Positions 1 to 64,000 of a stretch of DNA of 64,000 nucleotides are shown in pieces (positions within the stretch are counted from its first letter, which is position 1; every line of letters starts with the position of its first letter). Source of the DNA: Halichondria panicea. Its lineage: Eukaryota > Porifera > Demospongiae > Suberitida > Halichondriidae. The notes under the pieces are model-generated. The model had not been told where the DNA came from. It was given only the letters and a program-made list of their open reading frames with translations, and did not search any database. The stretch covers positions 5,575,205-5,639,204 of the forward strand of contig NC_087378.1 of the NCBI RefSeq assembly GCF_963675165.1, written 5' to 3'. The translations under genes were made by a program, and so were the position numbers.

Positions 1-3000
1 AGTTCCATGCAGAAGAAGGCCTATATATGTCTCGAGTGTCTGCTCTCTTGCAAAAGCCCTGCCCATCAAGCGTTCATCACCCATCACCTTGACAACCTGA
101 GACAACTGCTGCTGGACTCCTTTTCCACCGCCAGCTCTGCCTCAAAGAAGGTGTTATTCTAACAGTTAGTGAATCAGCTGCATGCGTGTACCATACAGCT
201 TTTTTAATGTTATTATTAAACGTGTGTCAGAAATTATTCAATTTTAGTCCATCTTTACCTTAATACATGACTCTGTATGTACATATTCACAATGCTTTCC
301 AAATATATACGATCGTTCGTAAATTAATGCCAGCAGGCTAAGCATAAACTGTTTTTCTGTCCTCATGTACTTCATGTATTACTTTCTTTACATTACATAG
401 CCTCGACTCAAGTGCCTCCTATACATTGTGGACCACCTCTGTCCGAAGAGCTCCGGCTTTATTGCAGCCATCTTACCAGAGGTGAGGCTTACTTTTAAGG
501 TAGTGGGGACTATGATATAGAACCTTACTACATGTAGCTAAGGTTCGACAAAGGTCTCCTCAACCATTGCTCTACCCGAGCTGTACATGCATTTATTTCA
601 CAGAGTTTTATCTTTTCTCAGGTTATTCTGTGCACTAAAGAAGTGAATGAGAAAACAAGAGTCATCGCCTTCAAATTGTTGATCAGGATGGGCTACGCTG
701 CTCAGAGGTGCTATCTTAAGAGTGCTGAAGGTACAGATCTGTACTGTCTAATGTGATGCTCTGCCATATAATATTGGCTATGTCGTATATTGGCTTAGCC
801 TCCTTCACCGGCCTTTGAAAGAAGGCCTGCTATTGACTGCTTGCGCATGCGCCAAATTATTGGATTTTTTTCCCGTAAATATTCCTATAATACTGGATAC
901 ATCAGAGAAAATATCCTAAAAGTCATACACAGAGCTATATAGCTAGCTAGCTAGAGACAGAGCTGTGTAGGTTTGTTGTACTGCTATTTTCTTCTGATAG
1001 AATCAGTAGCAGTAGTATAGTAGACTTTCACCAAAGTTAGTGTTAAATGAGCGTGGCCTGTCCATATAGGCTCTTATCAGCCGTCACTCCTTTCAGACGA
1101 TCTTCATCCACACTGTTGCAGGCTGTGAGTCTTTTGTTAACATAGCAGGCTAAGGGTAGCTATCAGAGAATGCTATCCGATGGGCTAGAAACCTTCAATC
1201 GAACTTTCTATCTACTTCCTTCAATCCACTTCGATCCTTTCGTTGTGATGTCATAGTTTTACTGAGCATAAACGATGTTATCCAAAGCCCCCAGATACCG
1301 GGGGGATATTAGCACATGCGCAAGCAGTCGATACCAGGCCCACTTCCCTAGTGGGAAGTGCGGCCTGGGATCGAGGCTAATATTGGCTATGTCCTCCAAT
1401 GGCATTCAAGCATTCATGTGTTTTTGGGTATGAAATTTCAACTTTATTTCAACTCTAGTTTCATGTGTGCTGTTCTCTAACATTGTCAGGAGCTACATGT
1501 ATCATTGAATTGCTGCTGTTAACTTTCTTGCAGACAGTGTCACGGACTACTTTGTGAAGGTGTTGGCGGGATTGGCAGGCTCTACTCACATGATCTCTGC
1601 CACCATACTCACTCTATCCAGACTAGTATATGAGTTTCACGGTCAGTTAAATTAATCATTAAAACCAACACTGGAAATACTGTTATAGCAATATGTGTAG
1701 TTTTCTGAGCAGGCTGTTGCTTCGGTGGAAACTATAGCTGCACATAAAGCTAATACTTAAGATTAGCATGCAGCAATGGTTCAAGAGAGTAGAAAATTAT
1801 TGAGAAGTTCTTGTGGAAACCAGAGGAGGTTGAATAGAAACGCGTCATAACCGAGGCGCACCGAGGCTTTTAGAAGCCTTTGTTGGCCTCAATTTACTTA
1901 AACACCTCTCAACCCCATGAGTCACCACTGTGGCAACTAAACAAAATATCTCACACAAGTAATATGTGCACGGGAAAGTATATATAGGTGTAGTCATCTT
2001 TGTAAATGAATAAATAAGCAGCTGCATGGCAGGATGTATGATTGTGTGTATGCATGTGCTTTAGGCAATGCACTGATCACGTACTACAATGTAGCTGGCA
2101 GGATATATGATTGTGTGTATGCATGTGCTTAGCTAGTGCGCTGATCACGTACTACAATGTAGCTGGCAGGATGTATGATTGTGTGTATGCATGTGCTTAG
2201 CTAGTGCGCTGATCACGTACTACACACAGACCTACTGGGAGATGACTTTGTGAAGAGACTGCTGTCCACTGTGTGTACGTTCCTGCGCTCCAAGACAAGG
2301 GAGGTGGTTCGCTCCACTCTGGAGTTCATCAAGGTCACCATCGGTGTGCTTCCTCCTGACGAATTGCTCTCCCACCTTGAAGAACTGGTGAGGCTCAGAG
2401 CTGCGTGTCTAGTATTTTGAACATTTTATATAAGTCTGTAATATACACTAATTTGTATTGAGATTGACATTCTCTACGGCAATGTGTCCTGTACATGTAC
2501 AGTATGTATACATGTAGTGGTAGCCTCGTCACAGGCCAAATAAAAAACGGCCTGGGAACGAAGCTATGATGTATTGACAGGTTTGAAGTGGATAAAACAA
2601 TATTCTTTGCCCCCAGGTGAGTAATATCACATCATGGTCTGCCGACAACAGTTGTCACTTCAGGACGACATCCCGGGACATTCTCGAGAGGTTGGTGAGA
2701 AAGTTTGGCTATGAGGTAGTGGCTGGCTTTGTGCCTGACAAGCTCAAGAACTTCATTGCTCACATTCGCAAGATGGTGGAGAGACAAAAGAAAAAGAAGA
2801 AGCAGGCCAGAGAATATGGAGGAGATAAAGATGAAGAGGATCATGCAAAAAAACACTTCAAGCCTAGGTAGAATGGTGGTAGTATTTCACGTAAGAAAAT
2901 GTGTGTTCACTACAATTCATCAAATTATGCCTTAGGTATGCTTACTATAGTGCTGCTACCCTATGTGATAGTGGTTGCTTGCTTTGTACACTGAGACTGG

Positions 3001-4706
3001 AGGTAATGCATTGCTAATAATTGCTCTGACATCTTCTCAGCTATGAAGAGCTGCTAATGGACTCAAGTGATGAAGAGGAAGAACAAACGAAAGAGAGACG
3101 ACCTAAGGGCAGGGATCCAAAACAGAAGGGTGTGGCCCAGGGGCGTGCCTGGATTAAAGAGGCCGATGGAGATGACCCTGTGAATTTCCTTGACCCTGGG
3201 GTTGTGCAAAAAGTTATAGGTAGGCCTGTCAGAGTGTTAGTGCATGTTTAAGAAGTGTATGAACATCGTATAGCGGGAAATTTTCGTGAGGTGCAAAATT
3301 CCCTTTTTTGGGGGCAGAGCAGTTAACACGAAAATTAAAAATGGGATAAACTCCCACGTACCGGTATTTCACATGCAAAGCTATTTGTCGAGTGTACGTC
3401 GTTTCCTGGCATTGAAACGCGATTATTAGAAAATTTCGGCTGAGGGGTCTGGATGGAGCCAAATAGCAAAAATCTGCACCCACGAAAATACACCATACAT
3501 GAGCTCAAAACCAAGCCCCCATTTCGTATAGCAATTGCGGTGCTTTCATTATCACAATACCAAATGCTTAGTATAATTATCTGTGTCCCTTTTTTAACGT
3601 ACCTTAGCTACTGACCCAGCTCGATTGGCTTCAGTCAAAAGGCCAAAAGTTAACCCGTTTGAAACTAACCAAGAAGGAAAGCTAGTTATCACCGAGAATG
3701 AGGGTGACATGGTGGATGATATGGACACTAATGAGGTGAATAGATATTATGTCATGCTCAAGCACAATAGTGGTCACAAGCATAATATACCATTATAACA
3801 ACTCGTTTAAGCTAAAAATGTTGCACATGCTTAATGAGTGTATAACCTTGTGCAGATGAAGAAACGTAAGAGGAAACTTAACGAAGACGAGGACACTGCT
3901 GGGGCTGATGGAGGTGGAGGGCATGGCATTTACCGCAAAAATGCCCACAAGAAAGACTATGATTTTGATTATGGCTCGGAATATAGAGCAAAGGTCAGTA
4001 TTGTATACTATAGTTTGTAGCTAGCTGTAATAAATACCCAAATCTTAAAGTGACAAGAATTTTTCCCTAATGTTTTGCTAATTAAGAGATTTTTATGCCT
4101 TGAAGTCTGTGTGTGCATGACTGGTCTATACCTGCTATTAGCTGCAAGAGTGAGAATCCGATCAAAGAGCTGCATGCAATTGCACTGTTCTATGAGGGCA
4201 TACAGCCGTGCATTAATTATGGACTTTGAATTTGGTTTTTAGCAACAATCAAGGTCGATCGTTTCTCACTATTTTGAACTACAGTAGACTCTCAGTGGCT
4301 GTATTTCAGAAAATAGCCGCGGTTAAAAAACGACCTTACTTCGAATCGAATGACTAATTTTGCAGTTCTGTTGAGAATCATTATGCTCTCTATACTAGGT
4401 AGTCTGCTGTAAGGCCCTCACGTCATGCTGTAAAGCACGTGTATTTAGCTTATGTGCATGCAGCTTTCCACTACCACCTTTCCTCAAGAGGCCTGGCTAA
4501 GGATTGTGTTTTTCTCCATACAGAAAGCCAAAGGAGACATCAAGAAGAAAGGAAAACCGGATCCCTATGCATATGTTCCTCTGATGAGGCAGAAGCTGAA
4601 CAAGAGGAAGGAGGCTAAACTGCGAGGCCAATTCTCTGGGCTGCTGCAGAAAGCGAAGAAAGGCTCGGCTGCTGGTACCAAGCTACGGCGGAAAACATTC
4701 AAATAA
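1..4706 (+). CDS. RRP12: RRP12-like ribosome assembly protein, 3' part
   Basis: RRP12 is a HEAT-repeat protein needed for maturation and export of pre-ribosomal subunits, acting in the nucleolus and nucleus. Exons, all with GT..AG borders: 1-150, 401-481, 622-730, 1534-1641, 2230-2387, 2617-2867, 3041-3219, 3608-3735, 3856-3993 and 4524-4706. They sum to 495 codons including the stop, in one open frame. The first part is helical, HEAT-like sequence. The middle is acidic and charged ([16 protein letters not shown]), and the tail [19 protein letters not shown] followed by a basic end is the characteristic RRP12 C-terminus. The 5' exons lie before the window, so about 490 C-terminal residues of an expected 1200-1300 are present. 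It converges on MAK16, with 138 bp between the stop codons. Intron 5 holds a 68-bp tandem repeat and intron 3 a complete 584-bp mobile element. Confidence 0.93.
796..1379. mobile_element. 584-bp TAG..CTA element with 9-bp target duplication
   Basis: The element begins TAGCCTCCTTCACC and ends GGGATCGAGGCTA. It is flanked on both sides by ATATTGGCT (787-795 and 1380-1388), an exact 9-bp duplication. Each end contains its own small hairpin (GGCCTT..AAGGCC on the left, AGGCCCACTTCCC..GGGAAGTGCGGCCT on the right), followed inwards by a GCTTGCGCATGCGC-like motif. There is no coding capacity. It sits in intron 3 of RRP12. A diverged copy lies at about 39448-39912. Confidence 0.88.
2025..2226. repeat. 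Tandem repeat, about 68 bp x 3
   Basis: Three head-to-tail copies of a unit of about 68 bp starting CTGGCAGGATGTATGATTG and ending GATCACGTACTACAATGTAG. The second and third copies are nearly identical and the first is diverged in the middle. The array ends at the acceptor of the RRP12 exon beginning at 2230, so it sits where the branch point and pyrimidine tract should be. Confidence 0.85.
3245..3480. repeat. Fragment of CGTATAGCGGG repeat family
   Basis: Starts CGTATAGCGGGAAATTTTCG, the end motif of a repeat also seen at 14441, 15450-15481, 17007-17219, 17256-17299, 26007-26203, 36770-36828 and 38930-38975. Copies usually occur as facing pairs. This one is diverged and lies in an RRP12 intron. 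It has no coding capacity. Confidence 0.5.
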
Positions 4707-4844
4707 ATTGTAATATAATAATCATGCATCATTCAGTTTATGATGAGTTTATAATGTTTTCTGAGATGGAGACTGTCAAGATACCACAAAATATTTTCGA
4801 TTCAGGGTACATAAATTAATTACAGAACACTATAATCCTAACAA

Positions 4845-7800
4845 CTATGTTGCTTTTATCTTAGTACGTGGTTCCAGTTCATTCTCATACTCTATCTCAA
4901 CTCTTGCTTTTGCACGAGTCCTCTTCTTCCCAACTGTAATAGGTTCCTCCTCCTCACTCTCGCTGCTCACGTCTACCTCACTCTTCTCCCAGTCCTGCAT
5001 GGGGTTATTAGCAGTGTGTTCCTGTATATAATTATATACATGTTATGTGACATGCAGATTACACTGTATGTGTCCAGATGTTCGTTCCTGTTCAAAATCA
5101 GACATCATAATACTACACTCGACGGACGGTCTTTATTTACTCATACAGCTACAACATGTTCACTTCAGTGAGAAACTTTACTGTACATATAATACGTACT
5201 TCAATGTCCTCATCACTCTCTTCAATGTCATCAGCTGCCACAAACTCTGGCCCGTCGAGCTCTTCCTCCTATAATTATAATGAACAGTAAGTTGAGAGTG
5301 TCTTTGTAACAGCAGGCACATGATTCCTTGATGACCAGTTAAAACTTAGCGATTTCCCATGCATACAGCGCCACCCATAAATGTGTATGTAAAGAAGGCT
5401 TGTTTGAGATATCAAGACAATCATCTTTGCATCTCTACTTCCTTCACACTTCTGAACAGTTGTCTGGCCCATAGCTAGTTTACAGTGCATGTACGTATGA
5501 AGCTATATTGAGCTAGACCACGCCCATTTTAGAAAAAATGTCTAGCTGTAGAACAATGGTTCAGCTACATGTACATACGTAGCTAAAGTCCATTTTGTGT
5601 TGAGTTCGACCTTCATAAAGTTGTTGTAACTTTGTCATACTTCCCTGATATTAACGTTTCTTATACCATTGGATTCCTTGTTAATATGCGCTTCTCTATC
5701 TAAGATGACCAGTTAAAACTTAGCAATTTCCCATGCATGTAGAAGAGGTTCCTAAAGTCTATTTGTGTTGAGTTCGACCCCGGAAGTTATGTGGTAAATT
5801 ATGGCTTCATTTATGCGGTGGACAAGTATGCCTGGGACTACTACATGGAAAATGCTAACTATTTTAGCTGGTTGGAGTTTACCAGCTCTACAGCATAATA
5901 GATAGAAGCGCTTTTTAACAAGGAACCCAATGGTATACAAAACTTTAAAGTATGACAAAGTTATGATAACTTTATGAAGGTCAAAGTCAACACAAATAGA
6001 CTTTAGCTGGCATACTTACTTGTCAACCACATAACATTTTTATGGCGCTGTAATTACATCAATTACGTATGGTTATTTTCAAGACAAAAATTAAATTATT
6101 TGTCAGTGTACTTAATTGTTATACAGTAGACCCTCGCTAATCCGAATACAGTAGACTCTCGCTAATCCGAATAGAGCAGGACCAGACTCCATGTCTCCAT
6201 CCGAAATTTCCGGATTAACACATGTCCTAAGTATCTGAATAAGCGAAGACGCTTGTATACATATGGTATTATGAATATGCTATTACTATGGCCAGAAGGG
6301 AAGGAAGCTGCTAGTAGAGTGAGTCTTGTGAGCTCTCTTAGTCCTTGATCTCAGTAGCCATTGTACTGTGAGTATGTTATTAATTATTGCTGCTTCAGCA
6401 AAGCAAGTTAGAGTGCACATGCGCAAGTAGTCTATTCTACTGATATGCCCCTCCTCTTCATTTTGTCTGGATTTGAGAGGTTCGGACTAAAGGGGGCCAG
6501 GATCTATTATATATGCATTAATAATTATTGTAGAATTAATAAGCAAATCAAACCATAATTGTTGGATCAAGGGCGAGATACAGAGCTGCAACAACTATTG
6601 TTACAACAAAATTATTATTCCGAGCGAAGCGAGGCTATAACCGGGCTAGGTTCAATCGAGATCAACGGTGGTGGTAGTAGTGGTAGTGGTAGTGGTGGTT
6701 GGTCGATTAAAACTAGCTCCAGTTGCTCTCCAGTCAAAACTCAGCACAGGTACTCTATATCAACGCTATACTCTCTAAACGACTTCTCATCCCACAGTGA
6801 AGCTCTGCACGGCCGTTAGTGAACTTACTTCAACTATGGTTCTTACCATGACGATCCACCACAAAAACGATCATTACACAAACATTTCCAGCTAGCTGCT
6901 TCTCTACCCTAGCGCTTCTATCTAAACTCACAATGCGTAGTGTACATCAACACTACTCTGGCCCACTTCTGATCTCACACCCGGCCACTTCTGATCTCAC
7001 AAAGAGGGCTGTCTTTATTGAATACACAATCCTAACACAATCCTAGCTTTCTTATGTGCCGATCATTACAACATCTTCACATTAATTTGAATGTCGTCAT
7101 AAGCCAAGCAAATGGACTGAGCAAGGACCTTGCACCATGTGTACGCCTAGTTATAGTTATGCAACCGTGACTTAATCACCATAATCATAATTATATATAA
7201 TTATATAGTGCATAATTATAGCTGAAGTATCACTACTTAACGGACTTAACAAGCACACCGTGCAGATCGACTAATTACATTGGACCCCGAAATATAAGGC
7301 TAGAAACACAGGACACACAAAAACATAAGTAACAGAAGAAATTATAACTACATTGTACAAGTAGAAAAACTACGGTTTTGTTTACTACAAAAAGTGTAAA
7401 ACCCAAAAATAATCTACAACTACGGATTTATAGCAAACAGCTAGAGTACAAAAACTACTGTACTTGTCTTCTGTACTTGTCTTTTGAATTGAATTGTATT
7501 ACATTTGATCTTCCTTGTGCATACTGTCGCCTTCCTCAATTTCAACAAAGGTTGTAGTTACATTACGTGGAGCCGCAATCACAACAGGAGGTGGTGAATA
7601 ATCGTGAGAGGTAAGTGGAGCAAGAATGTCTAGAGATGGCTCTCTCAATTGGTGAATGCATCTGTTTGGTAAAGCTAGAAGTTGAGGCGAATCAGACCTT
7701 CCTTCTCTGCTAACTATAGGAACATCAGACATTAGAGTCTTTCTTCGGATTTTGATGCTGAAGTTAACTTTATGAAGATTCGCATCTTACCAAAACAGTA

Positions 7801-10800
7801 TAGGTAAGAATGGCATGCAACAATAGCACAGAATGTCAAGAAAGCTATCAGCACTGAAGTACTAGCTAGGGCAGCCTGATTACCATTTGTGTATTTTGTA
7901 TGATAAGAACCAATAGCAAAAATTAGGAGGTTTAGAAGACAAGATGTTTCAATTTTGTCTACAAGCCAATTTTTGTACAGTTTACTTACTAAAAGCTTGT
8001 GAATTAACAATGCAACCACTAGACCAGTGACGATAAGGAGATGGGCTGATTCAGATGAAAGTGAAGACGAAAAGTGGTGGATAATTCGAGTTAACAACAA
8101 CATTCCCATCCAATATCTATGTTTAGTGACAAATGGGGCATGATATGCATCTACAAATGCATTGTACTCAATATTTCGAGCCCAGCTCAAACATTTTTTA
8201 TTGGATAATTTCCGAAACCATTGTCCAAAGAAGAGCAACACAGTATAGACAAATCCAACAGCAATAGTAACAGAGGCTATTAGAAATCTAGGGATATGAG
8301 ATGGTGTGAAATACGACACATTGGCGTCGTACAGCCAAACAATTGTAGTTGAGCCATTAGGGTAGGTTAGTATTGTGAATTGTAAACTGGAAATTATCGT
8401 GTGGAGCAGTTTGGAATATGTGAGAAGGATTAAAGTACAAAGCGTAGCAACAGGATTTTTATGACCGATGAGTCCAGCAAATCGCCCCCAATAGTTACAC
8501 AGAACAATAATCAATACTGATAGTGAAACTATATACAAAGGGAACACCAGTTGAAGCAAAACTTTTCCATATGAGTTCATACCATCATAGAAGCAAGTTT
8601 CTATGCCTACATCCAAATTCATCCATGATACAAAGAATCGTAATGTTGTGTCTTGAGGTAGAAAGATAGAACTATTAGCACCAACAATGTTAGCGTACAA
8701 AATCAATCCATGGATCGTACCCGGGGCAATAGTGATATTGGAAATAAGAATAAAAACTACCAAGAAGACACCTGCCAAGACAAAGGCAATCAAAAGGAAT
8801 AAATAGTTGTTACCACATGACATACATCTTGAGCTACCAAACACAAGACTTAGCCCTTCCACACATTCCCCACACATGATTCCAGATCTATTAAAGGCAC
8901 ACTGGGTATCTACATTCCAGGGAAGGCTTATACTGAGATTAACTGGATCTTTGAGACAATGGTCTTGAGGGCATTGGGGATGTAAGAATCCTGTTGCATT
9001 GCTGACACTAACGTATTGGATCCACACGTCTCTTCTTTGCCTAACTACATTAACAGTATCCCTATCCAACTGACAATTGCCTATTATGGTTTCTAAAGAA
9101 GTCTCACATTCACACCTACATTCATTCTCCAGAGGAGCTGATTGCAAACCATTAGGACAATCGCAAGGTAAAAAGGTTACACTTAATGGTTTACTGGAGA
9201 TGCCAGCATTACCACATGGACCGTCAGGATAAAGATTAAGAGTGGCATTTACTTCAGTAGAGAAAATATTATACGTAAAATTGAAGCACAGCCCATTTGA
9301 AAGTTGTCAAGACTGGCCTACACCTAGACATGTGTTATCCGTTATTACTGATGCCAGAGCTGTTCCATTTACTGGGTTTTCCACTTGATCTACTATTATA
9401 GCCCTCAAGGTAAAAAGATGGCCACGTTTGATATAGACCCTAGGATGATGTGCAGAACATGTATAACTGTCATCATTCGCACAGAAACAAAGTTGAAAAA
9501 CGTTAGACGATACCAACCCTATGACGTCTTGTTTGGTGAGATTGTTAACTGGCCGAAAAGGATATGTGACTTGATTGTAGTCAAAGTCAATGTCGAATTG
9601 TGCAATCAATTTTATGATATCAAACCCAACTAGCCGGCGGTTATTGGCAAAGAATTCAAAGAAGTTTCTGCTAAATTCTGGGAAAACATTTACCCGACAT
9701 CTATCCAAAGCACCACCGAAAATATCGCTTCCTGAAATATGAGCGAAATTTGAATGGAAGAAAATGTTTCTGTAATTTAACTGAGAGCTTTCTCCATTCA
9801 AATAGTATAAACGAAGAGTTTGAATGAAACATCTTCAGATGAAATTGATCGCACATATCTTTTCATAGACTGCTCACACAGTACACCTGTATTGGAAGCA
9901 TCTGCTACAAATATTGCACCACCGTAATTTGCTGAATTGTTCGACAGGGTGAGCTTGACAAAAATGTCACTATATTTCTCTTGCACTGTTTTTGTATGTA
10001 TATTTTGGAGTTTTCTGATAGAAAGAATGCCCCGCCTTTTTGTGCCATATTTTTATCAAATTGCGTAAAACCATGCTCAATCTTGAAACTCGTAGCTATG
10101 GCATGCACAGCACCCCCTTCTTGCTTCGCTTCATTTCGTGCTATTACAATTGATTTTTGCATATCATTAACTGTGATACTGATCTGACTTTGATAACCAA
10201 AAATTGCTCCACCAGAAATATTTGCTGTGTTAGCAATTATGGACAAAGAAGAGGTGTAGATACGTAATTCCGTCTCAGAAAGGAAAATCCCACTTCCAAA
10301 GAGAGCAGTGTTGTCAGACACTGCAATCTGTGAAAATTCTTCGAATGTTACAGTACTTTGTACCAGACTCGAAGCTCCACCAGTTACAGCTGTGTTGTTT
10401 GTAAGGCTTACAGCTCCTGAAAAATTCAGCACACTGTGAAATATTGAAAGTGTCCCATGGTTGCCTGAAAAACTTAAGTCATCACAAAAGCCTTGAATAT
10501 TTATAAGCTGTACGACATACATGTTACTGACGTCAAGTGCTTGATTGCCTACAAAAACTGAGCTCGACAAATAAAACTTGTTATTACTCTGAAAAATGGC
10601 TGCTCCTTCTCCAAAACTAGCTGTATTATTATAGAATAAATTCATGGTCAGATTAGCCAAGGAGTTTGAAAGAAATATGGCTCCCCCATTCAAGTTGGCA
10701 TAGTTAGAATCATACACAGACAATGTACTATTTAGTGAGCCATTCGAAACACAAATGGCTCCACCATTAACAAGTGGTACCATGTTACGCAAGAAAGCAC

Positions 10801-13800
10801 ACTTAGAAAGAAACACTCTACTTACTAAAGCAGAAATTGCTGCACCGTTTGCACGAGCAATATTCCCTGAAAACACATCTTCACTCAAACTAACTGTGCA
10901 ATTAATCACATCCATTGCTCCTCCTACGCTGTTCGCTACATTTCTTCTGTATACGTTATCAATAGTCTCTATCGTTCCCCGAGACATGTATAAGAAACCT
11001 CCAAGAACAGCATAGTTGCCGGAAAATGTATTATTTGACAGGTAAAGATGATTAGAGTTGGAAGTTATAGCACCTCCCAATTGTTCACTATAATTTCTTT
11101 CGAAAATACTTTTAGAAATACTTACTACTCCTCTGTACAGATCCAATGCACTGCCAATATGTGACTTAAAAACACAATCAGAGATTAGTACAATCACTCC
11201 GGTAATATTATAACTGGCATGGCATAAATATGAGCAACGCGGTAGTCCTTTGAGTGAGAGGACTAATGCTCCACCATACCACGCGGTTGCAGTGTTAAAA
11301 GCAAATATACTGTAGAAAATACAAGAACTATTTTCGTTGGCACGTGAAAAAAGTGCTAGAGCTCCTCCAGATGCTGCATAGTTGTACAGAAATGATGAAT
11401 TCATTACAGCCACATTTGTATTTTCAGCGTAAACAGCTCCACCGCTAAAACCGGCTGTATTCCACATAAAAAAGCACAGGAAAACAGATACTGGTGATGC
11501 TTCGGCAAATATTGCTCCACCGATGTATGCTGTATTGTTCTCAAAATAGCTACGTGCTATTTCTACAGAGAGTGTATCTGAAACAAGTATAGCTCCACCC
11601 AGACCTTCTCTGCTATACACCACGTTCTTCAAAAATCTGCTATCAATTATTTTCACATAATCAGTGAATGCAACGCCAATAGCTCCAGCTACACAGTATG
11701 CTGTATTGTAGTCAAACAGAGATTGTTCAATTGTTACTAAAGAGCTGTTCACAATGGAGACTGCTCCACTTGACCCTAAACACCTAACCGTGCAAAACAG
11801 AAAGGCAAACCCTTCACATATGGCAGAGTTATTAAAAAACTGGCTACGTAAAATATGGATATTTTTTGCCAGTTCGATCCGAATAGCTCCTCCACGATAT
11901 TGGTTTGGTACAAAATTGTTTATGAAAGAACAATTTGTGATACTCACGTAAGTAGCATTTTGTACAAATAATGCGGCACCATTCTGATTTTTGCTAGCGC
12001 ATTCAACAAAGTTGATATTTTCAACTACTAGCCCAGTAACATTTCTTAGTACAAAGCAGCTGGATTCTTTGCAGCTGATATTGGGTGGCCTAGTGACATT
12101 GGATAGTTGGCCTTTGAGAACTGCATGCTCAATACCACTTAGCGATATACCTCCTTCTAGAAAATGGTGCCCCGGTGAAAACAGCAATGTAATATTTTCT
12201 TGGCTGTAGTTATTTTCTGAGGAAAGTTCTTGCAACCTACCACAGGCATCAAACATAGAGAGATCGCAAGATATGTTGCCACTTTGGACAACGTAAAGAT
12301 TTTTTGAAAGGGCTGGAACTACTACTACTAGACACATTACCAGCAACATTCCATATACAGAAAGCCACGAGTTTCGATGCATAACTGTATGCACGGCCAC
12401 GTTTTTGATATTGTCAATTCCTGTATTGATAGAGCTCAAAATATGTGTCACCTGTATTTGTGCAGTAATCACTTTCGTCAACTGTAATTTTAATACATGT
12501 ACGTACCGTACCTTCTCATGTATCTTCAATCCACTTTTCCTCGAACGAATGTTGCTCAATATATTTTTAGTAACGCTTTGATTTTTATGTCAGGGCCGTT
12601 CGTTGTTGCACATGTTCAACAGAATACCATTAATAAACCCCACAATCAGTGTATGTATAATGCATACAATGATCACATTGAAAGTTAATCTATTGACTAT
12701 GAAAGTAACAGCTTGTTGATTCAAAAACAATTATTGGTGATAATTAATACAATGCACCAATTGGGGCAATCTACATGTACTGTGATATGAAATACTATCG
12801 CACGAAAGATCATGTCGTTTGTTTCAAGGTGGCAAATCTGAGTATTTAGTTCAACCAAGTACATTAGTAGTATGCACAACGTCATACGATAATGTGGTAT
12901 AATAATTGTGTAAACTAGAGTATATACTCATAATAATTTTATATAATACAACAGTAGGAATTATTGTGGGTGCTGAAACAGTTATGCATGGCTATCACAT
13001 CACGCACAGTGTCTCCCTCAGTGTAAAGTTGAAACAGGGTGGCCAGACTATGGCAGGGTGGGGGCAGTAGATGTAAATAACCTTTCTTGCTTCTTAATGT
13101 CCCCAAACACAGCAGTGTCCGCAATACAGTCCCGAGACTTAATTTCTCCAAATTCAATTAGCTTATCAACACTGTATACTATACCGCATTGCGAGCATCA
13201 AACAATCATAATTATATGCAAACTTTGAATCATTTCGCAACAAAAACTTAACTGGTATCGGTGTAGAAGCAATATTGGGCTCCTATCGCAATAAGGGGTG
13301 TCCGGGGGGGGGGGGGGGACTATTGCACTATAGCACCATAGCTAACTAGAGCCGGCCCCCATAGTGATTTAGGGCCCCCTAGTGAAGTCTTATTCTGAGT
13401 ATTGGAGTCAAGCCAGCACAAAAGTAATAGGAGGTTGAGATCAGAAGCAATGGCTATGTTTATAAATTTTATGTAGAACCAATAGATCTAAAATTCCAAT
13501 TCAAAATTACTGGCTATAATCTGGGTCACTGAGGATAACGGTATAGGGCGGCCATAATTATGAGCAAAATACATGCGTTACAGTGTTGTAAGTAAAACAA
13601 AGACCCATTGTACACAGCACACGCATGCATTGATATACCTAGCATAAGATGTTGGCTATATAGCTACTAACAATGCAGTTTAGAGCATGCAGTAGCCGCA
13701 GCCCACTTTGTGTACTAAATTGTTATCAAGAACATGTTTCCTGGTTGAAAATGGACTTCTCAACAATCTCCTAAGTGCAAATCAAAGAGCAGGAAATTGT

Positions 13801-16800
13801 GGAGGGTGGTAGCCAGCATTTGTGGATATATACTCGTTTGTCTACATGTAGTGTAAATTTTAAATGTGAGTTTTAATATTAGCTCCATCTGTAGCCCTTG
13901 GTCTCTTCCTGAAGAGCAATGTCCTCAAGTGCTTTATGTTAGTAGAAAATACTTTTGTTGTGAAGAGGCCTGCTAGTTTTTGTTTCTATATCTGTTCTTT
14001 GTGTGTATTTGCCTCTGTGAGTTTTCATTATCCATAACTCCGTCAAAGTGATTGCTCTTAGACTAGCCGACATCAGCCAATAGACCCTGCAAGTCATGGT
14101 GTTACCAAACTCTGCACTAGTAAGCAAGAGCGCTTGGTCACTATGACTTGGTGAATGGTAGGTAGGCTATGGGTATATAGGCACCTAGTTTGGGTAAGCA
14201 CTGTGGGAAATCTATAGCCAAAGGAACATCTGGGTACTCAGAGCATGACCCCATATCACTTCTACACCGGTATGACACACAATCCTTTCCAGAACGCAAA
14301 GGGTCAATTTTTGTGCTGATTTGGCTCATTCGCAAAGGTTTTTTGCCGGCAAAATATTCTAGTAATACGGTATACACACAACATAATTTTAATAAGCTAT
14401 TCAAAGGCCCTGTTCTGTACTGTGTGGGGGAAACACTAGCTACCGTATAGGGAGTATATTTCGAGGGTATAAATGTTTGTGGTTTTCGTGGATTAAGCAT
14501 GTACCGCGAACATTTATAACCGCAAATTTAATATCACCATAGATATAAGAAGGGAGAGGGATGGGAAACGCTACGTAAATAGCATTAACGATCCGCGTTT
14601 CGGTCAATGTTTTCTTCTTTATTTCCTCCAGCCCATGCTTTTAGCTAGTACTAGGCTATAAACTAGCTACTGAGCTCCATGTGTTAGCAATGGCTAGTGG
14701 AACAGTCACAACAAGGTAGCAGCAATAGTTAGTGAGACCCCTCCAAGTAGTAAAAAGCAGCTTGGACAGGCAAATTCTTGAGAGGAGCTCTGTCTGTACT
14801 GTTGAGTATTCCAGTACAGTCACAGACATGATAGAGAATTATGGAAATGTAGCGAAGTTCTGTCGAAAATTACTGTGCCGATACGATGAACCAACTATCA
14901 ATGAATAAAAAGAGACATTTACCTACATTCAATCATTGATATAACTTTCTAAATGGGTACACAAAAAGTCTGCTTTTAAAAACCAGCAACATTACTTACC
15001 AACCTAAGGCTTTGATTTTACTTGCATACAATGCCCAGCTACTTAAGAAAGAGGGAATCATTAATGATTATTTTGGGCTGTAGTCACAGCCTCTCCTTGT
15101 AGAAGGTACACAAATCCACTAGATAGAGCCGAAACGATAATACAACACTCAAAAAACTGCCTTTGAAAGTTTTCAAGCTCTTGGTGAGATACACAACGCT
15201 TCTATATGATGCACAGGACTAAGAGTCCCAGTGGGGAGCTGTGATAATAGCAATACCATTTCCCGCTGGGTTGGCGGGGTGTCTAGAGGCGAAACGCGGA
15301 TCAACTTTTGGCATTACACAGAAGTGATTGTGCGCACGTGCTCCGTCCCATCCCTCTCCCTTCTTATATCCATGCATGTATGCTGCAAAAAGGGTGCTAT
15401 TTCACGAAAATTAAATCCGCGAAAACCTTTCTAAAGGCATTTCCACGAAAATATATACCCTTGAAATATACCCGCTATACCTCAGGTGCATTAAGGACTG
15501 GGACCAACATTTTACAAGAGGCACTTCAAACTGCTGCTGTTTACTATGTATATTAATCTGTGTAAAACTGCTTATAATTTGCAAATTCAGCAATAATTGA
15601 AGGTCCCAGTCCTTAATGCACCTGAGACAGTATCAGGAGCCCATAAATAAGAGAAGGAGCGGCTAACTTCAACGTATACTCAGGGATCACGTTTCGTAAT
15701 TGCCGGTGAAACTGCACCTCCTTTTATGAAAGCGACTAAGTGCTTGCAAACCGCAGCCCTGTGTTGCGTATAACACGTGTAGGGATCAACCACTTTAGTG
15801 ACTCTGCATATATGGAAATGCGGTCAAAACCACTTACGAAACGTGATCTCCGTAGTCAGCCGCTCCTTCTCTTATTTATGGGCTCCTGACAGTATACATG
15901 GCGATGGACAAAACTTGTGAAATAGGCGGTACTATAAGGAACACCAAGTTATACTCACCTCATCATCTGTGAGTTCCTCTTCTTCTAGTGCTTTGTCAAA
16001 TGCAGTAGATGGGAAGTTGTAAATATCACCATACTAAATTTTAGGGATCAATACTATATTCAACGGTGTCAAATAAACTTACTGTTCCTTTCTTGAGCCT
16101 CTCCAAAAGTTCTTTTTCGATTGCAGTATCTAGTCTTGCAGCAACGAGAGCCTTGGTCTGTGGTAACAAGTCAATACTGTATATGTGCACCTACAGTATC
16201 CCTACCTCTCTCCTCGTGTCTCTCTTTTCAACCTTCTTATTCAATGGGACCAATTTTTTCCTGCATACAAATGATTATTTGGGCACAATTGTCGACCACT
16301 AAGTAATAGCCAGAGAGAAAATAAATTATTGTCAACTACACAAAAACTGTGCACAAAATAACACGACTCGCACGTGATTAATTGTAAAATTAGTGGTAAT
16401 CTACTAGTAAATGTTAACCGTGACATTTTTAGATTGACAATGGCATCATGACAATTATTCTATATAGTCATTTGCGTACAGCGCTGCTCACACATATAGG
16501 ATGATAGGTGACACTACTTCAATCTCTTCACAAAATCATCTAATAATTATAGAGGCACATGTTGAGTTGATCCTCTTACATGTAATTCACTTGCACTTTT
16601 TACTCACGGTTAACAAATGCGTTGCGTAAGTGTCACCAATTGCGAGTAGCTCATATGCAATTGAAGAGATGCCACGTTACTTTGTGCATAGTTTTGTGCA
16701 GAGCTATGGATATAGTTCACCTACTCTTGGTATATATAGTGGTAGGAAAATCAAAACTACAAATGACTTACTGTGTCTTCAATTGCAATCGTCTCATTCT

Positions 16801-18406
16801 GATGAGATACTAAAGACAGGGGGCGAAGTTTTTATTGTTAAAAAGGAATGAACACGCATATGACACACCTGTGTGATTTTTGTAAACCTTTGCTTGCATT
16901 TGTGTATGATGAACTTTGGCCAGTAGATCAAGTGAGTGTCAATCTAAATGGCAACCACAACATAAGTGTTAAGTGTTTGCGTTTTTACCTAAATTTAACA
17001 TGATATACCGTATAGCGGGTAATTTTCGGGGGACAAAATATTCGTGGTTCAGCAATATTGAGACATTAATTTCGTGGGTAATATTTTCGTGGTTGGAGCT
17101 TGCACTGCAGGTAAAGGTAGGCAAGGTCGCTTCATTCGTGGGTAAAATATTCGTGGTCAGACCTCCAACCACGAAAACCACGAATATTTTGCCCCACGAC
17201 AATTACACGCTATACGGTACATTGTACATGTATTCCAGATTGTGATCCTATATTGGTCAGAATATTTTGCCCCACGACAATTACGCGCTATACGGTACAT
17301 TGTACATGTATTCCAGATTGTGATCCTATATTGGTCAATGATGGCACACACATGGTAAAGCGTACACAAAATTGTGCCAGCATTCTACTAGCTACCACCA
17401 GTGTCACTCACTACACTCTTGTTACCAGTACCTGTACCAACCTGCTTCAGGGCTGTTTCATAGTTCTTGGACATTTTCACCCTCTCCCACATTTTAGCTG
17501 GTTGGTGAGCTCTCTCAATGGTCTTCATGTACAAGTATATCACCCCTGCACCAACAAAAATGGAGAGATGCAACAATTAGTTGATTATTAAGATTCGACT
17601 TGAGTTATCAACACTTGATACGGTAAGACCCTGTTAGTACATAAGTTCAGTGAATGTGGTTATGGGTTAATACTAGAAATGTACTACGAGCTTGTGCTGT
17701 GAGCCATATGGGCAATTAAGTGGAAACTCTGTGGACTGCCCATAGATAGACGAAGAGAGGGATTGGAAACGAAAGCGATTAATGTGATGTTTTACATTGA
17801 AGTCTACATAGTGGCTCTGGGTCCGTGTACCCCTTCTACAACTTCCGTGAAAACTTATTGTGTCTAATTCAGAGCTACCTCTATCACTAAATCACACGCC
17901 CCCTGATGGTCAGTCATTTGGAAACGAAGAAAATTTAATCTCGATTGTTGTGAAGTACATGTAGCAAGAGGTACACAAGCACTTCTTTATTCTTGTCAAC
18001 TGCTCATGGAAATTCAGCAAAACTGAATATTTATGTTAGCCTTCCATGCTAAAACTTTATCTCGATAAAAAAAAACCGTGGAGATACACAGATATCCTTT
18101 TTCTTTTCTAACTATGGACTGCCCCATGCACTCACCATCGTGCTCTCTGATGGTGGCGTATCTACTGTTGGCCAGGGGGCATGCTTGCCTAGAGCACAGA
18201 CCCGTGAGGTTGTATTCATTCCGACAGAACGTCTGGCTGTTAGTCCTGAAAAAATTAATATATAAAATGTTAAAATAATGTATTGGCTTACTTCGCCTTG
18301 AATGAGCAGAAGGTGTTCCGAATGACTCCCCAAATGACCTATAAATTATAGTGTAATGCAATCGACAGCATAGATACCATTTGAACAGTACCTCGTCACT
18401 CTGCAT
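4845..18406 (-). CDS. MAK16: MAK16 homologue, complete, 11 exons
   Basis: MAK16 is a nucleolar protein bound to early pre-60S ribosomal particles. Exons from the start: 18392-18406, 18292-18338, 18136-18245, 17442-17545, 16869-16943, 16772-16809, 16206-16260, 16083-16157, 15959-16033, 5200-5268 and 4845-4994. They sum to 813 nt, i.e. 270 aa plus stop, with phase kept at every junction (human MAK16 is about 300 aa). The start MQSDEVIWGVI, the Cys-rich part [47 protein letters not shown], an acidic stretch and the end [10 protein letters not shown] are all diagnostic. Intron 9 (5269-15958) is 10.7 kb while the others are mostly under 900 bp. It contains a same-strand broken gene and many repeats. 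The gene is head to head with ATP5MK and tail to tail with RRP12. Confidence 0.95.
5585..6004. mobile_element. 420-bp inverted-repeat element
   Basis: Terminal inverted repeats of over 100 bp: the left arm (AAAGTCCATTTTGTGTTGAG..., 5585-5700) is the reverse complement of 5895-6004 with some mismatches. AGCT flanks both ends (5581-5584 and 6005-6008), a possible 4-bp duplication. It is non-coding and lies in the large MAK16 intron. A short motif inside (GACCAGTTAAAACTTAGC) also occurs at 5333, just outside. Confidence 0.65.
6124..6510. mobile_element. Pogo-like short element, degenerate
   Basis: Begins with two adjacent copies of CAGTAGAC(C/T)CTCGCTAATCCGAAT, the end type of pogo/Tigger-like Tc1-mariner short elements. 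A matching but decayed right end (GGATTTGAGAGGTTCGGACT) lies at about 6470-6490. Similar CAGTAGACT starts occur at about 4284 and 23791. No transposase is visible. The family assignment rests on the end motif only. Confidence 0.5.
6559..6819 (+). other. Open frame over a GGT-rich repeat, probably non-coding
   Basis: An 86-codon frame containing a GGT/AGT-rich run (Gly/Ser-rich translation, about 6668-6700). I see no recognisable domain, no convincing splice partner and no codon pattern suggesting selection. It lies on the strand opposite MAK16, inside its large intron. 6820-7498 holds nothing I recognise beyond AT-rich sequence. Confidence 0.2.
7499..12382 (-). pseudogene. Broken beta-helix (Pmp-repeat) / multi-TM receptor-like gene
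   Basis: The start [20 protein letters not shown] at 12382 gives a signal peptide. About 18 repeats follow with the GGAI/GGAL pattern and FxxN spacing of a right-handed beta-helix, many with N-glycosylation sites. Then come [12 protein letters not shown], a Cys-rich stretch (CRCEC, DGPCGN, CGEC...CMSCG) and about eight hydrophobic helices (9147-7732). The order of parts is that of an extracellular adhesion- or receptor-like membrane protein, but no ligand or function can be assigned. Reading is broken by frame changes near 9985 and near 9820, and by an in-frame TGA at 9307-9309. A possible fourth change at 7732 joins a 77-residue tail (7499-7732). No intron fits these joints. It lies wholly inside a MAK16 intron on the same strand. 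Sequence errors instead of true decay cannot be excluded. Confidence 0.82.
12560..14440. other. Intronic stretch without recognisable gene
   Basis: Part of the large MAK16 intron upstream of the broken membrane-protein gene. It contains AT-rich sequence and a run of about 12 G at 13306-13317. No convincing frame or splice-linked exon is visible. The promoter of the nested gene, if it ever had its own, should lie near 12400-12700. Confidence 0.5.
14441..15481. mobile_element. Outer CGTATAGCGGG inverted-repeat element
   Basis: The left end TACCGTATAGGGAGTATATT faces the right end ATATACCCGCTATAC at 15481. Inside each come related TTCGTGG/CGCGAA-rich arms (left to about 14535, right from about 15395). 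The core is occupied by a second, different inverted-repeat element (14538-15374). A nested insertion is the simplest reading. It is non-coding and lies in the large MAK16 intron. Confidence 0.65.
14538..15374. mobile_element. Inner inverted-repeat element, 837 bp
   Basis: Left end CATAGATATAAGAAGGGAGA and right end (reversed) CATGGATATAAGAAGGGAGA pair over about 29 bp with one or two mismatches. A GAAACGC(G)..CGCGTTTC pair lies just inside. These ends resemble those of the 2.3-kb element at 58337-60664 (ATAGAT....GAGAGGGATTGG). No coding frame and no clear target duplication were found. It is nested within 14441-15481. Confidence 0.7.
15487..15621. repeat. Hairpin: GTGCATTAAGGACTGGGACC pair
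   Basis: The 20-bp word starting at about 15487 recurs as its exact reverse complement at 15602-15621, so about 135 bp could fold as a stem-loop or be a tiny inverted-repeat element. It abuts 14441-15481 on one side and 15634-15888 on the other, making three inverted-repeat units in a row. Confidence 0.75.
15634..15888. mobile_element. 255-bp inverted-repeat element, 7-bp duplication
   Basis: Ends CAGGAGCCCATAAATAAGAG and its exact reverse complement, with a stem of about 31 bp. A second inner pair (GGATCACGTTTCGTAA / TTACGAAACGTGATC) follows. It is flanked by ACAGTAT on both sides (15627-15633 and 15889-15895), an exact 7-bp duplication. It is non-coding. The CAG ends resemble hAT-type elements, but a 7-bp duplication does not fit hAT well, so the family is open. 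Confidence 0.85.
17007..17337. repeat. CGTATAGCGGG inverted repeat with 79-bp tandem duplication
   Basis: 17007-17219 is a facing pair: ACCGTATAGCGGGTAATTTT on the left, and a right end reading CGACAATTACACGCTATACGGT. The right end plus its flank (about 17182-17260) is then repeated head to tail at about 17261-17337, nearly identical. It lies in MAK16 intron 4. Confidence 0.78.
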
Positions 18407-18723
18407 GCCGTATCGAAATCTTCACACGTTTTGTTTGTGGCTAGGCTAGAGCAGGATTTAATAAGGATAATGCCACATGGGTTTTAAATGGTCTCTATTT
18501 GGGACGGTTAAAGGTCACAAAGGTCAAAAGTAATATTGGGTCAATTTAATAATCGTCTGAAGAAACACACGTCAAGAAACAGATTCTCGATCTCTATAGC
18601 TCTTTGCTGGTCATTTAATAAAAGTATGTTCCTGAGTAGTACACATTTATACTAGCGTAAGACTAGTCACCGGTCTAGCTCAGGTGTGCACTAATTTGAA
18701 AACATTTCCCCAGATCAATAAAT
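18407..18723. promoter_or_regulatory. Shared upstream region of MAK16 and ATP5MK
   Basis: The start codons of the divergent genes MAK16 (18406, minus) and ATP5MK (18724, plus) are 317 bp apart, so both promoters and both 5' untranslated regions must fit here unless upstream non-coding exons exist. I see no TATA box clearly placed for either. A two-way promoter is an inference from spacing. Confidence 0.55.
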
Positions 18724-21700
18724 ATGGCTGGTGGTGGTGATCCTGCAGCAGCTGCAGCATTGAGGGGCTGGCAAGTCTATTTTAACACTGTTACAGTGGC
18801 AGGAAGAAGAAATGTAAGTTGCTGCTGTTCTGAACTGTGTCCACTTTGCATGTACCATATTACTAGAATATTTTGCGAGTGAAAACCTTTGCGAATGAGC
18901 CAAATTAGCAGAAAATTTGACCCTTTGCGATCTAGCAATTGCGTTCTGGCAAAGATCGTGTGTATTTACTACAATATGCTCCACTTGGGGTCTGTAACGA
19001 TAAACCCCAGCCCTGGAGCACATTCCTCATAAACTCCCTTGCGTTGAGGGCGCACTGGTAGATCTACACAGCCAAAAAGAAGCTAGACACTTGTTGACAA
19101 GGGCAGGACATATGGGTGGGGCTCACTGCTTGACATTGACAAGTTAGCATGTGACTAGTGCGTAGAGCTAGAAGCTTAGCACTGGCTAGAAGCTATACGC
19201 ACAAGCTTTTTGTTCGTTCTAAATTGTTGTTGAGACTGTTAGCTAGTTGTATCCAAGATGAGGCAGCTTAGGTAGCAAGTACTTTTCATTCAAGTGGGTA
19301 TATAACACTTATTGTCCACTACATTCGAATTCATGGCAAAACCATCCTTGGCCTCGGGCTTCGCCCTCGTCCTCAGAGGTTTATTGCCTTAAATTCTGAT
19401 GTAGTGACCAATAAGTATAACATAAATTAGAGATTTTGTGGATTTTATTGCTGCGAATCGATCAACCCTCGCAAAGTTCGCAAATGTTTGATGCTCGCAA
19501 AACATTCTAGTGATACGGTATTTAATACCATGGATAAAATAGAAAATTGGCAACGTATTATGTGCTCACATACGCTGCACAAAATACTGAGCTATTATAC
19601 AAGTACACAGATCTATCTAGCCAGCCTTTTGATATCATTGTACCACAATGTCTGTTGTGCCACAACTTGTGGATTAGCATGGAACAGCTGATGAACGTAG
19701 ATATCTTGGCAATCCTTCTTTGAACCGAGGAGTGGCAGCGATTTTAAAACAGCTTGTACAAGTGTGACAACTACTCTATGACTGTCTTAATTGAACTGCT
19801 TACCCTCTGCCATTATCTGTCTTGTATTGTACAGGTTATCAAAAGCCTTGGGTAACCAATAACACACTGATTTTCTGCTGCCAGTTCTCATCACATAAAA
19901 CTGAAACACAGCTAATCTCTGCTGGTCTCTTAGATGACTATATTCTAGCTGAATGCCTAAAGTCGTTATTACTTCATCAATCTAGCACTAGCATCCATTC
20001 TCAAACTGTAGCTAAGAAGCCAGCGAGCACTTTTGCAGGCTACGCAACTCTACTTAACCTCACGCAATTTTTGGATTGTGTGGAAGAACCAATGAATAAT
20101 CTCTACCCAAATTCTGGTAGAGACAGAAACAGAGTCACCATCCCTTTTCTCCCGCCCCCGTCCAATCAGAGAAAAGGGAGTGGCTTGCGAGTCTAGTTCA
20201 AAGCCCCCTAACACTCAAAAGGTATACAGTGCTCCAACCAAAGACTGGAACTTTTTATTTTTCACATTTCAGTTCATATCTTTGAAAGTATTTTGTTCAA
20301 TATGAGTACAGGTATTGAAAGATAAAGTATTGGCACTTCACTTGGACCACCTCCTGTTACATCATATTACATCATCACTACAAGGTGGCATCCTGAAGAA
20401 GAGCACCGACGAAAATATGTTAGGCATAGAACTAGTTGTTTTGTGGTAGTAAATATGTTAGGCATAGAACTTTTGAGTTTATGCTAGTTAAGGTCTGATT
20501 TTTGATGAGCATGTACTATAATAGTGTAGTTTTCATCTACCTACCTTTAGAGAAACTGCAGGAGTCTCTTCGTTGCTAGAGCAGCCCTTGCACAAATTTC
20601 TTGTTTTGCTACTTTTTGCTGCCGTAAGCAATGAATTTCCCTGATTTGTGACATCATAAATCATGCTGTTGTTATTTGCTACATCCAAAGCTCATGTGAT
20701 GCCTACCTTCTTGCAACTGCACAATAATATTGTTTCTGTCATCAAACATCATGGAGGGCGTGTCAAAGTCATTGAAACGTCAAAACAAGATTGCTTTTTT
20801 ATCGAAATTATTTGAACGATTCGTCTTTTTTCCTTTATAACCTCTACATATTGGACACAAGAGCTAGAGCATAGATCTAGTAAGCGTAATCGCAGAAGTT
20901 CTCCTACTGGAGATACCCCTATGGCCAAGTCAGGACCTGTCCAAGTGATACTCTGGTTTCTGGTCCACCGCCCGCATTAGATTTTATTCTTGGATTTCTA
21001 TCTTATTATTGGATTTCTATCTACTACGCATGCGCAGAATGGTCCATGTGGCACAAAATAGTGTGATTAATGATATTCATTTGCATTCATAAGGTGAAAT
21101 TGATAATGACATAATGAGAAAAGTCGCCCGCCCGCATGCAATTAGAAAAACTTCAGGACCAGAAACCAGAGTGTCACTTGGAGTCGCCTAAGAAGCACCT
21201 CCAGTACTCCTCCTATCTCCAAGATCCAGATTTTTTCTTTACGAAACCCTGTCGGGTTTTACCACTGTTGTGGCTGACGAGGGTCTGAAGGAAGCTTGAA
21301 GCTTATTGTGTCAGATCCTTTACATCCCATCCGTCAGGATGCGGTGGACAGTGTTGAACACCTACTCATTTTTTCAGGCCAAAGCTGAGTAAACTCCTTA
21401 GAAAATATTTCTGCTACTGATCGGACTTGAACTCTCAACCTTCCGATCTTGAGTCGAATGCTTTACCCACTGGCCACCAGTAACCCCAATAAATCTTGTC
21501 TCTGTGAGAAGCACTCCTGATCCTGTCTCCAGGATCCCTATGAGGAGAGCACCCCTGGCACTCCTGTTTCCAAGATCCCTGTGAGAAGCACCCCGGCACT
21601 CCCGTCTCTGTGATAAAGCTGCAACATGGAATTGTTTAGTTCAGAACGTCTCCAACATGAAGAACATCTAGTCGGGCGCCGTTGCCCGGAAGGAGGTTGG

Positions 21701-22659
21701 GAATCAAGCCTACCCACAGTTTTATTCTGTTGTTGGAATTCCACCAGCTCCAATCAGATTGCAGTATCTCAAGTGGATTGATCACACCCACTAACTTTAC
21801 CACGTTGCCCGGAAGGAGGTCGGGAATCAAGCCTATCCACTGTTTTGTTCTGTTGTTGGAATTCCACCAGCTCCAATCAGATTGCACTATCTCAAGTAGA
21901 TTGATCACACCCACTAACTTTACCACGTGTGAATTTTGCACACGTTGGATTGACTGAGAGGCGTAGCCAACACCCACTTTAATAAATGATGTCATGATAC
22001 TATTGTGTAACAGGCCAGAACAAAACTGTGGATAGGCTTGATTCCCGACCTCCTTCAAGGGAGGGCGGCGGCGCTCGACTAAAGAACATCAATGACACTA
22101 ACAAGCACCCTTTATTTTTGTAGTTTGCTCTGTGCCTGCTTACTCATACTATAGTACAGTACTACTGTTCTGTGTGTCCCAATATGTAGAGGTTTTTAAG
22201 AAATAAAAGACGAATCGTTCACATTAAAAGGTCATAATAATTAGCTAATTCAATTTTCTGCTTCTTTTTCGTCTCTTTGGCAACGTTATAGTTCTCCCGT
22301 TATCTGAATTTGATAATGACCATGGATACAAAAGAGAGGGATTGGAAACGGAGGCACCCTCGAATTTAATCCGCTTTATCCCACGTTTTATCCTAGCAAG
22401 CCAATCTGTACAGGCTGGCTTGCGAGACTAACCAAGCTAGCAAATGTGCTCATTCAGTTTATACCTACTTCGATAGTCATGACCATGGCTATATACATGT
22501 ATATTGATTCAGTTTATCATATTTGTGTATAATAATTACCTGTGCGTTTTAACAACATTGCAGCTTGTCCTGGCAACATGGGGGACGGTGATTGGACTTT
22601 ACTCTCTTGTGAAGTGGAGGAAGAACGCCAAAGCTAGAAAAGCTTTGAAAGCTGCCTAA
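18724..22659 (+). CDS. ATP5MK: ATP synthase membrane subunit k (DAPIT), two exons
   Basis: This is a small single-helix subunit of the mitochondrial F1Fo ATP synthase membrane part, also called DAPIT or USMG5, involved in dimer and supercomplex stability. Exon 1 is 18724-18813 (30 codons) and exon 2 is 22564-22659 (31 codons plus stop), joined in phase 0 across a clean GT..AG intron of 3750 bp. The product is 61 aa (human 58). LRGWQVYFNTVTVAGRRN then LVLATWGTVIGLYSLVKW aligns with the family pattern: an amphipathic start, NxxTxxGRxN, a membrane helix and a basic Ala-rich tail. The intron is far longer than the coding region and is filled with repeats, including a tRNA-derived SINE and a 9-bp-duplication element. 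Confidence 0.92.
18851..18975. repeat. TTTGCGAGTGAAAA repeat family copy
   Basis: Reads ACTAGAATATTTTGCGAGTG...TTTGCGAATGAGCCAA...TTGCGATCTAGCAATTGCG. Close relatives lie at 31806-31915 (SEC23IP intron), 19440-19520 (opposite arrangement) and, more diverged, about 14320-14370 and 40050-40215. It is non-coding and dispersed. 18851 and 19520 may be the two ends of one larger unit spanning the first part of the ATP5MK intron. Confidence 0.6.
20333..20480. repeat. Copy of the end repeat of the 47455-48935 element
   Basis: Contains CTTGGACCACCTCCTGTTAC, then GACGAAAATATGTTAGGCAT and GAACTAG. The same series of blocks forms the inverted ends of the 1.5-kb unit at 47455-48935. The block AATATGTTAGGCATAGAACT is itself repeated at 20413 and 20454. 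Only one end is present here, in the ATP5MK intron. Confidence 0.6.
20941..21181. mobile_element. 241-bp inverted-repeat element
   Basis: Left end CCAAGTGATACTCTGGTTTC and right end (reversed) CCAAGTGACACTCTGGTTTC pair over about 26 bp with one mismatch. CCGCCCGCAT-like words lie just inside both ends. The single-end motif GAGTGTCACTTGGAGT occurs again at about 24121. It is non-coding and lies in the ATP5MK intron. Confidence 0.72.
21230..21485 (-). mobile_element. tRNA-derived SINE
   Basis: Read on the minus strand, the head contains TGGCCAGTGGGTAAAGC (A-box type, 21461-21477), a seven-base CTCAAGA loop between pairing arms, and GTTCAAGTCC (B-box type, 21423-21432). These are the two internal RNA polymerase III promoter boxes in tRNA order and spacing. 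An unrelated body of about 190 bp follows, ending in an A-rich tail (AAAGAAAAAA) at 21230. The loop would read as a CAA anticodon (Leu type). The flanking arms do not form a full tRNA, so it is a retroposon, not a tRNA gene. Confidence 0.75.
21669..22081. mobile_element. 413-bp TAG..CTA element with 9-bp target duplication
   Basis: Ends TAGTCGGGCGCCG and CGGCGCTCGACTA, flanked on both sides by the exact 9-bp repeat AAGAACATC (21660-21668 and 22082-22090). Inside the left end is a tandem duplication of about 123 bp (about 21679-21802 and 21803-21925). The unit starts TTGCCCGGAAGGAGGTTGGG, and the same words recur inverted near 22020-22060. It is non-coding. End type and duplication length match the group found at 796, 55343, 56251, 60672 and 62518. 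Confidence 0.88.
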
Positions 22660-23592
22660 AAAACCTCACTAGAACATCAGTGTACACATGTAGACATTAA
22701 TTAGTAGTATAATTATGTGACTGTAATGTTGTGGTTCATAAGTATAGTGTCTGGAAACGGCCAAGTTTTTCCTCGATACAGAGGCTAATTAGAAGTGTGG
22801 GAACTGTTGAGCTCTTCCATGGTATACAGAAGCAGGCTAGAGAAAAACTGGTGCAAGCTAGAGCACTGTAGGGGTTGGTAGAAGCACAACATAAAAATCA
22901 CGTACATGCACCTCGTGTCGTCACACAAGTAACGAACAGACTGAAACTATAAATAATGGCCACATGACTCGTTTATTAACATTATAATTAACACGTCACC
23001 AAGCCTACAAAAATGTATGCTAAGAATACTCAGAGTGGTAAGATTGATCAGTGTGCTTAAAAGAGCTCTTGTATTTCCAAAACCTGCCTATTATTGTTAT
23101 AAAGGTGCCCATCAATTTTATGGCAGCATAATTCTCACCAAAAAATGTGCCATTACATGCTCAAAATTATGCCAGCCTAATCTACCAATTCCTGTCTATT
23201 AATTATCCTATAAGTTGATTTCACTTCATTGTGCAACAGCAACAATTAAATACACGCGTTCAACAGTAACACAACACAACGCAACAAAACACTATACATT
23301 GGGTGACGAGTAAGAGTGGCCAAAACACAAGTACACAGTGATCGATGTGCCCAGAGTTTTCAAAGTGGTGGCTGTTTTCAACCTTCAATCTCGATCCATT
23401 CGACTGTAGATAAAATGGTCCAAGAAGTGGCATATTTTTTTGTCTAGCCAACCAGTGTCGCCACATATCTGAGTATACGTGTAGAGGAAGTGAATAACAA
23501 CAGCAAAGTAAATGAGAGAATGTGAAGTAGACAATTTAAGGGGACTCAACAACGTGCATGACTTAATAAGTGAGGTACTAATGAGATAAGCA
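22660..23592. other. Intergenic stretch after ATP5MK
   Basis: Runs from the ATP5MK stop towards the end of the possible small minus-strand gene. It is AT-rich sequence, and AATTAAA-type signals are present. I see no coding frame supported by splice sites. Open frames at 23017-23202 and 23260-23466 look accidental. Confidence 0.5.
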
Positions 23593-24216
23593 TCAACAGG
23601 AGCTAGCGTTTGGCCACAATTTTTTGGTTTCTTTGAGTCTCTTTATCAGTACACAAACCGCTAGGATAATCAAGCGAATTGGATTCCTACATTCAACACT
23701 TTCGTTTCTGTTTCCAATCAGCAAACAGCTTGGTTCCTGCAGAAAGAACACAGGTTCTGTTATAATTTAATATTCATGTAATTATATAGTGCAGTAGACT
23801 ATTGTTAATCCGGTCACCCCTGGTACAGTGCAGTTTGGCCGCAATAGCGAGGTGGAAGGTGGCTGTATTTCATAAAATATCCCCCGCTAAATAGCGGTCC
23901 CTAGTTTGAATTATTTGCTGTTTGTCTCGTGGACAGCAAATCATTATAATATACACTTCCTCGATTAGGACGCCCTCTTTTATAACGCCCATATACTACC
24001 ATATAAAATCATTTTTTTTGTACATTGTTTCTATTATGGTTCTATTTCTCTTAGTCCAGCATCGATAAAGGAAAGAGAGGGATTGGAAATTGGAAATAGA
24101 AATTCAAAAATAAAAATCTGGAGTGTCACTTGGAGTGGCCTAAAGTCATATAAACGGCAATTCACCTGTCTTCCTTCAGCAGACTCTTCAATTGAATATT
24201 TCTCCTGCTCTGCCAT
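23593..24216 (-). CDS. Possible small two-exon gene, unrecognised
   Basis: Exon 1 (24166-24216) encodes MAEQEKYSIEESAEGRQ and ends at CAG|GTGAAT. Exon 2 (23593-23736) follows an acceptor TTCTTTCTGCAG and stays open for 47 codons to TGA, giving 64 aa. The second half contains a hydrophobic run, PIRLIILAVCVLI, followed by basic residues, which could be a membrane helix. I recognise no family. Another reading of exon 2 in a different phase would end in FADWKQKRKC and would need an extra exon. The gene is head to head with SEC23IP. Support is only the matched splice sites and open frame. Confidence 0.35.
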
Positions 24217-24952
24217 CTGATATCATCAGCACTTATCACCTAGTTTGTCCCTGTTGCTCGTATAACTGTATAATTATGTATACATTTTACGTAGTATATA
24301 TTCAGGTGTTCTTTCTAGGAACTTCCTAGCTGTCAATAATTATGTGTCAATATGATCTTAATTCATCATAATTATTATTCACCTTGTCTAAACGTAAACT
24401 CATACTGTAAAGAATCGATTATCATGATATTATTATTATTATTATATATCTTGACAGGTACCTTAGGAGACTGGTGAAGAACTGAAGCACTTGTTGGAGT
24501 TCAGGAGGAGGCTTCTTTATGGAATGGTGCGGATCTCGGTAGGTAGTAGCAAATATTCAAGCAAGAGGTTGTGCAGCACTCCAGCTAAAGCAGAGATTGA
24601 GAACATGAATAGTGTATAATTATCTTGTTGGTAGACAGGTAGAGTAGCAAATATTCAAACAAGAGGTTCAGCAAAATTAGAAGTCTATCCAATCTTCTTG
24701 TTGGTTGGTAGTGGATCTACTGAGTAGATCTAGTAGTAGATGTAGCAATTCAAAACAGAGGTTCTGCAAAAGTCCAGAGGCATGAGAGGTACTTGTATCA
24801 GAGCAGAGATAACTCTATCTCTAGCTGATCAGAGCATCCCGCAGCAGTTTCCATGAAAAAGCCACGTGGGGATCCATGGATCTTGTGCGCCAGACTGTTG
24901 TCACCTGACAGTCAACGTAGTCTTTAGGTGGACATTAATTAAGGACAAAAAA
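24217..24952. promoter_or_regulatory. Upstream region of SEC23IP with diverged 90-100 bp repeats
   Basis: Three spaced copies of a motif like GTAGCAAATATTCAAGCAAG...GAGGTTGTGCAGCA occur at about 24545, 24645 and 24735, in the likely 5' untranslated region of SEC23IP. The stretch also separates the possible small minus-strand gene at 24216 from SEC23IP, so it may serve both. No core promoter element can be placed with confidence. Confidence 0.45.
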
Positions 24953-27900
24953 ATGACTGATAAGAAAAATCCTCAGCTATTCAACTCAAGCCTCTTTTCC
25001 TCTCCAGGAGGTTCTGGGGGCCTGTCACTGGGATTTGATGAACCATTTAGCAGTCCCTTCTCCCTTGCTCCAGCACTCTCCACAAACTCTAGTTCCAAGC
25101 AATCAGATGATGGTACAATGTGTATGTGCGCGCGCGACACATAGTAAATAATAATTATTGTGCATAAAATGTGGAGTACATAATTCTTAGTAGTGCACTA
25201 TATAGCCGAATAGATGTAGAGTTACATGATTGTTTAGTAGTGCACTATGATTATAGCTAAACTCGTAAGCCACCCATTTTTGCATGCTTAAAAGAGACTG
25301 GTCAAACTCCGTGTAGAGACTCGTGCAACGTTTTTCACAATATTTGTGGCAACTCAAATGGCTATACCACATGCTGTTACCACAAGATCATTGATAGTGA
25401 CGTTGAATGCTGTTGTCAACTAAAATAATGGGACTAGCTATAGTACGTACTGGACACAGCACTAGGATACTTTTTGTGTAGGTAGTTTAAGTATCACGTG
25501 CAGTACATTGATGTCACCGAAAACCACAGCCACTTAGAATCTCTAGTATGCTGACTTTACAACACAAAATTGTACACGGAGTTTGACCAGTCTGCTACAT
25601 GTATATAGCTGCATTATGTTTGTGGTAGTCTATGTGGTTGTAAAAGTAAACGGTTGGTCAATAATTAGTGTTGCACCTTCTACTTTATGTAAGCTATTCA
25701 TAAACTCAGGTGCAAAAAAGCAAGTTTCTGTTGGGTCACCCTTCTCTCAGACCCCACTCAACAGCTCTCCGAGTGGTCAGGGCACCCCACCCCACACCCA
25801 CTCCCCCCGACGCTCTAGCTCACCTGTGGGGCCACCTGCGTCCAGTAGTAGTGGCATTTTACTGAGTGGATTGAGCACTGTCTCTTTGGACAGCCCCCCT
25901 GCTCCTGAGGAAGTTATTTCCAAGTATGTCATAAAGAATGCACAATAGGGAGTTCCCCAGGCATTAAAGACCTACATGTACACGTTACATCTGCAATTAT
26001 GCACTACTGTATAGCAGGTCTATTTCCGAGGGTATATAGAAAAACTGTTAGAAAGGATTTCGTGGATTTAATTTTCGCAGACTAGTAGCCTTTTGGTGCA
26101 TTCATGCGTGCAATATTTAATTCATTGGTATAAATGTTTGCGATACATGCTTGATCAGCGAAAAACGCAAAAGTTTTATCCCTTGAAATATACTTGGTAG
26201 TTCTAGATATCCATTAGTGATGCTTTTAGTTTATAGGGCCTGGGCATAGTTGTAATCATCATCTTATCAATTATTATGCCTCAGTTTGCACATGCGCAAG
26301 CGAGGTATATGGTAGTACGTTTGTCTGTCTAGGCTGCTACAGCTGCTTACTCACTGATCAACGAAGTGCAAGTAAGAGCTTTTATAGGCTTCTAGTAACG
26401 TTTTCTTAGATATCAATTTGTGGATTTGCAAGGTACGTTCTTGAGTTAAGTTAAAATGCGTTATTATTAGCGCGGACTTATTTAGCGTTAATTACAAATT
26501 CGCTAAAATTAGTACCCGTAACATTAAAGTAAAACTAGAAATGTGGTTTGTTATTATTGTATAACTGGAACACTCATCTGGTTTCTATAGATCTATTTAT
26601 TCATGTCTACAGCCTAGGGTTAACAATTCAGTACTGTAATTCTCATGGTTAGGTCGGTACTCATTAGTGGTGGTTTGTATAGAGCCTGAGCAGGCTAAGA
26701 CGTCATGTATCCTAATTGCACAGCACATTGTACATCAATTAACCTACATGTATGATCAGCGCCAATGTACAATGTACAGTTCCACTAATATTATTCGTGA
26801 AAGAAGCTTTAGTATTTTGAATGAATTGTGTGAGGTTCTCCTATTCAGTTACATTTGTAGTGTGTACTCAGTTTGCCACTCTACATGAGAGCCAGCACTT
26901 GTAGCTTGTGATTCTCTTGTCTCCCAGCCGGCCCACGGACCCATCAAGAGCACTGGTGCAGCCCCCCACAATGGAACCGCCTGTCAATGACCCAACCATA
27001 GGAGCCACTACTTACAATGATCAGGGTGTTGATTATAGAGGAGGGGGTAAGAGCAAGTATGGCTGGAATGACCCCCCTGTTGTCAACAACACTCCTAACA
27101 GGCCCGCTCCCTCAAGAAGTGTCACAGGTGAGTGTAAGTTCTCCAGTTATTGATAATCTTGGGGAAGTGTATTCTCCGCCACAATACAAGTACACTACAC
27201 GTACATGTATCGATATGTGCGAGTGAAAGTTGACAGTGCATGTACACATTTTTTCTCCTTTAGCTCCGGGTCAATTTACCAGTGACCCAGCTGCTATGGA
27301 CAGCTATTCCATCCAACCCCATTTAGAGCCTCAGCCAACAAACCCACCCCTCTCTTCTCAACTGTCCCAGCCCCCTCTCACAACCACCTCCCAACCCAAT
27401 CAAGCCCTGTTAGGACAGGGTCCTCCCCCCTCACAATCAGCAGCTGGCTCGAACCCGTATCGTATTGGGCTCGGGAATAAGAAGCCTGCATATGGAGTGT
27501 CTGGCATAGCCTCGTTTGGTCCCAGTAGGCAGCAAACCTCACAGCCCATGATGGCTCCCTCTCAGCCTCCACCAGCAAGTGTGCAGCAAAGCTTTACCCA
27601 GGTCGGTGCTGTAACAGTAAATAAGTTGTGAGTGTACAGGTGAATGTAACAGATAGTGTAAGTGCTACAATGTCAGGGTGTCATACAAGGGGGTGGAGGA
27701 TATCCCCCTCTGGCTCAAATGTCCCCTCCCTGGTCCGGTGGTCCAATTTAAGCGGTGGACCTCCCTCCCCGCCTAAAATTTGCATTCAGGCCATACTACA
27801 TGTATGACTGAGTATATGCAAAGGCAACCCCAAAACCCACCAGAATTCACCTAGGACCACCTAATTATTAACAAAAATTTTTGATGGGGGCATACTCCTC

Positions 27901-30900
27901 GGTTCCCCTAGCCGACGACACGCTCTGCGTGCCTTATTTCCCCCCTCTACTTCAAAATCCTATATGACACCCTCAATGTCTTCCATATACAAGAATACAT
28001 GTCTTATGATCATCTGTACACAATATATAATTATGTTAAGATTTCGCCATTCAGCCTGCTCCCTTCTCACAAGGACTACCTGCTGCATCCTACGAGACCG
28101 TCTTACCCCATGCTACGACCTCCACGTACCTACCATCCTCACAAGTTGATGCGGGTGTGAGTGGTGTGTGGACTGGGCACAATCAGCCACTACGCTACCA
28201 CTGGTTCTATCTGAGGACTGGTGAGGTTTACTGGATACCATTCTCCTTGTTGGACTCGGGTAGACTAGAGGAGAGTCTGGCCATTGGAACCCAAGACCCT
28301 TCTCAAGAAGTAAGTAGTCAAAAATTGTGCTTATACAGTCATGTATGTACATGTACATATGTACATGTACCCACTGCACTTAAGACGTCTTGTTTTCCCC
28401 CATGTATATATGTACATACGTGTAGAGAGTGTGTGCAATATAATGTGGTGTATGTAATGTGTACACTCACTGTGAGAGCCATGTGTTTGGCGTGATTTTC
28501 AGTCTGTGATCTTCTTTACACCAGGTACTAGTGCCTACTGACGGAGGGCGATATGATGTGAACTTGCACCAACGATTGCGTCAGTCTGTATACTGGGAGG
28601 AGCCAGGGTCCGAGGTGCGGCGCTGCTCCTGGTTCTACAAGGGGGAGGGTGACAGGTGGTACCTTCCCTATGATGAACGCATAGCTGCTACACTGGAGGT
28701 AATGTATATGTATATATTATATAGTGACAAGTATTTTCTTCTCATTCGGAAACGCTCGACCAAATCTCTCGTGCACCCCAATTATACTTATACATAATGA
28801 GTTCCAACAAAATTGGTAATACAGTTAGTTGCCATTCTTGACACACTGCCCCGCCACCCTTCTTGTAGCCAAGTAATTGTTTATGCCTCGAGGTGTAGCC
28901 GCACGAGAGATACGGGAAAGCTGACTGTGTGTGTGTGTGTGTGTGTGTCTGTTCCTGTTGTAACTGCTCGACGGTTACAATGCGACGAAAACTAACAGCT
29001 TTTATAGGCTTCTAGCCATGTTCTCTTGGATTTTGATTAGTGCATTAGCAAACTAAAGCTTCTTTCTGGAGTTTGACTTTGAAGGCTGTTGCAGTTTCTT
29101 CAGAATTTTCATAACATATCTCTGTTTGCACAAACTTTATTCAACTTATGAGTTGGCTTTGCAACAAAATCAGGAAAAAGCTGCATGCAAGCTGTACTGC
29201 CAGAAGCAGCCATTCTGTACACGAAATTGCAGTGGTATTATAGTTAAATGGGGGAAGGGGGTTATCTGTATTGATTTATAATAAGTGAAAACACCACGTA
29301 CATAGCACGTGCTTGTGGACAACTGGTCCCTAACTAAAAATGAAAGCACCGCGGGTGCTGATGCCTCGGTGGAGGTGTCAAAGCTACGTAACATAAAGTT
29401 ACTAGCTAATTAGCATAATTAGTATTATATGATCATGAACATTTGTTCATTAATTAATTTACTGCATGTACACATGCAGCAGAATCTAGAATCACAGGGA
29501 AACTCAAACCGAGTCAAAGAGTGGGAAATGATTGACCGTGATTGTTGTTAAAAAGGATCGATGCCAAAAGTACAATCTAAAATTAATAGCTGCATCAGCA
29601 GAGCCTTGCAGCTCCCTTCTCACTTTTGCAGCTACATGTACCAATAGCGTTCAGAGCTAACTACTATAAGTAGAGTAGCGACACTCCATGGACAAATTTT
29701 TCTACGTCCTCTTCTGAAAAGGCTGCAATGGCATTCCAAGTAAGAAAAACTAGACATAACTCGAGAACCAAGCATTATTTTGTAAATCCATGTATGAAAA
29801 TCCAAGAAACATGACTAGAAGCCTGTAAAAAGTCTTACATGCACTTCATTGATCCTTAAGCAGCTGTAGCAGTCTACACACACAGACAGACACAGACACA
29901 GACACACACAAACACACTACCGTATACCTCGCTTGCGCATGCGCACCGAGGCATAATGACATGTACTGTACATGCATGTACATATGCTTCATATTCATAC
30001 CATATCTCAGGAAGAGTACTTGTCTGCCTTGTCCCAAGGTCAGTGGAACCGTCGTGTGGAGATGTCTGGAGGAGAGGCAGTCATCATGCACTCTCAATTG
30101 GCCATTGTACACTATCCCTCTCAGCCGCATGACTCCATCGTCTCTGATGACCTCTCCCACCCTAGGTCCGTGCTCAGGGGGTTCGCAGAGGTCGATAAAG
30201 TCGATACTGGTGAGAAGAGGAAAGGGTTAAGGCAGTTGTACTGTACATGTACATGTATGTGTACCATAGTGTATACCGAATCGGGTGATACTGTGCAATT
30301 GAAAAGTGAACCTACAGTGTGTACCCTAGGTCATTGTTTTGTAGCATGTTAGAGTTCTATCTGTGAAGACCTATGTTAAAGTGTAATACACTGCCAGTTT
30401 GGTGATTCTTCATGTAGCATCCAGTCTGTTTAGCTTCATTAATATCGATTTTGTCTGGATATAATTGTATGTACATATCTGGTACATGTAGGTGAGCAAA
30501 CTCGTATTGACCATCTTGTGTTCGTGGTTCATGGGATAGGGGCACACTGCGATATGAGCTTCAGGAGTCTTGTGGATTGTAGTAAGCAAGACTAGTTAGC
30601 GGCACATGATGTACGTACATGACATTCAGTCTGCACCGTATCAGGCGTATATATTGCACCTTGTCTGTGAAATGAGCTTACTGTGGTCTTTTTGATGGCA
30701 AATCATACTTCATGTTGTACTGTACACTAAACAAGTACACTGTACAGAACATGTACATGTAGCTTATCCTTTGTACGGTTACTCTGTTACTGAATGTTTA
30801 TGCAGTTGATGACTTTCGTGAGGTTTCTCAACTAATGCTCAAGACTCACATGTTCTCAGCAGCTGCTCCCAAACAAGGGGACGACGGTGGTAGAGTGGAG

Positions 30901-33900
30901 TACCTTCCAGTGCATTGGCACGCCACCCTGCACAAAGATGAGAGGGGAGTCGATACGTAAGTACACTACACGCTTATAGTAGTGTGATTTCTGGTGCTTG
31001 TGGTGTGGTGTGTGTCAGTAAGGTGGGCCAATGGTGCAAGATTGCAACGGAACTAATATGTTCCCCTTTTTAGGCGACTACAGCCACTGACTCTCCCCAG
31101 TATCTCCAGGCTGAGAGACTTCACAAACTCCACTCTTGTTGACATTCTCTTTTTCACCAGTCCAGTCTACTGTCAGGTGGGTGGTTTCTCACGGTGGTGT
31201 TACTTTGTTGTCGATATCAGTGTACATTTACATGTTGCATCCATTTTCATACATGTACAGTAATCTCTCTTACAAGTATGTAGAAAGAAAAGGAAGAGAA
31301 TCAAATTATAGAATACATGTAAACCAACACATACACTAATGTGTCTGGTTTCCCGATATAGTCAAACATGTACAGATCAATTTATTTCTAAGCCAGCTAG
31401 CTAGTTGTAATGTTTCATAGCAGGGTGCCTTGTACATCAGTGTGCTAGCTCATTGTTTGTGCATACTATCGCACAGACCATCATCACCCAAGTGGCATCA
31501 GAGATGAACCGGATGCTTGAGACCTTCAAGGCCAGGAATCCGTACTTTCAAGGAGGTGTGTCTGTTGTTGGCCACTCCCTCGGCGCTTGTGTTCTCTTTG
31601 ACCTCCTCAATCATCAACAGAGTCAAGAGGTCAACAGCGATGTTTTTAATGAGCCCTCTGAACCAAGTGCACAGAAACAAGAAGTCAACTCAGCTCAAAG
31701 GTTGGTCCGTACATTGTAGCGCGCCGGCATTCATACAGCTTAGCAACTATAAAATCCTTGTCTCAAGTTCTAATGTACCGCTAGATTGAAAACTTCATTT
31801 GTGATACCGTATTACTAGAGAATATTTTGCGAGTGAAAAATCTTTGCGAATGAGCCAATTAGAAAAATTGGCCTTTTGCGATCTACCTATTGCGTTCTGG
31901 TAAGGATTGTGTGTGTTTACCAGTACTAATTTAGATATTGCGATTTTATTGTTTAATTTATAATTATGCCTATTCTCGTCAATAAACGTTGATTCCATAT
32001 CCCCACAGTTATGACCAGGATACCTCCATTAGTAAAGGAGATGAGCCAAATGAAGAGACCCCCACTCTGGAAAAAGCGTTGAAGCAGCTTGGCCTGGAGA
32101 GACTGACTGATATATTCACTTCAGAGCAGGTTGACTATGACTCTCTGGTAAGTATGCCATGTACAGCGTAGATACATTGTGCTTTCTGGAATGTAAGAAT
32201 GTACATGTACCATGTTAGAACGTACCATGTTCATTGGGGGCTTAATTTCTATTACAGTATACTTGTACATTCAAGGTTTGTACAGTGCTTTTAGCTGTAG
32301 GCATGTATATGTGTATATGTACATGTACTCGCTGTTACCATAGCTTTTTTTTGGCAGTTGATGTGCACCAACGATGACCTCGTGGAACTGAATGTACCCC
32401 TGGGCCCCCGGAAAAAAATCGTCTCTTTCATTACCCAGCAAGCTGAGCTAAAGAAGCTTGCTGAAGCCAGACGAGAAAGGGAAGACAGAGATAGGTTGAC
32501 AAAAGAGAGAGAACAACAGAAGCAGCAGGAGGCAGTAGATACAGCTCTCCATCGAGCCACCCTTCAAGGGGTGAAAATAGTTAGGGGATTGGCCGGAACT
32601 GGACAGCCCTACATTGACTACCCTCAACTCAGCTTCAAGCCAAGACACTTGTTTGCAGTTGGGTCACCGATAGGGCTGTTCCTCTCTGTTAGGTCAGAAC
32701 TCACGTTTATACAATGTACACTATATACACTTACATTTGCTTCTATGTAAATGTATATGCATACTATCAGTTGTACATGCAGTGTAACAAAACAGCAACA
32801 CGCATGAACGGCTCATTACAGAAAAGCTACATGTTTTATTTTCAGGGGAGTAGAGGAGCTGGGTCCAAACTTTTGCTTGCCCACTTGTCCAAAGATGTTC
32901 AACGTCTTCCACCCAGTAAGTCACACATTTATATTAAGTGCATGTCACTGATATTTGTGTGTTGGGAAGCTTTTCTCAATTGCTACATATTCATGTTGTA
33001 CTCTTTTTAAGTATGATGTATATTTGTATTATTACAGCCCCTGCCTATGCTACTTGATATACTCCCCCTCTCCCTAGTTTGACCCTGTTGCGTATCGCCT
33101 GGAGCCACTGGTGATCAAGGCAGCTCCCTCCAAACCTGTGCTCATGCCCCATCACAAGGGACGAAAAAGATTCCATCTTGGTGAGGACAGTCGATAGCAG
33201 TTGTAGCTTGAACGTATGGCTTTACTGTGTAAGTTGATACAAATAAGTACTACAGCCAATGACATCCATCAAATCCACTTTAATGACGTGTGCAGTAAGT
33301 TGTTATTGCACACTTTTTTTCTAATATATACATGTGATTCTTCATCATTTAAGCTATCTCAAAGTGCAACTTGAAGCTACATGTAGGTAGCTTTTTCTAA
33401 TCTGAAAACTAGCTTGAACAGAGTTTTCAGCTTTGTGATCAGTAATAAAAATAATCTTAGCTAGCCAACGTGTTTTAATGCTGAGGTACGAGGATGGTGC
33501 AATAATGCTCGTAATGCTCGACTTATTGCTAGCTAAGTTAATTATTACTTACGATGTACATGTAGCAGCAAATAGCTAACTTGATTTTGAAGTGCGTCCG
33601 GCGTTCGTTATTGAATACACATGTATGTGTTGTTTATTCAACACCGATAAGAACTAAGATATGCACATAATTATATTCTCACAGAGATCTATGAGAACCT
33701 TGGTCAAGTGAGTACGAACTTGAAAGCCTATCTTGTTGATGGAATGCGCAACATGTGGCAACAGTTGAACGAATTTGCACGAAGCCACACCTCCGGACAG
33801 GAGCAGCTGCTGGTCACTGATGCTGACATTCCACTGGGTGAGACTGGACATGTACTGTAGACACTGTACATTATTGTATCGGTAGAAATGTACATAATTA

Positions 33901-35687
33901 CATACTGCCCACAAGGCTCTCCATTGCATTTGTACAAGGAGTGCACACATGCATGTACTTGTGTACATGTATATCTATCTAAATGTGAATGCTCTCTACT
34001 TACAAATTGCAATCAACTGGTGTAAAAAAAGACTGTCAGCTTGCTTGTGTATACCCATGTCGTAGTTAGTGTGCATCTAGCCTCGTCCTCAGGCTGAGTG
34101 TCTCTAATAACGCTACAACATGTAGGCCTGGGATGGATTGTATTTGGGCATGTCTATAGCAATAGTAAACTGATAGTAAACATGCCGTGGAAATGTCTAT
34201 TTATATACAGCTAGAGAAATGCCCAAGAAAGATAATAATAGTATATTATGCTATCTACATGTACATGTCCAGGTAGATAGAGCTAAATGGCTTCTAAGTT
34301 CCTTGCTTTACAGTGGAATTGACAGCTTGGACTTGATTGACGGAGCGCTAGGGCTTCTTGTTTGCAACTTGATAGCTACCACCTAGATCTAGTACCTAGC
34401 TAGCTAGCTATCTTTCTTCAAGATATAATTTGCAACATGGTACTATTTTTGTGATTGACGATAGCTTTTACGGAGAATATCCACACGTATACGTTCACTA
34501 GTCATTGGAATTCTTAGAATTCCAACCACGCCCATACAATCTTCCCCAGGCCTAGTTGGCGACCTAGTGTTATTTTGGAGACAACTTGGCCTGGGAACGA
34601 GAATAGACATTTACACATGCTGCTATGTTGTGTTTTTACAGATAAGGAGGTGGAGCCTGATTTAGAGGTAAAACAAGAAATCCCCATTGGAAGGCTAAAC
34701 CAGGGAAGAAGGATTGACTTTGTTCTACAAGAGAAGCCCATTGAGAAGCTCAACGAGTATCTGTTCGCACTGAGTAGTCATCTTTGCTATTGGTGAGCTT
34801 TGTGCTGTACAATACAATCATGTATTTAAGTTTTGTTATGGTTTTAGAGCCCTGTTGTTTTGTCCACCACATGTACATTGGTCTACCTCTGCCAATTACT
34901 CACTAATGCCCCACCCCCACCCCCTTACCGGATTAGACTTGACTTCCTCACATAACCCTCCATGTTGTACTAGGGACTACCACAAGATTAAACCAAAATT
35001 AATAGCATTAGAGTAGTAGCAGAGTAGATATACTTATTACAGTAGTAGCAGTCTACTCTAGTCTTACATACTTCCTCTACTGACTGATGGTCTCACGAAG
35101 GCTGACTCTACTGTTCAGATAATTTTATGTTCCTGGTAAATGCACTCCAAGTACTGTGTGGGAGGACAGTTATTGCGGTTTATTCTCGCCCATGCTCTGT
35201 CTATTCAGTAGGCGATCACGCGACTTAGCAAGGCAGGCTCTCCTTTTCTTTGTTCCTCCAATTTTCCTTTTCTTAATTCTTATTGTGACAAAGAACAGAA
35301 AAAGGAGGGCCTGTGAAGGAGGCTAACTGCAAGCATAATCATTGCTTTATTTGATTTTAGCAAGTTCCTTTAATTAGCTTCTCGAACTAAAATTAGTCCA
35401 TATACAGACCATACATGAACATTCTATCTACAAGTCTTTGATATGGCTATATAAAATAATGGATGAACGGAGTACAACCTCCAAGCTCTGCTCCCAAACT
35501 GTCTTTTATTTGGAGGGGTTGTTCCACTGATCAACTAACTGATTGTGTGGTGTTACATGTAGTAGTGCATAATATATAATAATAACAGGTTTTCATTAAT
35601 AATTATTGCAGGCGCTCTGAAGACACTGCATTGTTCATTCTGAAAGAAGTGTACGATGAACCACACCCTGAACTGATAAAATCATAA
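24953..35687 (+). CDS. SEC23IP: SEC23-interacting protein / DDHD-family phospholipase-like
   Basis: Related to p125/SEC23IP, which binds COPII coat Sec23/Sec31 at ER exit sites, and to the DDHD phospholipase A1 group. The 18 exons are 24953-25112, 25710-25923, 26928-27127, 27264-27601, 28055-28309, 28525-28698, 30011-30209, 30492-30581, 30806-30956, 31074-31176, 31477-31700, 32009-32147, 32358-32692, 32846-32915, 33078-33180, 33685-33837, 34642-34792 and 35612-35687. All are in phase, for 1044 aa (human SEC23IP is about 1000). Domains: Pro/Gln/Ser-rich residues 1 to about 330; a WWE-like region at about 345-450 ([16 protein letters not shown]); HGIG at 527-530; the serine-lipase motif GHSLG with Ser662; a SAM domain at about 705-770 ([17 protein letters not shown]); a charged helix; and DDHD at about 815-1040 ([24 protein letters not shown]). 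The full set of parts favours SEC23IP over DDHD1/2. The start is the first ATG of the long exon 1 frame. Confidence 0.93.
26007..26203. repeat. CGTATAGCGGG-family inverted pair in SEC23IP intron 2
   Basis: Left part TATAGCAGGTCTATTTCGAG-like and right part CCCTTGAAATATACTTGG face each other, with TTTCGTGGATTTAATTTTCG inside. It is diverged and non-coding. It is followed at about 26270-26440 by the start of the ATGCCTCGG-type repeat (see 45812-46370). Confidence 0.55.
27674..27974. mobile_element. CAGGGTGTCATAC element, 5-bp duplication
   Basis: A 301-bp unit beginning CAGGGTGTCATACAAGGGGG and ending CCTATATGACACCCTC, flanked by AATGT on both sides (27669-27673 and 27975-27979). GGATATCCCCC lies near the left end and TTATTTCCCCCCTCTACTTC near the right. 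It is non-coding and lies in SEC23IP intron 4. A second full copy is 37496-37701, and a left end alone is at 51726. Confidence 0.82.
28870..29170 (+). repeat. ATGCCTCGAGG repeat copy with GT microsatellite
   Basis: Starts TATGCCTCGAGGTGTAGCCG, then CGAGAGATACGGGAAAGCTG, a (GT)n run at about 28926-28948, AACTGCTCGACGGTTACAAT and GGCTTCTAGCCATGTTCTCT. The same order of blocks appears at 58438-58800 (plus), and at 46735-47015 and 47155-47450 (minus). It is non-coding and lies in SEC23IP intron 6. Confidence 0.75.
29336..29956 (-). mobile_element. ATGCCTCGG-type element, full length, reversed
   Basis: On the minus strand it starts ATGCCTCGGTGCGCATGCGC at 29954 and ends CCACCGAGGCATCAGCACCC then GCGGTGCTTTCA near 29340. 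ATGCCTCGG / CCGAGGCAT therefore faces at the two ends. It contains an AC/GT run at about 29876-29912 and the shared GGCTTCTAG(C/T)CATGTTTTCTT core. Related full copies are 42254-42790 and 45812-46370, and 39130 to about 40020 is interrupted. It is non-coding and lies in SEC23IP intron 6. Confidence 0.75.
31800..31930. repeat. TTTGCGAGTGAAAA repeat family copy
   Basis: Reads ACCGTATTACTAGAGAATAT then TTTGCGAGTGAAAAATCTTT and TTGCGATCTACCTATTGCG, the same blocks as 18851-18975. It is non-coding and lies in SEC23IP intron 11. Confidence 0.65.
34078..34604. mobile_element. Decayed element of the TAGCCTCG group
   Basis: The left end TAGCCTCGTCCTCAGGC lies at 34078 and the right end runs from about 34523 to 34604. 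Reversed, the right end reads TCGTTCCCAGGCCAAG...CACTAGGTCGCC...AGGCCTGG...ATTGTATGGGCGTGG. This is recognisably the same end as the helicase-bearing element at 56251 (GATCCCAGGCCG...CGCTAGGTCGCC...CGGCCTGG...ATTGTATCTGGGCGTG). Ends are mutated and no target duplication remains. It is non-coding and lies in SEC23IP intron 16. Confidence 0.6.
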
Positions 35688-37107
35688 TAGAACTCATCAA
35701 TAATTATTAAAGGTACAATAATAGGAGTGATGCTTATTCTCGCTTTTGTAGCATTGCGTGTTTTGAATATAATGTTTTGACATGAATATTGTGTTATGAT
35801 TATTATTATTATCATTACGCAGTCTTTCATTCGTATTTATTGAGTATACAGTGCTTATAATGAGGACAGCTATAGAAAAAAATGAAGCAGGCAAACATTT
35901 TTTCACATACTCAAACACCAACATTATTGTCCCCAACATGTGATAGGAATTGAACATAATTTATCACCAGCAATGTGAAAAATTACTAGGACCTGCCGGG
36001 AAAACCACCAATAAATAGTTATGCTCTGCCAGATTTCTTGTTTCCATGCTTTTTGGTGTCTGCCCGGCCAACCCTAACAAGCTAGTTTTACATTGCATTC
36101 TAGTCAGATTATGTATAGACAAGAATCAACGCATAATTGCATGGTTTGGTATGATTTCTGTGGGTGGGATGGGAGAATTAACTCATTGTGCATGGCCAGC
36201 CGCTTTTATAGCTGCTCATAAAATTATAATTTATTGTAAGCAAAATAATTAACGAGAAGTGAGTTGATACTTTTATTTAACTCCCTGGCTTTTGCACATG
36301 CACCATTAATTTTTGTGTTAGGAATGTGAATTAATTAGGAGCAGAGCCTAGCTCCCTTCGTCTTTTGTTCTGTACATGTACAATAGTTCTTTGTTGTAAA
36401 GAGGCCCTGCGTGTCTCTAGCTGTGTACCATACCATGCATGTGTGTGCCGGCCACCTTTCTAATCAATCTCGGGGAAACACAATTATATTACAGATAAAA
36501 ATGGCCGTGAAATAATATTATTGCATGTGTCAACATTTTTGTTTGTGTGCATCCACCTGCGTGAATAATGGTAATTAATACACTGTATAGGCCGGGTGTA
36601 TCGTAGGAAGCATGGTGCATGGTGGTAATGATGTGAGGGGCTGGAGCTGGTTGAGCTAAGCTCAGCAAAAACATCTTTCTACATGCAGCATGCACAGGAC
36701 TCTGACATGTCAGGAAGACACGCCTTTAAATCTTTGCACGTTATAGCATGCAGGTAATTCTACAATTTTCGTGTGATTAAGATTGCTAACCCACGTATGA
36801 AATCCGCGAAAATTTTGCGCTATACGGAATTAATGTAGATTCTAGGTTTTGATTAATACAATCTTATAATAATGCAATGTAAATCGATAATTATTGTTAT
36901 AACTTTGACGGATCAAATTTTCAATTGTCTTTAATCATTAAAGTCACATTATCATAATTATTGTCTATTGTACAAAACTATAATTATACAGCACATACAT
37001 GTAATAGTTCATTTGTACAAAAAACCTCTACAAAAGTTCCAAAATATAAATGGTATAAAAAGTTAAGCACAGCTTTTAAACTAGTGAGAACTTGACTACA
37101 AAGTTAC
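35688..37107. other. Intergenic stretch between SEC23IP and EXOC6
   Basis: The two genes converge here. Candidate poly(A) signals are present near both stops (AATAAT/ATTATTAAA-like at 35697-35720 for SEC23IP). 36770-36828 holds a CGAAAATTTTGCGCTATACGG end of the CGTATAGCGGG family. I see no coding frame worth naming. Confidence 0.5.
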
Positions 37108-37315
37108 TCAGTTTTTCTGATTCAATTTGGATGATGGTTTGGGTGAACCCCTTAGCGATTCACGGTCATCTGATTCTGAACCACTGTCTGGACCCTTTGT
37201 ACCATCAGTTTGATCTGATTGGAATAAAGCCTTTATCTCCTTCAGAGCCAATTTCTTATCGTCTTTTTTGCTTCTTTTCAAAAATTTTTTTTTCTTTTTA
37301 GTAGCCTGGCGAAGT
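37108..37315 (-). CDS. EXOC6: EXOC6 last exon, form B (duplicated)
   Basis: Acceptor CCCCCTTAG|ACTTCGCC. The exon encodes (K)LRQATKKKKKFLKRSKKDDK...LALKEIKALFQSDQTDGTKG with a Ser/Asp-rich tail ending KLNQKN-stop. It begins with the same split-Lys phase as form A and shows the same layout (K-L-x-x-A, a lysine run, then an amphipathic helix). It is therefore best read as a tandem-duplicated, diverged alternative last exon 1.2 kb downstream. Expression is not shown by sequence alone. Confidence 0.72.
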
Positions 37316-40300
37316 CTAAGGGGGAAAAGAGTTATGAAGAAAGTATAAGCCCCGGGCTAAATATAGGGGTTAATTGGTGGTTATGCTATAATTTTGAGCA
37401 TAAGAGTCACATTTTTTGGGTGAGAATTATGCTAGCATAATGGGCACCTTTATAAAACAAATAGTATGACTAAGAGTGCAATATGGGATTAATAGCAGGG
37501 TGTCATACAGGGGGGAAAGGGGGGATATCCCCCCCCCTATCTCCAATTTCCCCCCCCCCTTTTTTGCTGACTGAGGGTCCATAGCTGGCAATTTTACATA
37601 CTATAAGGGTATTGAAATAACAGTTGACCTTTTTTTAGCAACATTTTCTGGTTACTTTTCTTATTTCCCCCCTCTACTTCAAAATCCTGTATGACACCCT
37701 GAATAGCATATTATGAGTAACAATGAATGGCAAGGCCACTAATTGCACGAGGCGTAGCCGAGTTAATTGCCAGTGCTTGTTATATAATTATGAGTGCATG
37801 CCTTATTGCACGAGTAACCATACTATTGATGTATGATGAAGTTCTCTGCAGTTTTTAATAACATTTTCGGCCGTGGCCTTAAAAACAATCCGTTGTCATT
37901 GACAGCGTGCAATTACTGGACAGGATGTGATACGGGATTAATTGGTCAATCTACTGTGATGTGTTTAGCTAACAACAAAAGTTGGCGTTGCAAACATTAA
38001 TTTTTGCGGGGCGCCATCTCCCCCCCCCCTAAATTAATTGTGTTTAATCCTAGGTGAAACCCTGAATAGGTAATTTGAAAAGCATAATAGGCTGTTAGCA
38101 TAAAAGAATAGATCATTAAAAAGTAAGATCTCGAGCATAATCTACCAACCTCTACCCCGGGCCCACTGTTACTTACTGCCCTTCATGCATGGACACGATA
38201 ATTATTTGTGCAGTTGTGAAACGGATTTATGCTTGACTGTACTGCACATGCAGTAAAAGAAACGTATAATTAATGTAGACACTAACAGCTTGTGGATAGG
38301 ATATAACATGGGAAGTATATATAATTATGGGAAAAGTGCCACGCTCGGGATACAAAATCAGTACCTTTTTGACACCTACAAAACAGTATTTAGTTAGTAG
38401 TAGCAGTCATAGAAATATCAAAATTAATTATAATTTCATGTATACCTGAACAGTTATAATAGTCATAAAGGAGAGATCGTTGTGAAACCAGTGAGTGTAC
38501 CATTGTTAAGATATAATTACAACTAGATCATGTTTGTATTGACTGATGTGATCTAAGAGTTAATCATCTGTTCATCACCTATCCCCTTGTCTGTCTCTAA
38601 GGCAATGTAATCTTGGAGCTTTCTCAAAACCATTTCATAATATTTCTGCTGCTCTTTCTTTGAAGAAGACTTGATATTAAAGAGTTTCTTTTTTTTGTCC
38701 CCAGCCTCTTTCAACCTAATGCACACAAAGGCAAGGGGATAGAGGGACAGGCACTGAATAATTATGTTGTTGTTAGTTATAGCTATACCGTACAGGTACA
38801 ATAAGCTTAATAGTTAGTACGTCTTAGTACCCACTAAAGATAATTATCACAAGTTCACTTAGTTAGTACACATACGTCTCGGTACTCACAAAGATACAAC
38901 AAGCTCACTTTAGTTAGTATGCCTCCGAAAACCATAAATATTTATACCCTCGAAATATACCCGCTATACGGTACAACAGTATCATTTTAGTTGGTACGTC
39001 TCAATACAGATAATCATAACATAATTATATTCACTAGCTGTGTTATAACGTTTCGTACCAATTAAAGATATAACAAGATCACTGTAGTTATATTAGTTAC
39101 GTCTCAGTGCCAGTACCCATTAAAGATAATAATGCCTTGGTGTGTGCATGTGCAAGCGAGGTGTACGGTAGTGTGTTTTGTGTGTGTGTGTGTGTGTGTG
39201 TGTAGACTGCTACAGCTGCTCAATGGTAAATGAAGTGCAAGTAAAAGTTTGTATACAGGCTTCTAGTCATGTTTTAATTCGTAGATTTGCAAAACTAAGA
39301 ATGCTTTGTTCTCGAGTTATGCCTATAGTTTTGCTTACTTGGAATGCCATTGCATAGCCTTTCCAGAAGGCTATAGAAACTTGTCTATGGAGTGTTGCTA
39401 CTCTACTTAGTAGTTAGCTCTGCACTAGAACGCTAGCTATTTGTACTTAGCCTCCTTCACAAGTCCTCAGAAAGGAGGCCTGCTACTAACTACTTATGCG
39501 CAAAATTATTGGCCTGTAAAGTTCAATAAAATAATATACAGACAAAGAATACAAATTCAGTCATACACAGGGCTATAATATTATAGCTAGCTATTTTCTT
39601 TCTGATAGAGTCTACATGCAGATTTTAACCAAGGTTAGTATTAGATGGGTGTGGCTTGTCCATAATTTTTTTATAGACTAGTGTCAGCGTTCAGATGATT
39701 GTCATCCACACTATTGCAGGCTGAGTCTTTTGTTAGCATAGCAGGCTATGGTAGACTAAGCTATAATAATTAGAGATGGGCTAGAAACCTTCACAATCGA
39801 ACTTCTCTAGTTCCTTAATTTTCAATCCACTTCCGTTCGTTGTGATGTCATTGTTTTACTGAGCATAAATGATGTTATCCAAAGTCAGTCCCCGGTTTTC
39901 TGGGGATTATGTGGCTAGGTTTTACTGTGATGCAACCATTCATTTTAGACTAGGACTTTTGGCATCGATTATTTTTAACAACAATCTTGGTCGATCATTA
40001 CTCACTCTTCGAGTTTCCCCGTGATTCTGGATTCTGCCTACATGTAAATACCTTAAGGTGACAATTTTTGCGAGTATTCATTTCTGCTATTTCTGCGAAC
40101 GAGAATAAAATCGCAAAAATGTGTACTCGCAGATAATTGGAAATTGCTAATAATAAACCCACTTGCGAGTAATTAAAAACGTTTTGAATAACATCGAACC
40201 TTAAGGTAACGCAAAAATATATGTGTGTATAAAGGTGTGGCTATATTACAGTACCGATTAACCCTGGCCTATCGCAAGGAACCTGCATCACTTTAGTTGC

Positions 40301-43300
40301 ATTTGTAGTTCAAAAGGTCAGCCCAACCCACCAAATTAGCTTGATTTTACTTTGAACTGGTTGTTACAGTTTATTGACCAGTAAAGGGTTAAAGATACAA
40401 CACTCTTCAGTACAATTTTGAAAACCACCCAACAAGACTTTTCTAGTAAAAGTACAATGTCATATGATTATGGTGTCTGTGAAATCACTAGCCTTCACTA
40501 AAGTTCAGTGAGAACAATGCACTAAATGTGTACATCTTCGCAGTTTGCTTACTTGAAGAGCACGGTGTAGACCATCTGAGGAGGGACAGCTGCATACTTC
40601 CTGTCTGTTGATTGTTGCAGTTGATACTCGTTGATGTAGAGTGTCCATTCGTTGGAAACAAATACGGCTACAAGCTGTAATATGTGAAATTAGAGAAGAA
40701 CATTCTTGTCACAAAGAGGCAAATTGTTAAAATTTTCACTGATAACGGCAAATCAAAATTGCAACTACACGAGTACGCTATCCTTTATGTCATGTACATG
40801 CACTTACCAATTGTGTTCTTAAGAAGATCTTTTTAGCTTCGTCTTGTGGTATGGACTGATTGGCAGCCAATGTTGAGTTCACAAAACCTAGGCACAGAAA
40901 TGCAATACAAAGGATATAGTACAGTATTCACAAATACCCTACATACATGTATACATGTATCGAAATCATGTCTAGAAATGATAATGTTCAATGAACTGAA
41001 GACCACACAATCCCAGCACATGACATACACAATCCCAGCACATGACATACATGTCATGTGCTGGGATGTGTGGTCTTCAGTCCATTGAAAGATACGTGTA
41101 AATTATACATACAGTACATGTACAACGTACATTGTATCTTTGTACTTACTATCACAACGTTTGATGTCAACAGCAAAGTTCTGTATAGCGGCTGCACTAA
41201 TCTTAGGATTCTCCTCAGAGAGAAGGATGTTCTCCATGAACTTGTGCAGGGCTCTAAGAGCATCCAGACAGATGGCAACATATGGCTTCTCCTATGTACA
41301 GAAAGAAATGTGAAGGTGATCTTGTGAGTAGGTGCTGGTTAACAATACTGTACGTATTGATCAGTGTTGACTCACTTACACTGTGTATGTAAAAACACAT
41401 ACATGTACACCACTGTAGTGCCAACTCACGGGTAGAATCCGTAGAGTCCTAAATGTAGCTTGAAGAAACTGCAGACAGTCTTCTAGATACTCACTGGGCT
41501 TAGACATCTCATCTTTGGTCATCCAGTCAAATGTTGATGCTGGAAGTTAATAACGATAATTATTGCTTTTTAATAAGTGCTGACATCAGCGTTTTACATT
41601 CAAATTGCACAGGAAGCGACTCATCACCAAGTGTGCAGATGTTTTTCCATATCGCACACCCGGAAGTATTATTGCACACTTGTTATCACTCGTCTGTGCC
41701 AGTAACTGCACGAGTGCCTGCATTATCACTCGTCTGTGCCAGTAACTGTCACTCGTGCCTGCAAGGCACTCGTGCAGTTACTGGTACAGACGAGTGATAA
41801 TCTTCAGTATCCATAGGATAATATCATAATTATTATTATTACCTTTAAACTGACTCTCTAAATAGCAGACAACTGCTTTTACCATATAACTAGTGTGTAC
41901 TATAGCGGAATCTCTAAATGTTGGGCAAGTTCGTTTGTTCCGCAGTTGTATTGATTGCCCTTTTTTTTTACGCCTGCGCTCTACCTATTTAAACATTCAA
42001 TACTGTACATGTATGTGGTTACAAACGTGTCGCGTTTGTACGACACATTTGTAAGCACTTGAATGGTCTAAACAGACTCAGAAGTATTATGACCATTTTT
42101 GGCAAATTAATTACCACACTGCTCACCTCCTTCTAGTATTTCAGACATCTTGGACATGAGCTTTGCCGATATGCGTTGCTCGGTTAACTGCAAGCCTTCC
42201 TGTAGTGTCACAATAGAAGATCAATGTGACTATACACAATGTACAGCGTATAGTTATGGCTTGGTGCGCATGCGAGGTACGCGTTTTGTGTACATGTGTG
42301 TGTAGACTGCTACAGCTGCTCAAAGAGCAAGTAAGAGTTTTTAATAGGCTTCTAGCCTTGTTTTATATCAGTGGATTTGCAAAATAATGCTTGGTTCTTG
42401 AGTTATGCCTAGTTGTGCTTACTTGGCATTGCAGCCTTTTCAGAAGAGTGCGTAGAAAAACTTATCCATGGAGTGTTGCTACTCTACTTACAATGTAGTA
42501 GTTAGCGATGCACTAAAACGCTAGCTATTGATATTTGCAAGAGTGAGAAGAGAGCTGCAAGGCTCTGCTGATGCAGCCATTATTTTAGACGAACTTTTGG
42601 CATTGATCTTAAATCATGGTCATCATTACCCACTCTTCGAGTTATCCTGATTCCTGCATGCAGCAAAATTAATTAATGCAAAAATGTTCATCATGAGATA
42701 TGTGTGTATAAAAGCTATTGTACATGTAGCTTTAATTATGTTATGTAGGTTTGACACCTTCACTGAGGCATCAGCATCGCGGTGCTTTTTATTCACACAA
42801 TATTAGCTTGTACGTTATATTGGGTACATTTGCTGGGCATACCTTAAATGTGGCCACGCCATAAAGCCTGGCAGCAGTCACACCCTCGTGCTCCGTCCTA
42901 ATACAAGCAATGACAAATTGAGCTACAGACAACAGTACATATGACATGTACATAATTATATGGAATCAGCACTAAAGAGTACATGTGCATATGTACGTAG
43001 CACCATTTTAAAACAGTTTGTCTCAACGTACACACTGTACATTAACAGTTGTGAGCTACAAAAGATTTCCATTAACTTACTTCGTAGTCTTGGCGATAAA
43101 GCTCTCCAGCTGCTTTATAGAGTTTTCAATGTGGGAGACATTGATCCAGATCTGAACCAGCTACAGTACATGCGTGTTGAAGATACAATTGTGAATTATC
43201 GTTCAAACAAACACCTGAGTTAATTTTTGAAGTGATAACATTTATATAGCAGTACTGTGTTGTACACACCAACCTGTGATATAAGGAGGGAGTCAGTGTT

Positions 43301-46300
43301 GATCAGACGAAACAGACAACCTGAAGAGCAACGTATAGTGTTACAGGTCACAAGACATACGTGTACATATACAGAGTAACAAAGCTTTGTAAAGTCTCCG
43401 ACCAAGCACCTGTAGTTACATGATGATCAGAGACTTAATTAGTATAGGTACTTTGAGGGCAGGCACTCACTGGTCATGGTCCTCCCAAGCAGTAGATTCA
43501 CACTCTTCCTAACAATCTCATCAATTTCTGTTTGACTGTACACAACGAATAGTACTCACGTAAACATATTGTGAAGGTTCAAACGAGTAGCCGTTTCAAA
43601 AAAGATACGAAATATACTTGACGTTTAACCCACCTCAAGTTGAGTCTATTGGCAAAGCTTGTGCAGTTGGTGACAAAATTTTTGAGTTGGCTGAATACCT
43701 GGTAGACCATAGAGGAGAAGGGGAAGGATTTGGGGAAGGGGGAAGCTTCTAAATCAGTGTCTTTGTACGGGAAGATTTCCAGAACACCTTTGAACTGTTC
43801 GTCTGTGCTGACCATGATGGGGGTGTAGTCATCGCTGTCAAATAACTCACTGTGCAGGGAAGGGGAGATTGATTAGTGTCTGTGAAGAACTAATCCAATA
43901 TCACAAAAGATCACGTGTACTGCTTTTACTGAATTTAGGAATATGGTCACATGTATATGCTATATAGAGTAATCAATAAGAGAATACATGTGTGCTTAGA
44001 ATCAGGAATCTATACATATACATGTACAAACACACTCTCTACAGGTTATACTGATTCGGAGTCATGATATGAAATGGCCTCACGTGAATGAATCTCCCCA
44101 AGCCCTCATCAGAAGCTCATCGTACTGCTCTCTGTACACAAAAGGAGCAAACACAAGTCAAGTATTGAGAGATCCTCTGGGATGTGTCTATAGTGTGCTT
44201 TTGTCTCACCGGATTTCCAGGAGCACCTCATACAGCTTGTCCACCTCAAATCCATAACCCTGTAAAACAAGATGATGGGTTAACTCAGAAGCGGCATAAC
44301 CCAAAATGGACACAAACAACTTGAATTCCAAAACGAAATCAAATACCATTATTATACAACATTTAGTCCATGATAAGTTACGAGTGAAGAAATGAAATCC
44401 TACCCTCAGTGTGTGACAGAACCAGACCACCAACTGCTTGATCTTGAGCAGTATATGGTAATTTTCACACGAGCCCTAGTGAACACAAAATGAATAGCAC
44501 ATGATACAGTAATCATACTTAAGAAGACATTCATTTTCCTATTAACATATAACCACTTGTGACTGCATGATCACAAATTGTCAATTGACTTACATGTATG
44601 TCAATGACAATAACACAACTAATGATTACATACATGTACGTACACAGTTATTCCTAAGCACTGCGAGCACTTCTGCCATGGCCATCTGCCAAAAGTCGTG
44701 GACGTTCTTCCTGGTGGAGAGTCCCTCCTCCATCCCCTCGTTAGCAGAGTTGGACACCTGAGAGACCAGCGACTGAGACGTGTGCAAAACCGTGTCTTCA
44801 ACCACAAAGAAACTGTGACCGGGGGGGGCAGGTTACTGAAGTGTGCAATGATTCAGCTTGCTCAAACAAACAATATGGGGTTTTTCTTGTGACATTATGT
44901 CTATTTGATTGTCAATGAGTTGATGAATACTACCTGACACGGGGAGTAACTACTTCATGATGATATTTACTAAGCACCATGAGGCATCTTCATATACACA
45001 ACCTAAAAAAACACTTCTCTGCATTAATTGGTATGCATTGTTGTACATGAATATCACTAGGAGCACATGAGGAGATGGAGAGTCTTACTACACGGATTTA
45101 ATATCGTCACTGCTACATTGTAAGTGCTGCAAACATTACTCATTATAGTTCATAATAATAATTCATCAAACGTGTTATCAGTCGCACATTACTAACACGG
45201 AATTAGTTACGATATTGATTCCCCAATACTATGCACGCTCCAACTCCTCAGAGGAGATTGGAAGGATGTTGAGATCACGTGCAAAAAACCAAATATAAAT
45301 GTGCTGAGTCGGCGCTATTTTTTAAAAAGCTACTGGCCATCAAGGAAATGAGTAGTCTGACTTATTCCTCACTCCAAGCTGTACAACATTGATCAGTGCA
45401 TCTGCTTCTGATTTAAAATATCTACTAAGGTTTTTCCTAGCCAAAGTACTAGTAGATTCTCTTCCAGGAATGAACGGGAGTCGGGCGTGTAGGTGATCCT
45501 CGGGATCTTTTACTGCTAATCTCTAGCTATTGATATCTTGTGTACAACTAAACTGCTAACTAGACACAAAAATAGCGCTGACTCACAGCACATTTATAGC
45601 TATTTTGCACGTACGTGATCTCAACTTCCTTCCAACCTCCTCCGCCATTTCCTCCTGATATCACTTACCCTACAATCCCATAGAAGAACTTCTTGTAGTC
45701 ATTAATGCCTCCTTTCTATGAAGGGAAAGCAGGAAGGATATCTAAAACTATACATGTAGAAAAGGTTTCAACATCTGTTTTGATGCATACAGTGCACGTA
45801 CTTTTGTTGATTATGCCTTGGTGTGCATGCGCAAGCGAGGGATACAGCAGTGTGTCTGTGTGTCTGTCTGTGTAGACTGCTACAGCTGCTCAAGGATCAA
45901 TGAAGTGCAAGCAAGAGTTTGTATAGGCTTCCAGTCATGTTTTCTTGGATTTTAATTTGTGCATTTGCAAAATAATGCTTTGTTCTCTAGTTATATGCCT
46001 AGTTTTGCTTACTTGGAATGCCATTAAAGCCTTTTCAGAAGAGTGCGTAGCAAAATTTGTTCACCGAGTGTTGCTACTCTACTTAGTAATTAGCTCTGCA
46101 CTAGACCGCTAGCTATTGGTAGCTGCAAGAGTCAGACGAGAACTGCAAGGCTCGGCTTATGCAGCCATTAATTTTAGACTTTAAGTTTTGGCATCAATCG
46201 TTTTTAACAACAATCATGGTCGATCATTACTCACTCGTTGAGTTTTGCATGCAGCAAAATTAATTAATGCAACCATGATAATTATAATAATTATGTGTAT

Positions 46301-49300
46301 TTATTTTATGTTATGTAGCTTTGGTATCTCCACCGAGGCATCAACACCCGCGATGCTTCCATTTTTAGTTTTGTAAATATATAGGTGATTGGATCAATTT
46401 GAGTATATACAGGTACTGAAACAACGAGTGTTGCAAGCTGCGCTGTGTTAATGCCTCTCGCCATGTTATGCTTTCGCTCAAAAAGTAATAGTAGTTTCTA
46501 TAATAAATTTTACATCAAAGTTAGCTTATCTATATAAACTCACCGAGAAGAAAAGACTTATTTACATGCATCTATTGTTGTTATCTATTGTATTATGTGG
46601 CTTACCAGGACCTCAAGAAAGACAATTGATTGTTCCAGGATCTGGAGTTCAGTGTCTATATAATATCTATCATAACTGAGAATTAAATACTCGTGTACAT
46701 GCATATTGTTATCTATATTTCATATGGTAGTGTTTTGTGGCTTACAAGGCCCTCAAGAAGATGCAGGAGTGCAAGGCTAACGAATAGAAACTTTGAGCGA
46801 ACAGATGATGCTACGAAAGATTCTGAAGAGACTGCAACAGCCTTCAATGTGAGTCAAACTATCCACAAATTAAAATCCAAGAGAACGTGGCTAGAAGCCT
46901 ATAGAAGCTGTTAATTTTCGTCACATTGCAACCGTTGCGCAGTTACAGTTGGAACAGACACACAGACACACAGTCAGCTTTGCCGTATCCCTCGTGCGGC
47001 TACACCTCGAGGCATAACGAGTGTTGCAAGCTGCGCATTACTTACACGGGAATAAGGGGTGTGTCTGCAAGAGGTCAAGTTCACAAAATTAATGGCTACT
47101 ACAGTATAGCTAGCTTTACAGCTCTTTTCTGACTCTTGTAGCTAACAAAAAGCTAGCGTTTTGGTGCAAGACTAACTTATAAGTTGAATAGAAACTTTGT
47201 GCCAATAAGATGATGCTTCTGAAGAGACAGCAACAGCCCTCAATGTGAGAAAGAAGCTTTAGTTTGCTAATCCACAAATCAAAATCCAGAAGAACGTGGC
47301 TAAAAGCCTATAGAAGCTGTTAGTTTTTGTCGCACCATTGAGCAGTTACAGCTGGAACAGGCACACAGACAGACAGACAGATACACAGACACACACACAC
47401 CCAGTCAGCTTTACCGTATCCCTCGTGCGGCTACGCCTCGAGGCATAACTACAGCGCTTCCATTGGACCACCACCTGTTAATGGCATCATAATTCCGCCA
47501 GAATAATTATTTAATGACAAAAATATGTTAAGCATGGAACTAGCCTCTGCATTTGTTATATATATGAGCTTGAGTACCTTGCTCAACTTTTGATAGTGTA
47601 GGACTAGTACATGTAGGTTCTGTTTGTGGTATACAGTGCATAAGAGGCACAAAGCTTCAACATACAATGTAGATAGTACATGGGCGTGGACGCCTATGTC
47701 AATGATTAAGCACATGCGCACTGTTACACATGCAATAGATATCAGGCCGTATTTTACCCGGCCTGGAACCGAGGCTAGTCCTTACTAGGTATATAAGGTC
47801 ATAATTATATACCAGGCTGCACTTCTTCTGTTGGTAACGATATTATTGTATTATTGTATATATTTTATGGGAAAATGTGCATACGCAAGCAATCAGTAGC
47901 AGGCCTTCTTTTCTCTCTTGAAGGCCTGCGAAGCAAGCTATGTATCGATCCTTTTACTCGGGTGTGGTCAGTCATTAGCAAGTACTACAGTCATGTGGTT
48001 CACAGAATAGGCGTGTTATGAATTGCTGAAAGAGATGTCTCGATGAAACACAGCTTTCTTATTTCGAGCGAGTTACTCGGCAACAATTAGGAAGAAAAGC
48101 GGATGTTTTCGAGGCGTCTGTGAGAACTAATGTTAGATGGTCACGTGCACCACTTCCGTTTCCAATATCTCTTTTCCTTATCTATGGTTATAGTAGTCGT
48201 CCATGCTGTAAACGCAGTGCTATGATATACAGGTGAGTATATACGGTCAAGAAACAGACAAACCCTGCTAGTACAAATGTAAGTGATCGTCAAAACAAAA
48301 GCTTCAAAATGCAGCGATCGTTGCGCTAAAAAGCTTGGCACTGACAAACAGCTCGCCCAAACTAGAAGAATGCTGAAAGCACTGTGTGGGGCCAGCCTTA
48401 GTGAAGTTGTAGCAATGCTGAAAAGGATAGTGTGCCTCTGCTCTCTTTGATCCGTCGTTTCATAGCTCGTACTTGTTGTCAACGGTCTCTGGCCCAAACC
48501 CTTTGCGTTGCCAGCCTCTGCTGTCTTTGATCTGCAGTTTCACTTAGCTCATGCTTGTTGTCGAACATCCCTAGTTTTACTAGCAGACGGTCTCCTTGAT
48601 ATGGAGTTCCACTTTCTTGCTGTATCAGTTTCACTTGTCGCTTCCTTTAATTGCTATTACAAATGTAAGTGTTTACAGCATGCAAACAATATGCAGCAAT
48701 TGCCATGCTAAAAATCTGGATGTGACAAACAACTGCAGTTCTCTCTCTGTACTTCTCGCTACTATGAGACGAGCCTCAGGGCTCGCACCAATAACCTGTG
48801 GCCGCCCACGTGCCTAAAGTTAATGAGCTAGTTCCACGCCTAACATATTTTCGTCAGTACACATACAGCGTACATGTATCCTAGCAACCATCTTGGAATG
48901 ATGACGCCAGATGGTGGTGGTCCAATGGAAGCACCAATAGTTGAACTTTCAGTACCTACAATGTACACATGTACTCAAATTGATCCATAAAATTCTACTC
49001 TCTTTGGTTGTTGCAGTGTACAAGTTTGCATTTAATCGTACAGTAACAGGGTCATAATTATAACACTCAAGTGCATGTACATGTACATGTATCACCTATG
49101 TCTATATACTAATTTCTAAAGACCATGCATCCATTTAATTTACCCAGTTGCCGTGGGGCTTGATGGCCAATCTGACTTGTCTCTTCCGCTGGTTGCGATA
49201 GTCGTCCGTGAATAAATCTCTCTTACCCTGAGGTACACAGGCACATAATTATTGTTCAAATCATACGTCCTAAACATGGGTATACACGCACGTAGTGCTT

Positions 49301-52300
49301 CAACAACTTCACAGCTGGGAGTTATACACTCAAAACAAAACCAAAAGTTGCGACAATACAATTAGACACTGTTTTAGAAGTGTCTATGGGATTTAGAAGC
49401 CCAAAGGCACTGATTTAGTATCTCGAGCGTAGTGCGCATGCGCAAACCTTGCCCTCCAGGCTTGACTACAATACAAGGTACAGCATACTACATGTAAGTA
49501 AATTGTAGGTGCATGTAATACTAGTATACATGCTCCGAGGCACTTTTCATATGTACTTCTATCAACTAGTTATCAACTATTTAATATAGAGGCATAAAAA
49601 GGTGGTGGTAATAAGAGGTCTCTAGGGCAATAGAAGATTGCTACTCACCAACACAGAGTGTATGTGTAGACAGCGATAGATGGGTGAAAAGTCGATGAGG
49701 TCCTGAGCACATACCTCTGGGTCAGGCTCACTGGAGGGGTCCAGGAACTGGAGTACGTCCTGGGCTAGCTCAAGGTTGCTGTGTCTTTGGGTCTGGGAAA
49801 GGGAGTAAAGTGACAGAACTGTATGCACTAGTATACATGTACATGTATATAGACTAGTACACAGTATAAGAGAACACAACAAATCACCTGGTGCATAGCA
49901 ACTTCTCCAACGACCACAGACTTCTCTCGAACATTAGCAAGAAAGTCCTACAAAAAATCAATTGTGTAGTGTGTAGCATAGCATCTAAACAGAAATGAAT
50001 ACAAGAAGAGACCTATTCATTTAGGAGTTGATTGCTCTTCGAATTCCCACTAAGTACTTCCGGTATAGTAACATTTTGCTGAGCTGGCACACACCATCAA
50101 CGTAAAATTAATGCATATATTTGCAGCCTCTGCATTTTGCAATACAAGGGCTATTATTCCAAAGAAAGGAAGACGTGAATCATTTGAATAATAGCTACTG
50201 TAACAATATGATGTATACGGTCCTTGTCCCTTGTCCCAGAGACACATCAAAGTCCCAGTCTGTATCCAGGCTCCTGTCTCCACCAGTGACAACAACGACA
50301 GTCCATCCAACATGGTGACATGGAAGTGATGATGTGATGGATGGCAACTGGTAGATGGACCTGGAACACATATCTCCTAATTGAATGACAATTTAGGTTT
50401 AACGCTTTGGCCGTCGGATTTAACAATTTTCACTGCACGCCTCCTGAGGAATCTCCATCAATTCAACTATCTGCAAATGGCACCAGGAACACATGAGGGG
50501 ATGGAGGGCTTACTAGTATTGCGGATTCACTATTGTCAGGAGGAGTATCTAACTCCCATGCACAATCCATTCTACATCTAGGACTGAATAGATCACTAAA
50601 AGTTGTCTCTTCTCCAGTGCTGTATCAGTATTGTCTGGGTAATTACACAATAGCTAGCTACATTTGTAGCTCATTGTACAATCATACAGTATCATTGTGT
50701 AAATTTTCAATTCATGATGACATCAACAGTTTTGAATGAGGGAAGTGGTCCGGTTTAACACTACCGTTTATAGGTGCGTTTAAAAAACGGAATGGGAACT
50801 TTTTATTGATGGGTAATGTATATCAAGACCTGCTAGCTCGCTGACAGTTGCCAACCATTCTCTGGGAAAAGGACCAATGTGTAGCTCTTATTTCAGTATT
50901 TCACACAATTTTCCTTTCTTTGGAGTAATAGCGCTTGCATTGTAGAATGCGGAGGCTGCAAAACGCATCGATTAAACGCTTGAGATCAATGCAAAAGGGT
51001 GTGCCAGCTCAGCAAAATTTAACTGGGAGCGGGGGCGTTCGAAGTCTTTTTGCAATCATTGACAACAATTCTAGGTTCTTATAAATGGATAGGACTATTA
51101 CCAGCCACAAGACTGAAGCAAACACACTGTACATGTGACTTTGCCAACCTTAAATAATTTATCACAGTAATAGCTACTCACTGTCAGCTCTGCTCTGGAC
51201 TGGCCCTGAATAGATTCTCGTATCTTTGGTATCTCCGTGGAGAGTAGCTCAGAGAAGATATAGCCCCTCACACGAGGCAGGTAGGTGTGCTCAAGCAGCT
51301 CCAACGTCTTGAGGGCGGAGTAGTACTCCTTGTGCTCCATCTGGTCATTCAGCTTGCAGTACTCCTGCAACACTGGGGGGGGGGGGGGGGGGGGTGGTAG
51401 ACTCATTGCAGTACTGTTTGTATTGTCTCCACAGGGCAGATGTGTGTAAAGCAGGAAAGCTTTCCCATAAAAAAATAGGCCCGCATGTTTTTAAACATTT
51501 TATACAGAAATAGACTGTCAAATTGCTGTAGTGCAGCTCAATTACATTATGTCGAAGGTGAACCGTATTTGCTTATTATTTCCTAACGACGTCAGTGAGA
51601 GGGCGTTTAAACGAGATGGGTGATTATTTGAAACAGCGTTTATTGAACAACCTTTCTCACTTTGCGTTGATTATCTCTATCTGCCATCATAGATAGTAGT
51701 ATCTATTCAATATGTCTACGGTAATCAGGGTGTCATACAGGGGGGAAAGGGGATATCCCCCCTCCCCTAAAAATTACATTCAGGTACTAGTATAACTGAG
51801 TGTCCACATACATGGCAATGCTGCATACATTTTACACACTAGCTGTTTATACCTGGGGTACATCTGTTGAGTGTGTCCATGGTAGCCACGAGATTCACAT
51901 GAATCTGTCTCGACCTGTGCAGGTCTATGGCACTCTGAACAAGTTTCTCCCCAGAGTCTTGAATCACTGAGTTGGCTTCTATTATCTTCCTCTGTGTGTC
52001 AGTGATATACATGTAGGGTGTGTACATGTAGTCTCACAATTATGAATAGTTTCATAGCAACAGAACATTCTAAACCGCTCCAAACCCCGTAACACACATA
52101 TTATTAACTACACTGTAAGTAGAAAAGTACAATTGAATCTTCACATTCACGAGGCTAAAATCCCAAGGTACACACAATGCACCTTCAGCTTTAGGGCGTC
52201 TGACTTGACCTTGTGCAGTTCACTGACTGATTCTATGAAGCCCTGGTAGTTCTTGTTGCACATTCTCTCAATGTCTCTCTCGTGATTCTTGATTCGTGAG

Positions 52301-55300
52301 GACAGGCATCCCAGAAACTCCTCCTGCTCCTCTCCCTCATACAGGGTCCTAGCAGGCCGGGAAGAGCAACTCAGTGACAGGTCGAATGTACAGGTTTTAG
52401 ATTTAATAAAAGAGATAAATGGATTGGCAACGGATCACATGCTCACATAAGCTGCATATAAAAGGCAGCTACATGTACTGAGTTAAGATACAGACGTGTT
52501 TCGCTCCCTAGCACCAGGAAAACTATTCATTGGCTGTTTTGGAGCCTTATTCCCAGGCCCTCCTTTTCTTGCTGCTGTCATACATGTAGATGCTGTAATA
52601 GTCAAGCTATCTCAACATAAAAAGAAGGTAGCAAAAAATGAAGAGACGAAATGAGGCAGCAAAGATAGAAATGGGCGCACGCATGTGTATTCATTCCTAT
52701 GGTGGACAATCAAAGGAGTGTCCTGGGAAGGTCTGGTTACATGGGGATACTTGGACAAGGGGTATATAGCATAGCGACACTCTACATGTATTGCTATGGT
52801 GGTCTAGTTACATGGGAATTCGGGATACTTGGACAAGGGGGTAGCATAGCGACACCCTACATACTGCCAAGAGTTCATTAGAGTTAGCTATTTCTATAAT
52901 TATGGTTGCATGGTGCACAATCCTGGGAAGGTCCTATAAGGGGTACTAAGATAATTATGGTTGGAATAGCCTGTACATAAATTATAATCAGGAAACATAG
53001 GATTCAGAGGATAGAGGGGAATAGTGTTGGCGTCACTAGACATGGTTGGGTTGTGATCCACAAGGATTTTTATGGACGTGGGGTATGTAGCCCACAATCG
53101 TGACGTAAGGTATCTCCCACGCATTAAGACACTGCCAAGGTACATGTAACACCAAGTACTGCAAGTCAGGGAACCAGTGAGGCCAGCTCTGGTGGCAGTA
53201 GCCCTCTGCTAAATGATAATGATGACAGATCTAAAGACACAAGAAATAATATTCTGATGTAGAATCTAAACACACAATCTAAACAAGCAGGGTATAGCTA
53301 GCTAGCTTGTATAACTGCTTGAAAATTTCCACTTTAAGTCCATGTTCAGGTTTGCAGGCTGCAGGCACACTATATTATAGCCGTAGATATCTACGTGGGC
53401 AGTCCAACATCTCTAGCTCTGCTCTTCACCCTTCTATCCTCATGCGACTTTGCGATACAAACTAGGCTCTCCTTTTTTCCTAACTCTACGTCTATTTCTT
53501 TCTTTATTCCTCCAAATTTTAATCGACTGTGATAAAGAACAGAAAAAAGAGAGCCTGTGTAGAGGCTAGACAATTCAGACCTTTCTCACTGCCCAGGTAT
53601 CATTTGAAAATGTGTTTTGATTGCTAGGAAGTAGCTAGAGGTACAAACCATGGGCGTTTCTGTACCTATACCTATCCCTATATTATAGCTAGAACTGCCT
53701 AAATAAAGTGTGTCTTCATAATTATAATTATGGCCTCGAGTACTAAATAGAAGTGAAAGTTCAGCAGCAGGATTTTCACCCCGACAAATAACGACAATCA
53801 CATGTTTCTTTTTTGTCTCTTGGGCCATTTTTCCCCATGTCACAGTAGGCAGCCTCGATTAAACTCCGGACGAAACGCGGAGGTGCTTAATGTTGCCAAT
53901 CCATTTCTCTCTTCTATCCATGGTTTTATATACTGTATACTCAGACAGCAGTATCCGGAACAAGCATGCAGCTGTAGTAGAACAGTGTGCGACTGAATAG
54001 TTGCACTAGCAATCTAAAACTAGCTAACCTCAAAGCTATCTAACTTGCAGCACTCTTGCTGGCTATAAAGCTACGTTGCTTGGAATGATTCCAAGCAACG
54101 TCAATGTATCTCAACTTTGTCCCGATATTAAGTAAGAGTGTCTCCTGTATTAGAATTTGCCCAGAAGTGTCCAGTGTCAGAAAATTCAGTGACGACCCCC
54201 GTTCCCAGGTGACCCCCGACACCGACCCTTTAGGAATTAGTCACCCCTGAAATGACACGTATAGAAAGAGAGTAGTAAGCTATATATGAAGTATAGATGA
54301 TGAGATCTACTGTGTCAGGCTAATAATATTATCAGCAGCTCAGACATCACCTAGCAGATTGCAGACAAACTGGATTTCGAAGGCCATTGTCGAGACGGAC
54401 ATTGCCTTTGGAGGCCTGCATGGAACTTGTTTGTTGTTGAAGTACATATAATATTATAGTGTCTGATATTAGCCTGACTGCTGCACACTTACATATAGTT
54501 TAGTGTCTTTCTACAGTACAAATATAATACTCTGGAGTATGTTACAGCAACTACAAGCTACACCAGATCCTCAGACAATCATTGATCTCCTCACCTGACA
54601 ATTTCGACTCTGTAACGATCCTTGTACCTTTCACATTAAGTGTCCATGCAGTCTATGTTTATAGTAACCTGACATTTCATTGTCAGAGCTACAGTATTTT
54701 CCCCTTCATGTTGAAAAATCATATTGAATTGACTACATGTATACATGTACATGTTATTGGGGGTGGGGGGCAACAAGAGATGGACATTGGAGGCCTGGAT
54801 AGAGTCTGAGCAGCTGCTATTAGCCTGACTGTCACTGCACTGCCCACAGTATTATTTCAGTATACAGTATAGTTAGCTTAGTATCATTCCTTTCGTTATT
54901 TGGGGTGTCACTGAATCCTCTGACACCGGGATAATCAGAATTGTCTAAGCGGCTCATGTTTTACCTAGAGGTAGAACATGCATTTTGTGTACCGTAAAAC
55001 CTCTGATTAAGGCGACACTTTTAAATGTTACGAAACCAGAGATCGCTTCTTTTGGAGGTTGAATAATTATGTTGAAGACCTCGTATCGCTTATTTAGAAG
55101 GTCGCATTTAATTAGAGGTAGCTCTACTCAGTCTAATTGCCTCAATTTCTAGACGCTTAAAAACGTGTATTTTCCAATGGGCTCCATTTAGGACGCGACA
55201 CTAAAATAATTGTCAACGCAGCTGTGTGGCTACTTTTAGAGGTAAGAAAATTACCTGGATACAATTATAAGCTCGAGGGTGTCGGAGGGTCGCTTTAATT

Positions 55301-55570
55301 AGATCGAGGTCTTAGGGGTAGGGTACATGTAATGTAGCTACCTAGACTCGCTGGCCAGCCCCATCATCACTTCTTGAGGATCCTCAAGAAGTGATGATGG
55401 GACTGGCCAGCGAGTCTAGTAGCTACCATGTACCACCAGAGAGTGACAGCATAGAGCTATAATTAGTATATATACCTGAGTATGGCTCCTAGCTGTCCCT
55501 CAGTGGCCTCTACCTCGTTGAGCAGGTGCTCATAGTGAGACACATCGAGCAACTCGACCTTGGTATCCAT
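37108..55570 (-). CDS. EXOC6: Exocyst complex component 6 (Sec15), complete
   Basis: Sec15 is the exocyst subunit that binds Rab GTPases on secretory vesicles and helps tether them to the plasma membrane. Coding exons: 55476-55570, 52183-52348, 51853-51991, 51182-51372, 49888-49947, 49649-49792, 49144-49227, 45669-45715, 44644-44812, 44404-44475, 44210-44259, 44084-44131, 43634-43849, 43471-43535, 43274-43320, 43081-43160, 42843-42897, 42127-42199, 41430-41539, 41150-41291, 40808-40887 and 40553-40674, then last exon 38553-38715 (805 aa) or 37108-37315 (820 aa). Every junction keeps phase; human EXOC6 is 804 aa. Diagnostic stretches are ERDIERMCNKNYQGFIESV, KEYYSALKTLELLEHTYLPR, DLIDFSPIYRCLHIHSVL, FFVVEDTVLHTSQSLV, GYGFEVDKLYEVLLEIR and TAARLYGVATFK. 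An N-terminal coiled-coil region precedes the all-helical Sec15 C-terminal domain. Confidence 0.95.
37496..37701. mobile_element. CAGGGTGTCATAC element, 5-bp duplication
   Basis: A 206-bp unit starting CAGGGTGTCATACAGGGGGG and ending CCTGTATGACACCCTG, exact reversed ends over 14 bp. It is flanked by AATAG (37491-37495 and 37702-37706). It is non-coding and lies between the two alternative last exons of EXOC6. It is a shorter relative of 27674-27974. Confidence 0.85.
38553..38715 (-). CDS. EXOC6: EXOC6 last exon, form A
   Basis: Acceptor TGCATTAG|GTTGAAAG. The exon encodes (K)LKEAGDKKKKLFNIKSSSKK...YYEMVLRKLQDYIALETD and ends MINS-stop. Position and length match the end of animal EXOC6 (KxxDTSKKxNxFxxFRKxxRDKxKLIETVVKQLRxLV), so this is probably the ancestral exon. 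It completes the Lys codon begun (AA) by the exon ending at 40553. Confidence 0.88.
39130..40020 (+). mobile_element. ATGCCTTGG-type element interrupted by another element
   Basis: 39130 to about 39447 matches the left part of 45812-46370 (ATGCCTTGGTGTGTGCATGT, a GT run at 39177-39201, then up to CTGCACTAGAACGCTAGCTA). At 39448 the sequence switches to TAGCCTCCTTCAC..., a copy of the 796-1379 element lasting to about 39912. The outer element resumes at about 39925 (CCATTCATTTTAGAC...GGTCGATCATTACTCACTC). The order shows the younger element landing in the older, with the right end of the inserted copy lost. Confidence 0.72.
40989..41087. repeat. 99-bp palindrome in EXOC6 intron
   Basis: CAATGAACTGAAGACCACAC...AGCACATGACATAC faces its reverse complement ending at 41087. 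The left arm has an extra internal duplication of CAATCCCAGCACATGACATA. Cruciform-capable and non-coding. Confidence 0.8.
41722..41801. repeat. 80-bp palindrome in EXOC6 intron
   Basis: ATTATCACTCGTCTGTGCCA...GCACTCGTG mirrored by its reverse complement ending GACGAGTGATAAT, with one or two mismatches. A further direct copy of the left arm lies just upstream (about 41684-41720). Non-coding. Confidence 0.8.
42254..42790 (+). mobile_element. ATGCCTTGG-type element
   Basis: Starts TTATGGCTTGGTGCGCATGC and ends near TTTGACACCTTCACTGAGGC and CATCGCGGTGCTTTTTATTC. The inner blocks (GACTGCTACAGCTGCTCAAA, GGCTTCTAGCCTTGTTTT, GAGTGTTGCTACTCTACTTA, GGTCATCATTACCCACTC) keep the same order as 45812-46370. 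Non-coding and lying in EXOC6 intron 17, between the exons 42843-42897 and 42127-42199. Confidence 0.75.
45249..45648. mobile_element. 400-bp inverted-repeat element
   Basis: The left arm AGAGGAGATTGGAAGGATGT...GATCACGTGCAAAA...AAATGTGCTGAGTCGGCGCT pairs with the right arm read backwards over about 80 bp with several mismatches. No clear target duplication. Non-coding, in the EXOC6 intron between exons 9 and 8. Confidence 0.7.
45812..46370 (+). mobile_element. ATGCCTTGG-type element, best full copy
   Basis: About 560 bp: left end TATGCCTTGGTGTGCATGCG, right end CTCCACCGAGGCATCAACAC followed by CCGCGATGCTTCC. The ends share an ATGCCTYGG / CCGAGGCAT inverted motif. The internal TGTGTGTCTGTCTGTGTAGA run is the place where sister copies carry long GT runs. 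No open frame. Copies at 26272, 29336-29956, 39130 and 42254. It lies in EXOC6 intron 7. Confidence 0.78.
46420..46750. repeat. Repeat shared in reverse with 58920-59230
   Basis: Contains ATGCCTCTCGCCATGTTATG, TTTCTATAATAAATTTTACA, CTATATAAACTCACCGAGAA and CATGCATCTATTGTTGTTAT. The same blocks occur in reverse order and strand at 58920-59230. A partial second copy (CATGCATATTGTTATCTATA) follows at about 46697. Non-coding. The parent element is not resolved. Confidence 0.6.
46735..47450 (-). repeat. Two reversed ATGCCTCGAGG repeat copies
   Basis: 46735-47015 and 47155-47450 both read, on the minus strand, TATGCCTCGAGG(C/T)GTAGCCG, CACGAGGGATACGG, GCTGACTG, a GT/CTGT run, AACTG, GGCTTCTAGCCACGTTCT and TGAAGGCTGTTGC. 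They are in the same orientation and separated by about 140 bp. Non-coding, in EXOC6 intron 7. Confidence 0.72.
47455..48935. mobile_element. About 1.5-kb unit with 100-bp inverted ends
   Basis: GCTTCCATTGGACCACCACC...AAATATGTTAAGCATGGAAC (47457-47560) is matched in reverse by GTTCCACGCCTAACATATTT...GGTGGTGGTCCAATGGAAGC (48831-48932). Open frames inside (for example 48141-48497) look accidental. A diverged direct repeat covers 48290-48760. A hairpin of the CAGGCCTTC..GAAGGCCTG type lies at 47910-47935. Transposase not seen. Confidence 0.6.
50028..51060. mobile_element. About 1-kb unit with inverted ends
   Basis: ATTTTGCTGAGCTGGCACAC (50072-50092) faces GTGTGCCAGCTCAGCAAAAT (about 51000-51019). 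Outside these, TTGCTCTTCGAATTCCCAC and its weaker reverse partner extend the arms. It contains no supported gene. It lies in EXOC6 intron 4 and ends about 120 bp from the exon at 51182-51372. Confidence 0.55.
51375..51394 (-). promoter_or_regulatory. EXOC6: C20 pyrimidine tract at EXOC6 splice acceptor
   Basis: Twenty consecutive G on the plus strand (C on the coding strand) stand one base before the AG used by the exon 51182-51372. The acceptor therefore reads CCCC(20)-AG with no T. It is also a likely slippage site. A decayed copy end of the CAGGGTGTCATAC family with GGATATCCCCCC lies in the same intron at 51726. Confidence 0.8.
55343..55418. mobile_element. 76-bp palindromic TAG..CTA element, 9-bp duplication
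   Basis: TAGACTCGCTGGCCAGCCCC...TTGAGGATCCTCAA...GGCCAGCGAGTCTA is an almost perfect palindrome (one mismatch between the 38-bp arms). It is flanked by exact GTAGCTACC on both sides (55334-55342 and 55419-55427). Only ends remain. It lies in EXOC6 intron 1, about 58 bp from the first coding exon. Confidence 0.9.
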
Positions 55571-56241
55571 AGTTCACCACCGGACCACAGCAGAATACTT
55601 ACTTGACATTCTTTGTACTTTTCTTTGCAAATGGCCACACCCGGTGTCATAAAATTTTAGGCCCCCCCGGGCCTAGAATTTTAACATTTTAGGCCCCCTC
55701 TTAAAATTTTAGGCCCCCCATTAACAGCGCAACAGCGGTAACATTTGTGACAGTGCATTCTCAAAATACACCAATCAGTCTTCTATGGTCTTCACAGTCT
55801 ATGCATGCAGTGCCAGTTACTGAATGCAGCTCTCCTCACACACACACATTTCATGCATGTACCACTGGTCTCACAGCCATCACACTGCACCATGTCAGTC
55901 TATGACCTCATGCAGCATGAAGCACATAGGTGCCAACTGTCCCGAATTGGTCAGGACTGTCCAAGATTACCCTTGTCCCGAAAGGAAACTGCTATTCACC
56001 TCAGATATCCCGGATTTTAAGGTTGCTGCTTCTGAGCTGGGTTACTAAGCTCCAAAAGGCTTATCAAGCCTGAAACTACTGCATGCTTTAATCTTCAAAC
56101 AATGAACAAAAACAGCTTTACACAAGAAACTTAGTTTATATAGCAAGGGCATATGAGAGAAGCGCCCTTGTACTATGATACAGTCTAATAAGTGGGCGGG
56201 GCTCACTTGCTTGCATTCTTATTACATGTATATGTACTGTG
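55571..56241. promoter_or_regulatory. Upstream region of EXOC6
   Basis: It precedes the EXOC6 start at 55570 and should contain its promoter and 5' untranslated region. Runs of GGCCCCCC / TTTTAGGCC at 55660-55722 form a short repeated C-rich block. Open frames at 55805-56048 lack support. No other gene is seen. Confidence 0.4.
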
Positions 56242-56395
56242 ATTCCACCATAGCCTCGATCCCAGGCCGATCCGTCTCTAATTGAACGCTAGGTCGCCTC
56301 CTCGGCCTGGTATTGATTGTATCTGGGCGTGTATCTGGGCGTGACTTCGTTATTATTATTAGTCCATGTGGTCAAATGAAAATTGAATAAAATTA

Positions 56396-57011
56396 ATGAT
56401 GGCTTCTAAGTTTGTTCTTTGTAGGTTATGTTGCAGCACTGATGCCATACAAAACAGAAGATATAAACATTTGTTCAGCAGTAAGGCTCTCAAAGAAGAT
56501 ATTCCAGGGAGGCTCAGTCTTGCATTGGATCTGCCTGTTAGTGATTCAGATGGCCTGTCAAAGATTGTCTGTCTTTCTTGTATCAAGAAGATAGAGTCCA
56601 TAGAGGTGTTCAGGCTCCTGGCCAGACGTAGCTACCAGAAACAAGTGTCCAAAGAGCAGCTCCCTAGTAGTCCAGTAAGATCAGCCCCTAAGAAAAGGAC
56701 TAAGGACACGAGTGGTTCCGACGCATCTCCTTTCACTGTGAGCTCACGTCCATCAGCAAAGAGGAGTACCATCGGGGTTCGAGGAAAAAGGCTTGCTTTT
56801 ACTCCTGCACAAAGTAGGAAATTTTTAATGTGATAGTGTTGTAAATAAAATTATTTTTTTAGCTCACATTGATGGTCCACATAATGCCAGTGCCTCGACA
56901 TCATCTGCAATCGCTGTGGAGCTAGAGGGTAGGTCAGAAACTATCCAGTTTGCAGCCAACATTGGAGCACCAGGAGGGGCAAATGCTCTAAGCTCACCTA
57001 GGTGTGCATAG
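56396..57011 (+). CDS. ZAD-type zinc-finger protein, truncated, in mobile element
   Basis: Exon 1 56396-56813 and exon 2 56863-57011 join in phase (CAA A|CT CAC) for 188 aa. Residues about 8-72 fit the ZAD fold: CRLC at the start, HLFS, three helices with IPGRLSLALDLPVSDSDGL, and CLSC about 50 residues later, giving the C2..C2 zinc site. A basic Ser-rich stretch follows (PKKRTKDTSG, GKRLAFTP). ZAD domains are protein-binding or dimerising modules, usually ahead of DNA-binding zinc fingers; none follow here. The last 20 or so residues (AANIGAPGGANAL) read through the antisense of the helicase gene, so the natural C-terminus is missing. The paralogue in the element at 60672 is decayed. Confidence 0.68.
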
Positions 57012-57595
57012 GCAGGACGAAAGTCAGAGCTCCTACAGAACATACATAATAATCACAACGGGAGTTATTAATAACTTACCACTTGTAAACACAGTGTGCT
57101 TCGTCCACAGCTATTGCCACTAAAGAGGAATTGAGTGGAGGCTCTAGTAATAGCATCCTCCAACGATAGTCTTCAACAACAGCCTCTGGGGCAGTGAACA
57201 GCAGACGGTACTTTCCATCCGACACATCTTTGTTAGTGGCAACAAGACTTCTGTCGATTCCCTTATTACTACTGAGGATGGCAGCAGAAACACCTCTAGT
57301 GTTCAGACTCCTGGTCAATCATGAGAGACACAAGGGGAGAGATGACAAGAACTACACTTCTGGCGACAAGAGGACCCTTAGTCCTACCAAGCTTGTAGTC
57401 CATCAAGAAGGGTAGCAATTGATAGCACAGAGACTTGCCATACCCAGTTGGGAACCACACAAAAACGTCCCTTCCTTCTGACAGGAGCTTGAGAGCACGG
57501 ACCTGCTGTTCCTTGAGGATCAGTCCTTCTTGCTTCACACAAGACAGTGCATACGCTAATGCTTCTTGGATATCAAAAGACGTTGAAATTGCCAT
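56950..57595 (-). pseudogene. RecQ-family helicase fragment in mobile element
   Basis: Starts MAISTSFDIQEALAYALSC at 57595. Motif 0 is LKEQQVRAL, motif I (Walker A) FPTGYGKSLCYQ, motif Ia VISPLVSLMIDQ and motif II VDEAHCVYKW. An intron (57079 down to 57033) follows, then SDFRPAYAHLGELRAFAPPG and the start of the motif III region (PMLAA), where recognisable helicase stops at about 56950. A frame change between LMIDQ and SLNTRGVSAAIL (57304-57310) breaks the frame. Motifs IV-VI, the RQC and the HRDC regions are absent. The order of motifs identifies superfamily 2, RecQ type (3'-5' DNA unwinding in complete members). This copy cannot encode an active enzyme. Confidence 0.85.
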
Positions 57596-57821
57596 AGTAG
57601 TAGCTAGCTAGCTTTACGGAGCTATTCATGAGATTACAATTACTTTTACGGAGTAGGTGCTCATACATACACCATTAGTGTTAAGTCGCTCAGGAATTCG
57701 CTCTTTTTTAGCGAATACCTGAGCGAGGTGGAGCCAATAAGAGCACGCCCAGATACACGCCCCAGGCCGAGGAGGCGACCTAGCGTTCAATTAGAGACGG
57801 ATCGGCCTGGGATCGAGGCTA

Positions 57822-58336
57822 ATTCCACCATAGATACAACAGTTTCTCTCTTGACTTCTATATCTATGATTCCAAATTACTTGAGAGCTGAGCCAGTGAT
57901 GCTATTGGAGCATCCCCACAACAATTTACATCTTCTATGTAGGAAAACATGGAGGAAGATATGTATTGTTGTCTTTGCACTGAAAATTGTGTGCTTTATA
58001 CTTTATAATTATTGTGAATTCACAAAATTTTGCCTCCTTTGGCGACCAGCCGCTTGGGGATAACGCCGCCATGTTTTGTCTTGAAATTTGGCTGAGAAAG
58101 TAAGTTGCAAATATGGCGATATAGCTATGCACAACATCGATTGTCTTACAGGCAGATCCAACATTGCAGAGCTGCATCAAAGCATTTAACTCTTATAGGT
58201 ATAAGCATGAGTAACTTGAAAGGTAAATCTTCCTTCACTTTGATAGAATAATAATGCAAACAATTTTGCTACTTTGATACAGAGTCTTTGCATGCATGCA
58301 GTCTCTTTGATGCTTTGTATATATAACTAATAGAGC
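57822..58336. other. Stretch between mobile elements
   Basis: Starts with the right copy of the 9-bp target repeat. Open frames at 57728-58063 and 57935-58180 partly overlap the element end and show no family resemblance. I see no gene here. Confidence 0.4.
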
Positions 58337-58483
58337 CATAGATGTAGGAGAGAGGGATTGGAAACGGAAGTGGGCCTCGGAAAACATCCGCGCCTCGCTT
58401 TCTTGTCTTCTTTTCTTGCCTCAAATGAGGAAAACTCATTATGCCTCGAGGCGTAGCCGCACGAGGGATACGGTAAAGCTGAC

Positions 58484-58521
<38 letters not shown>

Positions 58522-60664
58522 TGTCTGTGTGTGTGTCTGTTCCAGCTGTAACTGCTCAACGGTTGCAATGCGACGAAAGCTAACAGCTTCTATAGGCTTC
58601 TAGCCACAATCTCTTGGATTTTGATTCGTGGATTAGCAAACTAAAGCTTCTTTCTCGAGTTATGGCTAGTTTGACTCACATTGAAGGCTGTTGCAGTCTC
58701 TTCAGAATCTTTCATAGCATCATCTGTCCGCACAAACTTTCTATTCAACATATGAGTTAGCCTTGCACTAAAGCGCTAGCTTTTTGTTAGCTACAATACT
58801 CAGAAAATATCTGTTAAAACAGCTACCTATGGATGTAATGCGCATGCGCGCTCATTCCCCATGTGTGAGAAAATAATATCCAAGATAGATCCAGATCCTC
58901 CTGGCAGAATCATCTTTGTCTTGAGGGCCTGGTAAGCCACAAAACACTACCATATAACAATATAGATAACAATATGCATGTACACAGGTCTTTTCTTCTT
59001 AGATATTATATACACTGAACTATAGATCCTGGAAGAATCAATTTTCTTCTTTCTTGAGGTCAATAACAACAATAGATGCATGTCAATAAGTCTATTCTTC
59101 TCAGTGACTTTATATAGATAAGCTAACTTTAATATAAAATTCATTATAGAAACTAATATAACACTCTAATACTTTTCAGCGAAAGCAAAAACATGGCGAG
59201 AGGCATTAGCACAGCGCCAGCTTGAACACTAGTTGTAAGCGGTGAAAGAAGAGGGAAAGAGACTCAATTAACAGTGCATTGGTACATGGTAATAGTAAGG
59301 AGAATGTGCAGAGCTATATAGTGGTATTGGATACTTGTTTCACAGTAGATATAAAATCATCAGAGGATGCTTAGTTCCCTGAAATTGTGAATGTATTTGT
59401 GACTGTCAGAGGCTTCTCTTTTGCTGCCAACTTAAACTTAAATGAAAAAGAAAACCATCAAGAAGTCCACTAGTTTGAGGCAATAACCATGATCATTCAC
59501 ACGACAAGATACATAATACACCATGTAACTTTCTTAATTGTTTTCACTTTTGATGAATCAGTTGTACGAAGTTTCTATATATACTAGGCTGGTGAGCGTA
59601 CATTTCAATTTCCAATTCATTAAGTATAATTACATACACTTGGAGACAGCAAAACACTCCACAGCACTGCCAGTTGCTTTCTAAGTGTAAAACGAGTGGG
59701 ATCAAACCGAACATTAACAACTTACACGATAAAAATGATTATTACAGCTATAATTATGATTAGTTTAGCACTCTATCAGACAGTCTTAGATGGAGAGAAG
59801 CTGGTGAGGTATACAAGAGTGTATATATAGCCGGAACACATTTACGAGGGCAGTGACGTGTAGGGGTGTAGAGAGGAGGGGTATTCTTCGGTATTCTTCT
59901 GTCTTCTTTTCTTCAGCGTACTCAGTACGTTTTGGCTTGCGAGGTATTGCTATATAAAATATAGATGAAACAGCATTTGTAGTAGTTAAATATCTCGGGC
60001 CTACAGGCCCTTCACCACAATCTACTACCGGGCCAATAACAATTGTGAGGTAAAAATAGGTGACTACACATTCATGCACACAAAAGCTATACATCCACCT
60101 GATCCAAAACTAATGCTCTTGGGGTGATCACCAATCATAAGGGAATGTATACCTAAAATTAAAATTTCTGTAACGCTTAGCATATTCCCAAAAAAGGGAT
60201 CTTTAGTGGTGCTCTTTAATTCAACTTTTTTCTAGCACTAAATTCTACCAGCTGATGTATGACTAATTTTCTTTGGCTTGGGGTGATACCACATGATTTA
60301 CCAACAAGCATATTGAAGTATACGACCTAAACATTAATCATTTCAGAGAAAAAGGGATAAATGTGTACAATACAAGATTAAACTTACCTAAATTCAATGA
60401 AGAAGATAGTTGCAACGGTAAATAGAGCTTGAATAATGGTTATTCACTATCTATATAAAGCACAGTTGCACTGGATACTGGAAAACTTGACAGAATACTA
60501 GTGACGACTCATAAAATCCTAGATTTGCAATAATCTCAGTTACCCGCGAGGTTACTGGGGAATAAATTAGCCCTCATTAAGCGAGGCGAGGATGTTTATC
60601 GAGGTCATATGTGAAGTACATTGAAATCTACTTCCGTTTCCAATCCCTCTCTCCTACATCTATG
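58337..60664. mobile_element. 2.3-kb element with 35-bp identical inverted ends
   Basis: CATAGATGTAGGAGAGAGGG at 58337 continues to GGATTGGAAACGGAAGT, and the right end (60630-60664) is its exact reverse complement over 35 bp. GCGCCTCGC / GCGAGGCG words lie further in on both sides. Inside are an ATGCCTCGAGG repeat copy with a long GT run (58438-58800) and the 58920-59230 repeat. No transposase frame and no clear target duplication. Single or decayed ends of the same type occur at 17752, 22330, 24070, 48151 and 53900. Confidence 0.72.
58438..58800 (+). repeat. ATGCCTCGAGG repeat copy with long GT microsatellite
   Basis: TTATGCCTCGAGGCGTAGCC, ACGAGGGATACGGTAAAGCT, (GT)n with CTGTCTGT interruptions at about 58486-58540, GTTGCAATGCGACGAAAGCT and GGCTTCTAGCCACAATCTCT. 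Same block order as 28870-29170. Nested within 58337-60664. Confidence 0.78.
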
Positions 60665-60671
60665 CTCAGAC

Positions 60672-62030
60672 TAGCCTCGATCCCAGGCCGATCCGTCTCT
60701 AATTGAACGCTAGGTCGCCTCTCGGCCTGGTATTGATTGTATCTGGGCGTGACCGGAAACTGGTATGTATCTGGGCGTGACCGGAAACTGGTAAGTATCA
60801 GCTATGTACTGTAACATCTTCAGTTCATCACAGTTGGCTAAAAATACAGCGATATAATGATATAATGACACTAGAAATTAATACTGTGCACAGCAGTACT
60901 GCGTCCATAATAAATGCAGATGTTTAGAAGTGAAGATCTCAAACAAGAGCTTCCAGAAAGACTTAATAATTACTGCGCCTTCAGGTGGCATAACAAAGAT
61001 TGTGTGTTCACAGTGCATCAAGAGACAGTAGAATCCTGACGTCACTGGTCAGGATAGCAACCACAAGTGTTGAAAGAGCCATTCCATGTCAGTAGTTTTA
61101 GTGCAGGTAGTTCTATAAGATCGGACCCTTGGGAAGGACACGAGTGGCACTGGGGCATCCTCTTTCAATAAGTTCGCACCCATCAGCTAGGAGGAGTACG
61201 ACAGGGGTTGGAGGGGAAGGTTCCATTTTGCTCCTGTATACAAATTAGTATGAACTTAAATTCACCATTCCACTACACATTTTGTAACTCACAGTGATGG
61301 TCCACACAAAACTAGCCACGATCCCAGGCCGCACTTCCTTGAAGGTCGGTGAAGGAGGCTAACACAACACCAGTGCCAGTGCCGTAATGTCATATCTTGA
61401 TCCAGATACCAAGGATTGGGCTATAGGCTATAGTGTACAATTTCCAATGATGAAAGGGTATTATTGATTTATATCGCTCACCTTGACAATACATCCCAGG
61501 CCCAGCCACTTGTGGACACCCCTGAGCATAGTATACAAGAGATCGATGGCCAGAGTCTGAGGATAGATTCTACCAAGTGTATCTGGCAATCAATGGTCTA
61601 ATCAAGCGCTTGTATTAAATTGTGTAGTCAATCAAAAGTAGCCACTGATAGCAGAAACTTGAGAACCTAGGTCTGTTCTTTCACAAGAGTGATGCTCCTT
61701 CTTCCTTTGCACAAGACAGCTCCTCACACTCTAGCTAGCTAAGCCTATATCTACATATTATATGTCTATGACAAACTAAACTTGCAAAGAATAGACCTAT
61801 GACACGGAGTTCTTTGTGATTTAACGGTGATTTTACGGAGTAAGTATGCTTACATACACTATTAGTGTTTCTATTCCCTCCACCTTGCTCAGGTATTCGC
61901 TCTTTTTTAGCGAATACCTGAGCAACCACAGCAACCACATGCCCAGATACACGCCCAGATACAATCAATACCAGGCCGAGGAGGCGACCTAGCGTTCAAT
62001 TAGAGACGGATCGGCCTGGGATCGAGGCTA
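60672..62030. mobile_element. Decayed relative of the ZAD + RecQ element
   Basis: Flanked by exact TGCTCAGAC (60663-60671 and 62031-62039). The ends match those of 56251-57821 almost base for base, including the internal hairpin. The conserved CTCAGGTATTCGCT..AGCGAATACCTGAG palindrome is at 61890-61924. The inside keeps ruins of the ZAD gene (GGCATAACAAAGATTGTGTG at about 60991, reading GITKIVCSQCIK, and the motif near 61200) and of the helicase start (about 61660-61720). A stretch at 61385-61640 is absent from the other copy. No intact frame. Confidence 0.88.
61313..61361. mobile_element. 49-bp minimal TAG..CTA element nested in a relative
   Basis: TAGCCACGATCCCAGGCCGC...GGTGAAGGAGGCTA lies between ACACAAAAC (61304-61312) and ACACAACAC (61362-61370), an 8/9 match. 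The sister element at 56251 shows the unoccupied site at the same place (GGTCCACATAATGCCAGTGC), so the insertion is directly visible. Confidence 0.82.
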
Positions 62031-62517
62031 TGCTCAGACTAGCAATACATAGGTAGTTTTTTAAAAAGGGGGGGCTTCAGCCCCTCAAAATCACCCCTGG
62101 ATCCGCCCCTGCCTCAAGAGCACAGTTTGCTACAAACTATTAATATCTTTACTGACATTTTGAGTGCACACACCCCTTTTTGCTCATTACACGCCCCTTT
62201 TTAGCAACTCGCCTCATACAACGGAAGTGCTGTGTGTTGCCTCCCTTTCTTTCGTGTATCTATGCTTTAATTAACTAGTTATTGACTGGTTGACTAGTAA
62301 TTATGGCTTATAACCAACCAATGCCGAGGGCGTAGTTATAAACCAGTACCAGTCAACAACTGATTTATTTACTGCAAAAACAGCAAAACAGTCATTTGAA
62401 CATCAATGGAGACAGTCAAGCTTGCTCTCACAGCCACTTTGTGCCTCAGAATATGCAGTTAGAACAGTTACAACTGTCAAGTATGAGAGCTAGCTACTTC
62501 TAAGTTCTCCAAGCAGC

Positions 62518-62575
62518 TAGCCTCGAGACCAGGCCGATTAAAATACGTATTTTAATCGGCCTGGATTCGAGGCTA
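62518..62575. mobile_element. 58-bp palindromic TAG..CTA element, 9-bp duplication
   Basis: TAGCCTCGAGACCAGGCCGA, then TTAAAATACGTATTTTAA as a perfect centre, then TCGGCCTGGATTCGAGGCTA. It is flanked by exact CCAAGCAGC (62509-62517 and 62576-62584). It is only two ends joined, with the CAGGCCG..CGGCCTG stem shared by the larger relatives. Confidence 0.92.
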
Positions 62576-62584
62576 CCAAGCAGC

Positions 62585-64000
62585 TAGCAAGGTTCTACTG
62601 GAAGCCATAAACTACCAGACCCGCCCACCAATATCAGCAGGTTTTCAATTTGCATTGCACAAGAGTCTACTGCACTGTACTCCTCTAGCTCTACCTCTGA
62701 GCCACAGCCTTGACTAGAAACACAGAGCAAGGATTGAACTGCAGTGTTTCAAGCCTCATGAACATGTAATAAGTAGCTTAGACTAGACTAGTCTGGCCAC
62801 GCCCTCCCATACTTCGTATATGCAAAGAGGCTGGAAATCGAGACTAGACTAGACTGCTAGCTAGCTCAGGTCAATATGACAATAGCACAAAACGTAGTCT
62901 ACAAAACTTTTTGTGTGCTGTATTGCTATTTTACTGTGTACAAATTGTCAAGATGATTCAAAAGTTGAATAGTGCTTGTAGGAAGTAAAAATATGAGCCA
63001 TATTCCAATGGCTCATATTCACTGGAAATCACCTAGGATATAGATAGGAGTGAATCAGTAAATAAATCTAGTTATTTACTGATTCAGTCCGTATCCTAGG
63101 TGATGTCCAGTAATTATATTATATAATTACTTCCCCCAGGCACTATGTTATAGATAGTACATGGGCATGAGGTATCTATGTGTTATAGTGTCCCATATCA
63201 CGAGGGCTTTGCCCGAGGGATGAGGGACACTATAACCGAATGCACATGTGCTAACTGATTTAGATCCCACTTTTCATTGGCTGCCTCTGGCAAGAAGTGT
63301 ATCTATAAAAGCAGCAAGCCTTAGCAACAGCTTTATTTTTGAAAATGTCCTGTTCTGACAAGCTAGTCTAGATGATTTCTGCTAAAAAAACCTTTGCATT
63401 GGCCTTGCTTCAACATTGGAATGGACAAACTAGTGACTCCACCTTGTGCAGGAAGCGCTCTTCAACAAATGAGCCCAGCCTCCTCTTTCCTGCACTCAAG
63501 CCCCACCCAGGTCAAGCTTCTCAGTAAACTGTTCTGATATGTACTAGCAATTGCAAGGAACAGCTTGCAGCAATGCTACAGTGCACTATCGTTCCCAAAA
63601 AGACACAGGAGTCTACTGAAGGAAACATGGCTGCAGGATAGAAACAGAAGTCAGGAGGACGAAGTTGACAAATGCTACAAGTTGAAGACATGCTTTCATC
63701 ATAGATAGTGCTTTCATGCTTGTGACAATGGACCCAGAACTGTTAAAATCATTGGCTCTTAGTGTTCCTCGTAGAGACAAGAAAAGATACTGGTGAACCC
63801 TACCATCAACCCAGCAAACGCTATAGAAACTGGTAGTGAAAAAACTGAACAGCCATAGCTAATTATCATGCAGCTACAGCTTTATTATCATTTCTGTTCA
63901 TTCAAAAATTGTACTTGTACTTTATACCCTCAAGCTTATAATTCCCTGGGAAATTATGAGACTATGGCTCATAATTCCCTGCTAAACACACACAAGTGGG
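62585..64000. other. Terminal stretch without recognisable gene
   Basis: Contains the palindrome at 63016-63115 and a GGGCTTTGCCCGAGGGATGA-type inverted motif at about 63180-63235, but no frame or splice-linked exon that I can support. Confidence 0.45.
63016..63115. repeat. Palindromic repeat of about 95 bp
   Basis: ACTGGAAATCACCTAGGATA...AATCAGTAAATAA faces TTATTTACTGATTCAGT...TATCCTAGGTGATGTCCAGT. A smaller hairpin (GAGCCATATTCCAATGGCTC) precedes it at 62995-63017. No clear target repeat. Non-coding. Confidence 0.75.

Follow-up and report, generated by a model that had tools for sequence, protein, structure and literature searches.

In PMC10045372, AcademH transposons are described as making target-site duplications of 9 or 10 bp and AcademX transposons of 3 or 4 bp, and this difference is tied to the presence of a helicase versus a nuclease. 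AcademH is presented as low-copy in three fungal phyla in PMC10799480, and its report from animals and fungi is stated by the title of Kojima 2020 (Mob DNA 11:15), as given in the reference lists of PMC10045372, PMC10799480 and PMC12210899. RecQ is also found in KolobokH, which the excerpt of PMC9587614 describes only from fungi and with RecQ downstream of the transposase domain, and in Kolobok-1_CCri, where RecQ lies on the complementary strand.

Here, a 64,000-nucleotide stretch of DNA from the sponge Halichondria panicea (the window) was analysed, and its transposon ends and encoded peptides were searched in the 131-Mb, 39-contig assembly of the genome. We hold with good confidence that the segment at 56251-57821 is an internally deleted and probably non-autonomous DNA transposon whose long relatives carry a ZAD-DUF6589 gene (taken as the transposase) convergent with a RecQ gene, and which is best filed with AcademH by its helicase and repeat length. 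This reading builds on what was observed: the ends, duplications of 9–10 bp, the genes that the long relatives carry, a deletion junction common to several loci, and close copies elsewhere.

Results

Structure of the Element in the Window

The 60-bp inverted ends, the exact 9-bp target repeats and the ZAD and RecQ genes pointing at each other, which had been proposed from the sequence in the original prediction, were confirmed: the arms are 100% complementary, and Pfam recognized PF07776 in the ZAD exon (E 4.6e-7, 30.4 bits vs a cut-off of 28) and PF00270 (DEAD) in the helicase fragment (E 1.1e-8, 35.4 bits vs a cut-off of 26). The ZAD gene (+) and the helicase gene (-) are convergent, and both are incomplete, each running into the junction at 56950-56953. 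The features are listed below.

56242..56250, no strand: left target repeat ATTCCACCA, exact 9 bp, abutting the left end
56251..56310, + strand: left terminal inverted repeat, 60 bp, 100% complementary to 57762-57821
56262..56310, + strand: inner inverted pair within the left end, CCAGGCCGA (56262-56270) pairing with TCGGCCTGG (56302-56310)
56399..56813, + strand: first coding exon, ZAD domain (PF07776) and conserved linker, splice sites placed by eye
56814..56862, + strand: putative intron, 49 bp, GT..AG, predicted from the sequence; the frame resumes from 56863 onward
56950..56953, no strand: internal deletion junction, common TTGC
56954..57595, - strand: RecQ helicase gene, truncated and frame-broken, putative exon borders
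57762..57821, - strand: right terminal inverted repeat, 60 bp, perfect partner of the left arm
57822..57830, no strand: right target repeat ATTCCACCA, exact 9 bp, abutting the right end
60672..62030, no strand: another member of the family in the window, 1359 bp, non-autonomous, 9-bp repeat TGCTCAGAC
62518..62575, no strand: mini-element, 58 bp, near-palindromic, built from two ends, with 9-bp repeat CCAAGCAGC (62509-62517, 62576-62584)

The start codon of the ZAD exon, as read by eye, is at 56399 (or 56396). The helicase gene comprises part of a second exon and then a first exon ending AVDEAHCVYKW, with putative exon borders, and its frame is broken into two reading frames of the minus strand (57296-57607 and 57076-57318). 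A further 19-nt inverted pair lies inside the 60-nt arms. The direct repeat can also be listed as 12 bp, because the TAG at the start of the element recurs by chance after the right 9-bp repeat. The cysteine pairs of the window ZAD (CxxC...CxxC) recur in other families, and no PDB match was found for the ZAD domain by sequence. Copies of 1.3 kb like that at 60672-62030 also recur, containing only decayed ZAD-like sequence.

Family Size and Long Relatives

The outermost 23 bp of the end gave 401 + 396 matches in the genome (≤2 mismatches), compared with 0 + 0 for a reversed control pattern, and therefore the ends of the window copy are not due to chance, given 797 matches against none. The first 43 bp gave 254 + 256 matches (≤3 mismatches; control 0). 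The ZAD peptide of the window was matched 111 times, with an open ZAD exon retained in many copies, and the helicase peptide at least 150 times (150 scored among 721 candidates).

Larger elements elsewhere in the genome, expected to encode ZAD, the helicase and probably a transposase, were indeed found: four long relatives of about 5–6 kb (L072, the C14 copy, L073 and L074) share TAGCCTCGA ends, both present in each of them, and each carries ZAD-type and DUF6589-type exons in one orientation, with RecQ exons on the opposite strand, those of L074 being identified by likeness to other copies and not by Pfam. L072 (6092 bp) has the same first 20 end bases as the window copy, the C14 copy is joined from L065 and L070, and L073 and L074 measure 5821 and 5066 bp, respectively; L072 and L074 appear decayed. 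Their target repeats span 8–10 bp: 9 bp in the C14 copy (GTGTTTACC) and L073, 10 bp in L072 and 8 bp in L074.

The longest close relative, the C4 copy (L046+L069), has an irregular far end; more of the helicase is retained in it than in the window copy, and it also seems to keep the C-terminal end of the transposase.

Several further arrangements were observed. Between ZAD and DUF6589 in L072 (2453-2953) lies an unrelated-looking insert with a frame that, by eye, resembles part of an Ulp1-type protease. A second, distinct RecQ-like exon adjoins the C1 copy (L076+L067 joined, 6855-7391), hinting at several RecQ groups in the genome. At G000 C3:3625995-3637427, the ZAD, DUF6589 and RecQ matches belonging to one element enclose a further long DUF6589 frame of 1617 aa, and the two may be nested, one in the other.

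Internal Deletion and Spread

A stretch of the C4 copy, bounded by two points sharing TTGC, is missing from the window copy, in which these points are joined at 56950-56953. The 120 bp around this junction are unbroken at 14 other loci with 90–100% identity; therefore, the deletion predates the spread of the shortened copy. BLAST of the DNA loci aligned the whole element at seven other loci (95.3–98.5%), and L042 is identical to the window copy over 1463 bp. The window copy is internally deleted and probably non-autonomous.

The KP element is known to repress P elements, and the shortened copies might likewise persist through repression of transposition by their truncated ZAD protein; the open ZAD exon kept in many copies would allow this. 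However, the distinct changes in 19 copies of this exon comprised 23 that alter the amino acid and 7 that are silent (ratio 0.98), the pattern of a sequence free of selection, which makes a repressor very improbable. For helicase exon 1, 11 changing versus 6 silent changes were counted in 18 copies (ratio 0.60). Thus, there was no sign of selection keeping the truncated ZAD protein in these small counts.

Target-Site Repeats

Among 43 distinct inward end pairs at the fetched loci, the repeat was 9 bp in 18, 10 bp in three, 8 bp in one and 7 bp in one; the 20 pairs with none include wrong pairings, such as the C14 copy paired with an internal motif, and the true right end of that copy gives a 9-bp repeat. 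Exact 9- or 10-bp repeats were thus present in 21 of the 43 pairs, compared with 1 of 1806 mismatched flank combinations (one reached 9 bp and none 10). The target repeats, of 9–10 bp, vary in sequence from site to site.

Linkage of ZAD, DUF6589 and RecQ

Recurrent ZAD–RecQ linkage, a check named in the original prediction, was seen among the listed matches within 9 kb downstream of ZAD: RecQ was present at 31 of the 53 chosen ZAD places and convergent in all 31, DUF6589 was present at 22 of 53 and on the same strand in all 22, and both were present at 7 of 53. This count used 53 of the 111 ZAD matches, 46 of the 150 scored RecQ matches and 62 of the 92 DUF6589 matches; those left out were mostly low-identity multi-stop ZAD matches and second fragments, low-identity repeated RecQ matches, and second exons or further DUF6589 matches, and at least one of them (C1:9093896) is an extra same-strand neighbour. 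DUF6589 was not among the listed matches within 9 kb downstream at any of the 20 ZAD places at least 89% identical to the window ZAD, and the subfamily of the window copy therefore yielded no complete member.

Gene order and orientation stay the same in families whose likeness is only about 40–60%. Because they recur jointly in several diverged families, ZAD and RecQ appear to belong to the core genes of the element and not to be cargo picked up by chance.

DUF6589 as the Probable Transposase

In the C14b copy, Pfam identified DUF6589 in two exons (E 1.6e-11 and 1.2e-29) and no family in the third; a Mutator family was not found in the three exons of this one copy, in which the only match besides DUF6589 was a sub-cut-off one to CorA. 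Exon-level DUF6589 matches numbered 92 in the host genome and were absent from 14 of 14 control genomes.

These data bear on the idea that the element is Mutator-like and took up its ZAD and RecQ genes from the host. Repeats of 9 bp are typical of Mutator-like elements and flank most copies here, and gene pieces would be expected after such capture. Nevertheless, the constant gene order and orientation across such diverged families, the occurrence of 10-bp repeats, and the DUF6589 assignment of the C14b exons in place of any Mutator family leave capture hardly credible.

The DUF6589 part is probably the transposase, a reading to which the evidence for an RNase H-like fold with D, D and E contributes weakly: D/D/E residues are conserved, yet several other acidic residues are conserved equally; the structure models are of low confidence with low Z; and Foldseek gave no significant match. 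The best full-length annotated transposase relative is P0121 (41% identity over 97% of the query), labelled Em0007g1424a in EukProt, presumably from the sponge Ephydatia muelleri. The linker following ZAD in the window (KKRTKDTSG...) is 57% identical to P0121 over 37 residues, and the matching linker precedes DUF6589 within a single gene model. From this sequence comparison, ZAD appears to head the DUF6589 transposase as one gene. ZAD was not recognised in P0121, the single Ephydatia-type gene model, which starts with an integrase-type zinc-binding stretch and has pieces of DUF6589 missing; for these reasons, the gene model may be faulty.

A separate 1732-aa uninterrupted frame (L079+L077+L078; G000 C9:1648694-1653889) contains DUF6589 (E 4e-14) and a TSO1-like cysteine-rich tail at a sub-cut-off E of 0.006. 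By eye, its C-terminal part has what we take to be FEN/XPG-like motifs; neither Pfam nor PDB confirmed a nuclease in this protein, which is perhaps an AcademX-type relative.

Identity of the Helicase

The spliced helicase of the C14 copy (449 aa) matched WRN best in PDB (E 1.9e-47), followed at lower ranks by RECQ1, BLM and bacterial RecQ. It has the loop HKWSADFRP after DEAH, and SF2 motifs I–VI are present, as judged by their patterns.

Inner Inverted Pairs and Mini-Elements

An inner pair, typically CCAGGCC..GGCCTGG at 11–14 bp from the tip, is kept in many end types, with a spacer that varies from family to family and, in L073, even from one end to the other. Stems of 9–10 bp located 11–14 bases from the tip were observed at the ends of the window copies, of L073 and at the C14 right end, and were reached in 1–12 of 1000 shuffles. 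In L072, the CCAGGCC/GGCCTGG stem is 7 bp and the longest stem is located elsewhere; no strong stem was found 11–14 bases from the tip in L074 or at the C14 left end. The z-scores of single-strand folding were -2.38 for the window, -2.95 for L072, -4.32 for L073 left, -0.26 for L074 and -3.42 for C14 right. In 25 of 50 distinct end types, the stem was reached by no more than 10 of 200 shuffles.

The 58-bp near-palindrome of two ends (folding z-score -12.59) gave 72 matches (≤3 mismatches), which correspond to 59 places because 13 places were listed on both strands; 18 are identical to that in the window. Such mini-elements lie at 62518-62575 of the window and at L080-L102. In the 23 of the 59 that were examined, all flanks differ, and the 9-bp repeat is exact in 15, has one mismatch in five and more than one in three, compared with mismatched flank combinations, none of whose 506 exceeds 5. 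A 45-bp form (L018 725-769) and a 40-bp form (L026 999-1038) also have exact 9-bp repeats, and these forms may have shrunk after insertion. Human MADE1 is a short palindromic MITE of about 80 bp derived from mariner; the mini-elements resemble it in consisting almost only of two transposon ends, and differ from it in their 58-bp length and 9-bp repeats. Judging by the 58-bp mini-elements, about 29 bp or fewer per end may be enough for the enzyme.

Conceivably, the element moves other than by ordinary pairing of two double-stranded ends, through RecQ-assisted recognition of a folded, partly single-stranded hairpin end. We regard this as doubtful; if true, it would explain both the helicase in the core gene set and the mobility of very short elements.

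Discussion

In the mechanism that we prefer, DUF6589 would act as a DDE transposase, and the ZAD-DUF6589 protein would bind the ends and join them to target strands staggered by 9–10 bp. ZAD may promote dimerisation of the transposase at the paired CCAGGCC/GGCCTGG motifs in each end, and RecQ may unwind the ends or aid repair. The shortened copies would be moved in trans, borrowing the transposase and the helicase.

This study provides the gene set and anatomy of a helicase-bearing Academ-type element in a sponge and suggests a transposase function for DUF6589, an unnamed Pfam family. ZAD is best known from insect transcription factors. Finding it in front of a probable transposase allows a test of whether ZAD proteins arose from transposons, as with the THAP and BED domains.

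Concerning known systems, Kolobok-1_CCri resembles the sponge element in carrying RecQ on the opposite strand. The target repeat of Kolobok is TTAA, in contrast to the 9–10-bp repeats without fixed sequence of the sponge element, and an assignment to Kolobok or KolobokH fails on this TTAA rule. AcademX may be similar through a related transposase, since DUF6589 also occurs in the 1732-aa protein with FEN/XPG-like motifs (by eye). However, the AcademX repeats are 3–4 bp and those of the ZAD–RecQ elements are 8–10 bp, and the exact 9- or 10-bp repeats in 21 of 43 pairs do not fit an assignment to AcademX.

A separate, undescribed superfamily would have a ZAD-DUF6589 transposase unrelated to Academ, and would share RecQ and the 9–10-bp repeats with AcademH by convergence. 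DUF6589 was not found in the literature searched, and, by the excerpt of PMC9587614, RecQ is present in one further superfamily at least, Kolobok. As the helicase and the 9–10-bp repeats both match published AcademH traits, we consider a separate superfamily unlikely.

The original prediction had held that Academ target repeats are shorter and had named no described element that pairs ZAD with RecQ and a 9-bp repeat. According to the excerpt of PMC10045372, the former is true of AcademX (3 or 4 bp) and not of AcademH (9 or 10 bp), and the argument for novelty is not supported, since a helicase-bearing AcademH with 9- or 10-bp repeats is already published there and thus a known family accounts for the helicase and the repeat length. 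The sponge element may differ from AcademH in its apparently ZAD-headed transposase and its inner inverted pairs. The two traits compared, an encoded helicase and 9- or 10-bp target repeats, are both present in the sponge element as in AcademH, and the element is therefore best filed, as a probable member, with AcademH and not as a new kind.
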